From: Capitulum mitella
Taxonomy: Eukaryota; Arthropoda; Thecostraca; Pollicipedomorpha; Pollicipedidae
Reading direction: 5' to 3'
Length of the DNA stretch: 64,000 bases
NCBI GenBank assembly: GCA_030062745.1
Contig: CP099846.1
Span: forward strand, 186,001-250,000
Shown: piece after piece, positions 1 through 64,000 of the stretch
Numbering within the stretch: position 1 is the stretch's first letter
Layout: every line of letters begins with the position of its first letter
Notes under the pieces: generated by a model
What the model was told of the DNA's origin: nothing
Databases searched by the model: none
The model's input: the letters and a program-made list of their open reading frames with translations, nothing else
Position numbers and translations under genes: made by a program

Positions 1-1269
1 TTTTCATTGGCCTGAGAGCCTTTATATTCAATCCAATTCGATTAAAACAATAATATTTCAAGAGACTGTTTTTCTTTCATCATCGCAAGCCCCATATTTG
101 TCCCGAAGTCCATTATCTAAATTAACATCCCACGCCGGTTTCAGCTCAATGGGCCGCTGAAACATTGAAAACCTGTGGATTGTTCTGACGTGGACTGTTA
201 CACAGCAACATACCAAGCGGCCATTCTTTTCGAAGCGCTAGTGCTCAAAAGTCACATACCATATGCGTCTATCACCATCCCCGTTACAAATTCACCGCAC
301 GTGAAAACTCTCCATAAATCTCGACCGACAGAAAGACAATTTGATCCCAACGGTTGGTTGGTTCACAATTTGGTCTTGGTTGGTTCATCGAGTTTGCGAC
401 CGTTCTGACCAAGTGACTGTGCGAAGTCCGTTAGGAGATTCGAGGCTCTGCTTGTAAATCAAAACTGACAAACTAGATTATCGCGACTCAAATATTTCGT
501 GCACACGTCAGCTGGACGCCCCATACCAGGGCTGGAAATCTGGCTTTTGTTCCAGGTGTCGGCGTATAATTTTTCTTTTGCAGTGCAAAATTTTGGAAAG
601 AGTCATATTGGTTTAAGTTGGCGCTCTTGGTATAAGTCAGTTAGGACATCATACCTACTGCATACTGAATGGAGACGGAGTCATTTGCTTCCAGAGTTAG
701 AACTACGTCAACATGGTTATAATGTTCCTTTTCGCTACAGGCAGAAGATCAACCTTACTGAGCATACCATGTCTTTTGGAGCAGATATTTCCTGGTGTCC
801 TTCAACACCAAAAAACATCTTTTCCAACCTTGCTTCATACATGGGCCACGCTCTCACACATGGCACAAAATTCCCACCGTCGAGAAAAACCGTGAATGGT
901 GGCTGAGGGAAACTCTCCAAGGGTTCCGCGGCAAAACCTACATGCCGTTCCGATCGGCACAGTAATCTCATACTCGGAGAGCATTCCACGTGTTCCATCA
1001 TTTAACTTCCGTAGCATCAGACTTCATCTTGCGTTTTCCAGCGCGCTCTGCACTTCCGCCACCAGACAACCATCGGCCGGCAGTGCAGAACCGACCCCAC
1101 CCCTGTCGCCGGCCGGAGGTACCGTACCGACCCCTGTCCCCAGCCGGCGGTACAGTACAGTGGAGATGACGCCCCGTCCCCTGGCGGCCGGTACAGGACA
1201 GCCCCTGGTGAGCCGCACCTCTGTCCGCCGCCAGCGCGGTGGCGACACGCCCGGGCAATCGGTACATAC
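1..1269. other. Presumed CHMP4 intron 2, no exon seen
   Basis: No reading frame on either strand resembles the missing C-terminal half of CHMP4. Positions 1020-1269 are GC-rich with a loose CCGGCGG/CCTGTCC repetition; the rest is ordinary unique-looking sequence. Confidence 0.5.
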
Positions 1270-1447
1270 ATGTGCTGGTGAGCCGCCTTCAGCGCCTTGG
1301 CCGCCTCGCCCATGGTCTGCAGCACGGCCGTGTTGGTGTTGGCGCCCTCCAGCGCCTCCCGCTGCATCTCGATAGTGCTCAACGTGCCGTCGATCTGCTG
1401 CAGCTGTTTCTCATAGCGCTTCTTACGCTTCAGCGCCGACAGCGCCA
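1270..1447 (-). CDS. CHMP4: CHMP4 coding exon 2
   Basis: Encodes the end of helix 1 and helix 2 of the Snf7 core. The acceptor is GTTTGTCCGCCAG and the donor AT|GTATGT. It sits in a local GC-rich island (about 1020-1720) inside otherwise AT-richer DNA. Confidence 0.92.
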
Positions 1448-3075
1448 CTGGCGGACAAACGGGAAACTGACGGTGACGGCGACAGCGGCGCTCGCTACTC
1501 CGCACGAGCATTCCGCTGGGTTACGTCCGACACAGTGGGGCCACTAGTAGACAGCCGGGCAGGCTCTGGTGAAAGGGACGGCGGCGCCTGTTGGTTCGCA
1601 CCAGCCACCTGCTGGGCGAGGTCCGCTAAAGCGGCGCCACTGGCGGGGGCGTCGTTAACTGTTGGTGGTGGGGGACGCAGCGCTCGTTAGGTCTGCACCG
1701 GTAGCATCGCTGACGGGCAACCATGTGCAGTGATTCCGTGTTGGGCCCATTTTGTACTGAAACCCCAACAGACCGAGGCCGACGGATCACCTAGCCAATA
1801 CAGGTGCTGCTCCCTTAAAACCAATGGTCATGTGCTGACGGAATTCACTACGTATATATCACTTCATCCCAATGTCCATTTCCTGGCCTGGAAAAGGAAG
1901 CATGCAGACGCTAACTCATACCAGAAGGGTTGCGAGGTCCACAAAGCTTTCCCATTTGATCCAAACGGTTTGATGGGGTGATGTTAGGGATCGACAACCG
2001 TGCTAAGCAGAGTTTACTGCACACTTCGAGCCCTACACCTGACCGCGCACTCCCAGGTAAAGGCTGACTTTGCGGCGAAAGTTGAAAGTGCCGCCAAGGG
2101 CACCACAGACTACGTGCTAGCCAATCTCACTATATGTTGGACAGTTACCAGCTGACCAGGGAGCCAAATATCAGACCTGCCTTGCCAAGACGAAGAGACC
2201 AGCATTCAATCAACGGTCGCCCGGTGGCTTTACGTCAACATACGACCCTTGACTCTGAAGAATCGCGCCTCTATTGACCTAGTCTCGACCATTCGCAACA
2301 CTTCATATGGGCTCATGAAGTTCAGTACAAAATGGGCCCAGCATGGAGTCAGTAAAAATCACTTGGTTACACGTCACCGATTACCGGTGTTGGAGTGCCC
2401 ATAGTCCAAGGTAGTGGTGGACAAAAACACTGCTAGTGATGGAGGCGACAGTGTGGGGCAGGTTTAGCAACAACGCAGTGTTGGCGAGATTCCCAGCATG
2501 AATGTCACGGGCGGACAGGAGTCGGTGGTGGCGACGGGCACAACAATGCTCAGCTCAACATGTCCCAACAACCAAAAGCCTCTTTCTTCACAATTTGCCA
2601 AATGCATCACTCCATGATGAAGTATTACAGCATCATGAAATTCTTTTCAGACATATATCAACTTAGTCGAGCCATTTATGACACCACCAACAATCTTGTA
2701 ATACCCAAAAATATGCACATCTTAAAGCACTCAACAGAACCGTGCAACTTTTCCACAGTCTAGTAGTCCTGTCCACAAGTACTTAACACTTGTGTAACTG
2801 AAAGCTGAAAGAAGCTAAACTGATCATTTCAAGACATCAACGATCCACAGGCGTACCGTGCATGCGAGCATTCGGATGTTAAAACAAGATTTACCTCGCT
2901 TGTTTTTGGTGCCATTCTTTTTCGCTGTAGCAAGCTCTACTTCAATTTTCTTCTCTAGAAACTCCTGCTTCTTGAGGAGCATTTCCTCCGTTTCACGCAG
3001 CTTCTGAATGGCATCTCCAGTAGAGGGAGACTCGTTTTCCTTTTTACCGCCAAATATCTTGCTGAAGAAACTCAT
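1270..3075 (-). CDS. CHMP4: CHMP4 (Snf7/Shrub) ESCRT-III subunit, N-terminal part, gene runs off left edge
   Basis: CHMP4 is the main polymer-forming ESCRT-III subunit. It assembles on membranes and drives budding away from the cytosol, as in multivesicular body formation and abscission. Two exons are visible on the minus strand: 3075-2895 (residues 1-60 plus one base) and 1447-1270 (to the first two bases of codon 120). The start MSFFSKIFGG, the LRETEEML-KKQEFLEKKIE helix, KNGTKNKR, LKRKKRYEKQL and IDGTLSTIE-QREALE-ANTNT closely follow animal CHMP4, covering the basic membrane-binding helix 1 and helix 2. Exon 1 ends GCGAG|GTAAAT, exon 2 begins GCCAG|TGGCG, and the phase agrees. Exon 2 ends at CACAT|GTATGT, just before the conserved aspartate-rich helix 3. 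The remaining roughly 100 residues, including the MIM helix, are not found in 1-1269 and should lie to the left of the window. Confidence 0.93.
1448..2894 (-). other. CHMP4: CHMP4 intron 1
   Basis: Intron defined by matching splice phases of exons 1 and 2. The exon-2-proximal 270 bases are GC-rich and the remainder has mixed composition. I see no further exon or repeat in it. Confidence 0.8.
2895..3075 (-). CDS. CHMP4: CHMP4 coding exon 1
   Basis: Contains the initiator ATG at 3075-3073, in context CAAAATGAG. Encodes the short amphipathic N-terminus and most of helix 1. Donor is G|GTAAAT after one base of codon 61. Confidence 0.93.
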
Positions 3076-3393
3076 TTTGATAACTGCTACAAAGTCTGGG
3101 GGAGGGCACAGCTATAAACCCACGTGCTACAAATGACAACGGCAAAAGTGCACAGATTACCACAATGAGGTGTATATCAGGGTCTGAAACGAGGTCTCGT
3201 CTATTTGCAATGCATGGTGAGCACAGCCTTTTCTGGCTGAACTACATAATTTTTATTTCCCACATGGATATGCCATTTGGCAAGCATACCAGAAGCTTTT
3301 TTCTGAGCAATTTTGGCATATTTTTCAGGACATGTATACATATATACAAATATACATATATATATATACATATATATATTGAGACATTCCAGG

Positions 3394-3440
<47 letters not shown>

Positions 3441-6400
3441 TATACATCCTGAAACCTGGGCAAAAAATGCAAAGGCAATGGGAAAACAACTAAGTGCTGC
3501 AGTTACCCTTCACCAACCACAATGTAAACATGCAAAATAATGCCACCAAGCAATGGTTTTAATCTTTTGCAACACATTCTTTCAGATACATCTTACACAG
3601 TTCAGCTGATAAATATGTACATTCTACATATTAACTGTCATGACCAAATCACATCACCATTTCTCGGCATCTTATTTGCAACAGTTTGTGTGGTATACCC
3701 AGCCATTTCATGAATCGTTTACCACCCATGCCTCCCATACAAGCCTGATAACTGATTAAATCCTGATAGCCAAAACTCCCAACTGCCCCAAGACCCCAGA
3801 ATACTCTCATTCCAGCTCCGCTCTTTTCAGAGCTGTTTTCGTGGACCAGAGCACAGTTCAGGAGCTCCAAGAGTAATGGACAAACTGCTGTCAAAACTGA
3901 TCCAATAATTGTTAATTTGCCATGATGTTTATGCTATGAATGTATATTTTACTTCATATCAGTTTGGTGTTATCATACCCCATTCCAACACATCAAATCA
4001 TATCGTATCAGCACGGGTAATTATGGTTGTACTTTTGCACCTACCCGTACCTAGTAAATTTATCTTCTGAACCGGAGTACTACTGTGACACTGGGGAGTC
4101 AAGCACAGTGACCCACACACCTTGAGCTGAATCAGGATTTTTGGAAAACAGTGCCTGCCTGTTGGGTTGTACTTCAGGGTAGAAGAGGTTGAACTGCATC
4201 CCCTTCAACCTTGCACTGACAGACACTCACCTCCCTAAGCTCGAAAGAACACCTGTTTAGTAATATGCACTTTACATCACCTAGCCATTACTGTTGCCAT
4301 CAGGTCCTAAACTTTCTAAATTCTTTGTAGTTTAAACAACTATAGTTTTAGGATAATGGAACTATTCCCACGATCACTTCCATTTTACACCAATTTCTGA
4401 AAAGCCATTGTCAGATAGAAGCTAAATGTGGGGCTGATTGAGCACTGCCCAACACCCACATCTCTCAGAATTACATAAAAATTTATGCAAAAGTAGACAC
4501 CATCTCCTGGAACTTCCTTATACCATTTTTTAGACCTCCATCCATTTTCTGCAACAGTTGTAACACAATTACCTTGGCTCGGCAGAACTGTCCCTGGCAG
4601 CAGCATTTTGTATATCACAATAAACACCACCATAAGGCTTGATCACATCATGCCAGAAGCCTTGCATCCCACTGCAGATTGACATCAATCCTATGGTTTA
4701 TCAGCTTGTCAGGGCAGAATGATGTCAATGCACTTCTTCTTTCTCCCATCTGTTCAGGCATGTTTGCAACGAGTCACCAATTTCTATTCTTTTGTGGGTT
4801 GGTTTGCTAAGGTAATATGGATGTGCCTGTGACAGCTACTGAATTAGGTATTTATTTCACACAAAAGCTATCAATCCTTTTGTTTTCTTAGAATACTTCC
4901 TGAGCTGTCACATCAGCATCACTTAATGCACACAACTCTGCAATGGTTACCTTCCTATGGACACATGAGCATGGCAACTCACCAGATTCTTAATTTGCAA
5001 GATCTTTTTTTGGTCTTTTTCTTAGGCACATTTAATGCAGTGCTTGGGTACAATCAGCAAGATCATAGACCTTCTGTGAATTGCCAGATTCCATATTCTA
5101 TCACTGCCAGCTGATACCATAAAACTTGGCAATTATGGTAGATGCAGTAAATGTACAACTTGTCAGATATGCATGATATTGTCATATAATTTGTCAGACT
5201 TGTGCCTGATTCCATCTGAATCAGAATCAATCTCAAAAGCAATCCTGGTCCAATCAGTCAGAATCAGAATGGGTTCCACCAATATATGATGGATTCAAAG
5301 TCAGAGTGGAAAAGGTGGTCTATGGAGTCAGAACTGGAATAAATTCCAATAGCAGTCTGACTCTAAAGTTGCAGCCCACCATGCATAAAAATATACCAAG
5401 AATCTGTGACCAAAAATGCTACTGAAGCATCTTCACAACTTAACAAGTCAGATAACAGGGTACACAAATTTTCCTTAAATGAGAATGAATTAAATAAAAG
5501 CCCATGTAGAACAATGTGACAGTATACCCACTTTTTTATCTGATTTCAATATATTACTGATACTGTGAAAGAAAAAAACATCTGTACATTGGACATTCAC
5601 ATGTGTCATTTCCCAAAAATGTGGTTAAATACACATCAATATTGTATTTTTCCTGTTGACAAAATGATTATTTACTTTTACTTTTTGCAGTCCATTTTAT
5701 ATTCAAGCATTTCACATTTTGAGTTATTTTACATAACAGCACTGCTATAATGCTATAATGCTCCCACAGCCAATGTTCCTCTTACAACGACAAAGACTGT
5801 GCATCCCAGATTATTACTGGGTGATTGCCTGTGCTCTCAGAAGATATTCATCTGTTGATTACTAATGCCATTATTGGTAAAAGTTACAGAAGTGGTGTGT
5901 TAGCACTGTCAGTATGTGTTGTTTGTGACTGAATGCTACTTTCTGTGATAATGGTACATACAGTACAGGATAAATGCTGGGAACAGGGGGTTAGGATGAG
6001 GTTAACCTTCTATATCAGAACAGGGAATTCTAATGGGCTTTTCCACATCTGACCCATGATTGTTACTGGTGTTGCTGGTGTCTGGCAGCTGTACTTCTGG
6101 TTGTGGTTTGTCTCTGATTCTTATCTATTTATTTCTAATAATAACATCACTAAGCTGTGCATGAAAATGACTTAAGTGACCTAATAGCAAATCACAGTCA
6201 GGCAGGTGTCAACTTCCCCAAATAACTTGTCACCTGTGACAGTGGCACCACAGATGCTGACAGCAATGCTATAGGAACTGCAGATTTCCTCTTAACACTG
6301 ATCTGGCAGGATGCATGGACTGGGGTATTCTGCCAACTTCCATTAACTGGGGGAAGGGGGCATTTGCAGGGCATAATGTTATGCCAAAGGTGCAACCACA

Positions 6401-6905
6401 GAAGCATTATAGGATACTAGAGGCTATAATGCTTCTGGTATCCTATAAGCTGCATGTAAATCTTATGTACTGAAACCATATCATGAACAGGGAAGAAAAA
6501 ACAATCAAGCTCTACTTTTAATGGGACAGTAATAAAGGCATCTCAGAGCAGGGCAGCAGGAGTGAGCAACACATTCCTGAAACAACATTGTCATGGAAAT
6601 CAAAATCTTTACCTCTCAGAGATGACACATTTTTGTATGTGGGCTGCATATTCTTCATTGCCTAAACATGTCTGGTGCCATATGGACTGATGACCCATTT
6701 TTGGAAATGTTCTTACTGTGACTGATTTCAAAACTGACTCCTTTCATTTTGCATCCATCAGAATTGATTCTGACTTAAATTTAGAGTCAGATTCAGTTTT
6801 GTAAAACTATACTGATTTGGAAACATACTTGATTCAGCAAGCCATGAGTCAGATCCAGAACTGATGTTCCCAAGGACAATCAAGTACAAGTTTGCTATAA
6901 CTAAT
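3076..6905. other. AT-rich non-coding stretch upstream of CHMP4
   Basis: Should hold the CHMP4 promoter and 5' UTR next to 3075. All reading frames are short and AT-driven. A TATA/TACA microsatellite is at 3340-3440. A GAATCAGAATC-like sequence recurs loosely at 5200-5350 and 6720-6850. Confidence 0.5.
3340..3440. repeat. (TA)n / TATACA microsatellite
   Basis: Alternating TA and TATACA runs, interrupted by a short unique segment near 3380-3397. It produces meaningless tyrosine/isoleucine reading frames on both strands. Confidence 0.95.
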
Positions 6906-6914
6906 GCCTACTTG
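6906..6914. repeat. Target-site duplication, left copy
   Basis: GCCTACTTG directly before the left inverted arm of the foldback element; an identical copy lies at 7598-7606. Confidence 0.85.
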
Positions 6915-7074
6915 GGCAATCCTTTAGAAGCGCACGCCATAAACCAAGCACACTGGATGACACATATACGGCGCGCGTGGCAAAAGGAGACGTCAGCTGT
7001 TGCGAGAAACAACAACATTATGCACTGGAGCTCCAGGTCGTAGATCACCTACTATTCGCTCTTGTTTTACACAG

Positions 7075-7169
7075 TAGGTTAGGTTAGGTTAGGTTAGGTT
7101 AGGTTAGGTTAGGTTAGGTTAGGTTAGGTTACGTTACGTTACGTTACGTTAGGTTAGGTTAGGTTAGGT
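7075..7169 (+). repeat. GGTTA (TTAGG-type) pentamer array with CGTTA block
   Basis: Roughly twelve GGTTA units, four CGTTA variants, then five GGTTA units. The motif is the arthropod telomere pentamer, but it lies inside a transposon arm and so does not mark a chromosome end. Confidence 0.95.
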
Positions 7170-7313
7170 GGTAATCCTTTAGAAGCGTGCGCCATAAACC
7201 AAGCACACTGGATGACACATATACCGCGCGCGTGGCAAAAGGAGACGTCAGCTGTTGCGAGAAACAACAACATTATGCACTGGAGCTGCAGGGTCGTGGA
7301 TCACCTACTATTC

Positions 7314-7436
7314 GCTAACCTAACCTAACCTTACCTTACCTAACCTAACCTAACCTAACCTAACCTAACCTAACGTAACGTAACGTAACGTAACGTAACG
7401 TAACGTAACGTAACGTAACCTAACCTAACCTAACCT
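7314..7436 (-). repeat. TAACC/TAACG pentamer array
   Basis: The opposite-strand counterpart of the 7075 array, with a longer block of about ten TAACG variants in its middle. Together the two arrays extend the hairpin formed by the element's arms. Confidence 0.95.
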
Positions 7437-7597
7437 ACTGTGTAAAACAAGAGCGAATAGTAGGTGATCTACGACCTGGAGCTCCAGTGCATAATGTTGT
7501 TGTTTCTCGCAACAGCTGACGTCTCCTTTTGCCACGCGCGCCGTATATGTGTCATCCAGTGTGCTTGGTTTAAGGCGTGCGCTTCTAAAGGATTGCC

Positions 7598-7606
7598 GCC
7601 TACTTG
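7598..7606. repeat. Target-site duplication, right copy
   Basis: GCCTACTTG directly after the right inverted arm; identical to 6906-6914. Confidence 0.85.
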
Positions 7607-8677
7607 TCCCTAATGCACTGAAAATAATATTAGGCTTCTGTTAGCCAGTATAAACAATGCAGGTGATAAGAAGGAGGTTGCAAGCACATAGTGAACTCTA
7701 GCAGGAAATCAGTACTGTTGTTACATTGCGGTGTACAGAATGGAGACCAGACCTCCAAGACCCCTCAACTAAACCTGTGGTGGAGCCCTTGCTTCGCCTC
7801 TGTTCTTTTCAGCAACCGAATCCAGTATTCTTTACCCATCGCACAACATCCGCATCTTGAAGGCACACATTACGCGATCCAATCAAAATACCAATACATA
7901 CCTGGCTCCCGGAAAGCACCGCCAAATATAATGCAACAGTCACCCCTGAAATGATGACTCACAACGCTGACGCTGGATGCAGTCCGTGTACAACGCCCAC
8001 GCCAAGGCACATAACCCACAAGCTAACCACTACGGCGCTCCCTGTTCAGAATTCGCTCGTCGACAAGGAACGGCGCAGGTAATGTCCCTTGGATGCTATT
8101 TTGAGGACTTTTGAAGCATATTACGTCATAAATTTTTCCTTTGGTGTTCTTACCAACAAAAGATTCTTATACGGTATAAAACATTATTCTGAAAAAATAC
8201 ATACTGTGTTATAGAAAAATGGCGTTGTATAAAAATATAATAGAAGAATATTTGGAATGGGAAAATATTTTTCTTCTTATATGACGTCAGTTCAAAGCAG
8301 ATTAACACGTATTTTCTTTTTCTCTCGCGCCTCAACATTGCCTCACACCGAATCGGTCACACGGTACGCTGCTCGTTTGCATGTGACTCATCTCAGGACT
8401 ACGAAAGGCGAAAAAGGTTGGCAGAATTTGTTGTCATTTTTATCGAAGTGCTCATGTGTTTTCCAATGATTTGTGTTGCTGGGAAAACAAAATAGTGTGG
8501 CTCAATTGGACATGTGATGAAAGTTAATATCCTGCGATGAGATCACGGTCGTGGCTTGTACCTGCAGGATGCTATATGACCCACCTACTTCTTGTCTTGC
8601 ATGGATGGACTAAACTACCCGACGAGGGACATTTCCTTGGATGTGGTGTATTTGGACTTCAGCAAGACTTTCTTCTA
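7607..8677. other. Non-coding, nothing recognised
   Basis: Short reading frames only; no repeat family or RNA recognised. Confidence 0.4.
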
Positions 8678-9140
8678 GGGTCGGCAGGTTTCACCCAGCA
8701 CCTGGTTTAAACTGGGTTAAACCGGGTTTAGCATATTTCAGCCAACACCTGGTTTAAACCGGTTGAACCAAAACTCAGACCAGTTGGCCTAAATGAATTT
8801 AAATCACATGGTGGCTTAAACCAAACAGCTCACTTTCATTTCGGTGAATTATGGCTTCCTATAGTGAAAGAGTAAAGTTAGGTTTTAAGGCTCTATGTGT
8901 CTCATGCCTTTTGAAACTGTGTGATAAAGACTAAAACTATCATCTTCAAAACTTAGGTTTAACATTTCATCATTCACAGTCACAACTTAAGCACCCATGA
9001 CATCCAGTCATAGTCAGGCAGAAATTGTGAGACAAAGGAGTGTGGGAATGCAACCATTCTTAGGAGTATAGCATTCTTGATAGGAAGTAAGTGAATCCAT
9101 TAATCAAATTCTTGGCTAAAGGTAAGTTTCTGCCTGACAA
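8678..9140 (+). mobile_element. Fragment of the hAT-like 1.35-kb repeat family (one end)
   Basis: Begins TAGGGTCGGCAGGTTT, then has paired TTTAAACC motifs. It aligns by eye with the reverse complement of about 21378-20960, for example the shared block reading CACCCATGACA...CAGTCATAGTCA...GAGACAAAGGA. The inner part and far end of the element are absent. Confidence 0.65.
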
Positions 9141-9589
9141 AATCTCAAACAATCCTTTGTATAATTGCCACCAATGTAAAGAATGTATCATCCTGGGCTT
9201 CGACCATACTTTCCACTACTTGATTTTCTAAAAAAAAATAACAACAAAATTGTAATGATGACATACTACACAGTAATACTGTGCTGCAGTTGACTGGCAG
9301 AGAACAACATTATTCCGTGGGGAAAATGTAGTGCCACCAAGGTTAAGGCTATTGACATCAAGGATGTTTAAACCCTGCATGCATCTTCAAGTGATTAATG
9401 ATGTCATACATATGAAAGTTCTATTCTGTTGCCACAAACTGAACTTGGATGAACTGCTGAATTATTATGCCATTATATTATTGTATTAGATAATTGTTGG
9501 GATATCTGATATCAGTATTATTACATTATGACATTTAATACTTGTTAGATTACATTAGGTTGCTAGGTTGGGTTGTGCTGGGCTAGGTT

Positions 9590-9740
9590 AGATAAGGTTA
9601 GGTTAGATAAGGTTAGGTTAGGTTAGGTTAGGTTATGTTAGGTTAGGTTAGGCTAGGCTAGGCTAGGCTAGGCTAGGCTAGGCTAGGCTAGGCTAGGCTA
9701 GGCTAGGCTGGGCTAGTCTAGGTTAGGTTAGGTTACTATG
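9590..9740 (+). repeat. GGTTA/GGCTA pentamer array
   Basis: GGTTA and GATAAGGTTA units followed by about thirteen consecutive GGCTA units and a few closing GGTTA units. GGCTA differs from the TTAGG-type motif by one base, so this looks like homogenisation of one variant. Confidence 0.95.
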
Positions 9741-11029
9741 TTATGTTTGGGTAATTTTCTATTTATTGTTTTATATCACTTCCTAATATTTTCCAGTTTT
9801 GTTCCGTGATTTCTTGATTTATTTTATTTCACTGCTTTTTTTGTATTTTTCAAATTGTAACTTCACTTTTCCATCTTTGTAATATTTTTGCTTTTTCATT
9901 ATCATTGTTTGTTATTATTATTACTATTTTATTGTTGTTATTATTGCTATTATTATTATTACAATGACTAACTTCTTTATTCTAAAGATAATTCATATCA
10001 CATTAGTTATTTCCCCAACCTTTTTTATTACTCTTGACTGGACCTGGAGTCCGACCGACGACCAGTCAGGTCGGAGATCTCACGTAAACAAACTATTTAA
10101 TGCAGAAACGTCAAAAATACCTATGCGAGCATCTGGCAGTTAGCATACCAGTGACGACTCAGTCTGTTTCAGTGGAAATAGTGTGTTTTTGGTTTTTCTG
10201 GCCGAAATCGTAAGCACTACTTATCAGTATTGCATTTGAAGTGCCATGCAACCACTGCTATGATTATTTTCCTTTGAAGTAAGCGCTCAGTCAAAATCTT
10301 ACTGTGGACCAAATTCTTTGTTGTTAGTTGCTGGGATGGTGTGCCTAGCAGCAGGTAGGAATCCAGTAACTAAAACCAGAATGGACCAAAAATGCTATTG
10401 TGTAGTATACCTTGGGTGCCTTGTTATCCTGCCAGTGACTCAGTGATCAGTTGGGCTTCCAGTAAGGATGTGGCCATTCCACTACTGCTCTGCCTGCCAC
10501 ATGGTAGTTGCAACCCAGTTTAGATATGTATGTGCATTCACCATAGAGCAATCCTTGCACCCGGTGTGAAGGAGGGAAATATGCTGTCATGGTTATTTAT
10601 TCAAATGGCTGCAGTATGTTACTTGTCACATCAATCATGTAACACAAATAAAGTTCTGAATATAAGTGCATAAAGTATGCAGTGTCAAAACAAAAGCACA
10701 ACAGGATGTCACACATGAACAGTCACTCTGCTCTGACACTACTCCCTCTGGCACAGGTATCATGTATTGCATTTAGGGTATGACATCAGCTGGACCTACC
10801 TTAACCCCACATAGGAGACTGGAGTATGGGGATTTTGGGTTTGGCACCCTCTGCACATGCATGTGTGGGAGCCAGCTGTGCAGGTATGAGAACCTGTTCA
10901 TGGTGGTCTTGGTGGCGGAGCCTCTCTCTCAAGCGCTCACTGCTGTTCCCATGCCCCTCTGCCCATGATGTCAGTCAGTGTACTCCACACCATGGCCATC
11001 TATATTCTGCACTACCACTATGACATGAC
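9741..11029. other. Non-coding, nothing recognised
   Basis: AT-rich to about 10.0 kb, with TTATTA-rich stretches at 9900-9965, then unremarkable sequence. No exon or RNA recognised. Confidence 0.4.
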
Positions 11030-12815
11030 ATTTGTCTCCTGCCTTAAAAAAGAACAGAGTGCTTGGTAGGAAAAGAAAGAGCTGAAAACAACAATGCTTA
11101 GATGGGTAGTGGGATGCACCATGCAGACAGGTTGAACTGTGACAGCTATGGGTCTCTGAGATGAAAACTTTAGCCCAAACAGCCAAAAGGCAGTGTGCTA
11201 GAGTAACAGCTCTTCTGGAGAAGTAGACTTCTACCTACCACTAACTCATGTGCCTGCCTACTGATGTGGTTACCTACCTCAGCTCTGCAGTACTGCACCT
11301 ATCATCACCTTTTATGATACCTAGTTTCTGTTTTATGCTGTTTGGTAGGTCATGAGACCTTGTTTTTTCAAGGTTGGAATATTTGTGTTTAAGTGCTTCT
11401 ATATTGCTACCCTATTGCAGCAAAAAGATTTTACACCCTGAAAAAATGTCAAATGGGCGTTCATAGGCCAATGTTGAACTCAGTATATGAACAAAAATTG
11501 TTTCATGGTTAACTAACTGCCTGCCCTCAGACCCCATACAGATTGTGAACATCTGATCAGCCAATAAATAGTTTGTCAGAATTTTCTAAGGGTAGTTTTG
11601 CTGAGGGGTAATTTAAACTGACTTTTATTAATCTAAGTTGGTTTATACCACCTTAAATCAATAAAAGCCACTGGCTGGCATAAATCCAATTTAAGTCAGC
11701 CTTTTCCAAGCCTGATTCAAACCAGGATTTGAACTGGCTGGTCCACATAAATGTATGCCACCAAGTGGATTAAACAAGACAGTGCAATTTAATTTCTGCC
11801 ACTTATGGCCTCTTGTCACAAACTTGTAAAATAGGCCATTAAAGCTAAATGTCACAATGCTTTTGCAACTTGCTGGTAACATTTCCATAATTGAGTCCTA
11901 ACACTACATTAGTCACAGTTTCAACCTAGGCTCCCATGACACCCAGTTGCAGTCAAGCTTAACTGCTTAGACAAAGGAATGTGCAAATTCAGTCTTTCTT
12001 CAGAATATAACACTTGGTGGAAAATAAGTAAATCCATTAACCAAATTCCTGATCATGTTGGGTGCTGGGAAGGCATACTTACAAGTGGGTGAAACCCATT
12101 GTTGAAAGTCTGAATGAGCCAGAAATGCTATCACTATGAACTGACATGCATTTCTTGTCTTATAAAATAAAGAACATAGTGCTTGCAAGAAAAAGACAGA
12201 ACAAATGTGGAATGCTAAAAAGAAGAATGCTTTGGTCAGAAGTGACAGCTATGGCTCTTTGAGATGAAAAGCTTAGGCCAAACAGCCAAAAGGCAAAGAG
12301 TGCTAGATTAACAGCTCTTCCAGAGTACCAGGCTTCTACCTGCCACTAGTTAAAGCACCTGCCTACCTGTGTGGTTAACTGCCCATGCTCTGCAGTACTG
12401 CACTTGTCACCACCTATCACAACATGCAGTTTTGATTTCAGACTATTTTGTGTATCATGGGGCCTCTTTTGTTGTGAGGGTGTCCATATTTCTTTTTGTT
12501 CCAGTACTGCCACATTGCTACCACATTGCATTAAAAAGACTGCACCCAGAAAAAAATCCCAGAAATGTATAACCAGAGTTGATGTTGAAGTCAATATACA
12601 TACTGAAATTGTTTCATTATTAAATAACCACATCCTCTCAGACTGCCTCTGGGTTGTAAACAGTTAATCTGGCAATAAATAGCTAGTCAGGATTTTTATG
12701 GGTAGGTTTTCTGAGGGGCAGAGTAAGCTGGCTTATTAATTTAAACCATTTTAAACTGGCTTTAAGCAATAAAAATCATTGGCTGGCATAAATTTAATGT
12801 AGGTCAGCTTTTTGA
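11030..12815 (-). mobile_element. Two tandem degraded copies of the hAT-like repeat family
   Basis: About 11030-11685 and 11685-12815 carry the same ordered blocks: CAGCCAAAAGGCA, ACAGCTCTTC, CTGCAGTACTGCAC, AATTGTTTCAT, CAATAAATAG and GAGGGG. They end near ACTGGCTGGCATAAAT. The same blocks occur in opposite orientation within 20027-21378. The first copy is truncated and the second nearly complete. Strand is given relative to the plus-read copy at 20 kb and is arbitrary. Confidence 0.7.
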
Positions 12816-14979
12816 ACCATGCATTCTTTTCTGTACCCCACAAATGAATGGTGACAAAACCATCTGGATGAAGGATTAAAGGAAAGCATCTTAGATGGAC
12901 ACAGGCATTCATCACAGGCAGCAGGCAGGTGATGGTATGTGGAGCATCATCAGGCTGGTAGACTCTCAACAGTGGTATGCCACAAGAAAGTATTCATGGA
13001 CCCATGTTGCTTCTGCTGGGGCTTTCCACGACAGATCGACCAATGCCCAACACCCACTTTATTAAAAACCCCCATCTCTCAGGTTTTGATGAGAATTGGT
13101 TGCAGGGATAATCTTAGGCACCAAACATGGCTGACATAGTATTTTGCAGTCATTGCTCCAGATGGCACTAGGCATGTGTAGATGATGATAATGAGGAAAA
13201 AAGGATATTTATGTCAAAGAATATGCAGTCTGTTTTTGAGAATGTGCCATTTCCAACAGAGTGTAATTTCAATTGCAACAGCATTTCAGTTATGCATTGC
13301 TACAGGTGTGGGAGCCATGGCATGGGGGAGGGGAATTCAGCTCCTCTTTCTTAAATAGGCTAAAAAGATATTTAAGTCAAAAAAGTCAATAATTTTATTA
13401 AAAAAATATTTAATTTGTAAATTAAAAAAACATTTAGTTCAGGTTATATAATTAAAGAAGTTAATTAAAAATTAACTTTTTTAAATTAAGCATTGACCCT
13501 ATGGGTACTGACTGAAAAAAATTCGCCCAAAATACTTCTCAGTCCTGCCCCTCGACCTGAAGAGGAGTTCCTGTGCCACTGTATGCACTCACGCCTGCTG
13601 CCCTGCTCCGAGATACCATTATTGCTCTCCTTTCTAAATAGAGATGGGTTGTTGTCTCTCTCCCTCTCCTGTTCATTCTGTGATACCAGGATACAAGAGG
13701 GGAACATGTGTCTTGATGAAACAAAATGAATGGAAACTGTAATAAACAAACTGCAGAAAAATTGGTGCAATGTGACAGTGGACATTTTGTGGTATGGCTG
13801 CACCATATATTATATATGCCATTTACTACCATAAGGCCTGCCCAGCACACAGTCTCTACTCAGACACAACCTTATGTCGCACTTCACACGATCTATCCCC
13901 TGTTGGACAGAGCCAAGTCCAATCACACCCTTTTACTGTCCTGCAGCATGGGGCTGTGCTTTCAGCACAACAATACCCCTTGTAAATGCCTGCCCCTGAT
14001 TAATGGAAATCAGATGATGGAATACTTCGGTCCACACATCCTGCCAGGTCACTGTGGCAAGTAAATTGACAGTTCCTGTAGTTCCATGGCCAGCATCAGT
14101 GGTGCAGCTGTTGCAGATGACAAGTTATAATATTCCACATCAAATCTCACAAGAATTGGCCTGGCAACTTTCGCTTTTGGTGAAATTTGGTGTGTTCATA
14201 GTGCAATCGAAAAATGGCCAGGTAGGAAATTTTCTCCCTGGGTGACCTTCAAGGTTAAAGTTACAGGTCACAGAAGGTCAACAGTTTTTGCAGACATTGC
14301 ATGATTTAAACGTCCCTAAATCGGTGACAGATTGTAGCAAAATAGATGTGGTACATGTGATTAGTGCCATTTGAAGCATGAATGTTCTATCTTTTATGAA
14401 AATGCTCATTTTCGGTGCCCTTGAGATGCCCTTTGGTCTCATTAAGTCATATTGCACTTTGTCGTTTTTATTCATGTTTTCCCACCCTGATCCTCGTGAA
14501 AACGCGGTAAAAGATGTCTCCGAGTATCTACCATAAGGGTGCCAAAAAGTATTTCTGGGCAAATTAAAATATTCTCAGATATCTTGAATTAAGTGTTGCC
14601 AAGTGGTACTTCAGGAATATGTCTGAGGTGTGTTTGGTAAAGATTGATTGACTTTGCGATTTTTATTTGTCTGATTGTTGTGTATTCCTGTATACAATGT
14701 CCTGCATGCCTGCTATGCATCAGGTTAACTTTAAATTGCATCATCAGAAAGGTCAAAGGTCATGACACCCTTCACTGGTTGACCTGACACCATCTTATCT
14801 GACATATCCATATGACATATCCACATGACAGATCTGACATATCCATCCCTCACATTTCCACAGAAGTGAATCTGTCATGTGTTCTTAATCCTTTCAGCCA
14901 GCCGGCACAATCTGAGTCGAGCATGGTAGCCTTTTGAAGGTCCCCGAGTGTAATAAGCGGGCTCCGGCGCGAGCAAGGC
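12816..14979. other. Non-coding, nothing recognised apart from an AT-rich block
   Basis: Reading frames are short and not family-like. Contains the low-complexity block at 13376-13492 and GGTCA-rich phrases at 14240-14280 and 14745-14790. Confidence 0.4.
13376..13492. repeat. AT-rich low-complexity block
   Basis: Runs of TAATTAAA, ATTTAATTT and poly-A over about 115 bases. Confidence 0.8.
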
Positions 14980-15720
14980 CCCCCTGAGACTGCCAGTGAG
15001 ACCCCTGAGGCGCCAACAAAAGCCCCTTGTTACGGCTATTGGGACCCTAAAAGACTACCAGATATACCTCATGTAACAGAGGAAGACCCCTGATACAGCC
15101 ATGGGGACCACCGAAGGGACCCTGAAATTGCCAAAAGGTCTTTTGTAACTGCCAGAGGGCCCCTGAGATCGCACAAATGTTTCCCAGAGACGGTAAGAGG
15201 GATACCCAGGACCACAGGGGGTCCACTGAGACTGCTAGAGAGGGACCCTGGAGACTGCTTACTAGGAGACTAGAAGTCCGGCAATAGGGTCCCCTGGAAC
15301 TCCCTCACCCTTAGACGTCCAGACTGCTTCTGAAAAGGCCAAAGGACGTAGAGGATTGGCAGAGGGGCCTCTGTCACGGCAGAGAGAGGCTTATAGAGGA
15401 CCCTTTTTAGTGCCTGAGAGGCTCCTTAGACTGCAAAAACGTTCCAGGGACTACAGGAGGGAACCCGAGATGGCTTAAGCGTCCCTGAAACTGCCCAATG
15501 GGTTCCTGAGACTGTCCGAGGTGCCCTGAAACTGCCAAAGGAGCGCTTGAGACGTCCCGCGTGAAACTGTAAACGGGATACGTGAAACTGTAAAAGGGAC
15601 CGTAGACCACTAGAGGGTCCTGGTACGGCAGACAGCCCGAGGCCACTAAAAGTGCTTCTGTAACTGCCAGAGGGAACCTAAACTAAGCTGACTAAAAAAA
15701 TCCCCAGAAACACGGGGCCC
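14980..15720 (+). repeat. Degenerate minisatellite, CCCCTGAGACTGCCAGAGGGA-like unit
   Basis: A loose phrase such as CCTGAGACTGCCAGAGGGAC recurs roughly every 30-40 bases over about 740 bases, with CCTGAAACTGCC, CCTGAGACTGTCC and similar variants. It is too diverged for an exact period by eye. Confidence 0.7.
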
Positions 15721-16260
15721 TGTACCAGACACGAACACCACATTTCGAATAGAAGGACGGAACCGCCTAAAATCTCGCCTTTTTTGTCATATTTTGGCCA
15801 CTTTGTTCGGGAACAAAACGCAGAATTTTCCCAAACAAGATGACGCGTTTGAATTTTTTCGGTTATTTTATGTATTTCATTTTTATTTTATGAGGGCCCC
15901 TTTCATCCGATCCCGCCCCCCGCGGAATCCTGGCTACGCCGCCTGCACAGTCTGTTTGCTAAAGTTAAGTATGATCTGTCGCTTCACTGTGTTTTGGAAG
16001 TTGAAAGCGATGAAAATGACATTTTTTCTTTTTTTAGTTGATGTCAGCATGACCTTTTCATGTAGTTTGTCATTAACTGTTCATGATAGTTTTTATGGTT
16101 GGTCGTGACTCCTCAGCCATGGCCTGGGAACCGTCGTTATGACATGTTTTGTTGCCCCGTAATGTGATGCGAGCGTCGTTGACGGGCTTGCCTGTCTGCC
16201 ATATGGCAGAGAGCAGCAGAATGTCAGTCGCTGACAGTCGTGCTTTGGGCTTATTCATAG

Positions 16261-16412
16261 ATGTCGTTGGCCAAGCCCCAGCTGCGGAACCTGCTGCAGG
16301 GTGCCATCAAGCGCAATTTGGCGATGACGGCGGGCGTCTGCACGCTCACAGTGTCGGCCTACTATTTCCTGGTCAAGGAGCCCAGGAAGAAGAAGTATGC
16401 CGAGTTCTACAA
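16261..16412 (+). CDS. COX6C: COX6C coding exon 1
   Basis: Encodes residues 1-50 plus two bases of Lys51, including the single membrane helix. Donor is AA|GTGAGT. Confidence 0.95.
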
Positions 16413-17777
16413 GTGAGTGATACGACATATCATGAAGCGCCATGACGGCCGCTGGTGTTTGGTATGTAAGATGTTGTGTTTTTTTTTTGTTAAGAATGCA
16501 GACCTGTGCCTGATTACGCTTCGGGGGACTCGATGCCGAATCCGACTCATGGCTTGCTGAATTGATTCTTATTCGTAACACATGTAGGGTTTTCAGACTT
16601 GAATTGACGTTGATTCCGAATCGAAATGAATCGATTCCGGCATCGACCGGCGTTGAGACCATTTCCAAAAATGTTCTGTGCTTGCGCACAAAATATAGGT
16701 ACTACAAAAAGCAGAGCTGGAAAAGGTGTTTTTTTGTGTTGAGAAACACAGAAAACGTGTGCTCTAAAAACATCTTATACTCTAACATTCTGATCTTGTG
16801 CGTCCTCCAGAAAGCTACACTAGAACCTGGTTAACAAATTTCTCACTTTGCAAGCAAATGACTGTCTCCATTCAGTATGAAGTAGACATGATGTCATAAC
16901 TAACTTACACCAATACTGGCAGCTTAAGCCAGTATTACGTTTGCAAAATGTTGTATTCTGAAACAAATATTATCTTCTGACATCAAAAACAAAAACCAAG
17001 TTTTCAACCCTGACAAAAAGAGATAATGAAGTACTTTTGCATCAGCCAGTAAAATATTAAGCTAAATGCAAATATCAGTGTATTTCCGCATAAATGCATG
17101 TAAGTGTCCCATGTACAGAAACGTTTGACTGTGTTTTACTTTCTGACTGTCAGTAACAAGAAAGGCAAATAGAAACTAAACACAATCCCACGGGATTTTA
17201 CATTGGCTTTTATTTGATTTGTTTTCATTTAAAGAAATCTTGTATACCTAAATGTCTTAACAGTGCAGTTGTGGAAGGGCCGTGATACCATTTGTGGCAA
17301 ACAGAACACGTTAAGCCATTTTCAGGCGTAATAGATCGCAACTTTGGAGTCAGGCTTTGACACAGCGTTCGATTCCAGTTCGTATTCCGCAGACAACCGT
17401 GTGATTTGACTCCCATTCTGATTCTGGCATTTGCCATTGGAATCGATTCTAATTGTGACTGACCTGACTTGAATCGACTACATAGACGATTCTGATTCTG
17501 AATGAATTAAACTCAAGTCTGCATATTCTGATTTTAAAACGATTTCTGTCAATACAGTCATGGATTTTATTTCTGCGTGCTCTCTCAGATGCCCACCATT
17601 AACAGGATATGCGAAACACAAATAGAAGCGATTTTTTTGGCAAGGTGGTCTGTTTTGTAGGCCAGCGATGTGTGCTTCAGAGGCGTTGTCTGATTTCACA
17701 GGAACTATGATGCTGAGGCCGAGTTCGAGCGGATGAGGAAATTGGGCTTGTTCCAGTCGTGCCCCAAGGATGAATGA
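16261..17777 (+). CDS. COX6C: Cytochrome c oxidase subunit 6C
   Basis: A small accessory subunit of respiratory complex IV in the inner mitochondrial membrane. Two exons, 16261-16412 and 17702-17777, give 75 aa, the usual length for the family. The protein starts MSLAKPQLRNLLQGAIKRNL and has one membrane helix at about 20-38 (AMTAGVCTLTVSAYYFLV). It then continues KEPRKKKYAEFYKNYDAE and ends in a basic/acidic tail, KLGLFQSCPKDE. The pattern of a helix followed by KYAEFYKNYDA and a final short helix is the COX6C signature. The donor TACAA|GTGAGT and acceptor TTTCACAG|GAACTATG join to a lysine codon in frame. The ATG follows TTATTCATAG directly, so a 5' UTR intron may end at the start codon, which I cannot confirm. 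The gene sits alone in AT-rich DNA. Confidence 0.95.
16413..17701 (+). other. COX6C: COX6C intron
   Basis: AT-rich intron with no tandem array. GATTCCGAATCGA-like phrases at 16530-16640 and 17360-17510 resemble the GAATCAGAATC phrases near 5.2 and 6.8 kb and may be a diverged repeat. Confidence 0.8.
17702..17777 (+). CDS. COX6C: COX6C coding exon 2
   Basis: Completes Lys51 and encodes NYDAEAEFERMRKLG and the C-terminal tail; TGA stop at 17775-17777. Confidence 0.95.
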
Positions 17778-20026
17778 TCGCGTTCTGCCCGTACTCGTGT
17801 ATGTATGGCAGCCGCTTGTATCACGAGATCTTTTGTTTTATCTCAGGATTTATTGCACGGACGTGCATCTGAAACATGCGTCTCACCAAAGCAAAGCAAT
17901 GTTCCATCTGTTGTGCTTTGCGACATCAGTCTTTTGGATAAAAGATGTGTCAGCAGACTGACAGTTTCCTGTAGAGGCAGTGGTGTGAATGTGGTAAAAA
18001 TTGGGCGTTGGTGTGTGTTCACTAAATTGACCCAAAAAATGCACATTTTACTCAAAAATATTTTGCAGAGGTGATTTCCCATTTCCTAAAGCCTAAGGAA
18101 ATCTATCGTGCAGGATTCAGTCCAAAAAATAAAATCCGGAGAGAACATGCGATTTAAAGAGAAGCATGCCGATTTGTTTTTTTTTTGCATTAAAGTCGCC
18201 GTTAATGCATCGTAGAAGATAAGAAAGGTAACACCGATGCATTTTTGAAATTATTTTCTCAACAGAAAATAAGCCGGTATAAAAATTCATGATATGCCTT
18301 GACAAGAATACGTTGCCAATCAGGGGCGCAGCCAGGATTCGCCGAAGAGGGAGGACAAATCGGATGAGGGGACCCTCATAACCGTGGGAGCCCTTGTGGA
18401 TAAAATCAGATCATGGTTTAAAACGACGGTTGATAACCACGAAAAAACGATGACTGTAAGGGGCATCCGTCAGGTCAGCTAGAACGTCTTTGCAAGCCAG
18501 CCGGGCCCCTTTTGCACTCCAGCTGGGCTCCTGTACAAGCCGGCGGGGAGTTTGCCTACTGGCCAGCAGGGGCCTTCTTAACCCGCGCACGACCGTCGGT
18601 CCGTTTCGAACATGGGTGACTGGGGGGAGCATTTACCTGCCCCCCTCTAACTCACGAACGGTTGGTCGCACGATAAAAATAAGCATACCGTTGGAAAGCT
18701 TGTGACGAGTAGAGCTCGAAACTGGTCTCATTTTTAGTTTTAGATAACATGTAAGCCAGTTTACGCCCTATATATGTCTTCTCATAGCCGACTGCATGAG
18801 ACCGAGAAATGGCCTGAATCTAAAGGGCTGTGACTAATAACGCATAAGTAAAGGCACCAGCGCACAAGTAAAGGTCCGCGATGCCGATACACGTCTAATT
18901 TCCCAGATTTGTTCAATATATACGCCGAAACGTTGAGTTAAAGACACGGCAATTCTGCCCGCCCGCTGTCAGTGTGCGCCGCTGCCGTATGCGGTACGGA
19001 ATTGACGGGAACTAATTTTAGCGTTCCTTTATTTTCGCGAAAAAAGACGATGTTCGCCAATTTTATTGATCTTTGTGGTTCTTGTGATGGTTTCTCATGC
19101 TTAAATTTTGGAAGAATTAATTAGTTACCAATCTACAAAGTTGGCGGAGCTTTATTCGCGAGAGCCTGTTTATTTGCAAAATATGCTACTTTTTCAAACT
19201 TTTTGAGGTTCCTGGTATTACTTACGTCTGTGCAAGTTAGTTCTGCCATTTTCTACCCATTTTCAGTAATTCATCGTCGATCTTGACGGTGGTACATGTT
19301 GGCTGACTACAGTTATTCGTGACCTGACCTCAGGTCAATGGCTGGAAGTCACTGATACTTTGCTCAATGACGGTAACTAGATGTCTGCTTGACTCCACAC
19401 TAAAAATGTTACGAAATGTTCCGTAAATTTCCCAAGAAAAATGGCGACATGTCTTAAAAATGGGCTTGACCTTAGGTCAATGACCCGGAAAATTCTGAAA
19501 AATCTGAGATAGCAGATTTGTTGCATCTATCACGATCACTAATCCCTGAAAGTATTATTGTGATATCTTGTTTTGCGAAAAAGTTACAGGGCCTTAAAGT
19601 TTTTTGGACATAGATCTGTTTGACCTGCCCTAGGTCAGGCACCTGACCCGACCTGAGGTCAAAATTTTGACACGACATGTAAAATTGATGAGGCAAAAGG
19701 TGCACAAAGTTTTATGACTCTTTGTTTGTTCGTTCTCTCGCAGTCCCAGAAAAACCTCATGGGAGGGCAGTCAACTGCCCCCCCCCCAGTCGGGGACGGG
19801 TTAAAAACTGAAAGGAGGCCGCTCCAGAGGCCGACAGCGGCGCTTTGTTGGCTAGCGTGGGGCCCTGTCCAGACAAGCAGTGAACCTCCTACAAGCTAGG
19901 AGGGGCCCCCTTAACGCTCATTCAGACCACGGGTCTCCATGCATACATAGCCCTCTCGGACGTTCGGAGTACGTCTCTGAGGTTCTTAAGCCTTCTTGAA
20001 TGCTCAGAGTGTTCGTGTATCATTTC
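17778..20026. other. COX6C 3' flank, no further gene recognised
   Basis: Contains one end of the CAGGGGCGCAGCCAGGA MITE family at about 18323. GGTCA/TGACC-rich phrases lie at 19320-19345, 19460-19490 and 19620-19665. G/C-rich islands lie at 18490-18660 and 19760-19920. Reading frames do not resemble a family. Confidence 0.45.
18128..18133 (+). promoter_or_regulatory. COX6C: Candidate polyadenylation signal for COX6C
   Basis: AATAAA about 350 bases after the COX6C stop. No transcript evidence is available. Confidence 0.4.
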
Positions 20027-21378
20027 TGGGGTTGAAAAACCGGTTTAAATTGAATTTGTGCCAGCCAGTGGCCTTAGTTAATTTCAACCAGTTTAAACGG
20101 GCTTTGATTAATAAAGCTGGCCTAAATTACCCCTCAGAAAAAACTCTAAAAAATACCAACAGGCTATTTATGGGTTTCTTAACTCACAACCCACAAGCTC
20201 ACAGCCCAAAGAGGGTCTAAGAGGAGGCAGTTTTTTATGTATGAAGCAATTTCAGTAGTATATGAATTTCAACATTGGCCCTTTGAACATCCATTTGTGG
20301 GGATTTTTCGTTGGGTGTAGTCTTTTTACTGCGAAGTGGTAGCGATGTGGCAGCATTGAAGCATCAGAGAATATTCCCCTCCCGTAACAAACAAGGCCTC
20401 ATGGCACGCAAAACAGTCTAAAACCAGACGACTGAATACGCCCGACGAGACACAAGACTTGACCCAAGACTTTGGACATCTGAACCCAGGAGGCTGTGTG
20501 TCGTAACTCACAAATAAACAAACAGTCTAAAACCAAAACTGCGTGTTGTGATAGGTGGTGATAAGTGTAAAACCAAAACTGCATGTTGTAATAGGTGGTG
20601 ATAGGTGCAGTATTGCAGAGTTCAGGTAGAGAACTGCATAAGCAGACAAGTGCATAGACTAGTGCTAGGTAGAAGCGTGCTTTTCTGGAAGAGCTGCTGA
20701 TCTAGCTCACTGCCTTTTGATTGGTCTAAACTTTTCATCTCAAAAAGCCGTAGCCATTATGGCTCAAGCTGTTTGTATCGGACATCCCGCCTACCCGCCT
20801 AAGCATTCTTGTTTTGAGCATTCTGCATTTGCTCTTCCTTTTTCTTGGAAGCATTCTGTTGTTTATTTTTTAAGGCACGAAAAGAACGTCAGTTCATAGT
20901 GATAGCAATAGCGATATTTCTGGAACATTCAGATTTTAGACACTGGATTTCTGCCTTTTGGTAGCAACATCTTCCCAGGGCCCAACAAGACCAGGAATTT
21001 GATTAATGGGTTCATTTGCATTCCACTGAGTGCTGTATTGTTAGGAATGGCTGCAGTTCCACTTTCCTTTGTCTCACCATTTCTGCTTGACTATGACTGG
21101 TTGTCATGGGTGCTTAAGTTGAGATCGTGACTGATGTAGTGATAGGTCGCAGTTTTGAAAATCATAGTTTTGGTTTTGATCAGCCAGCCCCAAAAGCAGT
21201 ATGACATGTATGTTTAAAAGCTATGTACAATTTAATGGCAAAAAGCTGTAAGTGGCTAAAATTGAATTGTATTGTCTGAGTTAAACTACTAGATGGCCTA
21301 AATTTGTTTAGACCAGCTGGTTTAAATAGTGGTTTCAGCCAGTTTAAACCAGGTGTTGGCTGAAATTTGCCAACCCTG
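20027..21378. mobile_element. Complete non-autonomous hAT-like element
   Basis: A 1352-bp element. Its left end reads TGGGGTTGAAAAACC and its right end, read inward, CAGGGTTGGCAAATTT, an imperfect inverted pair typical of hAT elements. It is flanked by an 8-bp duplication, ATCATTTC (20019-20026) and ATCATTTT (21379-21386), with one mismatch. Its interior has no transposase reading frame. Other copies are at 8678-9140 and 11030-12815. The hAT class is inferred from the ends and the duplication length. Confidence 0.75.
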
Positions 21379-21544
21379 ATCATTTTAATTATTTGTTTTG
21401 GACATTGTATGGTGTCTCACACTATTTAAAGCACTGGGGCCTTTGGCTCCAGTGCTTTAATGAAACTTCCATGGAACCCACTTGGCTGCCTGGTGGGAGG
21501 CCTGCCTAGCCTCCAGGGGGATGGTGGCCTCTGCCCCCTCCTGG

Positions 21545-21880
21545 CTGCACCATTGTTGTGGGTTATCATATTGACAATGTGTATGGTCATGGTGAGCCAG
21601 TAAACCTGGATTCAAATCAGTGTCATGGGAGAGTTTTACCATGCATCTACCAATGCTATTTTGTTTCACAAGTCCCCCAAAACATGATGTTATATGCTGC
21701 AATGGGATGTTTTTTGGCAAGTCATTATATGGATGGCTGTGATTTATTTCAAGGTGCCAAGCCCGATATCTGTTATTCTATATGGTGGGCTTGTCCATAT
21801 TTATTCAGGTGTTATCAACTGTTAGCGACTGTTAACAACGCATTCGGGGATTTTGGAACCTTTATTTACTTACTATGAAG
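21545..21880 (+). mobile_element. SINE-like repeat, plus-orientation copy
   Basis: Shares ordered blocks with the reverse complement of 22489-22835: GTTATCATA-TGACAA, CCTGG-TTC-AATCAG, CAAACATGATG-like, and a tail reading CCTTTATTTACTTAC. The CTGGATTCAAATCAG block resembles a tRNA B box that has lost its CG. Confidence 0.6.
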
Positions 21881-22488
21881 CTCATGGCAGCATGATTAAT
21901 AAGCATCGTATCACTGGGATGTTCTGGTAATATTTTTTAGCTATTCGTTTGCATACTGGTGGATATTGATGTATAATATATTTCCATTTTGTAGTCCTGG
22001 ATTTTGCTCGTAGCTTTGTTTCTGCTACAAGTGTATGTTTTGTTTTGTTTTTTTTCTTAATGCAGCAAAGGAAGGCAGAAAACGATCATCGACCAGAGCC
22101 ATTGGTCAGATGTGGCGCCTTAGGAGAGTGTCCGCATAGCCCAAGATTCTGCGCTGGTTTTTGTTTTCTGTTCTCTGTTTGGTAAATGATATACACTACC
22201 TGTCCTTTTTGGTGTTAATATTGTAATCTTTCCCACAAAAGGCTCACAATAATGGCCATGCCCGAAATACGGTCGGGACTGATCATCTCGGCAGTGACTG
22301 TTCCAAAGCCGTCCAGTTAAAGGTCAGAGAAGCCTGCTGAACAAATAAGATGCGAATCGAGCATGTGGATGTTTGAAACGCCAGGGAACATTTCTGGCGA
22401 ACTGTTGCTTACGAATAGGCAAGTTTTGGGAGATTTCTTCTCCTGCTGGTAAGATTGTTATTAATTCCTGCTTCTATCTTTCTTCACT

Positions 22489-22835
22489 GTAAGTAAATAA
22501 AGGTCCAAAATTCTGAAAGGTGTCGTTCACAGTTGCGAATACCTGAGCCAATATGGACAAGCCCAAACCCATATTGGACAATAGGTGTCAGGCTTGGTGA
22601 GCTGAAGAGTCATTGGTTTCAGCCACCGGCATAACGACGGTTTTTTCGGCGACACTTCGGCAGGGCATTGCGGTAAAGCATATAGCATCATGTTTGGATG
22701 GATTTGTGCAACAGAATAGCAATGGTAGGTATTTGGTGAAATTTTCCCCTGAGCCTGATTCGAACCCAGGCTTATTGGACCACATTGACCACGGATGTTG
22801 TCAGTATGATAACTGGGAACTTGTTGGTGACGCAT
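22489..22835 (-). mobile_element. SINE-like repeat, minus-orientation copy with B-box-like motif
   Basis: Read on the minus strand, it contains GCCTGGGTTCGAATCAGGC, whose GGTTCGAATC core fits a Pol III B box. It ends GGACCTTTATTTACTTAC, the same tail as the copy at 21880. A tRNA origin is an inference; the A box is not convincing. Confidence 0.6.
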
Positions 22836-23686
22836 ACCGTGAATTTATACCATGGCTCATTTTTTGTTGAGAAAATTTACTGTAAAGATCTGCGGTGTTA
22901 TCTTTCTGATCCACTGCGGTATATTAAAAGGGTCCTTAATGCAAAATCCGAGTTAACTTAGTATTTGCATAACATAGTATTAATCCGAGTTCACGTAGTA
23001 TTTATTTTAGTCCCTCTTTAAACCGCTTGTGTTCTACGGATTTCTTTCGTTTTGGGACTGGATTTTGCGCGGTTGATTTCCTAGAGTTTCAGAGAATGGG
23101 AAATTGCCTCTGCGGAGCCTTTTGAGGAAAGTGTTGTTTGGGTCGGTTAAGTGTTCAGTTTTAGTCCATTGCAAGGTAGTACGTATCATTTGGCTGAGCA
23201 GTCGGACGAGAAATGAAACATTTTGGCGTGCAGGCTGCCGGAGTGTTCGGAATTGTATCAGTAATCACAGTCAGAGTATCAAAATAGCCATTAAAATTGT
23301 CATTCGAAACAGCCATGTGGTGCGAACGAGGTATCGTTGTTTGTTTGCCTGTTCTCTTGTCCATCCGATTTGACGACAGGTATATCTCGGGTCGCTTGTG
23401 TTCTTATCGTCGTACTGTTCCATTTTGTTTGGTTGCACGGCACTCGATCGGTGAAATGTTATCTTAAGTAATCCGGAATGAGCACTAAAATATCAGATGT
23501 GCTTATTGTTTCCAGGATGAACATTTTTGTGTATCAGAGGTGTTTGCATTGAAGTCACGTGAAAGCGTCGTTCTGACCGTTGTCTGCTGTTTCAGATTTC
23601 TGCACCTGTTGTATGGAGAGAAAGTGTGGCCGACGCTGCGGCGGCGGCCGTGAGAGTAGGCCGAAACGGTCCGTGCTATCGGTGTG

Positions 23687-23692
23687 AATAAA
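23687..23692 (+). promoter_or_regulatory. Candidate plus-strand polyadenylation signal
   Basis: AATAAA in GTGTGAATAAATCATGG, just 22 bases from a minus-strand AATAAA at 23714-23719. Confidence 0.3.
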
Positions 23693-23713
23693 TCATGGCC
23701 GCCTATGCTGGCT

Positions 23714-23719
23714 TTTATT
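23714..23719 (-). promoter_or_regulatory. Candidate polyadenylation signal for the MARVEL gene
   Basis: AATAAA on the minus strand, about 1.0 kb after the MARVEL stop codon. No closer AATAAA was noticed. Confidence 0.35.
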
Positions 23720-24000
23720 CGAAGGCCTTGTCGAAGGTAGCAGACCGCTCGGAGGAAGGAATCAGTCGCTAATATACATTGGACTAGATATGCGAGACGG
23801 TGTATATTAGCCATCGCCGCCGCTTGGGCAGCTTAACACAGCCAGAAAGGCAATATTCGTCTGTCTGCTTTTTTCGGTGATCGTAGACAACGCTGGCACC
23901 CTTACCGCGTATGATCACGCAGTCGCCCTCGCGCCCACATATGCGCACGCGCTGTCGGGGTCTGTTGCCCGACTGTGGACTCTATTTCTGTTTTGCTAGT

Positions 24001-24090
24001 GCCCCGCAGGGCTCGAACCTGCGCTGCGCCTTTGTTGACGAAGTGGGTGAATTAATTGTTCGGGGGGTAGACCAACTATGCGGTCTGAGG
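24001..24090 (-). other. tRNA-like (Pol III A/B box) sequence, probably a SINE head or tRNA relic
   Basis: On the minus strand, GACC-GCATAGTT-GGTC (24085-24070) forms a 4-bp D-arm with an A-box-like loop. GCAGG-TTCGAGC-CCTGC (24022-24006) is a perfect T-arm. The expected acceptor stem fails: GGGGCAC at the 3' side has no matching GTGCCCC. The spacing between arms is also longer than in a standard tRNA. I therefore do not call a functional tRNA. Confidence 0.35.
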
Positions 24091-24716
24091 AGTGAGTGCC
24101 AGTGAGTGAGAGTCAGCCAGGAGTGAGAGTCAGTGAGCGTTAATTCTGTTGCTGCAAGTGACTATCCAATGGGACTTCGGGCTGGGAGCGGCACGTGCGG
24201 TAGGCCGTGCCGCTCACGTGCCGGGTAGGCTCCGCTTACTCCGCTGTGTCTGAAAGGTGCCGCTACCGCGCCTGGTGCGACGGCCGAAACTCGCCAATGG
24301 CAACCCCCTCCCCGCCTTCCCCTCAGTTTCATGCAATACCGTGAAGTCGAGTTTGATCGAAGACATTTTCCACTTCGCTCTGCTCGAGTATATGACTGAT
24401 TCCTATGCTCCCCAATTAATAACCGGGGGAAAATGTACGCGGCTTACTACGACGAAATGTCTGGCGCTACTGGAACGGTGGCCGGTAGCTAGATTCGGTG
24501 GTCCGATCTCGGTCCGTCAGCCGGCTGAACAGTCACGCGTCAACAGTCAGTCAACAGTCCTGAAAACTGTTCGACCACGGGCAGCTTAGTCAGTCAGCAT
24601 TCCTCCGCGTTCTTGTCCGAAGGGTGGCTGACTTCGGCGCGAGCCTTCCCCAGCAGGGTGACGGACCCACATATCAGGTCCGGCATGTGACAGGGTATGG
24701 GCACCGCGCCGGCCTT

Positions 24717-24868
24717 CTACTGCAGGCTGTAGGTGCCGTGCGCGCCGCGGTCGCTGTCCTGACTCCACTGGTCGGGCGAGCCGGGCGGCACGTTCCACGA
24801 GGCGGGCACCTCCTGGCGGACGGTGCTGTCGCCGTCTTCGGCGGGCACGGCCGTGTGGCCCCGAGACC
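24717..24868 (-). CDS. MARVEL protein exon 5 (C-terminal tail)
   Basis: The acceptor is GTCTCCGCCGGCAG. The frame is open to TAG at 24719-24717 and gives an acidic, serine/tryptophan-containing tail ending TYSLQ. An alternative acceptor near 24951 (GCGTTGCTGCAG) would give a different, arginine-rich tail. Confidence 0.6.
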
Positions 24869-27800
24869 CTGCCGGCGGAGACGGGCCACAGGTCAGTGTC
24901 CCGCCGCAGCTGCGACCGCTTCAGATTGTCCCCGTCCATCCACTCGACGTCCCACTCTGCAGCAACGCCGCCCACAGATCATTCGCGTCCACCACCGCGC
25001 TACCGTTAGCGTCCACGTCCGCCTCACGGTGGGCTCGCCGCCGTCACCTTTCCGGAGGCTGTTGGCCATGAAGGACGGCAGCCACTCGGCGGGCAGCTCG
25101 CCCTCCCTCCGCAGCTGGCAGAACTGGTACATGGCGTCCGCCAGGTACGTGCTGAACGCCAGGAAACCGAACACCTGTCGGCCGCGCCGCGGTCCGTGAA
25201 AGCAGACAGTCGCCGACTGGGGCTGACCTGGTGACCCGACCAACCTGACCAACCAATCTGACAACCGACTAACAACCAAGCCTGACCTGACCTGGCATCA
25301 GACACCACGCTGACTGATGGTGAGATGCTTTGCTCTACACGTTCATGACGGTTGATGGATATTCGTCCTATTTAGACACGCACGCGAAACGAGATGTTAA
25401 AACGTTCGCTGGAAAGTTCCCGCTGATTTCCTCAGCCCGTAAAATCAACTTTTTTCAGATAGTTCTCGTTTGGTCCATTCCCGGACCTGAACCTTGCCTA
25501 CGCCATTCGTTTCGAAGTCAGCTGAATTACCGCGGCAGCCTGGAAGCCAGCGCTGAGGAAGCCTCCCTTGTTGACCTGAGCAGCCGAAGACATCATCAGG
25601 AAGAGCGCACAGGTGGCCGGCAGCGCCACCACCTGCAAATAGGCCAGCTCCGATGATCAGGAGTCCCGGGTTTCTGTGGATTCACCCGGCATTGACGGGT
25701 ATTTCGCCACCTTCCATTGACGGGGGGCCTTTAATACCCTCCCCTTCCCCATCTTTCTCAAGGACCAATCGTCCGATTCGGATGATTCAAACGCTAATCG
25801 ACAGCGCCGATTCTTGCGGTTCTGTGACCAGACATTTTGTTGTGAGTTTCGGCTACTGGTGACGTCACAGGCCAGGTGAAACACGAGACAGTGACCATTT
25901 TCTCCAGATTCGCCTAAACACAATGAAAAGCACACCAAGATTGAAGTTTACGTGGTAATGTGATCCTGGCAGCTTAATCTCGTATTCTAAGTGGCATCCG
26001 ATCCAAGGTCCTGAAGGCCAAGGTCACAGGCTCGGTCAAATTTGACCCGTTAAAACGTGTCATGCAATACATATCTCCTGGCCCGTTTGACACGAAGATC
26101 CTAAAAAAATCTCAGAGACCCTTGGGCACAACAACCTGAAATGGCTCCACTCATTGTGCACATGCAGTTTTGCAACATTTTACACTTTCAAACTCGGGAG
26201 TGTCACGAGTACGCTGGTGACCTCCATCTGAAATGTTTGGTTGATGCTTCGAGTCAGTTTATCCCGTGTTGCACATTTCCATGGAACATTGCACAACACT
26301 GCAAAGGCCCATGCATCCACACCGATCATCCAGAACGTTAAATACGCCACCAGTTTACTGGCTAAACTGAGATATACATAAAACCACCAGAGGTCAAACT
26401 ACCACAAAAATACTGCATGTTAAAAAAATTGCAAGAAATAAAAATGAAACATAAAATATTTACATTTGCACGAAACTTTTTGTATTTGCTAATATAAACT
26501 AAATATTTGCAAGAAACTGCTCTGTAAGTTGTACGTGCAATTTGTTTCAAGAAAACTTGATAATCTTTCTGGCCGTATCCAACAATACATTAATTTAGTT
26601 TCCTGTCTAAAATGTATTCTCACTGGGCCCGGAAAATGAAAAACACATGAATGACCTAGCATAAGGTCCGATGAGCTCCGTATCAGAATCTGAAGTCGCA
26701 CTGTTGCAATGGAAGCCACAGTCGCCAAACAATGCAGAAGCACCGACAATACGGTGATGAAGCGAAACTGAATATCGAGTCGCAAAACATGGTCGTTCTT
26801 ATGACGCCATCAATGCGTGACATAAGACTGTCTGGTTTCCACGTTATTGTCAGAATGCGCACAGATGATGTAAGAAAATGCACTGAGAATTCCAGGACAC
26901 TGCGTATATTTGTTTGGCAGATGTCTAAGAAATGCGGCAGGGGATGGACTACTCCATCTCCCAATCAATGGCAGGTTAAAGATGAACAAATATGTCGCCA
27001 ATCAGTTCACCACTGAATCTGAAATTGTGCCGCCTCACGGGATAACAGAACCAATAAATAATAGTTTTCGATTTGCATATTAAGTCAAAGAAAACTCCCT
27101 TCTATTAACACGCGGCCTGGAAGGGGGTCTTTTTGTGCCCCCTCCCATCTGTTTATCCCGAATATCTCGAGAGCGGATGGAAGCTGTTTGCTGCTACTTT
27201 GTGACATTTATGGCAATTGAATAACTCATGGAATGACGCAAAAAATCGGAAATCGGCCGGCAATTTTTTAAGTTTCAAGCATCCGAAGTCAGGCAGACAT
27301 GACGAAACCGACGGTTGTTGCTGAAAAATGAGAGCTTTGTGAAAGAACTAGCATTCTACTTAAGATTACCGCGTGTACACAATCAGGAGATGTCATTTGG
27401 GCATCAGTGATGGATGTACCAAGACCATAGCCAGGGTCAGTAAGGGTCAAGGCCATCTACGGTCAAGGTCAAACAGCTTGTGAACTGATCCAGATTTGCT
27501 TTGCAAAATGTCGGTATGTATGAAATATGCATTCATAGACCCTAATAAAAGCATGTGTACGCACACTGATACGCTTACATATGCTAAGGCCAGTGAAGAT
27601 CAAGGTCATTCAAGGTCAAGGTCAAATATTTTGTGACCTGGCCCAAATTTGTTCTGCGACATGTCGATTTGCATGAAATATGAATTCAAAGACCCTAATA
27701 AAAACACGTGTGCGCACATGGATATGCATACATGTATGCCAGAGTCATTTCAGGTCAAGGTCATCAAAGGTCAAGGGCAATTGTTTTGTGACCTGGTCCA

Positions 27801-29209
27801 AATTTGCTTTGCAATATGTCGATTTGTATGGAATATGCATTCAAAGACCCTACTAAAACACGTTTGGCACATGGATACTCACATGTGTATGCATATATAC
27901 ATATACATACATACATAAATATAAACGCTGGAAGTGACCAAATGTGCCGACGTTGGCTGCTTTCACTGCAAATACGCCAAAAGATACATGTTGCGCCTCA
28001 TTTACTCTCAAACTGTTCCGTGTTGTTCAAAATCTGATCTGCAAAAGATGGGAAAATGACGTCATAGGTCAATTACCTGACATGACCTCAACCAAAAATC
28101 TTCAGCCAAGACGCCAAATGGAAGTTGTATTTCGCGTTTCAATGGACAAATGAACACGCTTTTCCCGTTTCGTTCGAAAAGTTGTACGGAATGGCCTGTA
28201 CGGGCCGGGAAAGTGTCCAAGGTTGACCTTTTCGACCTCATTTGACCTTGAAGAGATTGACCTAGGGCCATTGAAATTGCACACAATGTAAATCGTTATG
28301 GCCCCACCCTGTCCATAAAATTTCATATCTCTAGCTCTCTCCATTTCCGAGATCGGAGAAAGGGGGCACTTTTGGACCCCCCTTCCAGTGCGCGTTAGTG
28401 CGAAACCCCCTTTCACTGCGGGGGTTAAGGCATGCTTTAGCATGAAAAGCCGTCACGGAGACCGCAGTAAAGCAGTAGCTGGCGACCGTGACGCTGTGTC
28501 CCGGTAAAGCCCTTCTCACCAGAATCCTCCACCAGGACGTGTTGCTGTAGTGCTGGTCCATCCGGCAACCGAGCACCAGGAACAGCACCACGGACCCGAT
28601 GAGGGAGAGACAGGCACAGACGGAGAGGAACGTGCGTGCCGGGTACGGTATGAAAGGGTACCAGGAGAGTTCGTTACACAGGAAGCAGACCACGCACAGC
28701 ACCTGAAAAACGGGGGGGGGACAACGGTGTAAAAATTGGAATCAGCCTTTCCTGAAACCGAAAACGGGCGGGAAGTAGGGGGCTTCCCGCGACTGAACGA
28801 AGAATGGGACATACACCGTTTGCGTCCAAAAGCGTTCGTGCGCACTGCACATCCGCCAGCTGACGTGGTAAGCGGCAGCGACAACAAATGTGCAATATTT
28901 CACCGCGACAACTCAAATTTTGGCAGCTACACCATGAGGTCAAGCAAGAATAATTGCTTCAGATAAACTACGTTTTCTCCATTCCCATTCAGAACTCCCG
29001 GCCGGCGGCCGCAGGCTTGGCAAGGGGCGCGGTGCGATGAGAGAGAGGGCGACCGTGAGCGCTCGGCACCAGAGAACTGTCGGCCCGCGGCCGCAGCGGA
29101 GACGGCTTCGCAACGGTACCGATTCGGCGAGCTTGAAGAATGCCGGCCAGGTGGTCAGGAAGGCCCTGTGGAAGCGTCTGGCCGGGCCGGACTCCGGATC
29201 GACATCCAT
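24717..29209 (-). CDS. MARVEL-domain four-helix membrane protein (CMTM/plasmolipin-like)
   Basis: Five exons encode 217 aa: 29209-29120, 28702-28520, 25632-25531, 25174-25048 and 24868-24717. The introns are GT-AG and the phases are 0, 0, 0 and 1. The layout is a 25-residue cytosolic N-terminus, helix 1 (about 24-42, VLCVVCFLCNEL), helix 2 (54-75, FLSVCACLSLIGSVVLFLVL), helix 3 (88-110, VVALPATCALFLMMSSAA), helix 4 (119-143), and a polar tail. The block QAAAVFGFLAFSTYLADA in helix 4 matches the AA-V-FGFLA--Y--- pattern of CMTM/MAL-type MARVEL proteins. These proteins act in vesicle trafficking and membrane organisation; the exact orthologue, such as Singles bar or a CMTM, is not settled. The last exon is less certain: its splice join is in phase and its frame is uninterrupted, but the tail is not conserved. 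The gene lies downstream of EEPD1 on the same strand. Confidence 0.85.
25048..25174 (-). CDS. MARVEL protein exon 4
   Basis: Encodes VFGFLAFSTYLADAMYQF, the end of helix 4, and a juxtamembrane stretch (residues 126-167). Donor is AAAG|GTGACG, phase 1. Confidence 0.85.
25531..25632 (-). CDS. MARVEL protein exon 3
   Basis: Encodes helix 3 and the start of helix 4 (residues 92-125). The acceptor is CCTATTTGCAG. I chose the donor GCG|GTAATT over an earlier CAG|GTCAAC because it rebuilds the conserved AAAVFGFLA block. Confidence 0.8.
25633..28519 (-). other. MARVEL gene intron 2
   Basis: A 2.9-kb intron between the helix-2 and helix-3 exons. Its centre (26.1-28.1 kb) is AT-rich and GGTCA-rich, unlike the GC-rich exons at either end, which suggests repeat-driven growth. 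No extra exon fits between the flanking phases. Confidence 0.7.
27445..27910 (+). repeat. Three tandem copies of a ~154-bp unit rich in AAGGTCA
   Basis: Landmark TGAACTGATCC / TGACCTGGCCC / TGACCTGGTCC occurs at about 27481, 27634 and 27789. Each unit holds one or more TCAAGGTCA motifs, an AAATTTG-like block, CATGAAATATG-type sequence and AAAGACCCTAATAAAA. It lies in intron 2 of the MARVEL gene. Confidence 0.85.
28520..28702 (-). CDS. MARVEL protein exon 2
   Basis: Encodes helices 1 and 2 and the loop NTSWWRIL (residues 31-91). The acceptor is a run of nine C then GTTTTTCAG; donor is CTG|GTGAGA. Confidence 0.88.
29120..29209 (-). CDS. MARVEL protein exon 1
   Basis: Initiator ATG at 29209-29207 (GACTATGG). 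Encodes MDVDPESGPARRFHRAF and the start of helix 1. Donor is TCG|GTACCG, phase 0. Confidence 0.8.
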
Positions 29210-31415
29210 AGTCTCCCCGAGGTCTGATCTCGCCGGCGCAGAACCCTCTCAGAGCTGTCCACTGCCGACTGTCCTGGACGGCGTTACAATATTAACAGTA
29301 CGCTGCCAGACGGCTAACGATGGGTCTTCTGGGGCGCGCAAAGTAGCACGCAAAGAAGACGCACTATGAATGGCGTCGTATCTCCCGCATCAGAAAGTCT
29401 AGCTTTCAGTCTAGATTTCAGAAATTCAACTTCGACACGGTTAGAACACTTACAAGACTTGGCAAATTGCAGCTGGAGAGACCCTGGGCAGGCTGTGATT
29501 CAAAAAGGAATTTAATGCTGTTGCTTTTGGCCGTACTCGCTGACTCCTCACGCCTGGCGTGGTGCGGTCCTCGTGAATGGGTCCTTGAAAGTGGCGCCTT
29601 ACGTCATTGGCCAGTGTGAGCCAGGTAACGAGAGTTACGTTGGTCAATCAGCGATATGTAAAACGTCAGTGGGGTGGTCCAGTCGCGTGAGACCGGGCTA
29701 GTCCCGGTCGTTCGCATCGCATAGAAGCCCCGATTCGACATAATCCGCGGGCGAACAGATCCCAGAGGTAAGGAGAGTGTAGTGAGTGTAGCTCACCACT
29801 AGCGTAGTGAGCGGACGGTGGCGCGCATTACGGTCAAGAGTAACATTTCATCGGACGACATCTGCGTTATATAGATGGCCTATCTTGACGTATACTGAGA
29901 TGCAGTTTGGAGGTTGAAGAAATCCTCACAAGACAGGTTGCATAATCGGAACAAAACCACATTTTTGTAAAAATACCTTTCCGCAATACACCAGCTAACA
30001 AAGCAAACTGAAAAACTCCGAGAGACGATAAACCCATGTTCTCCCTTCGCCTTAAAATATTCGGCTCCCTCGCCGTCACACCATTATTTATCGCACCTCT
30101 CGTTTGGTTGGTCTGCTATGGTGTCCAACTGGCGCCGAGCTGTGGGTACAACTACGCTCTTCTGTCCACCAAACGTTAGGGAAATCCTTTTGCCCTAACC
30201 CGGTACCAAGACGGCCGTCGCTTACCTGGAGTCCGACGTCGTCTTAAGGTCGGGTCGCTGGCTTCCGGTTCTTTGGAGGCGGTAGCCGTCGCACTGAAGT
30301 TTGACCACTCGTTCTTGGCGTGGCTGGAGAGGTCGCGTCGGGCGTGTTGCACAAACGCTCAGAGGTCGCTGCCTAGCAGCGGCCGGCTCGGCGTCTGCCC
30401 ACAACAGATACCGGCTCTATCGCGGCGCCCGGACACGCTTCCGGCACGGCAGCAGGAAGCCGGCGTGGGGGATGGGTGCTCCTATCTGCCGGTGAGTCAC
30501 GATTCGCGACTCCGGCGTGGCCGGCGCTGAGTCACGGCTCAGTTGTCGGCCGAACACCGACTCAAGTCGACCGGGACGAGTGGAGTCCACGGCACCACCA
30601 GGCCACTGAATGAACGGACGCCGCTGGACGCCGTCCAGGGATGACGTCACACGGTGGACCCGGCCGCTGGCAGCCCGCTCAGGCTAAAGGTCACGAGGGA
30701 TGCTTGTCAGGCGGACTGTTTAGCTCGCCCGCAAACCGTCGGTGTCTGAACGTCTGCGACTGGCAGTGGATACTTCACCCCACACAGAAAGGTATTCTCC
30801 AGCCGGCTCCTCAGAGCCACAAAACACGTCCCCGCCGCGGTAATCTCGTTTATTTCACGATAACGGGGCGCTGAGGGCGGAGTGTCTTCGTAATCGCGCC
30901 GATATCACAGCAGGCCGGCCGACGCGCGATTCAGCGGGCAAACACGACGAGCCGGGGCGCCGCCAGAGGGCAGACAGGCCGGGGACCAGCCAGGTACGGG
31001 GCCGGTTTGGCCACCGCCCGTCACAAAACGGCATCTCAGGGTTTCCAGCTCTATGATAACAAACGGCTTGATAAACATTGGAATCTGGGTAACACAAGAT
31101 ACATGGCACATGACCACAAAGCGGATGAAACACCAATCTTAGGGCAACATTATCAGTCGTTATCATCATGTCTAGCCATTCAATTATACGACAAAGAGGA
31201 ACCCGAGCAACGATAAACATTCTCCACTGCCCATGACTACCTCCGAAAACGAACTAACCAAGGGAGGGCTCAAGGCATTCTTTGTATCCTACACCATCCC
31301 GGCGCGCGCAGTTATCGCCCGTGCATGGCGCACCGACGGGCGCGGCCGCTGCCAGGCCGGTTACTCTGGGACTAAGCGGCCGCAGCGGGCGCGTCCTGCG
31401 TGTCCGTGTCGTCCG
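29210..31415. other. EEPD1 3' flank and MARVEL 5' region
   Basis: No coding exon recognised. A donor-like CTCCAG|GTAAGC ends at 30226 on the minus strand and could close a 5' UTR exon of the MARVEL gene. An EEPD1 polyadenylation signal is at 30849-30854. Confidence 0.4.
30849..30854 (-). promoter_or_regulatory. EEPD1: Candidate polyadenylation signal for EEPD1
   Basis: AATAAA on the minus strand (GTGAAATAAACGAG), about 560 bases after the EEPD1 stop. Confidence 0.45.
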
Positions 31416-31666
31416 TCAGCTGACCTCCAGCGGGGCGGCCGGCCGGCCGGTGAGCGCGGCCATCTCGCGCTGGTGCCGCTCCTCCTGGCGGCGGTACTCG
31501 AGCCGCAGCGCGGCCAGACCGAGCCCCGAGTCGTCCGCGCCGCCGCCGACCGGGGCCGAGTACATCTCGCACCAGACCGGGCAGTGGGCGCTGACCACGC
31601 CGCCCCAGCGCCAGCCGCGCGGTATGGCCAGGTGCGACAGGCCGGTCCGCACAACCGAGAAGTGAC
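31416..31666 (-). CDS. EEPD1: EEPD1 exon 8 (terminal)
   Basis: Residues 529-611. HFSVVRTGL and PRGWRWGGVVSAHCPVWCEMY finish the EEP domain. A charged helix, LEYRRQEERHQREMAAL, leads to the stop at 31418-31416. Confidence 0.94.
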
Positions 31667-34600
31667 CTGCAGACGCGGTCCCAGGCAGTCAGACGCCCGC
31701 CTCGGGCGGCCAACGCCACATACCAGCCCTGCCAGACGTCCAGAGAAAGCCCTCCGAACGGAGAATTAACAGAACATGCGAGCTTCAGCAGACGTTACAA
31801 AGACGCCGCAAGCAGGACACTCGAGCTCCGTCCGAGGTAGCGTCAGAGCCCGTCTTGAAATGTCAGAGTTGAGCGGCCTGGCTCGGTAGGCTCAACATAG
31901 GAAGGGATATCTTAGCCAGAGAGTCGGCATCGCAGGTGACGGATCAGATCGTGGTGGCAAATCAGCCTCATGCTCGTCCAGATGTGCTCTCACCGGTAAA
32001 GGAAGCCTCGGTATGCTCCGTCATCCAGATGTTGGAGAAGCGGCTGGCGCCGGCGTCGCCCGGAATTCCGGTGACGTTGGTTGTTACTCCCTCCGGCACC
32101 ACTGGATGGAACTGGTGACGGCGCAGCACCTCAAACGCTGCCGACATACCAACAGTCGGTCAGCCGACGCACCTATAGTGACCGGCTTAGGATATCGGTA
32201 CATATCAGGAACGTTAACCAGCTTACGGCCGTTTATTCAGAATATCATGGATCCACTGCAAGGATTACTTCATAATCCCCGGCTCTGTTTTGAGCATAGC
32301 CTTAAATTCCCTCACGTAAAACGTGTCATTATCCGGATCATTAAATCATGCCAAACTGACGATTAATACGCGAAGCAGTCCTTGAATTTTTCCTGTTGTC
32401 GCCAACAGACAGGTGTCGGGTAGCTGCTATGGGTAGGTCATTGTGCCGCGGAACGTTAGGACGGAGGTACTGAGTGAACGACAGTGTCCACCGTCCAGCA
32501 GGCTGATCGTTTGGACCGTGCCACGACGACAGCGGCAACAATTCGAGTCCAGTCAGCTGTTCAGAGTCGGCTGCCACACGGCTGATTCGCTTGTCGTCTG
32601 GCTCTGATGGGTACCTGAATCATCCGGTGGTCGACTAAAGTCGCCAACCACAAGGATATCCTTCTCATCGACCAACACCCGCTCCAACGCCTTCTCCACG
32701 GCATCCAGCGGGGCAGTAGCACACTGCTGGTTTGCCTCGCCGCTCATAGACGGCGCGGCGGTTGGCCAGCGCAGACGAACGGCGATCACCGAGAAATGGA
32801 ACTTGTCCACCTGTGCAGGGCCAGAGACACAAAAAATGACGCGCTGATGATTCAGAAACGCTACAAGTACGTTACATCAACATCTGAACAACTGCAAATA
32901 CAAAAGGCCACGCAACAGCTGGTGGAACACTCGCCGACAGCCCTCCGATCGGCCGGCCCCGTCAGAGGAGCACGAGTCATATACAGATCCAACCGTCGAG
33001 ACCATCAGGCTTTCGTCTATGCGGCTAGTTGCGGTTTTCGCCACTTCTCCTGTTACACGGCACAAGTGTGCGTGTGGCTGCGTGTGATAGTCGTGTGATA
33101 GTCGGGCGGTTGTTTACCACACGAACTTATGAGATGTGAAACGCATGCCATTAAATGCCTGCCATCGCGCCTGCGTTAACTTCCGAATCACCACACCACA
33201 CCCGTGGCTGGCGGTAGAGGCTTCTCACCTTGAACTTCCCGACGTAGGGCGACGCGACACTGCCACCGCTGGCGTCGGCGCGCACCAGCTCCTGGTGGCG
33301 CAGCTCGACGCCCTTGCTGGCGTCGTAGAGGAAGCCGCAGCGGTCGCCGTCGGCGGCCGGCTCCGAGACGGCCCAGCGCCAAGCGCCGCGCCAGCCCTGC
33401 CAGTTCCTCACCTTGTGCAGACTGGGCGTGTTCAGCTCGGTGCAGATCTGCGGACGGGAGTCAGCCGTCAGGCCAGGTCAGGTCAGGTCAGCTCACGTGC
33501 CGTGAAGGCAGGTCGTGCCAGGTCGCAGCGGCCGGGGTGCGGGATCACCAGGCAACTGTACACCGGCAAATCCCGCACGTGCAACTATGCCGCAGTCAGG
33601 AACAAAGTCAGATTGATGGTGTTCAGAAGGGCGAGTTCTGTATGTGATCGAGACTGTCTCGAAGTGGCTAAGTTTTTTGCAGACCTTGACGACGATTACT
33701 TAATTAGACTACCACAAGGTCAAACCTGAACGACATGACGGATGAGGCTGAGCACGAGACTGGCCAACCAACAGCCATGTCAAGGCGAAATCGCGTCGTA
33801 CACAAGAAACCAAGACGATCATTCACACTGGTCGCTTAGCGACTCAGTTTTTCTTCAACCGGACGGCCATGTGCGTGTCTCGCGAGTGGCCGACTACTTT
33901 TCCCGTGAGCATGTGAACGTCTCGGGGAAAATTGTGAGATTTCACGTGTAACTTGTTCCCACTGTGAGACGAATCATTTAATGTCTCAAACCTCGGACGA
34001 TCACATGGTGGAAACGTGAGACATGTGACAGTCTTCCATGCGGTGAGCGAGAAATACGAGTATCTCGAATGAACGAATCACGCCAATGAGATTTTCAGCC
34101 AGCGTGTCTGCCGATTTTGAACGGCACAAAGGACCGGCAATCATTCCGTCCTCGACAGTCATCAGACGTCAGGTTAACACCAGACGTACCCTCAGCAAAC
34201 TCGAGAGCATAAGGGCGAAGCACTGAGCGCCAGACTGGTCTCCGTTCCAAAAACTGGCATTGTTTACTGCAGTCTAAACAGTCAGAGCCGCGGTGGCAGC
34301 TCCTAATGTCGTAATCCTAATGCTCCCGTGGGACTTGTCTGTGGTGAATGAAAATGTAAATATCCGCGCTGGTGGCCATGTTACTCGATACATTGCCATC
34401 AGTGCCTTCGGCTTTCAAGGCAAACACATGTACAGAGTGCTGTTTTGGCACGGCTAATGCGATCGTCGTCATTTTGCCGTCACTGTTCCCGCGTCAGCGT
34501 GGTGAGCCCCAAGAACCGCGGCGGAGGCGGCGGCCACGGCCGCAGCTGTAAACAGTCGGAGCGGAATTTCTCCGGAACGGTACGGGACGGGTCAGTACAG

Positions 34601-37600
34601 TGCCGTCCGCTCCGTCAGCTTCCCGAGCCACAATCCAACAAATGGTTGGCGGCTGACGAACAACATAAAACAACGCACCCCGCGACCACCACAACGATTT
34701 TTGTTGTTTAGTCAGCGCAGAGTCATCAACAGAGGTCACTGTTCCAGAGTAAGTTCTCAGAACAAACCAGTGTATCTGGCACGCAGCTGGGACGTCTCAC
34801 AGTTCTTTTCATTTTGCCTGCCCGGCCCATGGGTGCTGGCAGCATAGTATAAACAGCCGTACAGTTATACACCGTTTCCAGGGCTTCCTCTGCCGCAGCT
34901 GTCACTGACCCCCAGCCCCACAATTCCACCTAAATGACCGACTGAGAGAAGCGCAACTGTCTCTGGCATGGCACAGGCTCTCGTAAGTCAATCTCTGCTC
35001 CGCCACGGTCTCTCGTATGCCACAGTCCCTGCCGTGGCACGATCTCTGGTACACCATGGTCCCTGGTATGTCCACGGTCTCTGGTTTGTCACGATCCCAG
35101 GCACGGCACGGTCTCTGGTATGGCACGGTTTCTGGTATGACACCGTCTGTGGTACGTCACGGTTTCCGACATGCCACGGCCTATGGTATGCCGCGGTCTC
35201 CGACATGCCACGGCCTATGGTACGTCGTGGTCTCCGACATGCCACGGTTTCTGGTATGGCGCGGCCTTTGGTATGCCACGGTCTCTGGCATGTCACGGTC
35301 TCTGGCATGTCACACCTCTGGAATGACACGGTCTCCTCTACACCTCACCACTCACCTTCCCGAGCGCCTCCGGGTGGAGCAGCTCCTGGACGGCGACCAG
35401 GCCAAGACCAGCCTCCAGGATGGTGCGACACACCACCTCCAGCACACCCGGGTTGGCCGCCTTGTCAGCGCACAGCCGCTCCAGGTTCCAGGTGGCTAGC
35501 CGGAACACAGGTCGACCGCCGCGGTGGCTCATGAACACCTGGCGCCGGCGGACGGGTCAGTCGCACGGCGACACCACACAGCGCCACACAGCGACACACA
35601 GAGCCAGTCGCCGCGACAGCACCGTACCATACAGCAGTCTCTGATGAACGGATCGCGTACGACGAAACATGCAGTCTTACAGGATTGCAACATAAAGCCG
35701 GATACACGTACAGGACTGACTTGGTTCGACCAACGCAAGATAAAGGCCATTATTTTGCGTCTTGTGATAACAGTTGCCAGGTTTCGACAGGGCAAATGAC
35801 TAAAATCGCATACCCAAAATGTATATTCACGACTAGGAACAAACGACCAAGAGGGAGCACATGCAGTATAGAAATGACCACATACTGCACCTCCTCCGCT
35901 GCCAACAACTCGCACCGTTACGTAAAAACAGCTTCCAGCCGGGGTACGCCACACTTCCTGCACGGCCGCCACAATGAGCGCCGCCACCACCAGCAGGCCC
36001 ACCTCCTCAAGGACGGGCCGGGGCGAGTGCAGGGCCAGCAGCTCGCAGATGTCGCCGGACGCCTCCAGGTACGGCCCGGCGGCCAGGCCGAGCGGTACCG
36101 AGTGCGTGCGCCGGTGGCCGGGCCGGGCGGCGGCCGGCGCCGGCGGCGGCGCGCCCACCTCCGGCGGCGCCGTCACCGACGTCTTCTCGCTGCTGTTGCT
36201 CTCGTGCTCGCTGGCGTCGTCGAGCGTGAAGTAGTGGCGCAGCACGCCGACCGAGCGGCGCGACACGCCGCGCACCTTGGCCAGCTGGCGCAGCGAGCGG
36301 AAGCCGCCCTTCTTGTCGCGGTACTGCACGATCCGGTCGGCCGTCTCCTGGCAGATGAACTGCACCTGCATCAGGTCGAAGATCGTGGCCGTGTTGATGT
36401 TGATCTTGTGCGGCGAGCCGGAGCCCGGCGTGCTCCCCGGGCTGTCCGGGACAAAGCATGACGTCGTCCCCGGCACCCTGCCGACGGCCAAAACGTCAGA
36501 TACACTGAAACTATGATATCACCGGAACCCTGCTGGCAGCCAGGACATCATTATAATGTGCGCATTATGACGTCAACGAGATCCTTCTGGCAGCCTGGAC
36601 GTCGTGTTCATGTGGACACTATGACATCACTGGCATCCTGCCAGCAGCCATGTCGTGTCACGCAGTGCTGGAAAGATAATGTGGCACGAACTCCTTTGGT
36701 CTGCTTGACAGCGCATATTCACAATGGTTCGCTTGAAGACCCTGTTTGTCATTTTGATCTACGGACAGCTGGCTTCGATCACACCTTTATGGTGGCCCTA
36801 TTTCAGGACAGAGCAAGTCAGTGAACAAACATGAAATATTGTTCCAATACTGCCAAAAAATGGGCAAATGACGCAACAACGGCCAGGGCAGTTGCAGTAC
36901 GACTAAAAGTGGGGGGGGGGCATTCGTTCAGGGGACGCCGACTTCCACGGGGGCGTCAATCCCAGGAGGGGCACCATCTTCTTGGAATGAGATTGGTATC
37001 ATGCTTAGAGAGATTTAACTGCACGCATCTCGACGCCTTTTTATACCGAGATAAATATATACGAATGGAACCCAGAGAGCCAGATGAAGTGGATTCTTTT
37101 TGCCATTTTGATGTCTGAACGGGGGCGCCATGGAGCGCCAAGTCTGTGAGGGATGCCTGATGATAGCAATTAAGTTTATAGCGTTCGGAATACATTATCA
37201 CATCGGCGCCCACAGGTAGGTCTGATCTGTACCTGCCTCCCGGCCCGTAAAGGGTTCCTGTCTTTTAAGATGTGCCTGGTCTGTGAGAGGCGCCGAGTCC
37301 CTGAACTGAAACGGATGTGTACGGGATGGGGCGCCCGACCTGTATGATGCGCCAAATATATGAGGGATGTCCGATCCGTTGGAGGGCGCCTGGTTTGGGA
37401 GGGGCGCCGTGTAAGCGATTGTAAGGGGCGCCTGGCGACGGCGATTCGGGTTTTGCGGGACCTCCGACTGTACGGTTACATGACGTCCTAAAAGGCGACT
37501 AATCTGAACAAGGGCGCCTGACCTGTAAGAGGTGCGTGCCTTGTAAAATGTGCCTGGTCTGCGTGGGGTCCCAAGACCCGTACGGGGGACTGGTCAATCC

Positions 37601-40600
37601 AGAAAAGCCATGTATGTGAGGGGTGCCTAATCTGTACGGGGCTCCCCGATTGAAAAGGGCGCCGAGCCTCAGAGGGGTGTCAGCTCTGTATTCGGGGGGA
37701 GGGTTTCCTGGCCTGTAAGGGGGCCTGCCTCGTAGATGTGCCTGGTCTGTGAGAAGGACCAGTCTTCAGAGGGGCTTCATTTGTGAGGGATGAGAGGGAG
37801 CTTGGCCTGGAAGGGACTCCGAGTCGACGAGGAGTGTTTGATCTGTAAATGGGGGAGGAGGCTGAAGGGTGATTGTTACTTACGGAATGAAAAACGCCGT
37901 ACTCCAGGCAAAACATATCCCGGATTTCGGCCACTCCTTGTGGCTAGGTTTAAGAACTCCTTTTGTCAGTTTGCTTCAGTCTTTTTGCTTCAGCATAAAG
38001 GAGGTGCCCGCACCACAAGCCAAAAAGTTCGAAGGGTACGTCTCCCTCATCCCCTCCGTTGCTACGCCCATGACAACAGCTGAAAAAAACCAGTAAGTTC
38101 TGATTCCCCCTTAGGCTGTTACTACATCAACAAAATGAAAACACTTCAGATATTCAAGTATGTCAGAGAAAAACGTCCCACGCTGTCAAACTGCACTTCG
38201 CAGTGCCGTGGGGCAGAATGCTGCTGCCAGGGATGCGTACCACAACATCACGAGAAATATAAGGGATAATCGCTCAGTATCTGAGTCGCTGCACACCACC
38301 ACTGACCGACCTGGCAGCGGCGCGGCCCACGCAGAGGGCGGCTCTGATCCGGTGCAGTCGAGCGGCGCCCACTCCGTTCACCAGGGCCAGGTCCTCCAGC
38401 TGGGTGAAGCCGCCGAGCGCGGCGCGGTGCGCCACGATGTTGGCGGCCAGCGGCGCCGAAAGGCCTGGTACCTGCGCCAGCTGCTCCTCTGTGGCCGTGT
38501 TCACGTCCAGTGCCGTCGACTGCGGCGGACAAACGGCGTCAGAGACGGCAGACAGACGACGTCAGAGGAGACAGCAAACAGACGGCGTCAGAGGAGACGG
38601 CAGACAGACGGCGTCAGAGGAGACAGCAGACGGACAGCGTTAGAGGAGACAGCAGACGGACGGCGTCAGAGGAGACGACAGACAGACGGCGTCACAGGAA
38701 ACAGCAGACAGACGGCGTCAGAGGAGACGGCAGACAGATGGCGTCAGAGGGGACGGCAGACGGGCATTGTACGAGGAGACAGGGCAAAATCCATAAATCC
38801 GATGTTACAGGAGACGGTGTGAGAGGAGAAGGCGGGCAGACGCCGTTAGACGAGTCAGCAGACAATGCCACAGGAGACGGTAGACTGAAGGAGTCAGAGG
38901 AGACAGGGCAAAACCCCCAAATCATCCCCCAAATCTGCTTACTCCAAAATGAAGAACAGTCTCAATGGCAAAGTGACAACTCATCAAGATTCCTAGTTTA
39001 CAGCATCAGTCATTTGGGGTCCGTCAAAAAAACAGGGTGCAATGATTCGCACGCAGCCATGTCACACTACAGCTTGCCCTACCACGTTGGATCTTTCTGC
39101 ATCAACGCGACAATGATACCATACACAGGGCGTAGGAGCCTGGGGGAGGGGCAGGGGGTAGCTGCTCCCCCGATTTTGAGCAACATTTAGCGGTGCATGG
39201 AGAGAAACCCTATGGCGGTGCATGGAGAATAACGAGGTAAAAATCGCGTTAGTCCCCGCCCCATCCCTACAGAGGTTCCGACACTACTGACCGTACATCC
39301 TGCGGCCAGATAATGGATCTGTCTCCTACCAAAGATCACCGCTGTATGCTGTATCAACCAAAGATCACCGCTGTTGCTGCATCAACCAAAGATCACCGCT
39401 GTATGCTGCATCAACCAAAGATCACCGCTGTATGCTGCATCAACCAAAGATCACCGCTGTATGCTGCATCAACCAAAGATCACCGCTGTATGCTGCATCA
39501 ACCAAAGATCACCGCTGTATGCTGCATCAACCAAAGATCACCGCTGTATGCTGCATCAACCAAAGATCACCGCTGTATGCTGTATCAACCAAAGATCACC
39601 GCTGTTGCTGCATCAACCAAAGATCACCGCTGTATGCTGCATCAACCAAAGATCACCGCTGTTGCTGCATCAGCCATCACTTTCCGAACTCAGTCTGCCG
39701 GGAACGCTGAAGATCAAGGTAGCGTGATATTGCGGCAATGTGACAACAAGGTACTGCATTATCCCCGAGAGTGCAGCGCTGGCTTCTTGTGTCCGCATCT
39801 ACTTCGTGTCCGGTCCCGTGTCTGTTTCCGTGCCCGCATCCGCGTCTGTGTCCGTCTTTGTGGCCGTCTCCGTGTCCATGGCAGTGCCAATGTCCGTGGC
39901 GGCGGCTTTGGCTGCGGTTATGTATGTGACTGCTGTTGTCGGGATTTCTGGTTCAGCGTCATGCGCCTAACCTTTTGCTCTTGACATCATCCAGCAGTAC
40001 AATAAAACACGTCTAACTCCCGCTCCTGGCACTGCCTAGCAACATAATTAAGCACGCCCAACCCCCGCTCTTGACAACGTCCAGCAATACAATTACGCCC
40101 AACCTTCGCTCTTGACAATGCCCAACAAGACCATTAAAAAGTCCTAGCCTGCCCCTGGCACCGCTAAACAATACAGCAAAACGCGTCTAACCCTCGCTCT
40201 TGACACCACCCGCTAATGTAATTACACTCGTGTAACCGTCGCTATTGACACCGCCCAGCAATACAACTGCATACGTTTAAGCCACGCTTCGGACGTCGGC
40301 CGGCGATAGAGGCGCGCACATGCCGCCTCCTATCTGCGTGGTGCGCTATCTGTTTGCGTCCGGCGACCGTTGGATTAGCTGCATGCCGCACTCATGAGGA
40401 CGGCTGCCGAGATAGTGGTTGTCCCACGGCACGGCCCGCTACAAAGGCGGCATTCAAACGCCGCTCAGGGCGGGAAGCGGCCCTGACCCGTTCAAGTCTT
40501 GGATACGGCTCCGGGCGGATGGTGCCCCTGATCAGGTCAGGTCGGGGCACGGCTCCAGATAGACTGTGTCCCTGACCAGGTCAGGTTAGGCACACGGCTC

Positions 40601-42216
40601 CGGGCGGATTGTGTCCCTGATCAGGTCAGGCCAGGGACACGGCTCTGGGTGGACTGTGTCCCTGATAAGGGTACCTGATACGGGCACGGCTCCGAGTGGA
40701 TTGTGTCCCTGATCAGGTCAGGTCAGGAACACGGCTCTAAGCAGGTTTGGTCCCTGATTAGGTCAGGTCAGAGACACGGGTCCAGGCAGGCTGTGTCCCT
40801 AATCAGGTCAGGCCAGGGACGCGGCGCCGCTGGATCGCGTCCCCGGTAAGGACAGGGTCACCGACGGGCGTCCAGCGTTCGGTCGCTGTGCCTGCCCAGA
40901 CTGACAAAAGGAGGCCCGGTAGTGCAGTGTCCAGCTTAACATGCTCGCAATGGAGTCACGCCCGTAGATCATTACCAAAGACACTAGGCCTCGTCGCGAC
41001 AAAATGGTCTTTCTGAGAAGGTCAGGCTGCCACAGTGCGACCTCCGCTCGTGATAATATTAGGAAATGTTGCTGAAGGCAATGGCAGACCGATAAAAAAC
41101 ATCCTTTTTACTTCCCTTCGTCGTCCGACAGTGCACTCTCACACAGTTCCAAAAAAGCAGCCATTGGGTTTTGAAGAATCTCAATTCCGAGCTGTTTTCC
41201 GTCGTGAGTTTGTCCTTCAGGATCTATGAACGGTGAACAATCTGGCGACAATTGTGGTCGTGACACGCTCGTGTGCGGCCGAACACCGCTGAGCCGCGGG
41301 TCAGACGACAACCCTGACTCACGGCTCCGTGATCCGCAGCTGTCGTGATCAGCAGCAGCACGGATCACGGCAGCCGTCCGAGCGCCGGCTGCCGGTCCCG
41401 GTGACCGCCGGTCCCGTTCGGACACGGTCAGTCGGCACCGTGTGACCTCTGCTCTGCCGGCGGCGGCAGCCGCCGTGGATGGCGGGATGTCGGCCGGAGG
41501 ACCGGCTCTCTGTCAGCACCGACCGGCGCGCGTGGCCGAGGCCGGGGCACCGTCGACCTGAACTCGAGTTCGGCTCGAGCTCAGGCTCGGCTCTTCGAAT
41601 GCAACGCAAAGCTGTCCGGAAACACCTTACATGTAGTGTTTCCTGAAGCGTGCAACCACCATCCAATGGCGAAGTAGGTTCGTTGCTCGTGGACACAGGT
41701 AGGCAGGCACACGGGAAAGACAAGGCAATCCAGTTTTTTCTGGCCGTTCCAAATGACTGTGGCAGGTGCAAACGATACCCAGGATCTGACCAAAAGGTGT
41801 GGTGCTTGGCAGCTACACAAACATTGTTAAGCCAACTGGTAATCGCATTAAGACCCGAAAAACGGGTGCGGAATGGAAAACGGGAAAGAAACGCCTACAG
41901 CGCACCGTGAAGAGACGCAGAAGAACGGATAAAATTTGTCTCTCCTCTCTTGTATGGGTAAGCAGGCACCGACTAGAATATCGAGAGTGCGTTCCTCTGG
42001 ATGCACGCCTGAGGTGTTCCTAACGAGACACTGCCTTGAGTGGGTCAGTCTACCCACCTTGTAGCCGGCGCCGAGCATGTTGAAGGTGGCGCTGATGTCC
42101 TTCTTCCGGAGGCGTTGCCGGAAGCTGCGTCGCATATGGCCTCGCCGCGCCACGTCAGGAGCAACGCCGACCGATAACGCCAGCTCCGAGGCCGGCGCAC
42201 TGTTCCGCTGTCCCAT
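31416..42216 (-). CDS. EEPD1: EEPD1-like endonuclease/exonuclease/phosphatase family domain protein
   Basis: Eight exons encode 611 aa (human EEPD1 has 569): 42216-42058, 38519-38311, 36477-36003, 35538-35356, 33447-33229, 32810-32615, 32137-31994 and 31666-31416. All joins are in phase. Human EEPD1 is reported to act in DNA replication-fork repair and in cholesterol efflux signalling. The domains are an N-terminal MGQRNSAP (a likely myristoylated glycine, as in EEPD1), a first helix-hairpin-helix unit (57-117, VNTATEEQLAQVPGL), a second (146-207, ININTATIFDLM), a linker, and an EEP domain (290-565: RPVFRLATWNLE, VAVQELL, VVGDFS, FSNIW, GWRWGGVVSAHCPV). A charged C-terminal helix follows. The metal-site residues N299 and E333 are kept, as are D472 and H556. 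GDFN reads GDFS, SDH reads SAH, and the N-x-H-L strand reads A-V-R-L, so nuclease activity is doubtful. Confidence 0.93.
31994..32137 (-). CDS. EEPD1: EEPD1 exon 7
   Basis: Residues 481-528: FEVLRRHQFHPVVP, TNVTG, ASRFSNIWMTEHTEASFTG. It matches the human block ending DNIWISK-FTG in position and spacing. Acceptor is GTATGTCGGCAG, donor CCG|GTGAGA. Confidence 0.93.
32615..32810 (-). CDS. EEPD1: EEPD1 exon 6
   Basis: Residues 416-480. The strand VDKFHFSVIAVRLRW lacks the usual Asn and His of the N-x-H-L motif. The exon ends DEKDILVVGDFSRPPDDS, and the donor is TCAG|GTACCC, phase 1. Confidence 0.93.
33229..33447 (-). CDS. EEPD1: EEPD1 exon 5
   Basis: Residues 343-415: CTELNTPSLHKVRNWQG, GAWRWAVSE, GFLYDASKGVELR, SPYVGKFK. 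Acceptor is GACTCCCGTCCGCAG, donor AAG|GTGAGA. Confidence 0.95.
33470..33510 (+). repeat. (AGGTC)n-type short array by EEPD1 exon 5
   Basis: CAGGTCAGGTCAGGTCAGC on the plus strand. On the gene strand this is TGACC repeats that start about 20 bases upstream of the exon 5 acceptor. Confidence 0.8.
34960..35335 (+). repeat. ~20-bp minisatellite in EEPD1 intron 4
   Basis: Units like CACGGTCTCTGGTATGGCA and CACGGTCTCCGACATGC, about 18 copies. The array ends about 20 bases from the exon 4 donor. Confidence 0.92.
35356..35538 (-). CDS. EEPD1: EEPD1 exon 4 (start of EEP domain)
   Basis: Residues 282-342: GRPVFRLATWNLE, NPGVLEVVCRTILE, VAVQELL. Contains the metal-binding Asn299 and Glu333 positions. 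Donor is AAG|GTGAGT. Confidence 0.95.
36003..36477 (-). CDS. EEPD1: EEPD1 exon 3 (second helix-hairpin-helix unit and linker)
   Basis: Residues 123-281. The unit is ININTATIFDLM, ETADRIVQYRDKKGGFRSLR and VRGVSRRSV. A Ser/Pro/Ala-rich linker follows. I chose the donor GAG|GTGGGC because it gives the phase needed by exon 4 and a length like the human linker. Confidence 0.88.
37200..37830 (+). repeat. Degenerate minisatellite in EEPD1 intron 2
   Basis: Loose phrases such as GGTCTGTGAGGGGCGCC, GCCTGATCTGTAAGGG and GCCTGGTCTGTGAGAAGG recur over about 600 bases. Confidence 0.7.
38311..38519 (-). CDS. EEPD1: EEPD1 exon 2 (first helix-hairpin-helix unit)
   Basis: Residues 54-122, holding VNTATEEQ, VPGLSAPLAANIVAHR, GGFTQLEDLALVNGVGA and LHRIR. 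The acceptor TTTGTCCGCCGCAG is fed by a pyrimidine-rich minisatellite. Donor GCCAG|GTCGGT leaves two bases. Confidence 0.93.
38521..38775 (+). repeat. ~26-bp minisatellite abutting the EEPD1 exon 2 acceptor
   Basis: Units like GGCGTCAGAGGAGACGGCAG and AGACAGACGGCGTCAGAGGA, about nine copies, with weaker copies to about 38910. On the gene strand the unit is CT-rich and supplies the polypyrimidine tract of the acceptor. Confidence 0.93.
39329..39674 (+). repeat. 29-bp minisatellite, 12 units, in EEPD1 intron 1
   Basis: Unit CCAAAGATCACCGCTGTATG followed by CTGCATCAA. Three variants occur in the order A B C C C C C C A B C B: A has CTGTATCAA, B lacks one base pair of letters (GCTGTTGCTG), and C is the main form. 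Confidence 0.97.
39968..40290 (+). repeat. Degenerate ~57-bp tandem repeat in EEPD1 intron 1
   Basis: Phrases CGCTCTTGACA, CAGCAATACAATTA and CGTCTAACC recur about five to six times. Confidence 0.75.
40501..40850 (+). repeat. ~46-bp minisatellite in EEPD1 intron 1
   Basis: About eight units built from ACACGGCTCCGGGCGGAT, TGTGTCCCTGATCAGG and TCAGGTCAGG. Confidence 0.92.
42058..42216 (-). CDS. EEPD1: EEPD1 exon 1 (start exon)
   Basis: Encodes MGQRNSAP through FNMLGAGYK (residues 1-53). The end aligns with the human stretch before the first helix-hairpin-helix unit. Donor is AAG|GTGGGT, phase 0. The ATG is preceded at two bases by CGGCTTTCCAG, a plausible acceptor, so the exon may begin at 42218. 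The assignment rests on weak similarity, matching phase and the MG start. Confidence 0.7.
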
Positions 42217-42219
42217 TCC

Positions 42220-42535
42220 TGGAAAGCCGAGGCGTGCTGTGAGCTGGGAACAACTCGGGACTGCTCCTTTGTTCCATATCTGACAACACAGGCGAGCTGT
42301 GAACTGGGGACAACCCGCGGTTATCCCTGACAACAGACACGTCATGTGAACTGGGGAAACTCGGGGCTGGTCCTCTGCTCCACCCCTCACGACAGAGGCT
42401 CCGAGCTCGGCATCGATTCGCGGGACCGCTTCTTTAGCTCATCCATGGCAATAGAGGCGTGCTGTGAGCTGGGGAAACTCGACGGAAGAAGGTGTTGCTC
42501 CGCTGCTTCATTTTCGTCAAACCCGTTGTGAGCCC
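42220..42535 (+). repeat. Degenerate ~60-bp repeat adjoining the EEPD1 start codon
   Basis: Phrase GCTGTGAGCTGGGGAAACTC recurs with GCTGTGAACTGGGGACAACC, CATGTGAACTGGGGAAACTC and GCTGTGAGCTGGGAACAACT. The gene-proximal unit contains the EEPD1 ATG. Confidence 0.8.
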
Positions 42536-42779
42536 CGGAAGGTGAGGCGATAGTGGTACGCTAGGGCGGGGCGGGGTCCGAGCGACTACAGGGCTTGGTC
42601 AGCCGAGACAGGAGCTGGCGGCTGCCGTTGGCCAGGTGCCTCGGACAGCTGGCAGTCCGTGCCAAGGCCTCCCACCGTGGCGGTCACCGTCTCTGTCGTC
42701 CCCGTCGACGCAACCGTGACCCTCTCCCAGGGAAGTGGCGGCCACTTAACGCGGAAGGGTCCCCTGACGGCAACCTAGC

Positions 42780-43000
42780 AAGGCTGGGGCGCCGTGGTAA
42801 CGTGGCAGGAATAACGTGATGGTCATCAAACAAGGGTGTGGTGCCGTGATAACGTGGGATGGGCACCGTGACACCCTGCCAGGCAGTCCCCGGTACCGAG
42901 ACGGTCATTCAACGTGGGAAGGGTACTGTGGCGCTGTTATCTCACACGGGAGAGGTGCTATGGTTGTTATGGAAACGTGGGAGGAGCAATGTGATGCTGT
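42780..43000 (+). repeat. Degenerate ~45-bp repeat
   Basis: GTGCCGTGATAACGTGGGA-like phrases (CGTGGTAACGTGG, GGCACCGTGACA, GGTACTGTGGCG) recur about five times upstream of EEPD1 exon 1. Confidence 0.65.
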
Positions 43001-43518
43001 TGTCTTGCCCGAAGAGCTGGTAATAATCTGTTCTCTGTTTGTGGACTCGGAAGGTATTTCCGCAAAAAGGGATCTAAATCGAGCTACATTAAAAGCATGT
43101 TGCAGTAATACCCTTGCACAGTAAAAAAAAAAACATTCATTCACTCGTAGAAGAAATTGACGGAGCACTCCGAACAACGCAAGACGGACTGCACGACAGC
43201 TGAGAATTCGGATTTGAATGATTCGAAAATTCGGCCGAATATTCCGATTCGGCGAATGTTCGTCGCCGGCCGGAACACTTAAGTTCCGTAACTTGTTCAT
43301 GCAACTGTGGATCGGTACGATTTTCACATACTGTTCTGAACGTACCTTTTGGGATGAAATGATACCAACTTCAAACGATTCGAATATTCGATCCGAATAT
43401 TCCGATGTACCAATATGAACATTCCAATCCAAAAACTTATCCGAGTTCCCAGTTTTAAATGTAACCCAATACGTCCTGGCTTTGCATCACAGCCGATTTA
43501 CGGTGCAGTGACGCCAGG

Positions 43519-43669
43519 CAGGGGCGCAGTCAGGATTTTCTTCGGGGAGCTCCGTGTTACCTGAAATCATGCGAAAACCGCCTGCTGGGAAGACGATGTG
43601 CAATAGTTTCCACAAAAAAGCGGGGCCTAAGGGGAGGCGGCCCCCGGGCCTCCTTTGGCTGTGCCGGTG
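43519..43669 (+). mobile_element. hAT-like MITE, 151 bp
   Basis: Starts CAGGGGCGCAGTCAGGATTT. Its other end, read inward, is CACCGGCACAGCCAAAGG, an imperfect inverted pair. It is flanked by ACGCCAGG (43511-43518) and ACGCCAAG (43670-43677), an 8-bp duplication with one mismatch. Confidence 0.75.
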
Positions 43670-44048
43670 ACGCCAAGCAATGTAGATCACGTGATACAAG
43701 CCGCCGTAAATAGTGGCGTCTGGAACGGCTCTGAAACCGTACAGTTCTGTGAGCAACACTGGACCGACAGTTAGAATCAAGCATGAATTTTTCACTGATA
43801 CTTGATATTCCGGCGTCTTTCGCTGCAGCCCACCTAAAAGGCTAGATCCATGCCTCCTACTGACGCGACCTAAATGGAAGAAGCATACGATGCACCTAGG
43901 TGGCTGGCATCACATCTATGAATGATGCGCCAGTGTGTCCCATATCGAGCCAAACAGTCTCCCTTTATCGAGCTCGTTTTTACTGCAGTCGGTCGCAATG
44001 TTAACCAATCATAGATCTCACCAGACCCTTGTCAATGACAGCCCCCGA

Positions 44049-44205
44049 CATAGGCACAGCCAAGGAGGGCCCGGGGCCCGGCCCTCCTACGGCCCTCATT
44101 TTTTTGTGAAAACCATTACACATTGTCTTATCGGTAGGCGGTTTTCGTATGTTTCCAGTTCACGTTCAGTTCGTCCCCCATAAGAAAATCCTGACTGCGC
44201 CCCTG
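44049..44205 (-). mobile_element. hAT-like MITE, opposite-orientation copy
   Basis: Same family as 43519-43669 but inverted; its ends read CATAGGCACAGCCAAGG and, inward from 44205, CAGGGGCGCAGTCAGGATTT. A clean target duplication is not visible. With the first copy it makes a 687-bp foldback. Confidence 0.7.
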
Positions 44206-46046
44206 ACCCCGAACCAACAGCGTAACTGCACAACAGAAGAATGACGAATCCGCTCTGACCAAGAACAAAGGGAGCGCGAACTGGCCGTGTAACAACGTAC
44301 GAACATTGCCAGTTCCGTACAACGTACGAACATTGCCAGTTCCGTTTTCAACCGTCTGGTGGTCCACGTATCTCCGGTCAAGCAAGTTTCGCAACAAATG
44401 GCTCCTACCGCTGCCATGGACACGAGCACACCCACGTCCACGTCACCCGGTCAAAGACGGCCCACTGGCGGCCACGCCTGTGACGTCACACCACGTGCAA
44501 GTCACACCACGCTGCAGAAGGCGCGATTGTCACCTTACTCCGCGCCAAGGGAGCCGCGCACACCCGTGCCGTCACACAATCAGGTGCTACATCCGGGACA
44601 CTAAAATCGATGTCGCGCCGGATCCACTCGGCCGCACCACATACGCCGCCAAGGAGACGCGACCGACAGCGCAACCACCGGGTGACGAGGGTCAGGCCGA
44701 GAGGGCTGGACCCATTCAGCGCGACGCCATGCGCCGCCGGCGGCACAGCCGGACAGCACCGCCGGGGGAAGCGTGGTGCACCCGGCGTCCGCAGGGCGCA
44801 GCCAGGAGGAAGCTCTCCCGCCCCTCGGTCCCGACCGGGTGGCTTTCGTTACGCCAGCGGGCCCCTGCTCAGGGCCGCGTGCCGGGCGGTGACGACAAGA
44901 AGCGGACCGCGGCGGCGTGCCCTGGTCTGCGGCTCTGACGGGGCGTCAACAGCGTCCAGGCACCTTGCCATCAGGCCGGTCACGTGTCTGGAGGTTGCAC
45001 GTGCCGGTGCGAGTGACGGCGTCGGACGTGAGCGGCCGGAGCCCGTCAGCCTCGCCGACGGCGGTGATAGCGCCAGCCTGGTGCACCTGCCGCCGCCCCT
45101 CGGCTGACCCACATTGGCGCCCTGCTCGTCAATAGGCCGCAGGTAACGGCGCCCGGCCCGGGGGCAGGACGTCGGCCCCACGCTCAATACGGGGTCGATC
45201 CCCGATGGGTCGGCCCCTGCCCCAGCGCAGCGAAGCCCCCCGATGCCGACTGCGCTGAAGATGACAGTCTCACACACAGCTGAGCCGAAGCCGGATACCG
45301 CCTAATCAAAACTGCGCCTGAAAACAATCCGCGTCCACGCGCGCGTGCCGGGTATATGACAGGCTCTGACGGCTGCCTGCCTGTCAGACTGCCCCAAAGT
45401 CTGCCCGGCTGCAGAGTCGGCAGTCGCCGCAAATGGACGGGGCGCATCCGCCGACAGGATAACGCTCACAGCGCGGACGTTTGTCAAATCGCTCAACAGC
45501 GCAGCTCAGCGCTGACTGAGCTGACGGAGTATGCAATACCCGCACACGGAATACAAAGATTCAGGCAGCAAGACGTTTTGCACGCTCTACGCAGCAGTTT
45601 CCATCAGGGGTGACAGATGCGTTTGACGTATTTGCCAGCTGCAGGTGTTGGCTGGATGGCGGAAGACGGACGAAAACATGAATTCCAGAGGCAAAACATT
45701 CAAAACACTGGACAGGTTTCCGATTCCGAAACATCCGGCCGCTGCTGTCGTTTACAGCTGCAGTGAACATGTTCGTATTTCATTCACGGCAGGTGGTAAA
45801 CCTAGTTTCCTGAGGCCGCGACGGACAAAAATAAACCAGTGGCCGGTCTGTGGCTCTTGTGGAGCTGGGAATTTTACCGGCAATTTGTCACAAGAGGAAC
45901 ATACGCTGCTCAATGCTTTGTCCCCCTACTTCAGCAGAAGCAGGCATCTTGTTCCTCGTCCATCATTATTTTCTTCGCAAATTTTCCTAGTTCTCGTCCA
46001 TTTCTACAGGCACCGGGAAGAGGACGAGTGAAAACTGTACCTCCCC
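44206..46046. other. GC-rich non-coding, nothing recognised
   Basis: Long frames here come from high GC and occur on both strands at once. A 27-bp direct duplication (CGTACGAACATTGCCAGTTC) lies at 44288-44345. Confidence 0.4.
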
Positions 46047-46415
46047 CGCCATGGCACGTGGCCAGGATTTTCCTCAGGGAGACGCCAAATGTCACATTTC
46101 GTCATATGCCACTGGCAAAGGACGAAATTCATGGGAAAAACATCAATCGTATGTACTTTATAATATTTAACGCACTGAAAAACATGAAATGGTTGCTTTT
46201 GTACAACACATGATTTCTGTTCCGTAGCCTCCCCCGCCAGGGCACGTAGCCAGGGTTTTCCTCGGAGAGAAGCCAAATGTCACATTTTGTCATACGCCAC
46301 TGACATATGACAAAAGTTCAAGGAAAAAGCAGCAATATCATGTACTTTACCATATTTAACGCTCAGAGGGAAACACGAAAAGTTTATTTTTGGCAACATA
46401 TGATTGCTATTCCAT
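46047..46415 (+). repeat. Two direct copies of a ~185-bp repeat
   Basis: Both contain GCACGTGGCCAGG or GCACGTAGCCAGG, TTTTCCTC, GCCAAATGTCACATTT, TCATATGCCACTG and ATGTACTTTA. A partial third copy is at about 48030-48092. The start resembles the MITE end at 43519. Confidence 0.75.
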
Positions 46416-48477
46416 ATTCCTGCGAAATCGCTGTATATCTAACACAGCCCGCTTGGTTCAGGCGGGCTCAGCCCCCATGTCTCCCGGCCCCCTTGGCTAC
46501 ATCCCTGCTCCCGCCCGGATCCATCTCTGCGTAAAGAACACTCTGAGCTCGGTGAGGCTGGATGAAATTTCTGTCGTGCGGAGCGTCCCTGTGTTGACAG
46601 AGGACCCCCACTTCGGGCCGCCCCAGCGCCCGCGGCCAGTGCCACCGCGGGGTCACCGTCTCAAGGTGACAGCGCTGGCAGCGGCTTTCGGCCGGCCGCG
46701 TTCCTGGCGGGCCGGCCACCGCCGGCCGCACGTCACGGACGCGTCACGCCGAGAACAGAGCGGCGAGGGGCCGCGTAACGGCTGCGACCCCGCGACCAGA
46801 GCGGCGGGGGCCGCGTCACGGCCGTGACACCGAGATCCGGCCGGCCAGGGGTCACGTCATGGACATGCGCGACACCGAGATCAGACCGGCATCACATCAG
46901 ACGTCAGAGCCGAAAGGTGAGAAGGGAGCGGACTTCCGTCCCAGCGCCCAGTGCAGTCTGTGGCACGTACCACGGGGGGTCGAATGCTATACCCTCAGAC
47001 CGAACCGCCTACCAGGCCCGTTACCCGACGCTCGTACACCATTTGCCGAACAGGTTTCGTTCCGAGTTACGTATGCATCCCAGCTCCAAATCGGGGCCAA
47101 AGACAGCAGGAAACGTGGACAGCCTTCAGCCGGCTGAATCGCCGGCCGACCACCGCTGTCCGTATAACAGGTCGGACTCGACGCCGGATCTGCCGGCGGA
47201 TCCCGCAGGCCGGATCTGCTGCCCTCATCGTTACCGATCAAGGGTCATACGCCATGGCCGCAGCGGCCGACCACATCACGTGAAGCCTGGTTTGCCGACA
47301 ACAGGCCGGTCACGTGAACAGTCCCGACCACCCATCGACGATTTGCCGACGCTTCAACGGGAAGCAGACACACTGAGAGGGCCCAGCACAGACAAGGCGG
47401 GCCAGAGCGGAGTCAGGACGAGCCAGAGTCGCATAGGACGAGCCGCGGGGGGGGGGGTCAGGATGGGTCGGGCATTGTTAACAGCACTGTTACCGCTTTT
47501 TGTGGAGGCCTTATCTTGACCTCATCACCTGATAAGGATTTGCATATCCACCTGGTGTCTGTATATCGACCAACATCCGTCACCTTGACCCAAATCCGGT
47601 GCACAGTCCCAGCAAAACCGCTGTTCGATGGGAGTCCATTAGTGTCCGCTATGGCCGCTCATCCCTGTCCACAGGTTCTGCGGTCTCACAGCCAGACACG
47701 GCGTCGGCCGCGTCAGAATTAGCCGCTCCTGCGGCGCGATCAGTCCCATGTATGCTCCGGAAATCCAGTTCTGCGCACGGTCTGTCCTAGTGGTCCACAG
47801 ATGAGATAGCGGGCACCCCGCAGCTCGAATTCCCATCACCTCATCACCAGACTTTTCAGTCGCCGACGTCCTTTCCTTCCACCGGGTTCCGCCCACTGAG
47901 GCACTTAATCCTCGCCGGAACGAAGGGGGCTGGTGAAATCCATCCCCCCGCCATTTGGCCTTCCGTTTAACTACCGCGTCACGACAAAAAAAAAACAGTG
48001 TATGGCAATCACGGCCAATCAACAGTACAGGCACGTGGCCAGGATTTTGCTCGTGGGGGGCGCAAATGTCAAATTTTGTCGTATGCCACTTTGCTCATGA
48101 CACCGCCGCACCGCGGTGGAAGGATGAGGGGGACCATGGTATAAACCGTGCGTCGGCGTCCCTGGGAGACCACAAAAACAGCCGGCAAAGCGCCTGCAGC
48201 ACCGAGACGGCAAATTGATTCCGGCTCCCGTCTTTGTTAAGGTGAAACAGCGGACCTTCAGCTCGCGTGACGTCACATGGTGTGACGTCATGGCGACTGC
48301 CGAGTGCAGAACTTTTGCCGCGATAGGATAATCAGGTTGTTTGTTGCTATCTCTGAATGACCTGCGGGATCGGTCGGAGCGAGCAGGCACCACTGCGGGC
48401 TGCGGCGCGCCGTGTGTTCCAAGTTATCCCGGCAAACCACCAACTGTGGGGCCCCGAGACGGCGGGCAGACTTTCTG
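46416..48477. other. GC-rich non-coding, nothing recognised
   Basis: No frame has a family resemblance; frames overlap on both strands. A poly-G run is at about 47447-47457. Confidence 0.4.
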
Positions 48478-48625
48478 GACAGAGTCGGGACCATCGGCAC
48501 CCTGATGGCCTCAGGCTATCTGGGCAGGGTCAGGATCAGGGTCAGCGGCGTCCTGACGACCTCAGGCTGCCACGGCAGGGTCAGGGTCAGCGGTGCCCCG
48601 ATGGCGTCAGGCTGTCTGAACTGGG
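48478..48625 (+). repeat. ~60-bp tandem repeat, about 2.5 units
   Basis: CTCAGGCTATCTGGGCAGGG, CTCAGGCTGCCACGGCAGGG and GTCAGGCTGTCTG with CAGGGTCAGCGG between. Confidence 0.8.
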
Positions 48626-49354
48626 TGGAAGCCGGTAGGTCACATATGGTGATGGGCTGTTCGGTTGCGGCTGGCAGTGGCTGTATGTATACGTGCGCTG
48701 GAGGCCCGTTGCCAGGCTCGATCTGAGTGGCCGGATCGTGCTCGGAACGACAGACGAGGCTGGCTTTGATTAGCCGTGCGGCCAGACCGCCCGCCTGTGA
48801 GTGGTCTTCATCGACCCGTGACAGATGATGAAGTCGCCATGTTAGCCGACGAACCACGCGACCGTTACAACCTCCGCCGGCGCAACAGATCTGTTTATTG
48901 CTGCAGGGGCGGTTCATTCACTGCTGAAACGATGGAGGTGCAGCCAGACACTGTCAACCGCAGATTCGCCAGCCGCGGCTTTCGGAATTCGCAGAAAATA
49001 CGTTGGGCACTCACCACCGAACCGCAAGGATGATGATGATGCAAACTCCGCAATAAACGGGCTTGTATATATCGTTAAGTGTTTTCACAGCAGTGGGACG
49101 CAGACGCCCCACTCCAGTCCGGCATGGCCCACTGCGGCGCCAAGGCTATAATTTCACTTTGGTAGCCTGGAGTTGATGAGAAAGAAATGACAGAAAATGA
49201 GAGCAGGACCAAACAAAGCAACGTGACAGGCCAATACTGAGAATAATTTTACAAGATGTGCATTCAGGTTCATTTTACCGTTGCAAACTGAAGTGAGGCT
49301 TCAGAAACACCACATTCCTGTTCCATTATAGACAGCAGAGTGACAGTCTTGGTC

Positions 49355-49478
49355 CATGGGCGTAGGAATGGGGTGTGGGGGCACACCCTGTTTTGGGGGA
49401 AATTTTACATTAACCCTATAGGATAAAGCGTTTTTGGGCCCCTCTCCAGCACTTTTTCCGGATGCTCCTACGCTCTTG
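49355..49478. mobile_element. Small hAT-like MITE, 124 bp
   Basis: Ends read CATGGGCGTAGGA and, inward, CAAGAGCGTAGGA. The flanks TCTTGGTC and CCTTGATG match at five of eight positions, possibly a decayed duplication. A CAGGGCGTAGGAGCC end also occurs at 39126. Confidence 0.5.
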
Positions 49479-50102
49479 CCTTGATGTGTGATATGCCGTG
49501 AAAGTCATAAGTAACATTGTAAAGAGGAGTTAGATGAGTGCGCGAGCAGGACCATTTTTGTTTATCTGAGAACAAAGGACATTTTACCCAGTGCAAAAAT
49601 TTTGGGGAACAGAATGTCTCAAGGTCTGAAAACTTTGAAAAGTACTCCAAATTCTGACCTTGAATGGCCTTAGTTTGGCATCTAGTGACAGTCAGTCGTC
49701 GGTAGGTACTGAAATCGGGGGAAATGCAGTAAGAGGCAGCCAAGGTATCAATTGTACCTGTCGTCCAATGCCGCTACATGGAAAAGGCGCAAAAATTTAC
49801 CAGCGCACTTTGTCACGTCCTAGATTCCCTTGCCCTTGCTCTCGGCTCTGGCACTAACTTCGCTGCGATGTGAAATCATCCGACGACCGGGGGGGGGGGA
49901 TTCCGACAATGTCGTCACCTCCCGTGCCTCTGTGCTCGTGCCTTTGGTGAGGTAACAGCTGACGCCCGCCACTGCCATCCCCTCTCAGTGATGATTCAAT
50001 TGGGATCGGGGCACTGGCGGGCGTCGGCGGCCTCCTGCAGTGGACAGGAAGCTCGGTGCAACTGTCCGGACCAGTGCAGGCGCCCCCCGTCCGCGTGTCA
50101 CG

Positions 50103-50445
50103 AGACGTGGCACAGTGGATCCCTGGGTACAGCAGAGTCCAGAGAGAGACTGGCATGGTGGATCACCGGGTACAGCTAGTCCAGACAGAGACGTGGCAGA
50201 GTGGATCCCTGGGTACAACAGAGTCCAGACAGAGATTTGGCATGGTGGATCACTGGGTACAGCTGAGTCCAGACACAGACTGGCATGGTGGATCACTGGG
50301 TACAGCTGAGTCCAGACAGAGACGTGGCAGAGTGGATCCCTGGGTACAGCAGAGTCCAGACAGAGATTTGGCATGGTGGATCACTGGGTAAAGCAGAGTG
50401 CAGACGGGGACGTGGCTCGGCGAATCCCTGGGTACAACAGGGAAG
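50103..50445 (+). repeat. ~44-bp minisatellite, about eight units
   Basis: Units GATCCCTGGGTACAGCAGAG / GATCACTGGGTACAGCTGAG with TCCAGACAGAGA. Two subtypes, GTGGCAGAGTG and TGGCATGGTG, partly alternate. Confidence 0.93.
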
Positions 50446-52689
50446 AGACCGAAACGTGTTTGTTTGATGCCTGAAAATATCACGGAATAACTGTGCATGT
50501 CTGGGAGCGACGTCAGTTCGGCGAACACGGAACAAACGCTGCTCATCTGCGCTGGTTCTGCGTCAGGTCATGAACTCACGAGCTCTGCCGACCACGTCAG
50601 GCACGAACTTCAGCCAATCCAGGTCACAGCAATTTCAACTTCAATTTCCGTGTGAACGACAATGATGGGTGAGCCCAGTTGAACCGAGTATCGGCGATAA
50701 GCTTCGTCATTCCTTCGCCAGTGACCCCATCCCAGCCCATTCAACCACAATCAACGTCTGATACAGACCGTGGAGCTATCAAGTCCGCCTGTGCTGCCGT
50801 GCTGACGTAATATAGGGTCGCAACCGTAACGAGGTAACATAAAACTGCGAAAGCTCCACAGTTCCAACAGCACTTTTTGGAACTCTGGAGTTCAAACTTT
50901 TGTTCTGGAGTTGATGACAGACAAGGAGAAACACAAACTGGAGTTCAGTCAAGATAAAGCTCGATTACGAACTGAAAATTGAATTATTAACTGATCAAGT
51001 AATAACTGAAAACTATCCGAGAGATCACTGATCAGCAAGCAGACAAAAAGGTCAACGCCCTCCAGTGGCAAACTGGTTTAAAACTAGCATAGCGCCTTGT
51101 GAACTGCATAACGACCGAGACGTACTTCGTTTCTGTTTGCATCATTACTTTCTCGTTATGCATTGCACAATCAAAACGGACATTTGCTGATTTATTTCAC
51201 CTCCAAAGAATTTCTGGTTTAAACGTCACGAGTGCTCATGGTATTGTTCACCGTCATTACTAAGCAGTTAAAAACCACCCGTGGAAAAATGCAAAATTAC
51301 TAGAAAAACAGGTCTACGAGCGAGAACATCATTCCCGGAATAGTTATTGATAAAATATAGTTTGCCAGCTAATCCACTGTGAATGCAAATGCATGAAACG
51401 TAAAGCAGTGAGTTATCGGGAAGTTAAACCTTCAGGATTCGGTGCCGAGTGGCTACGAACTTATTGGCCTCCAGGAAGACTTATGGCCCGGCCGGGCCGA
51501 CGGCTCCGTTTGATTTTGTTCTGCTAGTAGAAATAAGACTCACTCGGCCTTCGGCCTCACTCGTAATGGCGATTTTGCCAAAAATGAGAAAAGTCCTCTC
51601 AAGCGCAAACTTTATTTAGCACTCAATCTGCCAAGCACCATGATTAATGTTTTCGACTACGCCTTGCCTCTGGAAATAGCCGTCAGTGGTGACAGCTGGG
51701 ATTTGGATTTGGTGGCACGTGGTTCGACCTGAAAGGCCCCGGGGCGCCGGTGGTATTGGGAGCAGGGGCAGCTACCGCCCGACTGGCGACCGGTTAAGTG
51801 ACCTACATTCAACACCTGTCGCAACCTTCGGAAAAACACGTCCACAGATTCAATGAAGCTGTTATAATGAATCACAGGGCCAAGCTTCTCGGGCGCACAG
51901 TCGCTATGCCTTTGCAACACTTTCTTCAAGCATGCCTCTATAATTCGCATGCTTTATGATATCCTGGCCGGGTATCTCGTAAGGATTGCGTCCTACATGA
52001 ATACAAGGAAGTGAGGTTTGGATGGGCCTCTGATGATGATCAGGTGATGTTAAATGGCGTTGGATAGCAAGTGCATTGTTATGTGAGCCGAGTTTGAATG
52101 GCGTTTCCTCGCCCTAAGCTCAATAGCGTGTAAAAGACTAGAGCTCACTTCAGGCGTTTCGCGCTTGCCAATGCCGCTTGCCGACCCCGGATTACGTTTC
52201 CGATGAATACTGCCCATCCAGATAGTGAGCATGAAACAAATAAACTACTTAAGATCGTTAACTAAAAAAACGACTCGCGAAAATCCATTGATTATCAACA
52301 ATTAGCAAAACAAAATATCGCAAAACATCCTAGGATATGGCGTATGCCGACCCCGTCGAGGAGGGATTGTAGGGGCGCGCCCTGGATGTGCCAGCTGTTA
52401 CGCCAGCCGTGACTGGAGGAGCCGGGACGGCATGATCCTCATGACCTCGGGACGGTCCTCATGACCCTCTGTGGACGGCCGGCAAGTACGGGTCGGACCG
52501 AGGTGGCCGTGTCTATGACGGGGTCATGGTGTTGACCATGGGACACTCGCCAGGGTCAAGAGACCCAAACAGCGCCGCTATCAGGGAGCCGGCGGCCGAT
52601 AGGCGGCCGCCACCGCTGAGGTCGCAGCTGACGGCAGATTCCAGGTGCGCGTTACCGGGGCGCCCGAGCTCAGGCGCTGCGCTGACCCA
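50446..52689. other. Non-coding, nothing recognised
   Basis: Less GC-rich than its surroundings at 50.8-52.3 kb. No exon or repeat family recognised. Confidence 0.4.
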
Positions 52690-53045
52690 TGAACTTTGCC
52701 TTACGACCAAGGACCCGTGAACCTCGCCTGGCGACTCTGAACCCAGAGCTTCGCATGACAATAACTGACATATGAATCCCGCCTTGTTAACACCTGACCA
52801 GTCAACCTTAGCCTGTGCACCTCTGACCGGTCAGTTTCGCTTGACAACTTTCACTAAGTGAACCTCGCCAGTGAACCTCTGACCGTTCAACCACACCTAT
52901 GAACTTCAGAGCGGCGAACCTCGCCTCAAAACCTCTCGACGGCGAACCTCGCCCACGAGCTTCTGACCGGTCAGCCTCACCTGTGAACTCCCTGGGCGGC
53001 AAGCCTCGCCTTTGAACTTCCGACTGGTGAAGCTTGCCGGCCGCC
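52690..53045 (+). repeat. Degenerate ~34-bp minisatellite
   Basis: GAACCTCGCC, CCTCTGACCGGTCA and GTGAACCTC phrases recur over about 350 bases. Confidence 0.75.
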
Positions 53046-53704
53046 GTCGCTCCGACCCGGCGCCGTGAGCCGGGTTGCGCACCAGGCCAGTGGGGAGGAC
53101 CGGCCGTGGACCGGGCCTCCGGCCGAGCCGCGGCGCCGCTCGCTCCCGCCGCAAGCAACGCACGGTCGCCGCGGGCGCACCGCTAAGCGACGCCGTCTGC
53201 CGGAGGCCGACGGCTGGAACGGCTATTCAGGGTCGCGTCAACTTTCCGGAGGAGTATCAGCACGCGAAACACGATACTTAATCAGGATCGACCCAGTCCG
53301 CGCACGGACGTAGGCGTCCACCGGCGCTCCGGCGGTGTTATCGGCCGCTGTCGTCCTATCGCACGGCCGCGCTACGATGACACGACGCCATCGATCGGCA
53401 GGTGAGCAGGCGGCTGATGAGGTGTGCCAAACACGCTGACACGCGCCCGAACGGTGTGCTGACCGTCGGATGTAGCTGTGGCCATGTCGGCCCTCGGCAC
53501 GTGGCCGGACAGTAGCACTGGTCTGCGGCACGGTCAGACTGAGAGTGAAGGTCAGTTACAGGACTCCGAACACGAGTTCCGTGCTCTAATAAGGCACGAC
53601 GGGGCACCACAACAGCTGGTGCATTTGATCGGCGATATGTCGCGTAGTCGGAGGGCTCGAGGGACATCACCAGTTAGGGGAGCCAATTCGACTTTCACGG
53701 TCAC

Positions 53705-53990
53705 CACCACCTGATGAAGCCAGTTTAACCCCACAGTCCTCATTAGCTAGTGCAGCCCAGTCAGCCCCACAGTCTTCATCAGCTGGCGGAACCAACTCGA
53801 CCCAACGGTTTTCATCAGCTAGTGAAACCGACTCGACTCCACGATTCTCACCAGCTAGTGGAACCAATTCGACCCAGCGGACCTCATCAGCTCGTGGAAC
53901 CAACTTGACCGCACGATCCTAACCAGCTACTTGGACCAACCACACCCCACGGTCCTCATCATCTCGTGGAACCAACTCGATCCCACGCAA
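53705..53990 (+). repeat. ~39-bp minisatellite, about seven units
   Basis: CATCAGCTAGTGGAACCAAC followed by TCGACCC and ACGGTCCT. Variants include CAGCTGGCGGAACC and CAGCTCGTGGAACC. Confidence 0.9.
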
Positions 53991-56060
53991 CATGCGAGGC
54001 AAGAGGTTGCGACGCTAACCCCCAAAACAAACGCCGCCGAATGCGTCCCTGAGTACGCCGACGACAGCCAAATCGGCAGCAGACTCTGAGCGGCCGCCCC
54101 TGGCCTACAGACGACAGCGAGCTCGTTTGAGACAGGGCCAAAGCCGACCACGACAGCCGCTCCGAAAATATACAACGGTCGCCGGGAACAGACCAGCCCC
54201 GTTCTGCTGCCGGTCTCCGCTGTCCCGCTCTCGAACACGGGGCGGCTTCTCCACTGGGAAGCTCCACCGCATGACATGTCTCAGATTTCCCCCGGCCGGC
54301 CGCCGCTCGCCGGAGAGACACCGACGGCCACGTACTTGACTTTGTGACGTGACGCCACCTGACGTCACGCCGGCTCTGAGTCACGCGCCCCAACCGAAGC
54401 TGATGGCATGATCGGCTGCTCGGCAGTGTCAAAGTTTTCAGGCGGACCGTACGTCCTCGGGCCATTCCCGAAGCAGTTCTGCCTGAAGACACCATGACTG
54501 AGGAGGCGAGGAGGCCGGCGGGAGCGGAGGGGGCGCCTCCGATCAGCTGACCGGACGGGGACAATGACCTGTTGAGACCATGAGCCGGGGCCGCCCCTCC
54601 CCCCGGCAAGTCAGCCCTGGTCGCTGTGTCACGCCTGGTGACGCGCTGTCTAACCGTCATCGCTGATATCCCGGCATGGAGACCGAGGCGCCACAGGCCG
54701 TTTATCCGTCGTCCTGATCTCTGGTACGGGACGAAACCGACAATTCAAGGTCAACATTTCTCAGCACTGCGGTGCAATGCAATTATAAATCAGTGTTACG
54801 CTTAACCCGAAACAGAAAAATGGCTCTAGTTATTTTTCATGTTCTACATAGGACTACATACTACTTCATGCACCGTCCAGAGGAAAACCACTTCGCCGAT
54901 TAACATTTACGACAATGAATGCAATTACACTGTCGCACTCGGAAAACTCGGACATGGTCACGCTGGTTCAACACAGTCGACCAATCTGAAGGTGAAGTGA
55001 GTCTCCGGTCTTCCGCCTGCGTGCATGGACGCAACTGATTTCTGCCCGCCCTGCAGCCGCTGTGCTGCGCGTTTGCCCTTTAATTTCACCAGCTTCATAC
55101 CATCCATTTCGCCATAAATTCCAGATAACTGACTGCGCGTTCCGAACGTGCCCTGAAATCTACTGCAAAAAATGGGTGTCACATGACCGCCCGGGGTCTC
55201 GCCATACGCCGGCGATGCGTCCCAGCGCTGCCCACGTGATGGTGTCGTGGACAGGTCGGGCCGTTGGCCGGACCTTTTCATGGCGCAGGCGCGGCGACGC
55301 ACAAAAACGCTCCAAACATGACGACAAAAATACAGATGAGAAAAAACAGTGCTAACCACAATGGCGAAACCCCAATATGAACGACGGGAAAGTCATGCCT
55401 CAGAGGGCCTGGCTCCCGTCTCGCCGCATGCCAGTTCCACAGACGCCGGGGTTTTCTGTTTCCTGAAGTTATCTCCACCACAGACAATCAGACTTTGCGT
55501 CAGCAAACACTGAGTGCCTTCTGTGAAAATGATAAACGCATTTCTTAGACAGACAATTTAAAGATACAAAAATACATGCCACGTTTTACAATCGAAGAGC
55601 TCATGACATAGGAACAATGGCAACCTGACATTCTTCGTACTCATACCATCAAGGGGCCTACGCCTGATGAGAACTGTTCCTCCTTATTCATGGTTTGCAT
55701 GCATCCACTCCCATCCCACCACGATTCCCATTACACTCGGTGCCACTCTGGACCGGACAAGAACTGTTGTCCATTCGATTCCGTAAAAAAAGGAAAAAAC
55801 GACACAGCCTTGGACTGAGCCAACATTAGCGGAACTCCTTCGCCTGGTCACCGCTGTAAGAAGGCCACCACCGCCGCTGGCCGGACGGCGTCTGACCGTG
55901 GCCGCTGCCGCTGTGGCCGCTGCCCCTGACTGTGGCCACCACCGCCGGCCGGACGGCGTCTGACTGTGACTGTGGCCTTTGCCGCTGGCCGGACGGCACC
56001 TGAACGCGCTGGGAGTCCGTCTGGCGGCGTTCCCCGTCCGTCTGGCGCCTGCCAATCGAC
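53991..56060. other. GC-rich non-coding, nothing recognised
   Basis: A minus-strand frame at 55278-55487 has a run of hydrophobic residues, but the T-rich DNA there reads as hydrophobic in more than one frame. I do not call a gene. Confidence 0.4.
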
Positions 56061-56310
56061 GCAGACCACCGGCGGTCGGAGCGGCGCAGACCACCGGCGG
56101 CCAGAGCGGCGCAGACCACCGGCGGCCAGAGCGGCGCAGACCACCGGCGGTCGGAGCGGCGCAGACCACCGGCGGTCGGAGCGGCGCAGACCACCGGCGG
56201 TCGGAGCGGCGCAGACCACCGGCGGCCAGAGCGGCGCAGACCACCGGCGGCCAGAGCGGCGCAGACCACCGGCGGCCAGAGCGGCGCAGACCACCGGCGG
56301 CCAGAGCGGC
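56061..56310 (+). repeat. 25-bp minisatellite, ten units
   Basis: GCAGACCACCGGCGGYCRGA plus GCGGC, starting at 56061 and every 25 bases to 56286. Variants T (GGTCGGAG) and C (GGCCAGAG) run T C C T T T C C C C. The unit has no stop in any frame, which makes false long reading frames on both strands. Confidence 0.97.
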
Positions 56311-58113
56311 GTGGTACTGACCGCGGAAACTGTCGGACTGTCCACCACAGAGCGCCGGCTGCGACGGCGCGTCTGTCCGGAGGCCTCGCCCGCCCCAGTG
56401 GCTGTACGGCCGACTCCCGGCGCTGAGCCGCGTGACACGTGGGAAAGCGAGCCCTGGCCGGCGGCTCCAGCGGAGGGCAGAGTGCGCGGCGCGCTCTTGG
56501 CACGGTCGCCATCATCGGCACAACGCGTCCGCATCGCCCACTATCATTCAGGGTCGGCGTCGGGCGCCGGCGCGCTGCGCTGCGAGGTGTGCGGCTGCCG
56601 TCGCTGGGCGGAAAATCCTGTCCCGCTGGCCCCGGCGACAGCAGCTGACCGGCTGGTCCGTCGCCGGCCCGGCTGAGGATATCACTGCAGGAAAGGGCGC
56701 ACCTGATCCAGCTCGATTACCGTACAGGCCTGACCAAACGGGAATTATGTGAGCAGCGAGTCCGAAACAGTAACACGTCCCTGCACAGATTCTCTCGCCA
56801 GGACGAACAAAGAAGTCCATGAGGTAGCCCAAGATTGTTGGCTTTCGTGTCTGTTAAAACGTGCTCACGATACTGCGTTGAACGAAGAGGAAACTGGAAC
56901 AATATACACATCATCGGGGACAGGCGCCTTTGAAAAAGATTGGGGAGAATTACGGACCCTGAAACAATGACTGCGTCGGGATGTGCCACTTCCACCACAA
57001 AACGATCCTTGGCCTAGAAATCCTACTATAACAACCCCAAAATAGAAGTTTCGCATACGACTACATTTTAGTTCTTCCTCGCCGGAGCTAAGAGACTCGT
57101 CGATGATTTCTGCCGACTTTTTGCTTTGCCTGGAGAGACTTGTGTATGACAGTGTCTGGAGGCCTCGCCAAGGGAAACGCGACTTCGGTCGAGCTGAAAC
57201 GTCGTTCCGGTCTCCCGACATTGGCAGCCGCCGTTCCTCTAGTATAACGTCGATAGCGTTTGAGGAATATCAATTCAGTGGCTCGTTGCGTTATAGTCCG
57301 CGAAATAACAGACCAACTCCCCCTCCTCCCATTCAAAATGAACAGCCCTTACAATTGTCTTCCAAGTGACTTACGGGCCCCACTTAAAGTTCACTTCCAA
57401 GTGACTTAAGGCTCCAGACCACTACCAGACACAACGTGTGCTTTCTCCTACGCAGGAGTTGCGCGTGTCCTTATAGAATGTCTCCGGGATTGCGTAAAGC
57501 GACCCATCACCGGAACGGCCGGCAGCAGGACCCGCCGCTGTAAATCAACCGTCAACACCAGGTAAAGTCATCTTCCGAAAACAGGGCCACGAGGACCAAA
57601 ACAGGATGAGGAGCGACACAAACCCGGTGGGTCCGCACCGACAAAAGCCGTACGTTCGCTCTGAAGGACGGAAACGGTTCGGAAATGTGACGTCAGAGCT
57701 CGGGCTTCACAACGCTGGCAGTGCTCGGTATAAATGTTTGAAACAGCTGTCCTCCAAAACGCAAACGAGAAGAATTTGATGCACTGAACATGTACCTACG
57801 AGTGTTTATCCCGAATATATGAGCAGCGCGCATCCACACTGGCGCGAAAGAATTCAGGGAGCTTTGTTCCTCTGCCATAATGAAAAAAAAGATGAAGAGC
57901 AGGGAAATCTACACCAATGGAAAGGTACGTCATTCGCCAGCGAGACGTGAAAACACTGGAGTTAGATCGACGGATCAACTGTGCACTGGATTCGGCGGGC
58001 GGATGTCTTTACAATGTTTCAGATCAGGCAGCACTGTTGCCGTCAGATATTCGGTCGGCAGTACTGCTGCCGACGCCACAAATGCCCGGTGCGCCTGGCA
58101 CAACGCACCTCTC
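56311..58113. other. No gene recognised
   Basis: Overlapping frames on both strands around 56.9-57.37 kb look moderately protein-like but match nothing I recognise. Confidence 0.35.
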
Positions 58114-58366
58114 CAATGACGGATCCAGATTTTGTGTTGTGGGTGGCTTAATCTCCATCCGCGTCACCTGACCTACCCCAGTGCTGAATTCTTCCCGGAT
58201 TTCGACCATTGTTCGCCGTTAAAAACTCGTTTTTAATGCGTGGAAAACAAACAGAAAATACACCTTTTCTGTCCCGAAAAGGGGCCACGACATGCTGGCC
58301 CCCTTTTCCAACGAAAAGACAGGCCATAGCTACGATTCCCCCCACCCCTCCTTGGGTCCGCCAATG
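58114..58366. mobile_element. hAT-like MITE, 253 bp, with perfect 8-bp duplication
   Basis: Starts CAATGACGGATCCAG; the other end, read inward, is CATTGGCGGACCCAAGG. Flanked by CACCTCTC at 58106-58113 and 58367-58374. Confidence 0.85.
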
Positions 58367-58524
58367 CACCTCTCTGATAAATGTTCCTGGATTTATAGCC
58401 CGTGGAGACCACCTACGACCGCTTCATGGTCACGTGGCTGGAGATTTTCGAACATTACTGGAGGGTTCACGTAAGGATTTCAGAACGGTTTTGCCGTCAT
58501 GGTCATAGACCTTAAGTCCTTGAA

Positions 58525-58580
58525 TCCCTGAATAATGGGGATCCCTGAATAATGGGGGAATCCCTGAAAAATGGGGGAAT
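58525..58580 (+). repeat. ~18-bp direct repeat, three units
   Basis: ATCCCTGAATAATGGGG twice, then AATCCCTGAAAAATGGGG. Confidence 0.85.
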
Positions 58581-59294
58581 AGCCGGATCCAAGGAGTGTC
58601 TGTCCACCGCGACAAGGAAGCGGGGGATGCACAAAAGCTCGACCCCCATATTTTGAGGGACTTGACATTACGCCTGTGAGAACCGAACGTGAAAAACCTT
58701 CTCAAAACCTCCGTGAACCCTCCAAACGTTTCACCCGCCGTGGCGGGACCACTGCCGCCAGATTTGCTGGCCGCAACGTAAATCCAGTCAGGCAGCAGGC
58801 AAACCGCCAGCACGCCGCCAGTGGGCTATTATGATTATGGAGAATGCTGACTTAATGGTACTCGGGGCCGGGCTGGGTGTTCAGGAAAACTGCCCGTGCT
58901 CTATCGCGGCTGTGCTGGGGACGTGGAACTGCGGATGTCACCTCGGAGCGACTCGATTGAAACACGGTCACGCGGCCAAGGATAGCAGCACATCACTCGC
59001 AGCGACCCCGTCCCACCCGCACAGCTCACCGTGCCTGAACGCCAGCCGCCGCTGGCTGAGCGGCCGAAATCCTGGGATCGCAGCGGACGGTTGACCACCG
59101 CGGCCGCACACACTGCTGCCCTGTCCCTGCTGCCGGCTGGTCGGACCGCCAACTCTCGGCTCTGCGGCGCGGGCTGTCGCCTGCGCACGCCCGGCGCGGC
59201 GTTCACGACACGTCTGGCGGCCGACTGTAACGCCGGGGCCGGACGCCGCACCGCCGCGTCGGACCCCCGGTACGCGTGCACTGGACGGCCTTGA

Positions 59295-59336
59295 CTGCCG
59301 CCGCCGCCGCCGCCGCGCGCACGCGCGCTCGCGCGC
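59295..59336 (+). repeat. CCG and CGCG microsatellite
   Basis: A (CCG)n run followed by alternating CGCGCACGCGCG, with potential for Z-DNA or strong secondary structure. Confidence 0.85.
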
Positions 59337-59663
59337 AGATGCGCTCAACTGGCCTACGGCAGCTGTCGGGGCACAGGGAGGGGGCGGGGAGAGGATCGCC
59401 CGGGTCGACGGCTCCGGACACCTGACCTGACCGAGCGCGGCGGCCGGCGTGTGGCGACAGCCTCCACGATACGGCTGCGCTCGAGTCCGCGCCCACTGAA
59501 CTCCGTTAAAATCCCGTCCCTCATCAAGTGGACGATCGAGAACGACAGCTTGGGATTTTGTCCACTTGAAGAACAGCATGGCAGACTAAATGCTGAGACT
59601 GACAGCTCGACGTTTTGACAGGCGGTCTGGTCTGGCAACAGCCCAGCAACTCGACGCCCGGCG

Positions 59664-59870
59664 TGACAGACGGCTAACTACCACTGACATCCGACGCGAT
59701 CTGACAGATGGCTGACTACCACAAACGTCCGGCGGCCATCTGACAGACGGCAGCTACCACCGACGTCCACCGCCATCTGACAGAGGGCCGACTACCACTA
59801 ACGTCCGGCGCTATCTGACTGACGGCTGACTACCACTGACGTCCGGCGCGATCTGACAGGCAGCTACCAC
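59664..59870 (+). repeat. ~38-bp minisatellite, about five units
   Basis: ACTACCACTGACGTCCGGCG with CGATCTGACAGACGGCTG. A stray copy is at about 60028-60056. Confidence 0.88.
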
Positions 59871-60526
59871 TGCAGATATAGAAAACCAGCACTATTCAGG
59901 GCATCCAAATTGTGTTAAATAGCGAAACCCCTGTGTTACAGCGCTACATTATGTGCTCGGTTCTCTGTTTTCGCTGATAGCTGCACCTATGTATGCGACT
60001 GCTAATGCATGGCTAAAACGAAGGAAAACTACCACTGATGTCCGGCGTGATCCGATCAGGCAGAGCAACTGCCTGAAGAAGAGCACGGTGTGACAGACGA
60101 TGTAACTGTCTGAACGGCGCGATGCAACAGGCAGCGTAACAATTCCAATAACCGGCATGATCTTAAAGACGACTTAAAAGTCCAACGGTCTGCTTGGGCT
60201 GCTGTCGACGTGAGGAAGCTGCTTGACGGACGGCCTCACCTGCCAGACGCCTCATCTGGACTGAGTGTGATGTCAGTGGAGCAACAGCGAGTTTGAAAAA
60301 TGGGACGGTCTGGTTTCTCCCGCTTTTGTTGCGTAGCAGGGGTGTCGATTTGTATTCTTTTGAGAGGACCCCGGCCCATTCATTGTTGTTTTGGGCCCAC
60401 CCTATGTTGTTTTGGGCCCACCCAATATTTTCTGCCGGTTTTAAAGGGAAATGAGTAATTATAACGAAAAGATAAGAAATAGGCGGAAAGTAAAGAATAA
60501 AGTCTACAGCAATGTATCTATCTATC

Positions 60527-60527
<1 letters not shown>

Positions 60528-60597
<70 letters not shown>

Positions 60598-60600
60598 TAT
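60528..60600. repeat. (TA)n microsatellite
   Basis: About 60 bases of near-pure TA, then TACATATATAT. Confidence 0.97.
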
Positions 60601-60627
60601 TTGTATACATGGGGTAAATGTGATTTT

Positions 60628-61095
60628 TCATTCGATAAATAGTAACAAAAAGACTTGCAAATCTCCGCTGGTCAAAATAACGTGCGTCAGATCCGTTGAG
60701 AAACCCATACGTGGGAGGAAGCTAGGTTGTCGGGCCCTCGGCTCGCCCCTCGCCCTCGTCATTGACAGAAATCGACATCCCTCCTGCGTAGTATAAATAA
60801 GCAAAGGAATAATTTCTGAGCTCGAAACTGCGTTTCTAATTTTCAGAAAACCTGTCCTTGGAATGCAGTTGGCGGATCCTCCAGTCAAACCAGCTTGAGG
60901 TGCTACCTCAGTGACGTAAAAGTTGTCTCCGGGTGAGACCACTCGCCTCCAGGATGTTATGTTTCCGGCTGGACGACAGTCGTCCGCGCTGTCCATATTT
61001 CCGCGATAACCGTCGCCGTATGTCGAGAGGTTTGCCCGGTCCGCCGACATTGGGCGCCACTGAGAGCAGTGAATGACCACGTGGTCTGTACTCAT
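60628..61095 (-). CDS. Unassigned 155-codon open frame
   Basis: A true ATG at 61095 begins an uninterrupted frame starting MSTDHVVIHCSQWRPMSADR and ending in a hydrophobic LQVFLLLFIE. I do not recognise it. It is among the longest ATG-initiated frames in this moderate-GC part, but its length is still possible by chance. No splice or polyadenylation context supports it. Confidence 0.15.
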   Translation of the reverse strand: MSTDHVVIHCSQWRPMSADRANLSTYGDGYRGNMDSADDCRPAGNITSWRRVVSPGDNFYVTEVAPQAGLTGGSANCIPRTGFLKIRNAVSSSEIIPLLIYTTQEGCRFLSMTRARGEPRARQPSFLPRMGFSTDLTHVILTSGDLQVFLLLFIE

Positions 61096-61609
61096 CCCCG
61101 ATCAGCAGAGGTCGCGGCGTATAGCCGAGGCGCCAGTGACACGGGTCAAGGGCTCGGAGTGAAACTTTTGAAAAAGTGTGAAGGACAGAGTCAACCCAAG
61201 TGCACAAGTGGAAAGCCCAGGAATCTTAAATGGCATTCGAACCTTGAGAAGCGGTGGGTATGCACTGCACCCTTTCCTACAGCTATGGTCAAATCTCAAG
61301 AGATGATACAGTTCAGGCTCATCTTTGATCCACCACTCGACCTTGCCCGGCGGTAAAATGACCATCCGAAACGTGCCGCCGTCCGAGCAGTGGTTCTGAT
61401 GAACCCAATTGTCTGTAAATAGCGTAGCCCGATTTTTTGCAACAAAACTATTCCTACTTTTCCGTCATCTGTGGAAAACCATTATTACATTAGCACAGTC
61501 TGTGTGATTAACACCTCTCCGACTCAGATTCGGCTTATCATCCATTTTCATTCTCGCTTTGGAGGACAAAAGTAAAACGTCACCAGCCATTCCCAAGGAC
61601 ATTACCTAG

Positions 61610-62190
61610 AAAAAGGACTGGCTGCCCTGTACCGAGACTGGGCAGCAGAGACGGGCTGCCTGGTAAAGACCGTGAACAGCAGGGACGAGCTGCCCGGTAC
61701 AGACCCTGAACTGCAGGAACGGACTGCTCTGTACAGAATGAGTAGAAGGGACTGCTGCCCGGTGCAGAGACTGGGAAGTATGGACAGACTGCCCCAGTAC
61801 AGACCCTGAGCAGCAGGGACAGGCCGCGCTGTACAGACTGAGCAGCAGGGATGGGCTACTCCAGGACGCACTGAACAGCAGGGGCGAGCCGTCCGATTCA
61901 GACTTAGCAGCAGGGACGGTTTGCCCGGTACAAACCCTGAGCAGGAGGGACGAGCTGCCCTGTACAAACTGAGAAGAGGGGACGGGTTACCCGGTACAGA
62001 CTAAGCAAAAGGGACGGGCTGCCCAGTGCAGACCCTGAGCAGCAGGGATGGGCTGCCCTGAACAGATTGATCAGTAGGGGCGGGCTGTCCTGTACAGACT
62101 GAGCAGCAAAGGCAGGTTACCCAGTACAGACCCTGAGCAGCAGGGACGGGCTGCCCCAGTACAGGGACTAAGCAGCAGGGGCGGTACTGC
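61610..62190 (+). repeat. ~40-bp minisatellite, about 13 diverged units
   Basis: CAGCAGGGACGGGCTGCCC, GTACAGACCCTGAGCAG and CTGTACAGACTGAGCAGC phrases recur over about 580 bases, giving spurious frames on the minus strand. Confidence 0.92.
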
Positions 62191-64000
62191 TTTGTGGCCG
62201 AGGATTTGCGGTTTGAGCACTCTTGAACTCCAGCGACTAGTGGAGGCTGAACAAGGCATTAGCAGAGCCAGCTGTGTCCGAGAACGCCGCCGGACCAAAA
62301 AATGCCGGCTGGACGGGAGGCGAGCTGCTCCTGACGTGGAATCTCTGAGCGATATCACATTTATCTGTCCGCCGATATAGACACGACAACTCGGCGGCTC
62401 TCGGGATGATGAGCATCCTGGATCGGGCTTACTGAAGACAGGCACCACTGAAAGACTGAAAAGCCGAAATGAATCGGTTTAGGGCTCCAAAGGTGACGAA
62501 CGAGGAGTCAGAATCAGAATTTCCCGCGGCGCTTCAGGTCCGGCATGCACAACCGTCTCCGACTCCTGTGGCCCAGCGGCCTTCACGTCACCAGGTGTAG
62601 GGTTTATCGCGGCCCGTCGTCAGCCGTGCCCTGGTTGATCCCAGCAATCATGTTCTGTGAGTCCGTGCCAACAATGACGCCATCCGTCTCGGACCTTGGC
62701 CGGGGGCTGACGCACTGCCGCACTTCCCAACGAACATGAAACTCGAGGCGGGATGATCCGTCGCCATTTTGCGTCAGCGTAGTTGTGCGAGGTTGATAGC
62801 ACATTGTTTTCCACGTACGTATGTGACCGTAACAGCACAGCCATGGTGCATAACCAGTTTGGACTTCATTTTTACATCTGTAGGACATTAAAAACATCAT
62901 GTATCGATAAGAAGCCCCCCCACCCCCAAAAAAAGCAGAGATGATATGTAGCGGATAGTATGCCATATTTTAAAAGCTTGTACCCACCTCATCTTCTCTG
63001 CGTTTTGGCTCCTCTCGCTATGGTATACTGGATTCACCCCTGGATACCAACAGACATCTATTGCCATCATTCAGTCACCTGTCCAGCCACTGTTTATAAA
63101 AACTGTAAAAACACTGGATCTGGCCACCAAGCTAAACGCAAACCTTTATTGCGGTCAATGACATATGGCCATAGAAGTCACACTTGACAGTCATTGGTGA
63201 AGCAACCATACATGTTCAAGCCCACTTACTTCACGTAACGTCGCGAGCTGCACTGTACGTACTGCTCTTTTCATGAAGCTGATGATGCGGCTGCATCCCA
63301 GTTCCACTCATGCATAAGCGTAATCAACGACGCATTCCCAGCGTTCATAACAAATACCAATAACTACTTGACGAAGAAAAATCTCATTCAGCGGTACTTA
63401 TATACCGTTGCGATGTTGTGCTGCTATCGCCCCTTCCTGAGAAAGAGGACACCGTCTCAATTATTTTGCTGATAGCAATAAATCTGCTGCAAAACTGGGT
63501 GTCCCTCACCAGATTTCTTACACTTAATTCCGCAATCGGGACGACTCAACGCCATCATAACGGAATATTTTCAGACCTGAAGGGCAATATAGTCATTTGA
63601 AGTGTTTTCTTCCCTGCAACAGCATGAGAACCATATTCAGTTTCCATATTTTTTCCGCAATTGCTCATGCTGTCATCTCCCCGCCCACCACCCTCCACAT
63701 CGTTTCAATCGTCCATGCACTGTTTGGCGAGGAGTCGTCCCCGTTGCTTACCCGTGCACCGGACGTCAAGGCGACATAGCACGCACTGAAACGATTCCAA
63801 TCAGCCATTCCAATCCAAAAATGTCAAGTTGATGACGTCTAATAAGCAATGAATCGAGTCGCCCTGTTTACTGCGTATCTGACTGGTCTCTCAGCCGCGT
63901 TAGGTGTGCCCGATTCCTCTTCTGTGACAGTCTGGCCGTCTCTAGCGGCGGCAGTTCGACGCCGGCCAGTGCCATGGGTGCGGCTGTGCACTACAGGCGA
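62191..64000. other. No gene recognised to the window end
   Basis: A minus-strand frame spanning 62604-62830 reads smoothly through RSETDGVIVGTDSQNM but has no recognised family. The rest is ordinary unique-looking sequence. Confidence 0.35.

Follow-up and report, generated by a model that had tools for sequence, protein, structure and literature searches.

Long terminal inverted repeats (TIRs) and a target-site duplication (TSD) of 8-11 bp are features of Mutator-like elements, or MULEs (PMC6446971); TIRs of decapod MULEs span 22-777 bp (table, last column, PMC13359780), and most arthropod MULEs have G or C bases in the first three TIR positions (PMC13359780). In Aedes aegypti, 12 of 14 MULE families have TIRs of more than 100 bp, and 10 of these 12 carry subterminal tandem repeats of 9-15 bp; one of the elements from this species, Muta1, is called a type 2 foldback element, with derivatives that vary in repeat number (PMC5225508). 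Comparable short duplications recur in related families, such as Tm1 of nematodes, in which 45 of 53 complete elements have TSDs of 8-10 bp, mostly 9 (PMC3169594), and MuTAnT, whose 14 copies (out of 218) that lie outside perfect TA microsatellites indicate 9-nt TSDs (PMC4486113). Miniature elements (MITEs) with hitchhiking microsatellites have been described in moths (Coates et al., as cited in PMC4486113), and the authors of Tetris, who had no transposase to go by, suggested Mutator on account of its foldback form and the length of its TSDs (PMC4079207).

The window considered here, that is, the whole 64-kb stretch of Capitulum mitella DNA that was analysed, contains a 683-bp DNA-transposon insertion at 6915-7597 (Table 1). 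The 9-bp sequence GCCTACTTG stands flush against both element ends, GGCAATCC...GGATTGCC, so that the perfect 9-bp target duplication claimed by the sequence-only reading is exact on both sides. The window was also scanned for perfectly matching 11-mers in inverted orientation, separated by 60-12,000 bp and bordered by identical repeats of 4-10 bp; among the pairs listed, which omit flanking repeats made of at most two letter types, this element alone has a 9-bp flanking repeat. When every 7th spacing from 500 to 899 bp was sampled, excluding the element region and two simple-repeat stretches, the same 9-mer recurred at 20 of 3,566,681 positions in the window, a background of about 6 per million, and the single pair among 63,299 at a spacing of exactly 692 can, by its coordinates, be the element's own TSD.

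Table 1. Parts of the 683-bp element and its flanking duplications, in window positions
Feature	Positions	Strand	Basis
Left target-site duplication GCCTACTTG	6906..6914	.	direct sequence and inverted 11-mer scan
Left terminal inverted arm, 160 bp, tip GGCAATCCTTTAGAAGCG	6915..7074	+	sequence comparison
TTAGG-type array, 19 units including a block of 4 TACGT	7075..7169	+	
Internal third arm copy, left-arm orientation	7170..7316	+	blastn/alignment
TTAGG-type array (TAACC on plus), 24 units including a block of 9 TACGT and 2 AAGGT, plus 1 base	7317..7437	-	
Right terminal inverted arm, 159/160 identical to left arm	7438..7597	-	
Right target-site duplication GCCTACTTG	7598..7606	.	direct sequence and inverted 11-mer scan

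Tandem arrays and palindromes are hard to assemble, and a single copy of the element was observed. Both facts would suit a reading in which no transposon is involved and the locus consists of rearranged pentamer arrays or of an assembly error at a palindrome. Against this stand the arms, which are non-array sequence, and an exact 9-bp duplication placed at their exact ends over the low background just given, and we regard such an origin as the least probable of those considered, very improbable in absolute terms.

The other structural claims of the sequence-only reading held as well. It had described inverted arms of about 160 bp, an extra internal copy of the arm, and TTAGG-type and TAACC-type arrays that face each other; the arms are 160 bp each and differ at one base, the internal copy is present at about 95% identity to them, and both arrays read TTAGG inward from their arms. 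Taken together in inverted register, arm plus array match at 245 of 255 positions, and both arms enter their array at the identical base, at the junction ACACAG|TAGGT. The left array is composed of (TAGGT)11(TACGT)4(TAGGT)4, and the right array, read from its arm inward, of (TAGGT)4(TACGT)9(TAGGT)7(AAGGT)2(TAGGT)2 plus one base. It is mainly because the arms are nearly identical and share the junction base that we favor a common descent of the two arrays, which lie within the inverted unit and probably moved with the element.

A block of one variant, CGTTA/TAACG, in each array had been taken as a sign of copying between the arms. The block does occur in both arrays, and among the three pentamer arrays compared in the window the TACGT variant is confined to these two, but on its own it is weak evidence, since two arrays would share a variant type by chance about 13% of the time under a crude random model. 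That copying between the arms was probable is better argued from the outer arms themselves, which are 1 base in 160 apart, whereas the internal copy departs from the left arm in 7 of 147 columns.

Folded as DNA, the element reaches -328.5 kcal/mol, compared with a mean of -92.3 for 20 shuffles. Long inverted ends, internal tandem repeats and the capacity to form a hairpin give it the structure of a foldback element. The expectation that nearly all 683 bp would close into one hairpin was too generous in extent, as a single register pairs 2 x 255 = 510 of 683 nt (75%) and leaves a 173-nt loop, which takes in the internal arm copy together with 26 nt from the array. The internal copy also shows 95% complementarity, along 128 nt, to the right arm region.

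We interpret the locus as a non-autonomous foldback-type DNA transposon of the group with 9-bp TSDs, most likely Mutator-like, with a probability of roughly 0.72. A transposase supplied in trans would recognise the long inverted arms, excise the element and reinsert it with a 9-bp duplication, and the arrays would be either passive cargo or subterminal repeats. Mobility in trans, superfamily membership and history are points that we infer from this anatomy. The MULE features reviewed above find their counterparts here in an exact 9-bp TSD (from one insertion), in TIRs of 160 bp with 159 identical bases (255 bp if the array is included), where MULE TIRs often exceed 100 bp, and in outer arms that begin with GGC. 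From one insertion, Mutator membership is likely; it falls short of proof because Merlin and Rehavkus elements also give 9-bp duplications. The part of the sequence-only reading that called this a Mutator-like foldback element therefore stands for the foldback-shaped transposon, the 9-bp TSD and the telomere-type arrays, and is less secure for the superfamily.

If the element belonged instead to Merlin (IS1016-related), the outline of the mechanism would be the same, with another transposase. The 5'-GG ends, a TIR within 24-462 bp and a TSD of 8 or 9 bp, all found in the element, match the features given for Merlin in PMC8101967, the abstract of which also reports Merlin families with internal tandem repeats. 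Most of the Merlin families named in the excerpts used, however, have 8-bp TSDs (PMC8101967), and many mosquito MULE families are described as having foldback ends with subterminal repeats (PMC5225508); we consider a Merlin assignment unlikely. An assignment to a non-autonomous Rehavkus, which we place next after it and also think unlikely, would place the element in a MULE-related group whose inverted ends can hold tandem copies of a terminal unit. Rehavkus is listed for Arthropoda and Annelida with a 9-bp TSD, TIRs of 26-400 bp and a minisatellite (Table 1 of PMC6446971), and the inverted termini of Rehavkus-1_TC contain a 164-bp satellite unit repeated in short arrays (PMC10218199), to which the directly repeated 147-bp arm copy could correspond. 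TSD and TIR length here fall within these values, and tandem repeats do adjoin both arms, but their 5-bp unit makes them microsatellites where Rehavkus has a minisatellite beside the TIR, and the element holds one extra arm copy only. No transposase of the MULE DDE, the PHD-finger Rehavkus or the Merlin DDE_Tnp_IS1595 type was detected in the 135 distinct stop-to-stop ORFs scanned among 475 of at least 60 aa (132 of the 135 start before 25 kb), a result that may count against the Mutator-like reading and, for the PHD-finger type, against Rehavkus.

Returning to the Mutator-like foldback reading, the internal arm copy is the part whose history is most involved. It is 95.2% identical to the left arm and 94.6% to the right arm over 147 columns; the 7 columns that differ from the left arm comprise six substitutions and one inserted base, with the alignment read by eye. 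It starts exactly at the terminus (GGTAATCC), with GGT in place of the GGC of both outer arms, lacks the last 14 arm bases (CTTGTTTTACACAG), and ends in ATTCGCT before passing into AACCT units through a CT that is common to arm and array. Compared with 1 difference in 320 for the outer arms, its 7 in 147 give p = 0.0016 (Fisher) or p = 0.0018 (binomial), on the assumptions that columns are independent and that the differences of the internal copy are all its own. Since the internal copy is more diverged than the outer arms are from each other, it predates the last homogenisation of the outer arms or came from another copy; a recent duplication from an outer arm is disfavored by the same counts. 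The simple form of a whole second element inserted in the first was rejected, since a second element should have brought its own right-hand end and a duplication to match, and the internal copy has neither: it is preceded by the 9 bases AGGTTAGGT, and those after the right arm are GCCTACTTG.

In the history that we envisage, the arm would already have contained a pentamer array by the time today's two arms became alike, through inverted duplication or gene conversion, and the array blocks would afterwards have changed in length by slippage. The internal arm copy would derive from another, older copy of the element. We infer that it arrived in one of two ways: gap repair may have switched templates from one pentamer array to another, or a copy may have inserted into an array and then lost part of its sequence by deletion, with the junction at the 2-base CT overlap.

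The same anatomy could be taken to mean that telomerase had a part in it. A transposon end broken during transposition would have been given TTAGG repeats by telomerase, two such ends would have been joined head to head, and the resulting foldback would later have been mobilised, so that telomere machinery and transposon would jointly seed internal telomere tracts. Both arrays read TTAGG toward the center and abut their arm at one and the same base, which is what a healed end would look like, and their TTAGG-CCTAA orientation is that of telomere-telomere fusions. But a microsatellite that grew within the arm before its inversion gives the identical orientation, and the window holds a third pentamer array without arms. 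Microsatellites of the AACCT type are plentiful in fosmid end sequences of Penaeus monodon (PMC3124438). We hold such an origin to be very unlikely, though somewhat less so than an artefact; as it is compatible with any superfamily, our odds for the several explanations are not mutually exclusive and sum to slightly more than 1.

The third array, at 9562-9735, contains 14 CTAGG and no TTACG, and blastn (E 0.01) found no match to the transposon arms there or elsewhere in the window outside the element; with such an arm-less array nearby, the element is not required to explain every array. To the left of the element, a Snf7 model matches 2 of 132 ORFs, on the minus strand, in what is presumably a CHMP4-like gene. 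Two likely exons of this gene were noted, at 1017-1520 and at about 3015, both on the minus strand, with an N-terminal peptide, MSFFSKIFGGKKENESPSTGDAIQKLRETEE, near 3015, and the element lies about 4 kb upstream of the gene. To the right, an ORF with an HhH_3 domain occupies 35529-36518. With the CHMP4-like gene about 4 kb away and the HhH-domain exon further to the right, the element does not lie beside a terminal array within the window. The TTAGG-type arrays themselves would point to an animal host, probably an arthropod.

Several other repeats were seen in passing. An inverted-repeat structure of about 690 bp at 1696-2389 has CACCGGTA ends and arms 77% alike, and another inverted repeat (76%) at 43519-44205 has ends CAGGGGCGCAGTCAGGATTTTC, which we take to resemble hAT-type termini; by eye, neither has a target duplication. 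Diverged repeats (68-72%) at 11012-12813 and 20045-21376, several hundred bp long and arranged both directly and inverted, are perhaps an old repeat family. GC content is mostly 50-60% from 24000 to 64000, where minisatellites are many, and the left part is mostly AT-richer.

Searches for relatives were made by blastn within the window, where no other copy of the element was found (E 0.01), and in collections of viruses, prokaryotes, phages and plasmids, in which absences say little. Two patterns had no match in prokaryote genomes, nor did the whole element against phages or the left arm against plasmids by BLAST. In viral contigs, the 18-base tip had one match, taken as chance after no further arm similarity was seen by eye in 501 bases; two other arm pieces had none, and TTAGG x5 occurred at 9 loci, where inspection by eye of one array per locus showed no arm within 40 bases to either side. 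Rfam (at gathering scores) and a tRNA scan returned nothing for the window. Ciliate TBE1 and Tel-1 elements bear telomere repeats at their tips and are a precedent for the general idea. In the open-licence PMC literature, none of the titles and abstract beginnings among the matches listed tells of TTAGG arrays within the inverted ends of a transposon.

With such tracts inside a transposon, a telomere-type repeat is no sure sign of a chromosome end. Should the family have many copies, telomere-type tracts could be carried to internal sites directly, by cut-and-paste transposition; TTAGG arrays in assemblies would then be taken for chromosome ends only with caution, and the arrays could be dated from the arms that carry them. 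In the crayfish Pontastacus leptodactylus, FISH shows interstitial TTAGG signals on eight chromosome pairs, and such signals are reported for other decapods too (PMC7859515).

Foldback MULEs with subterminal repeats are known, as is the carriage of microsatellites by transposons; the unusual point here is the identity of the repeat, which is the telomere motif of arthropods. The likeness to Merlin is one of 5'-GG ends, TIR length range and an 8- or 9-bp TSD, and the excerpted text of PMC8101967 does not mention a foldback form. Rehavkus, for example Rehavkus-1_TC with TCsat23, resembles the element in its 9-bp TSD, in its arthropod hosts and in having tandem repeats within or next to its inverted ends (PMC6446971, PMC10218199), but Rehavkus-1_TC is 9.5 kb long with 164-bp satellite units, against 683 bp and pentamers here (PMC10218199). 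In penaeid shrimp, where transposons are reported as microsatellite carriers, they likewise carry and spread simple repeats in a crustacean; that case, as excerpted, is a genome-wide association and not a single element with telomere-type arrays in inverted ends (PMC7878876).

Among foldback elements, Tetris of Drosophila virilis is similarly non-autonomous, with 8-10 bp TSDs and tandem repeats in its TIRs, but its TIR-220 repeats seeded a satellite, and pentamers are not mentioned in the excerpts used (PMC4079207). MuTAnT, a Mutator-like family of Medicago, is made up of small MULE derivatives of foldback form, whose modular TIRs measure about 144 bp; there, in contrast, the microsatellite is the target outside the element and no part of MuTAnT (PMC4486113). 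Tm1, a Mutator/Foldback family of root-knot nematodes, offers composite inverted ends, a variable number of short repeats and MITE-like members. It differs in a motif of about 14 bp and in asymmetric 7-bp tips outside the inverted repeat, and the main text of the Tm1 paper contains no word starting "telomer" (PMC3169594). In the MULEs of Aedes aegypti, the repeat units are 9-15 bp and autonomous copies are known, whereas the element here has 5-bp units, but Muta1 and other MULEs of that species resemble it in their TSDs of 8-9 bp, their long TIRs and their short subterminal tandem repeats (PMC5225508).
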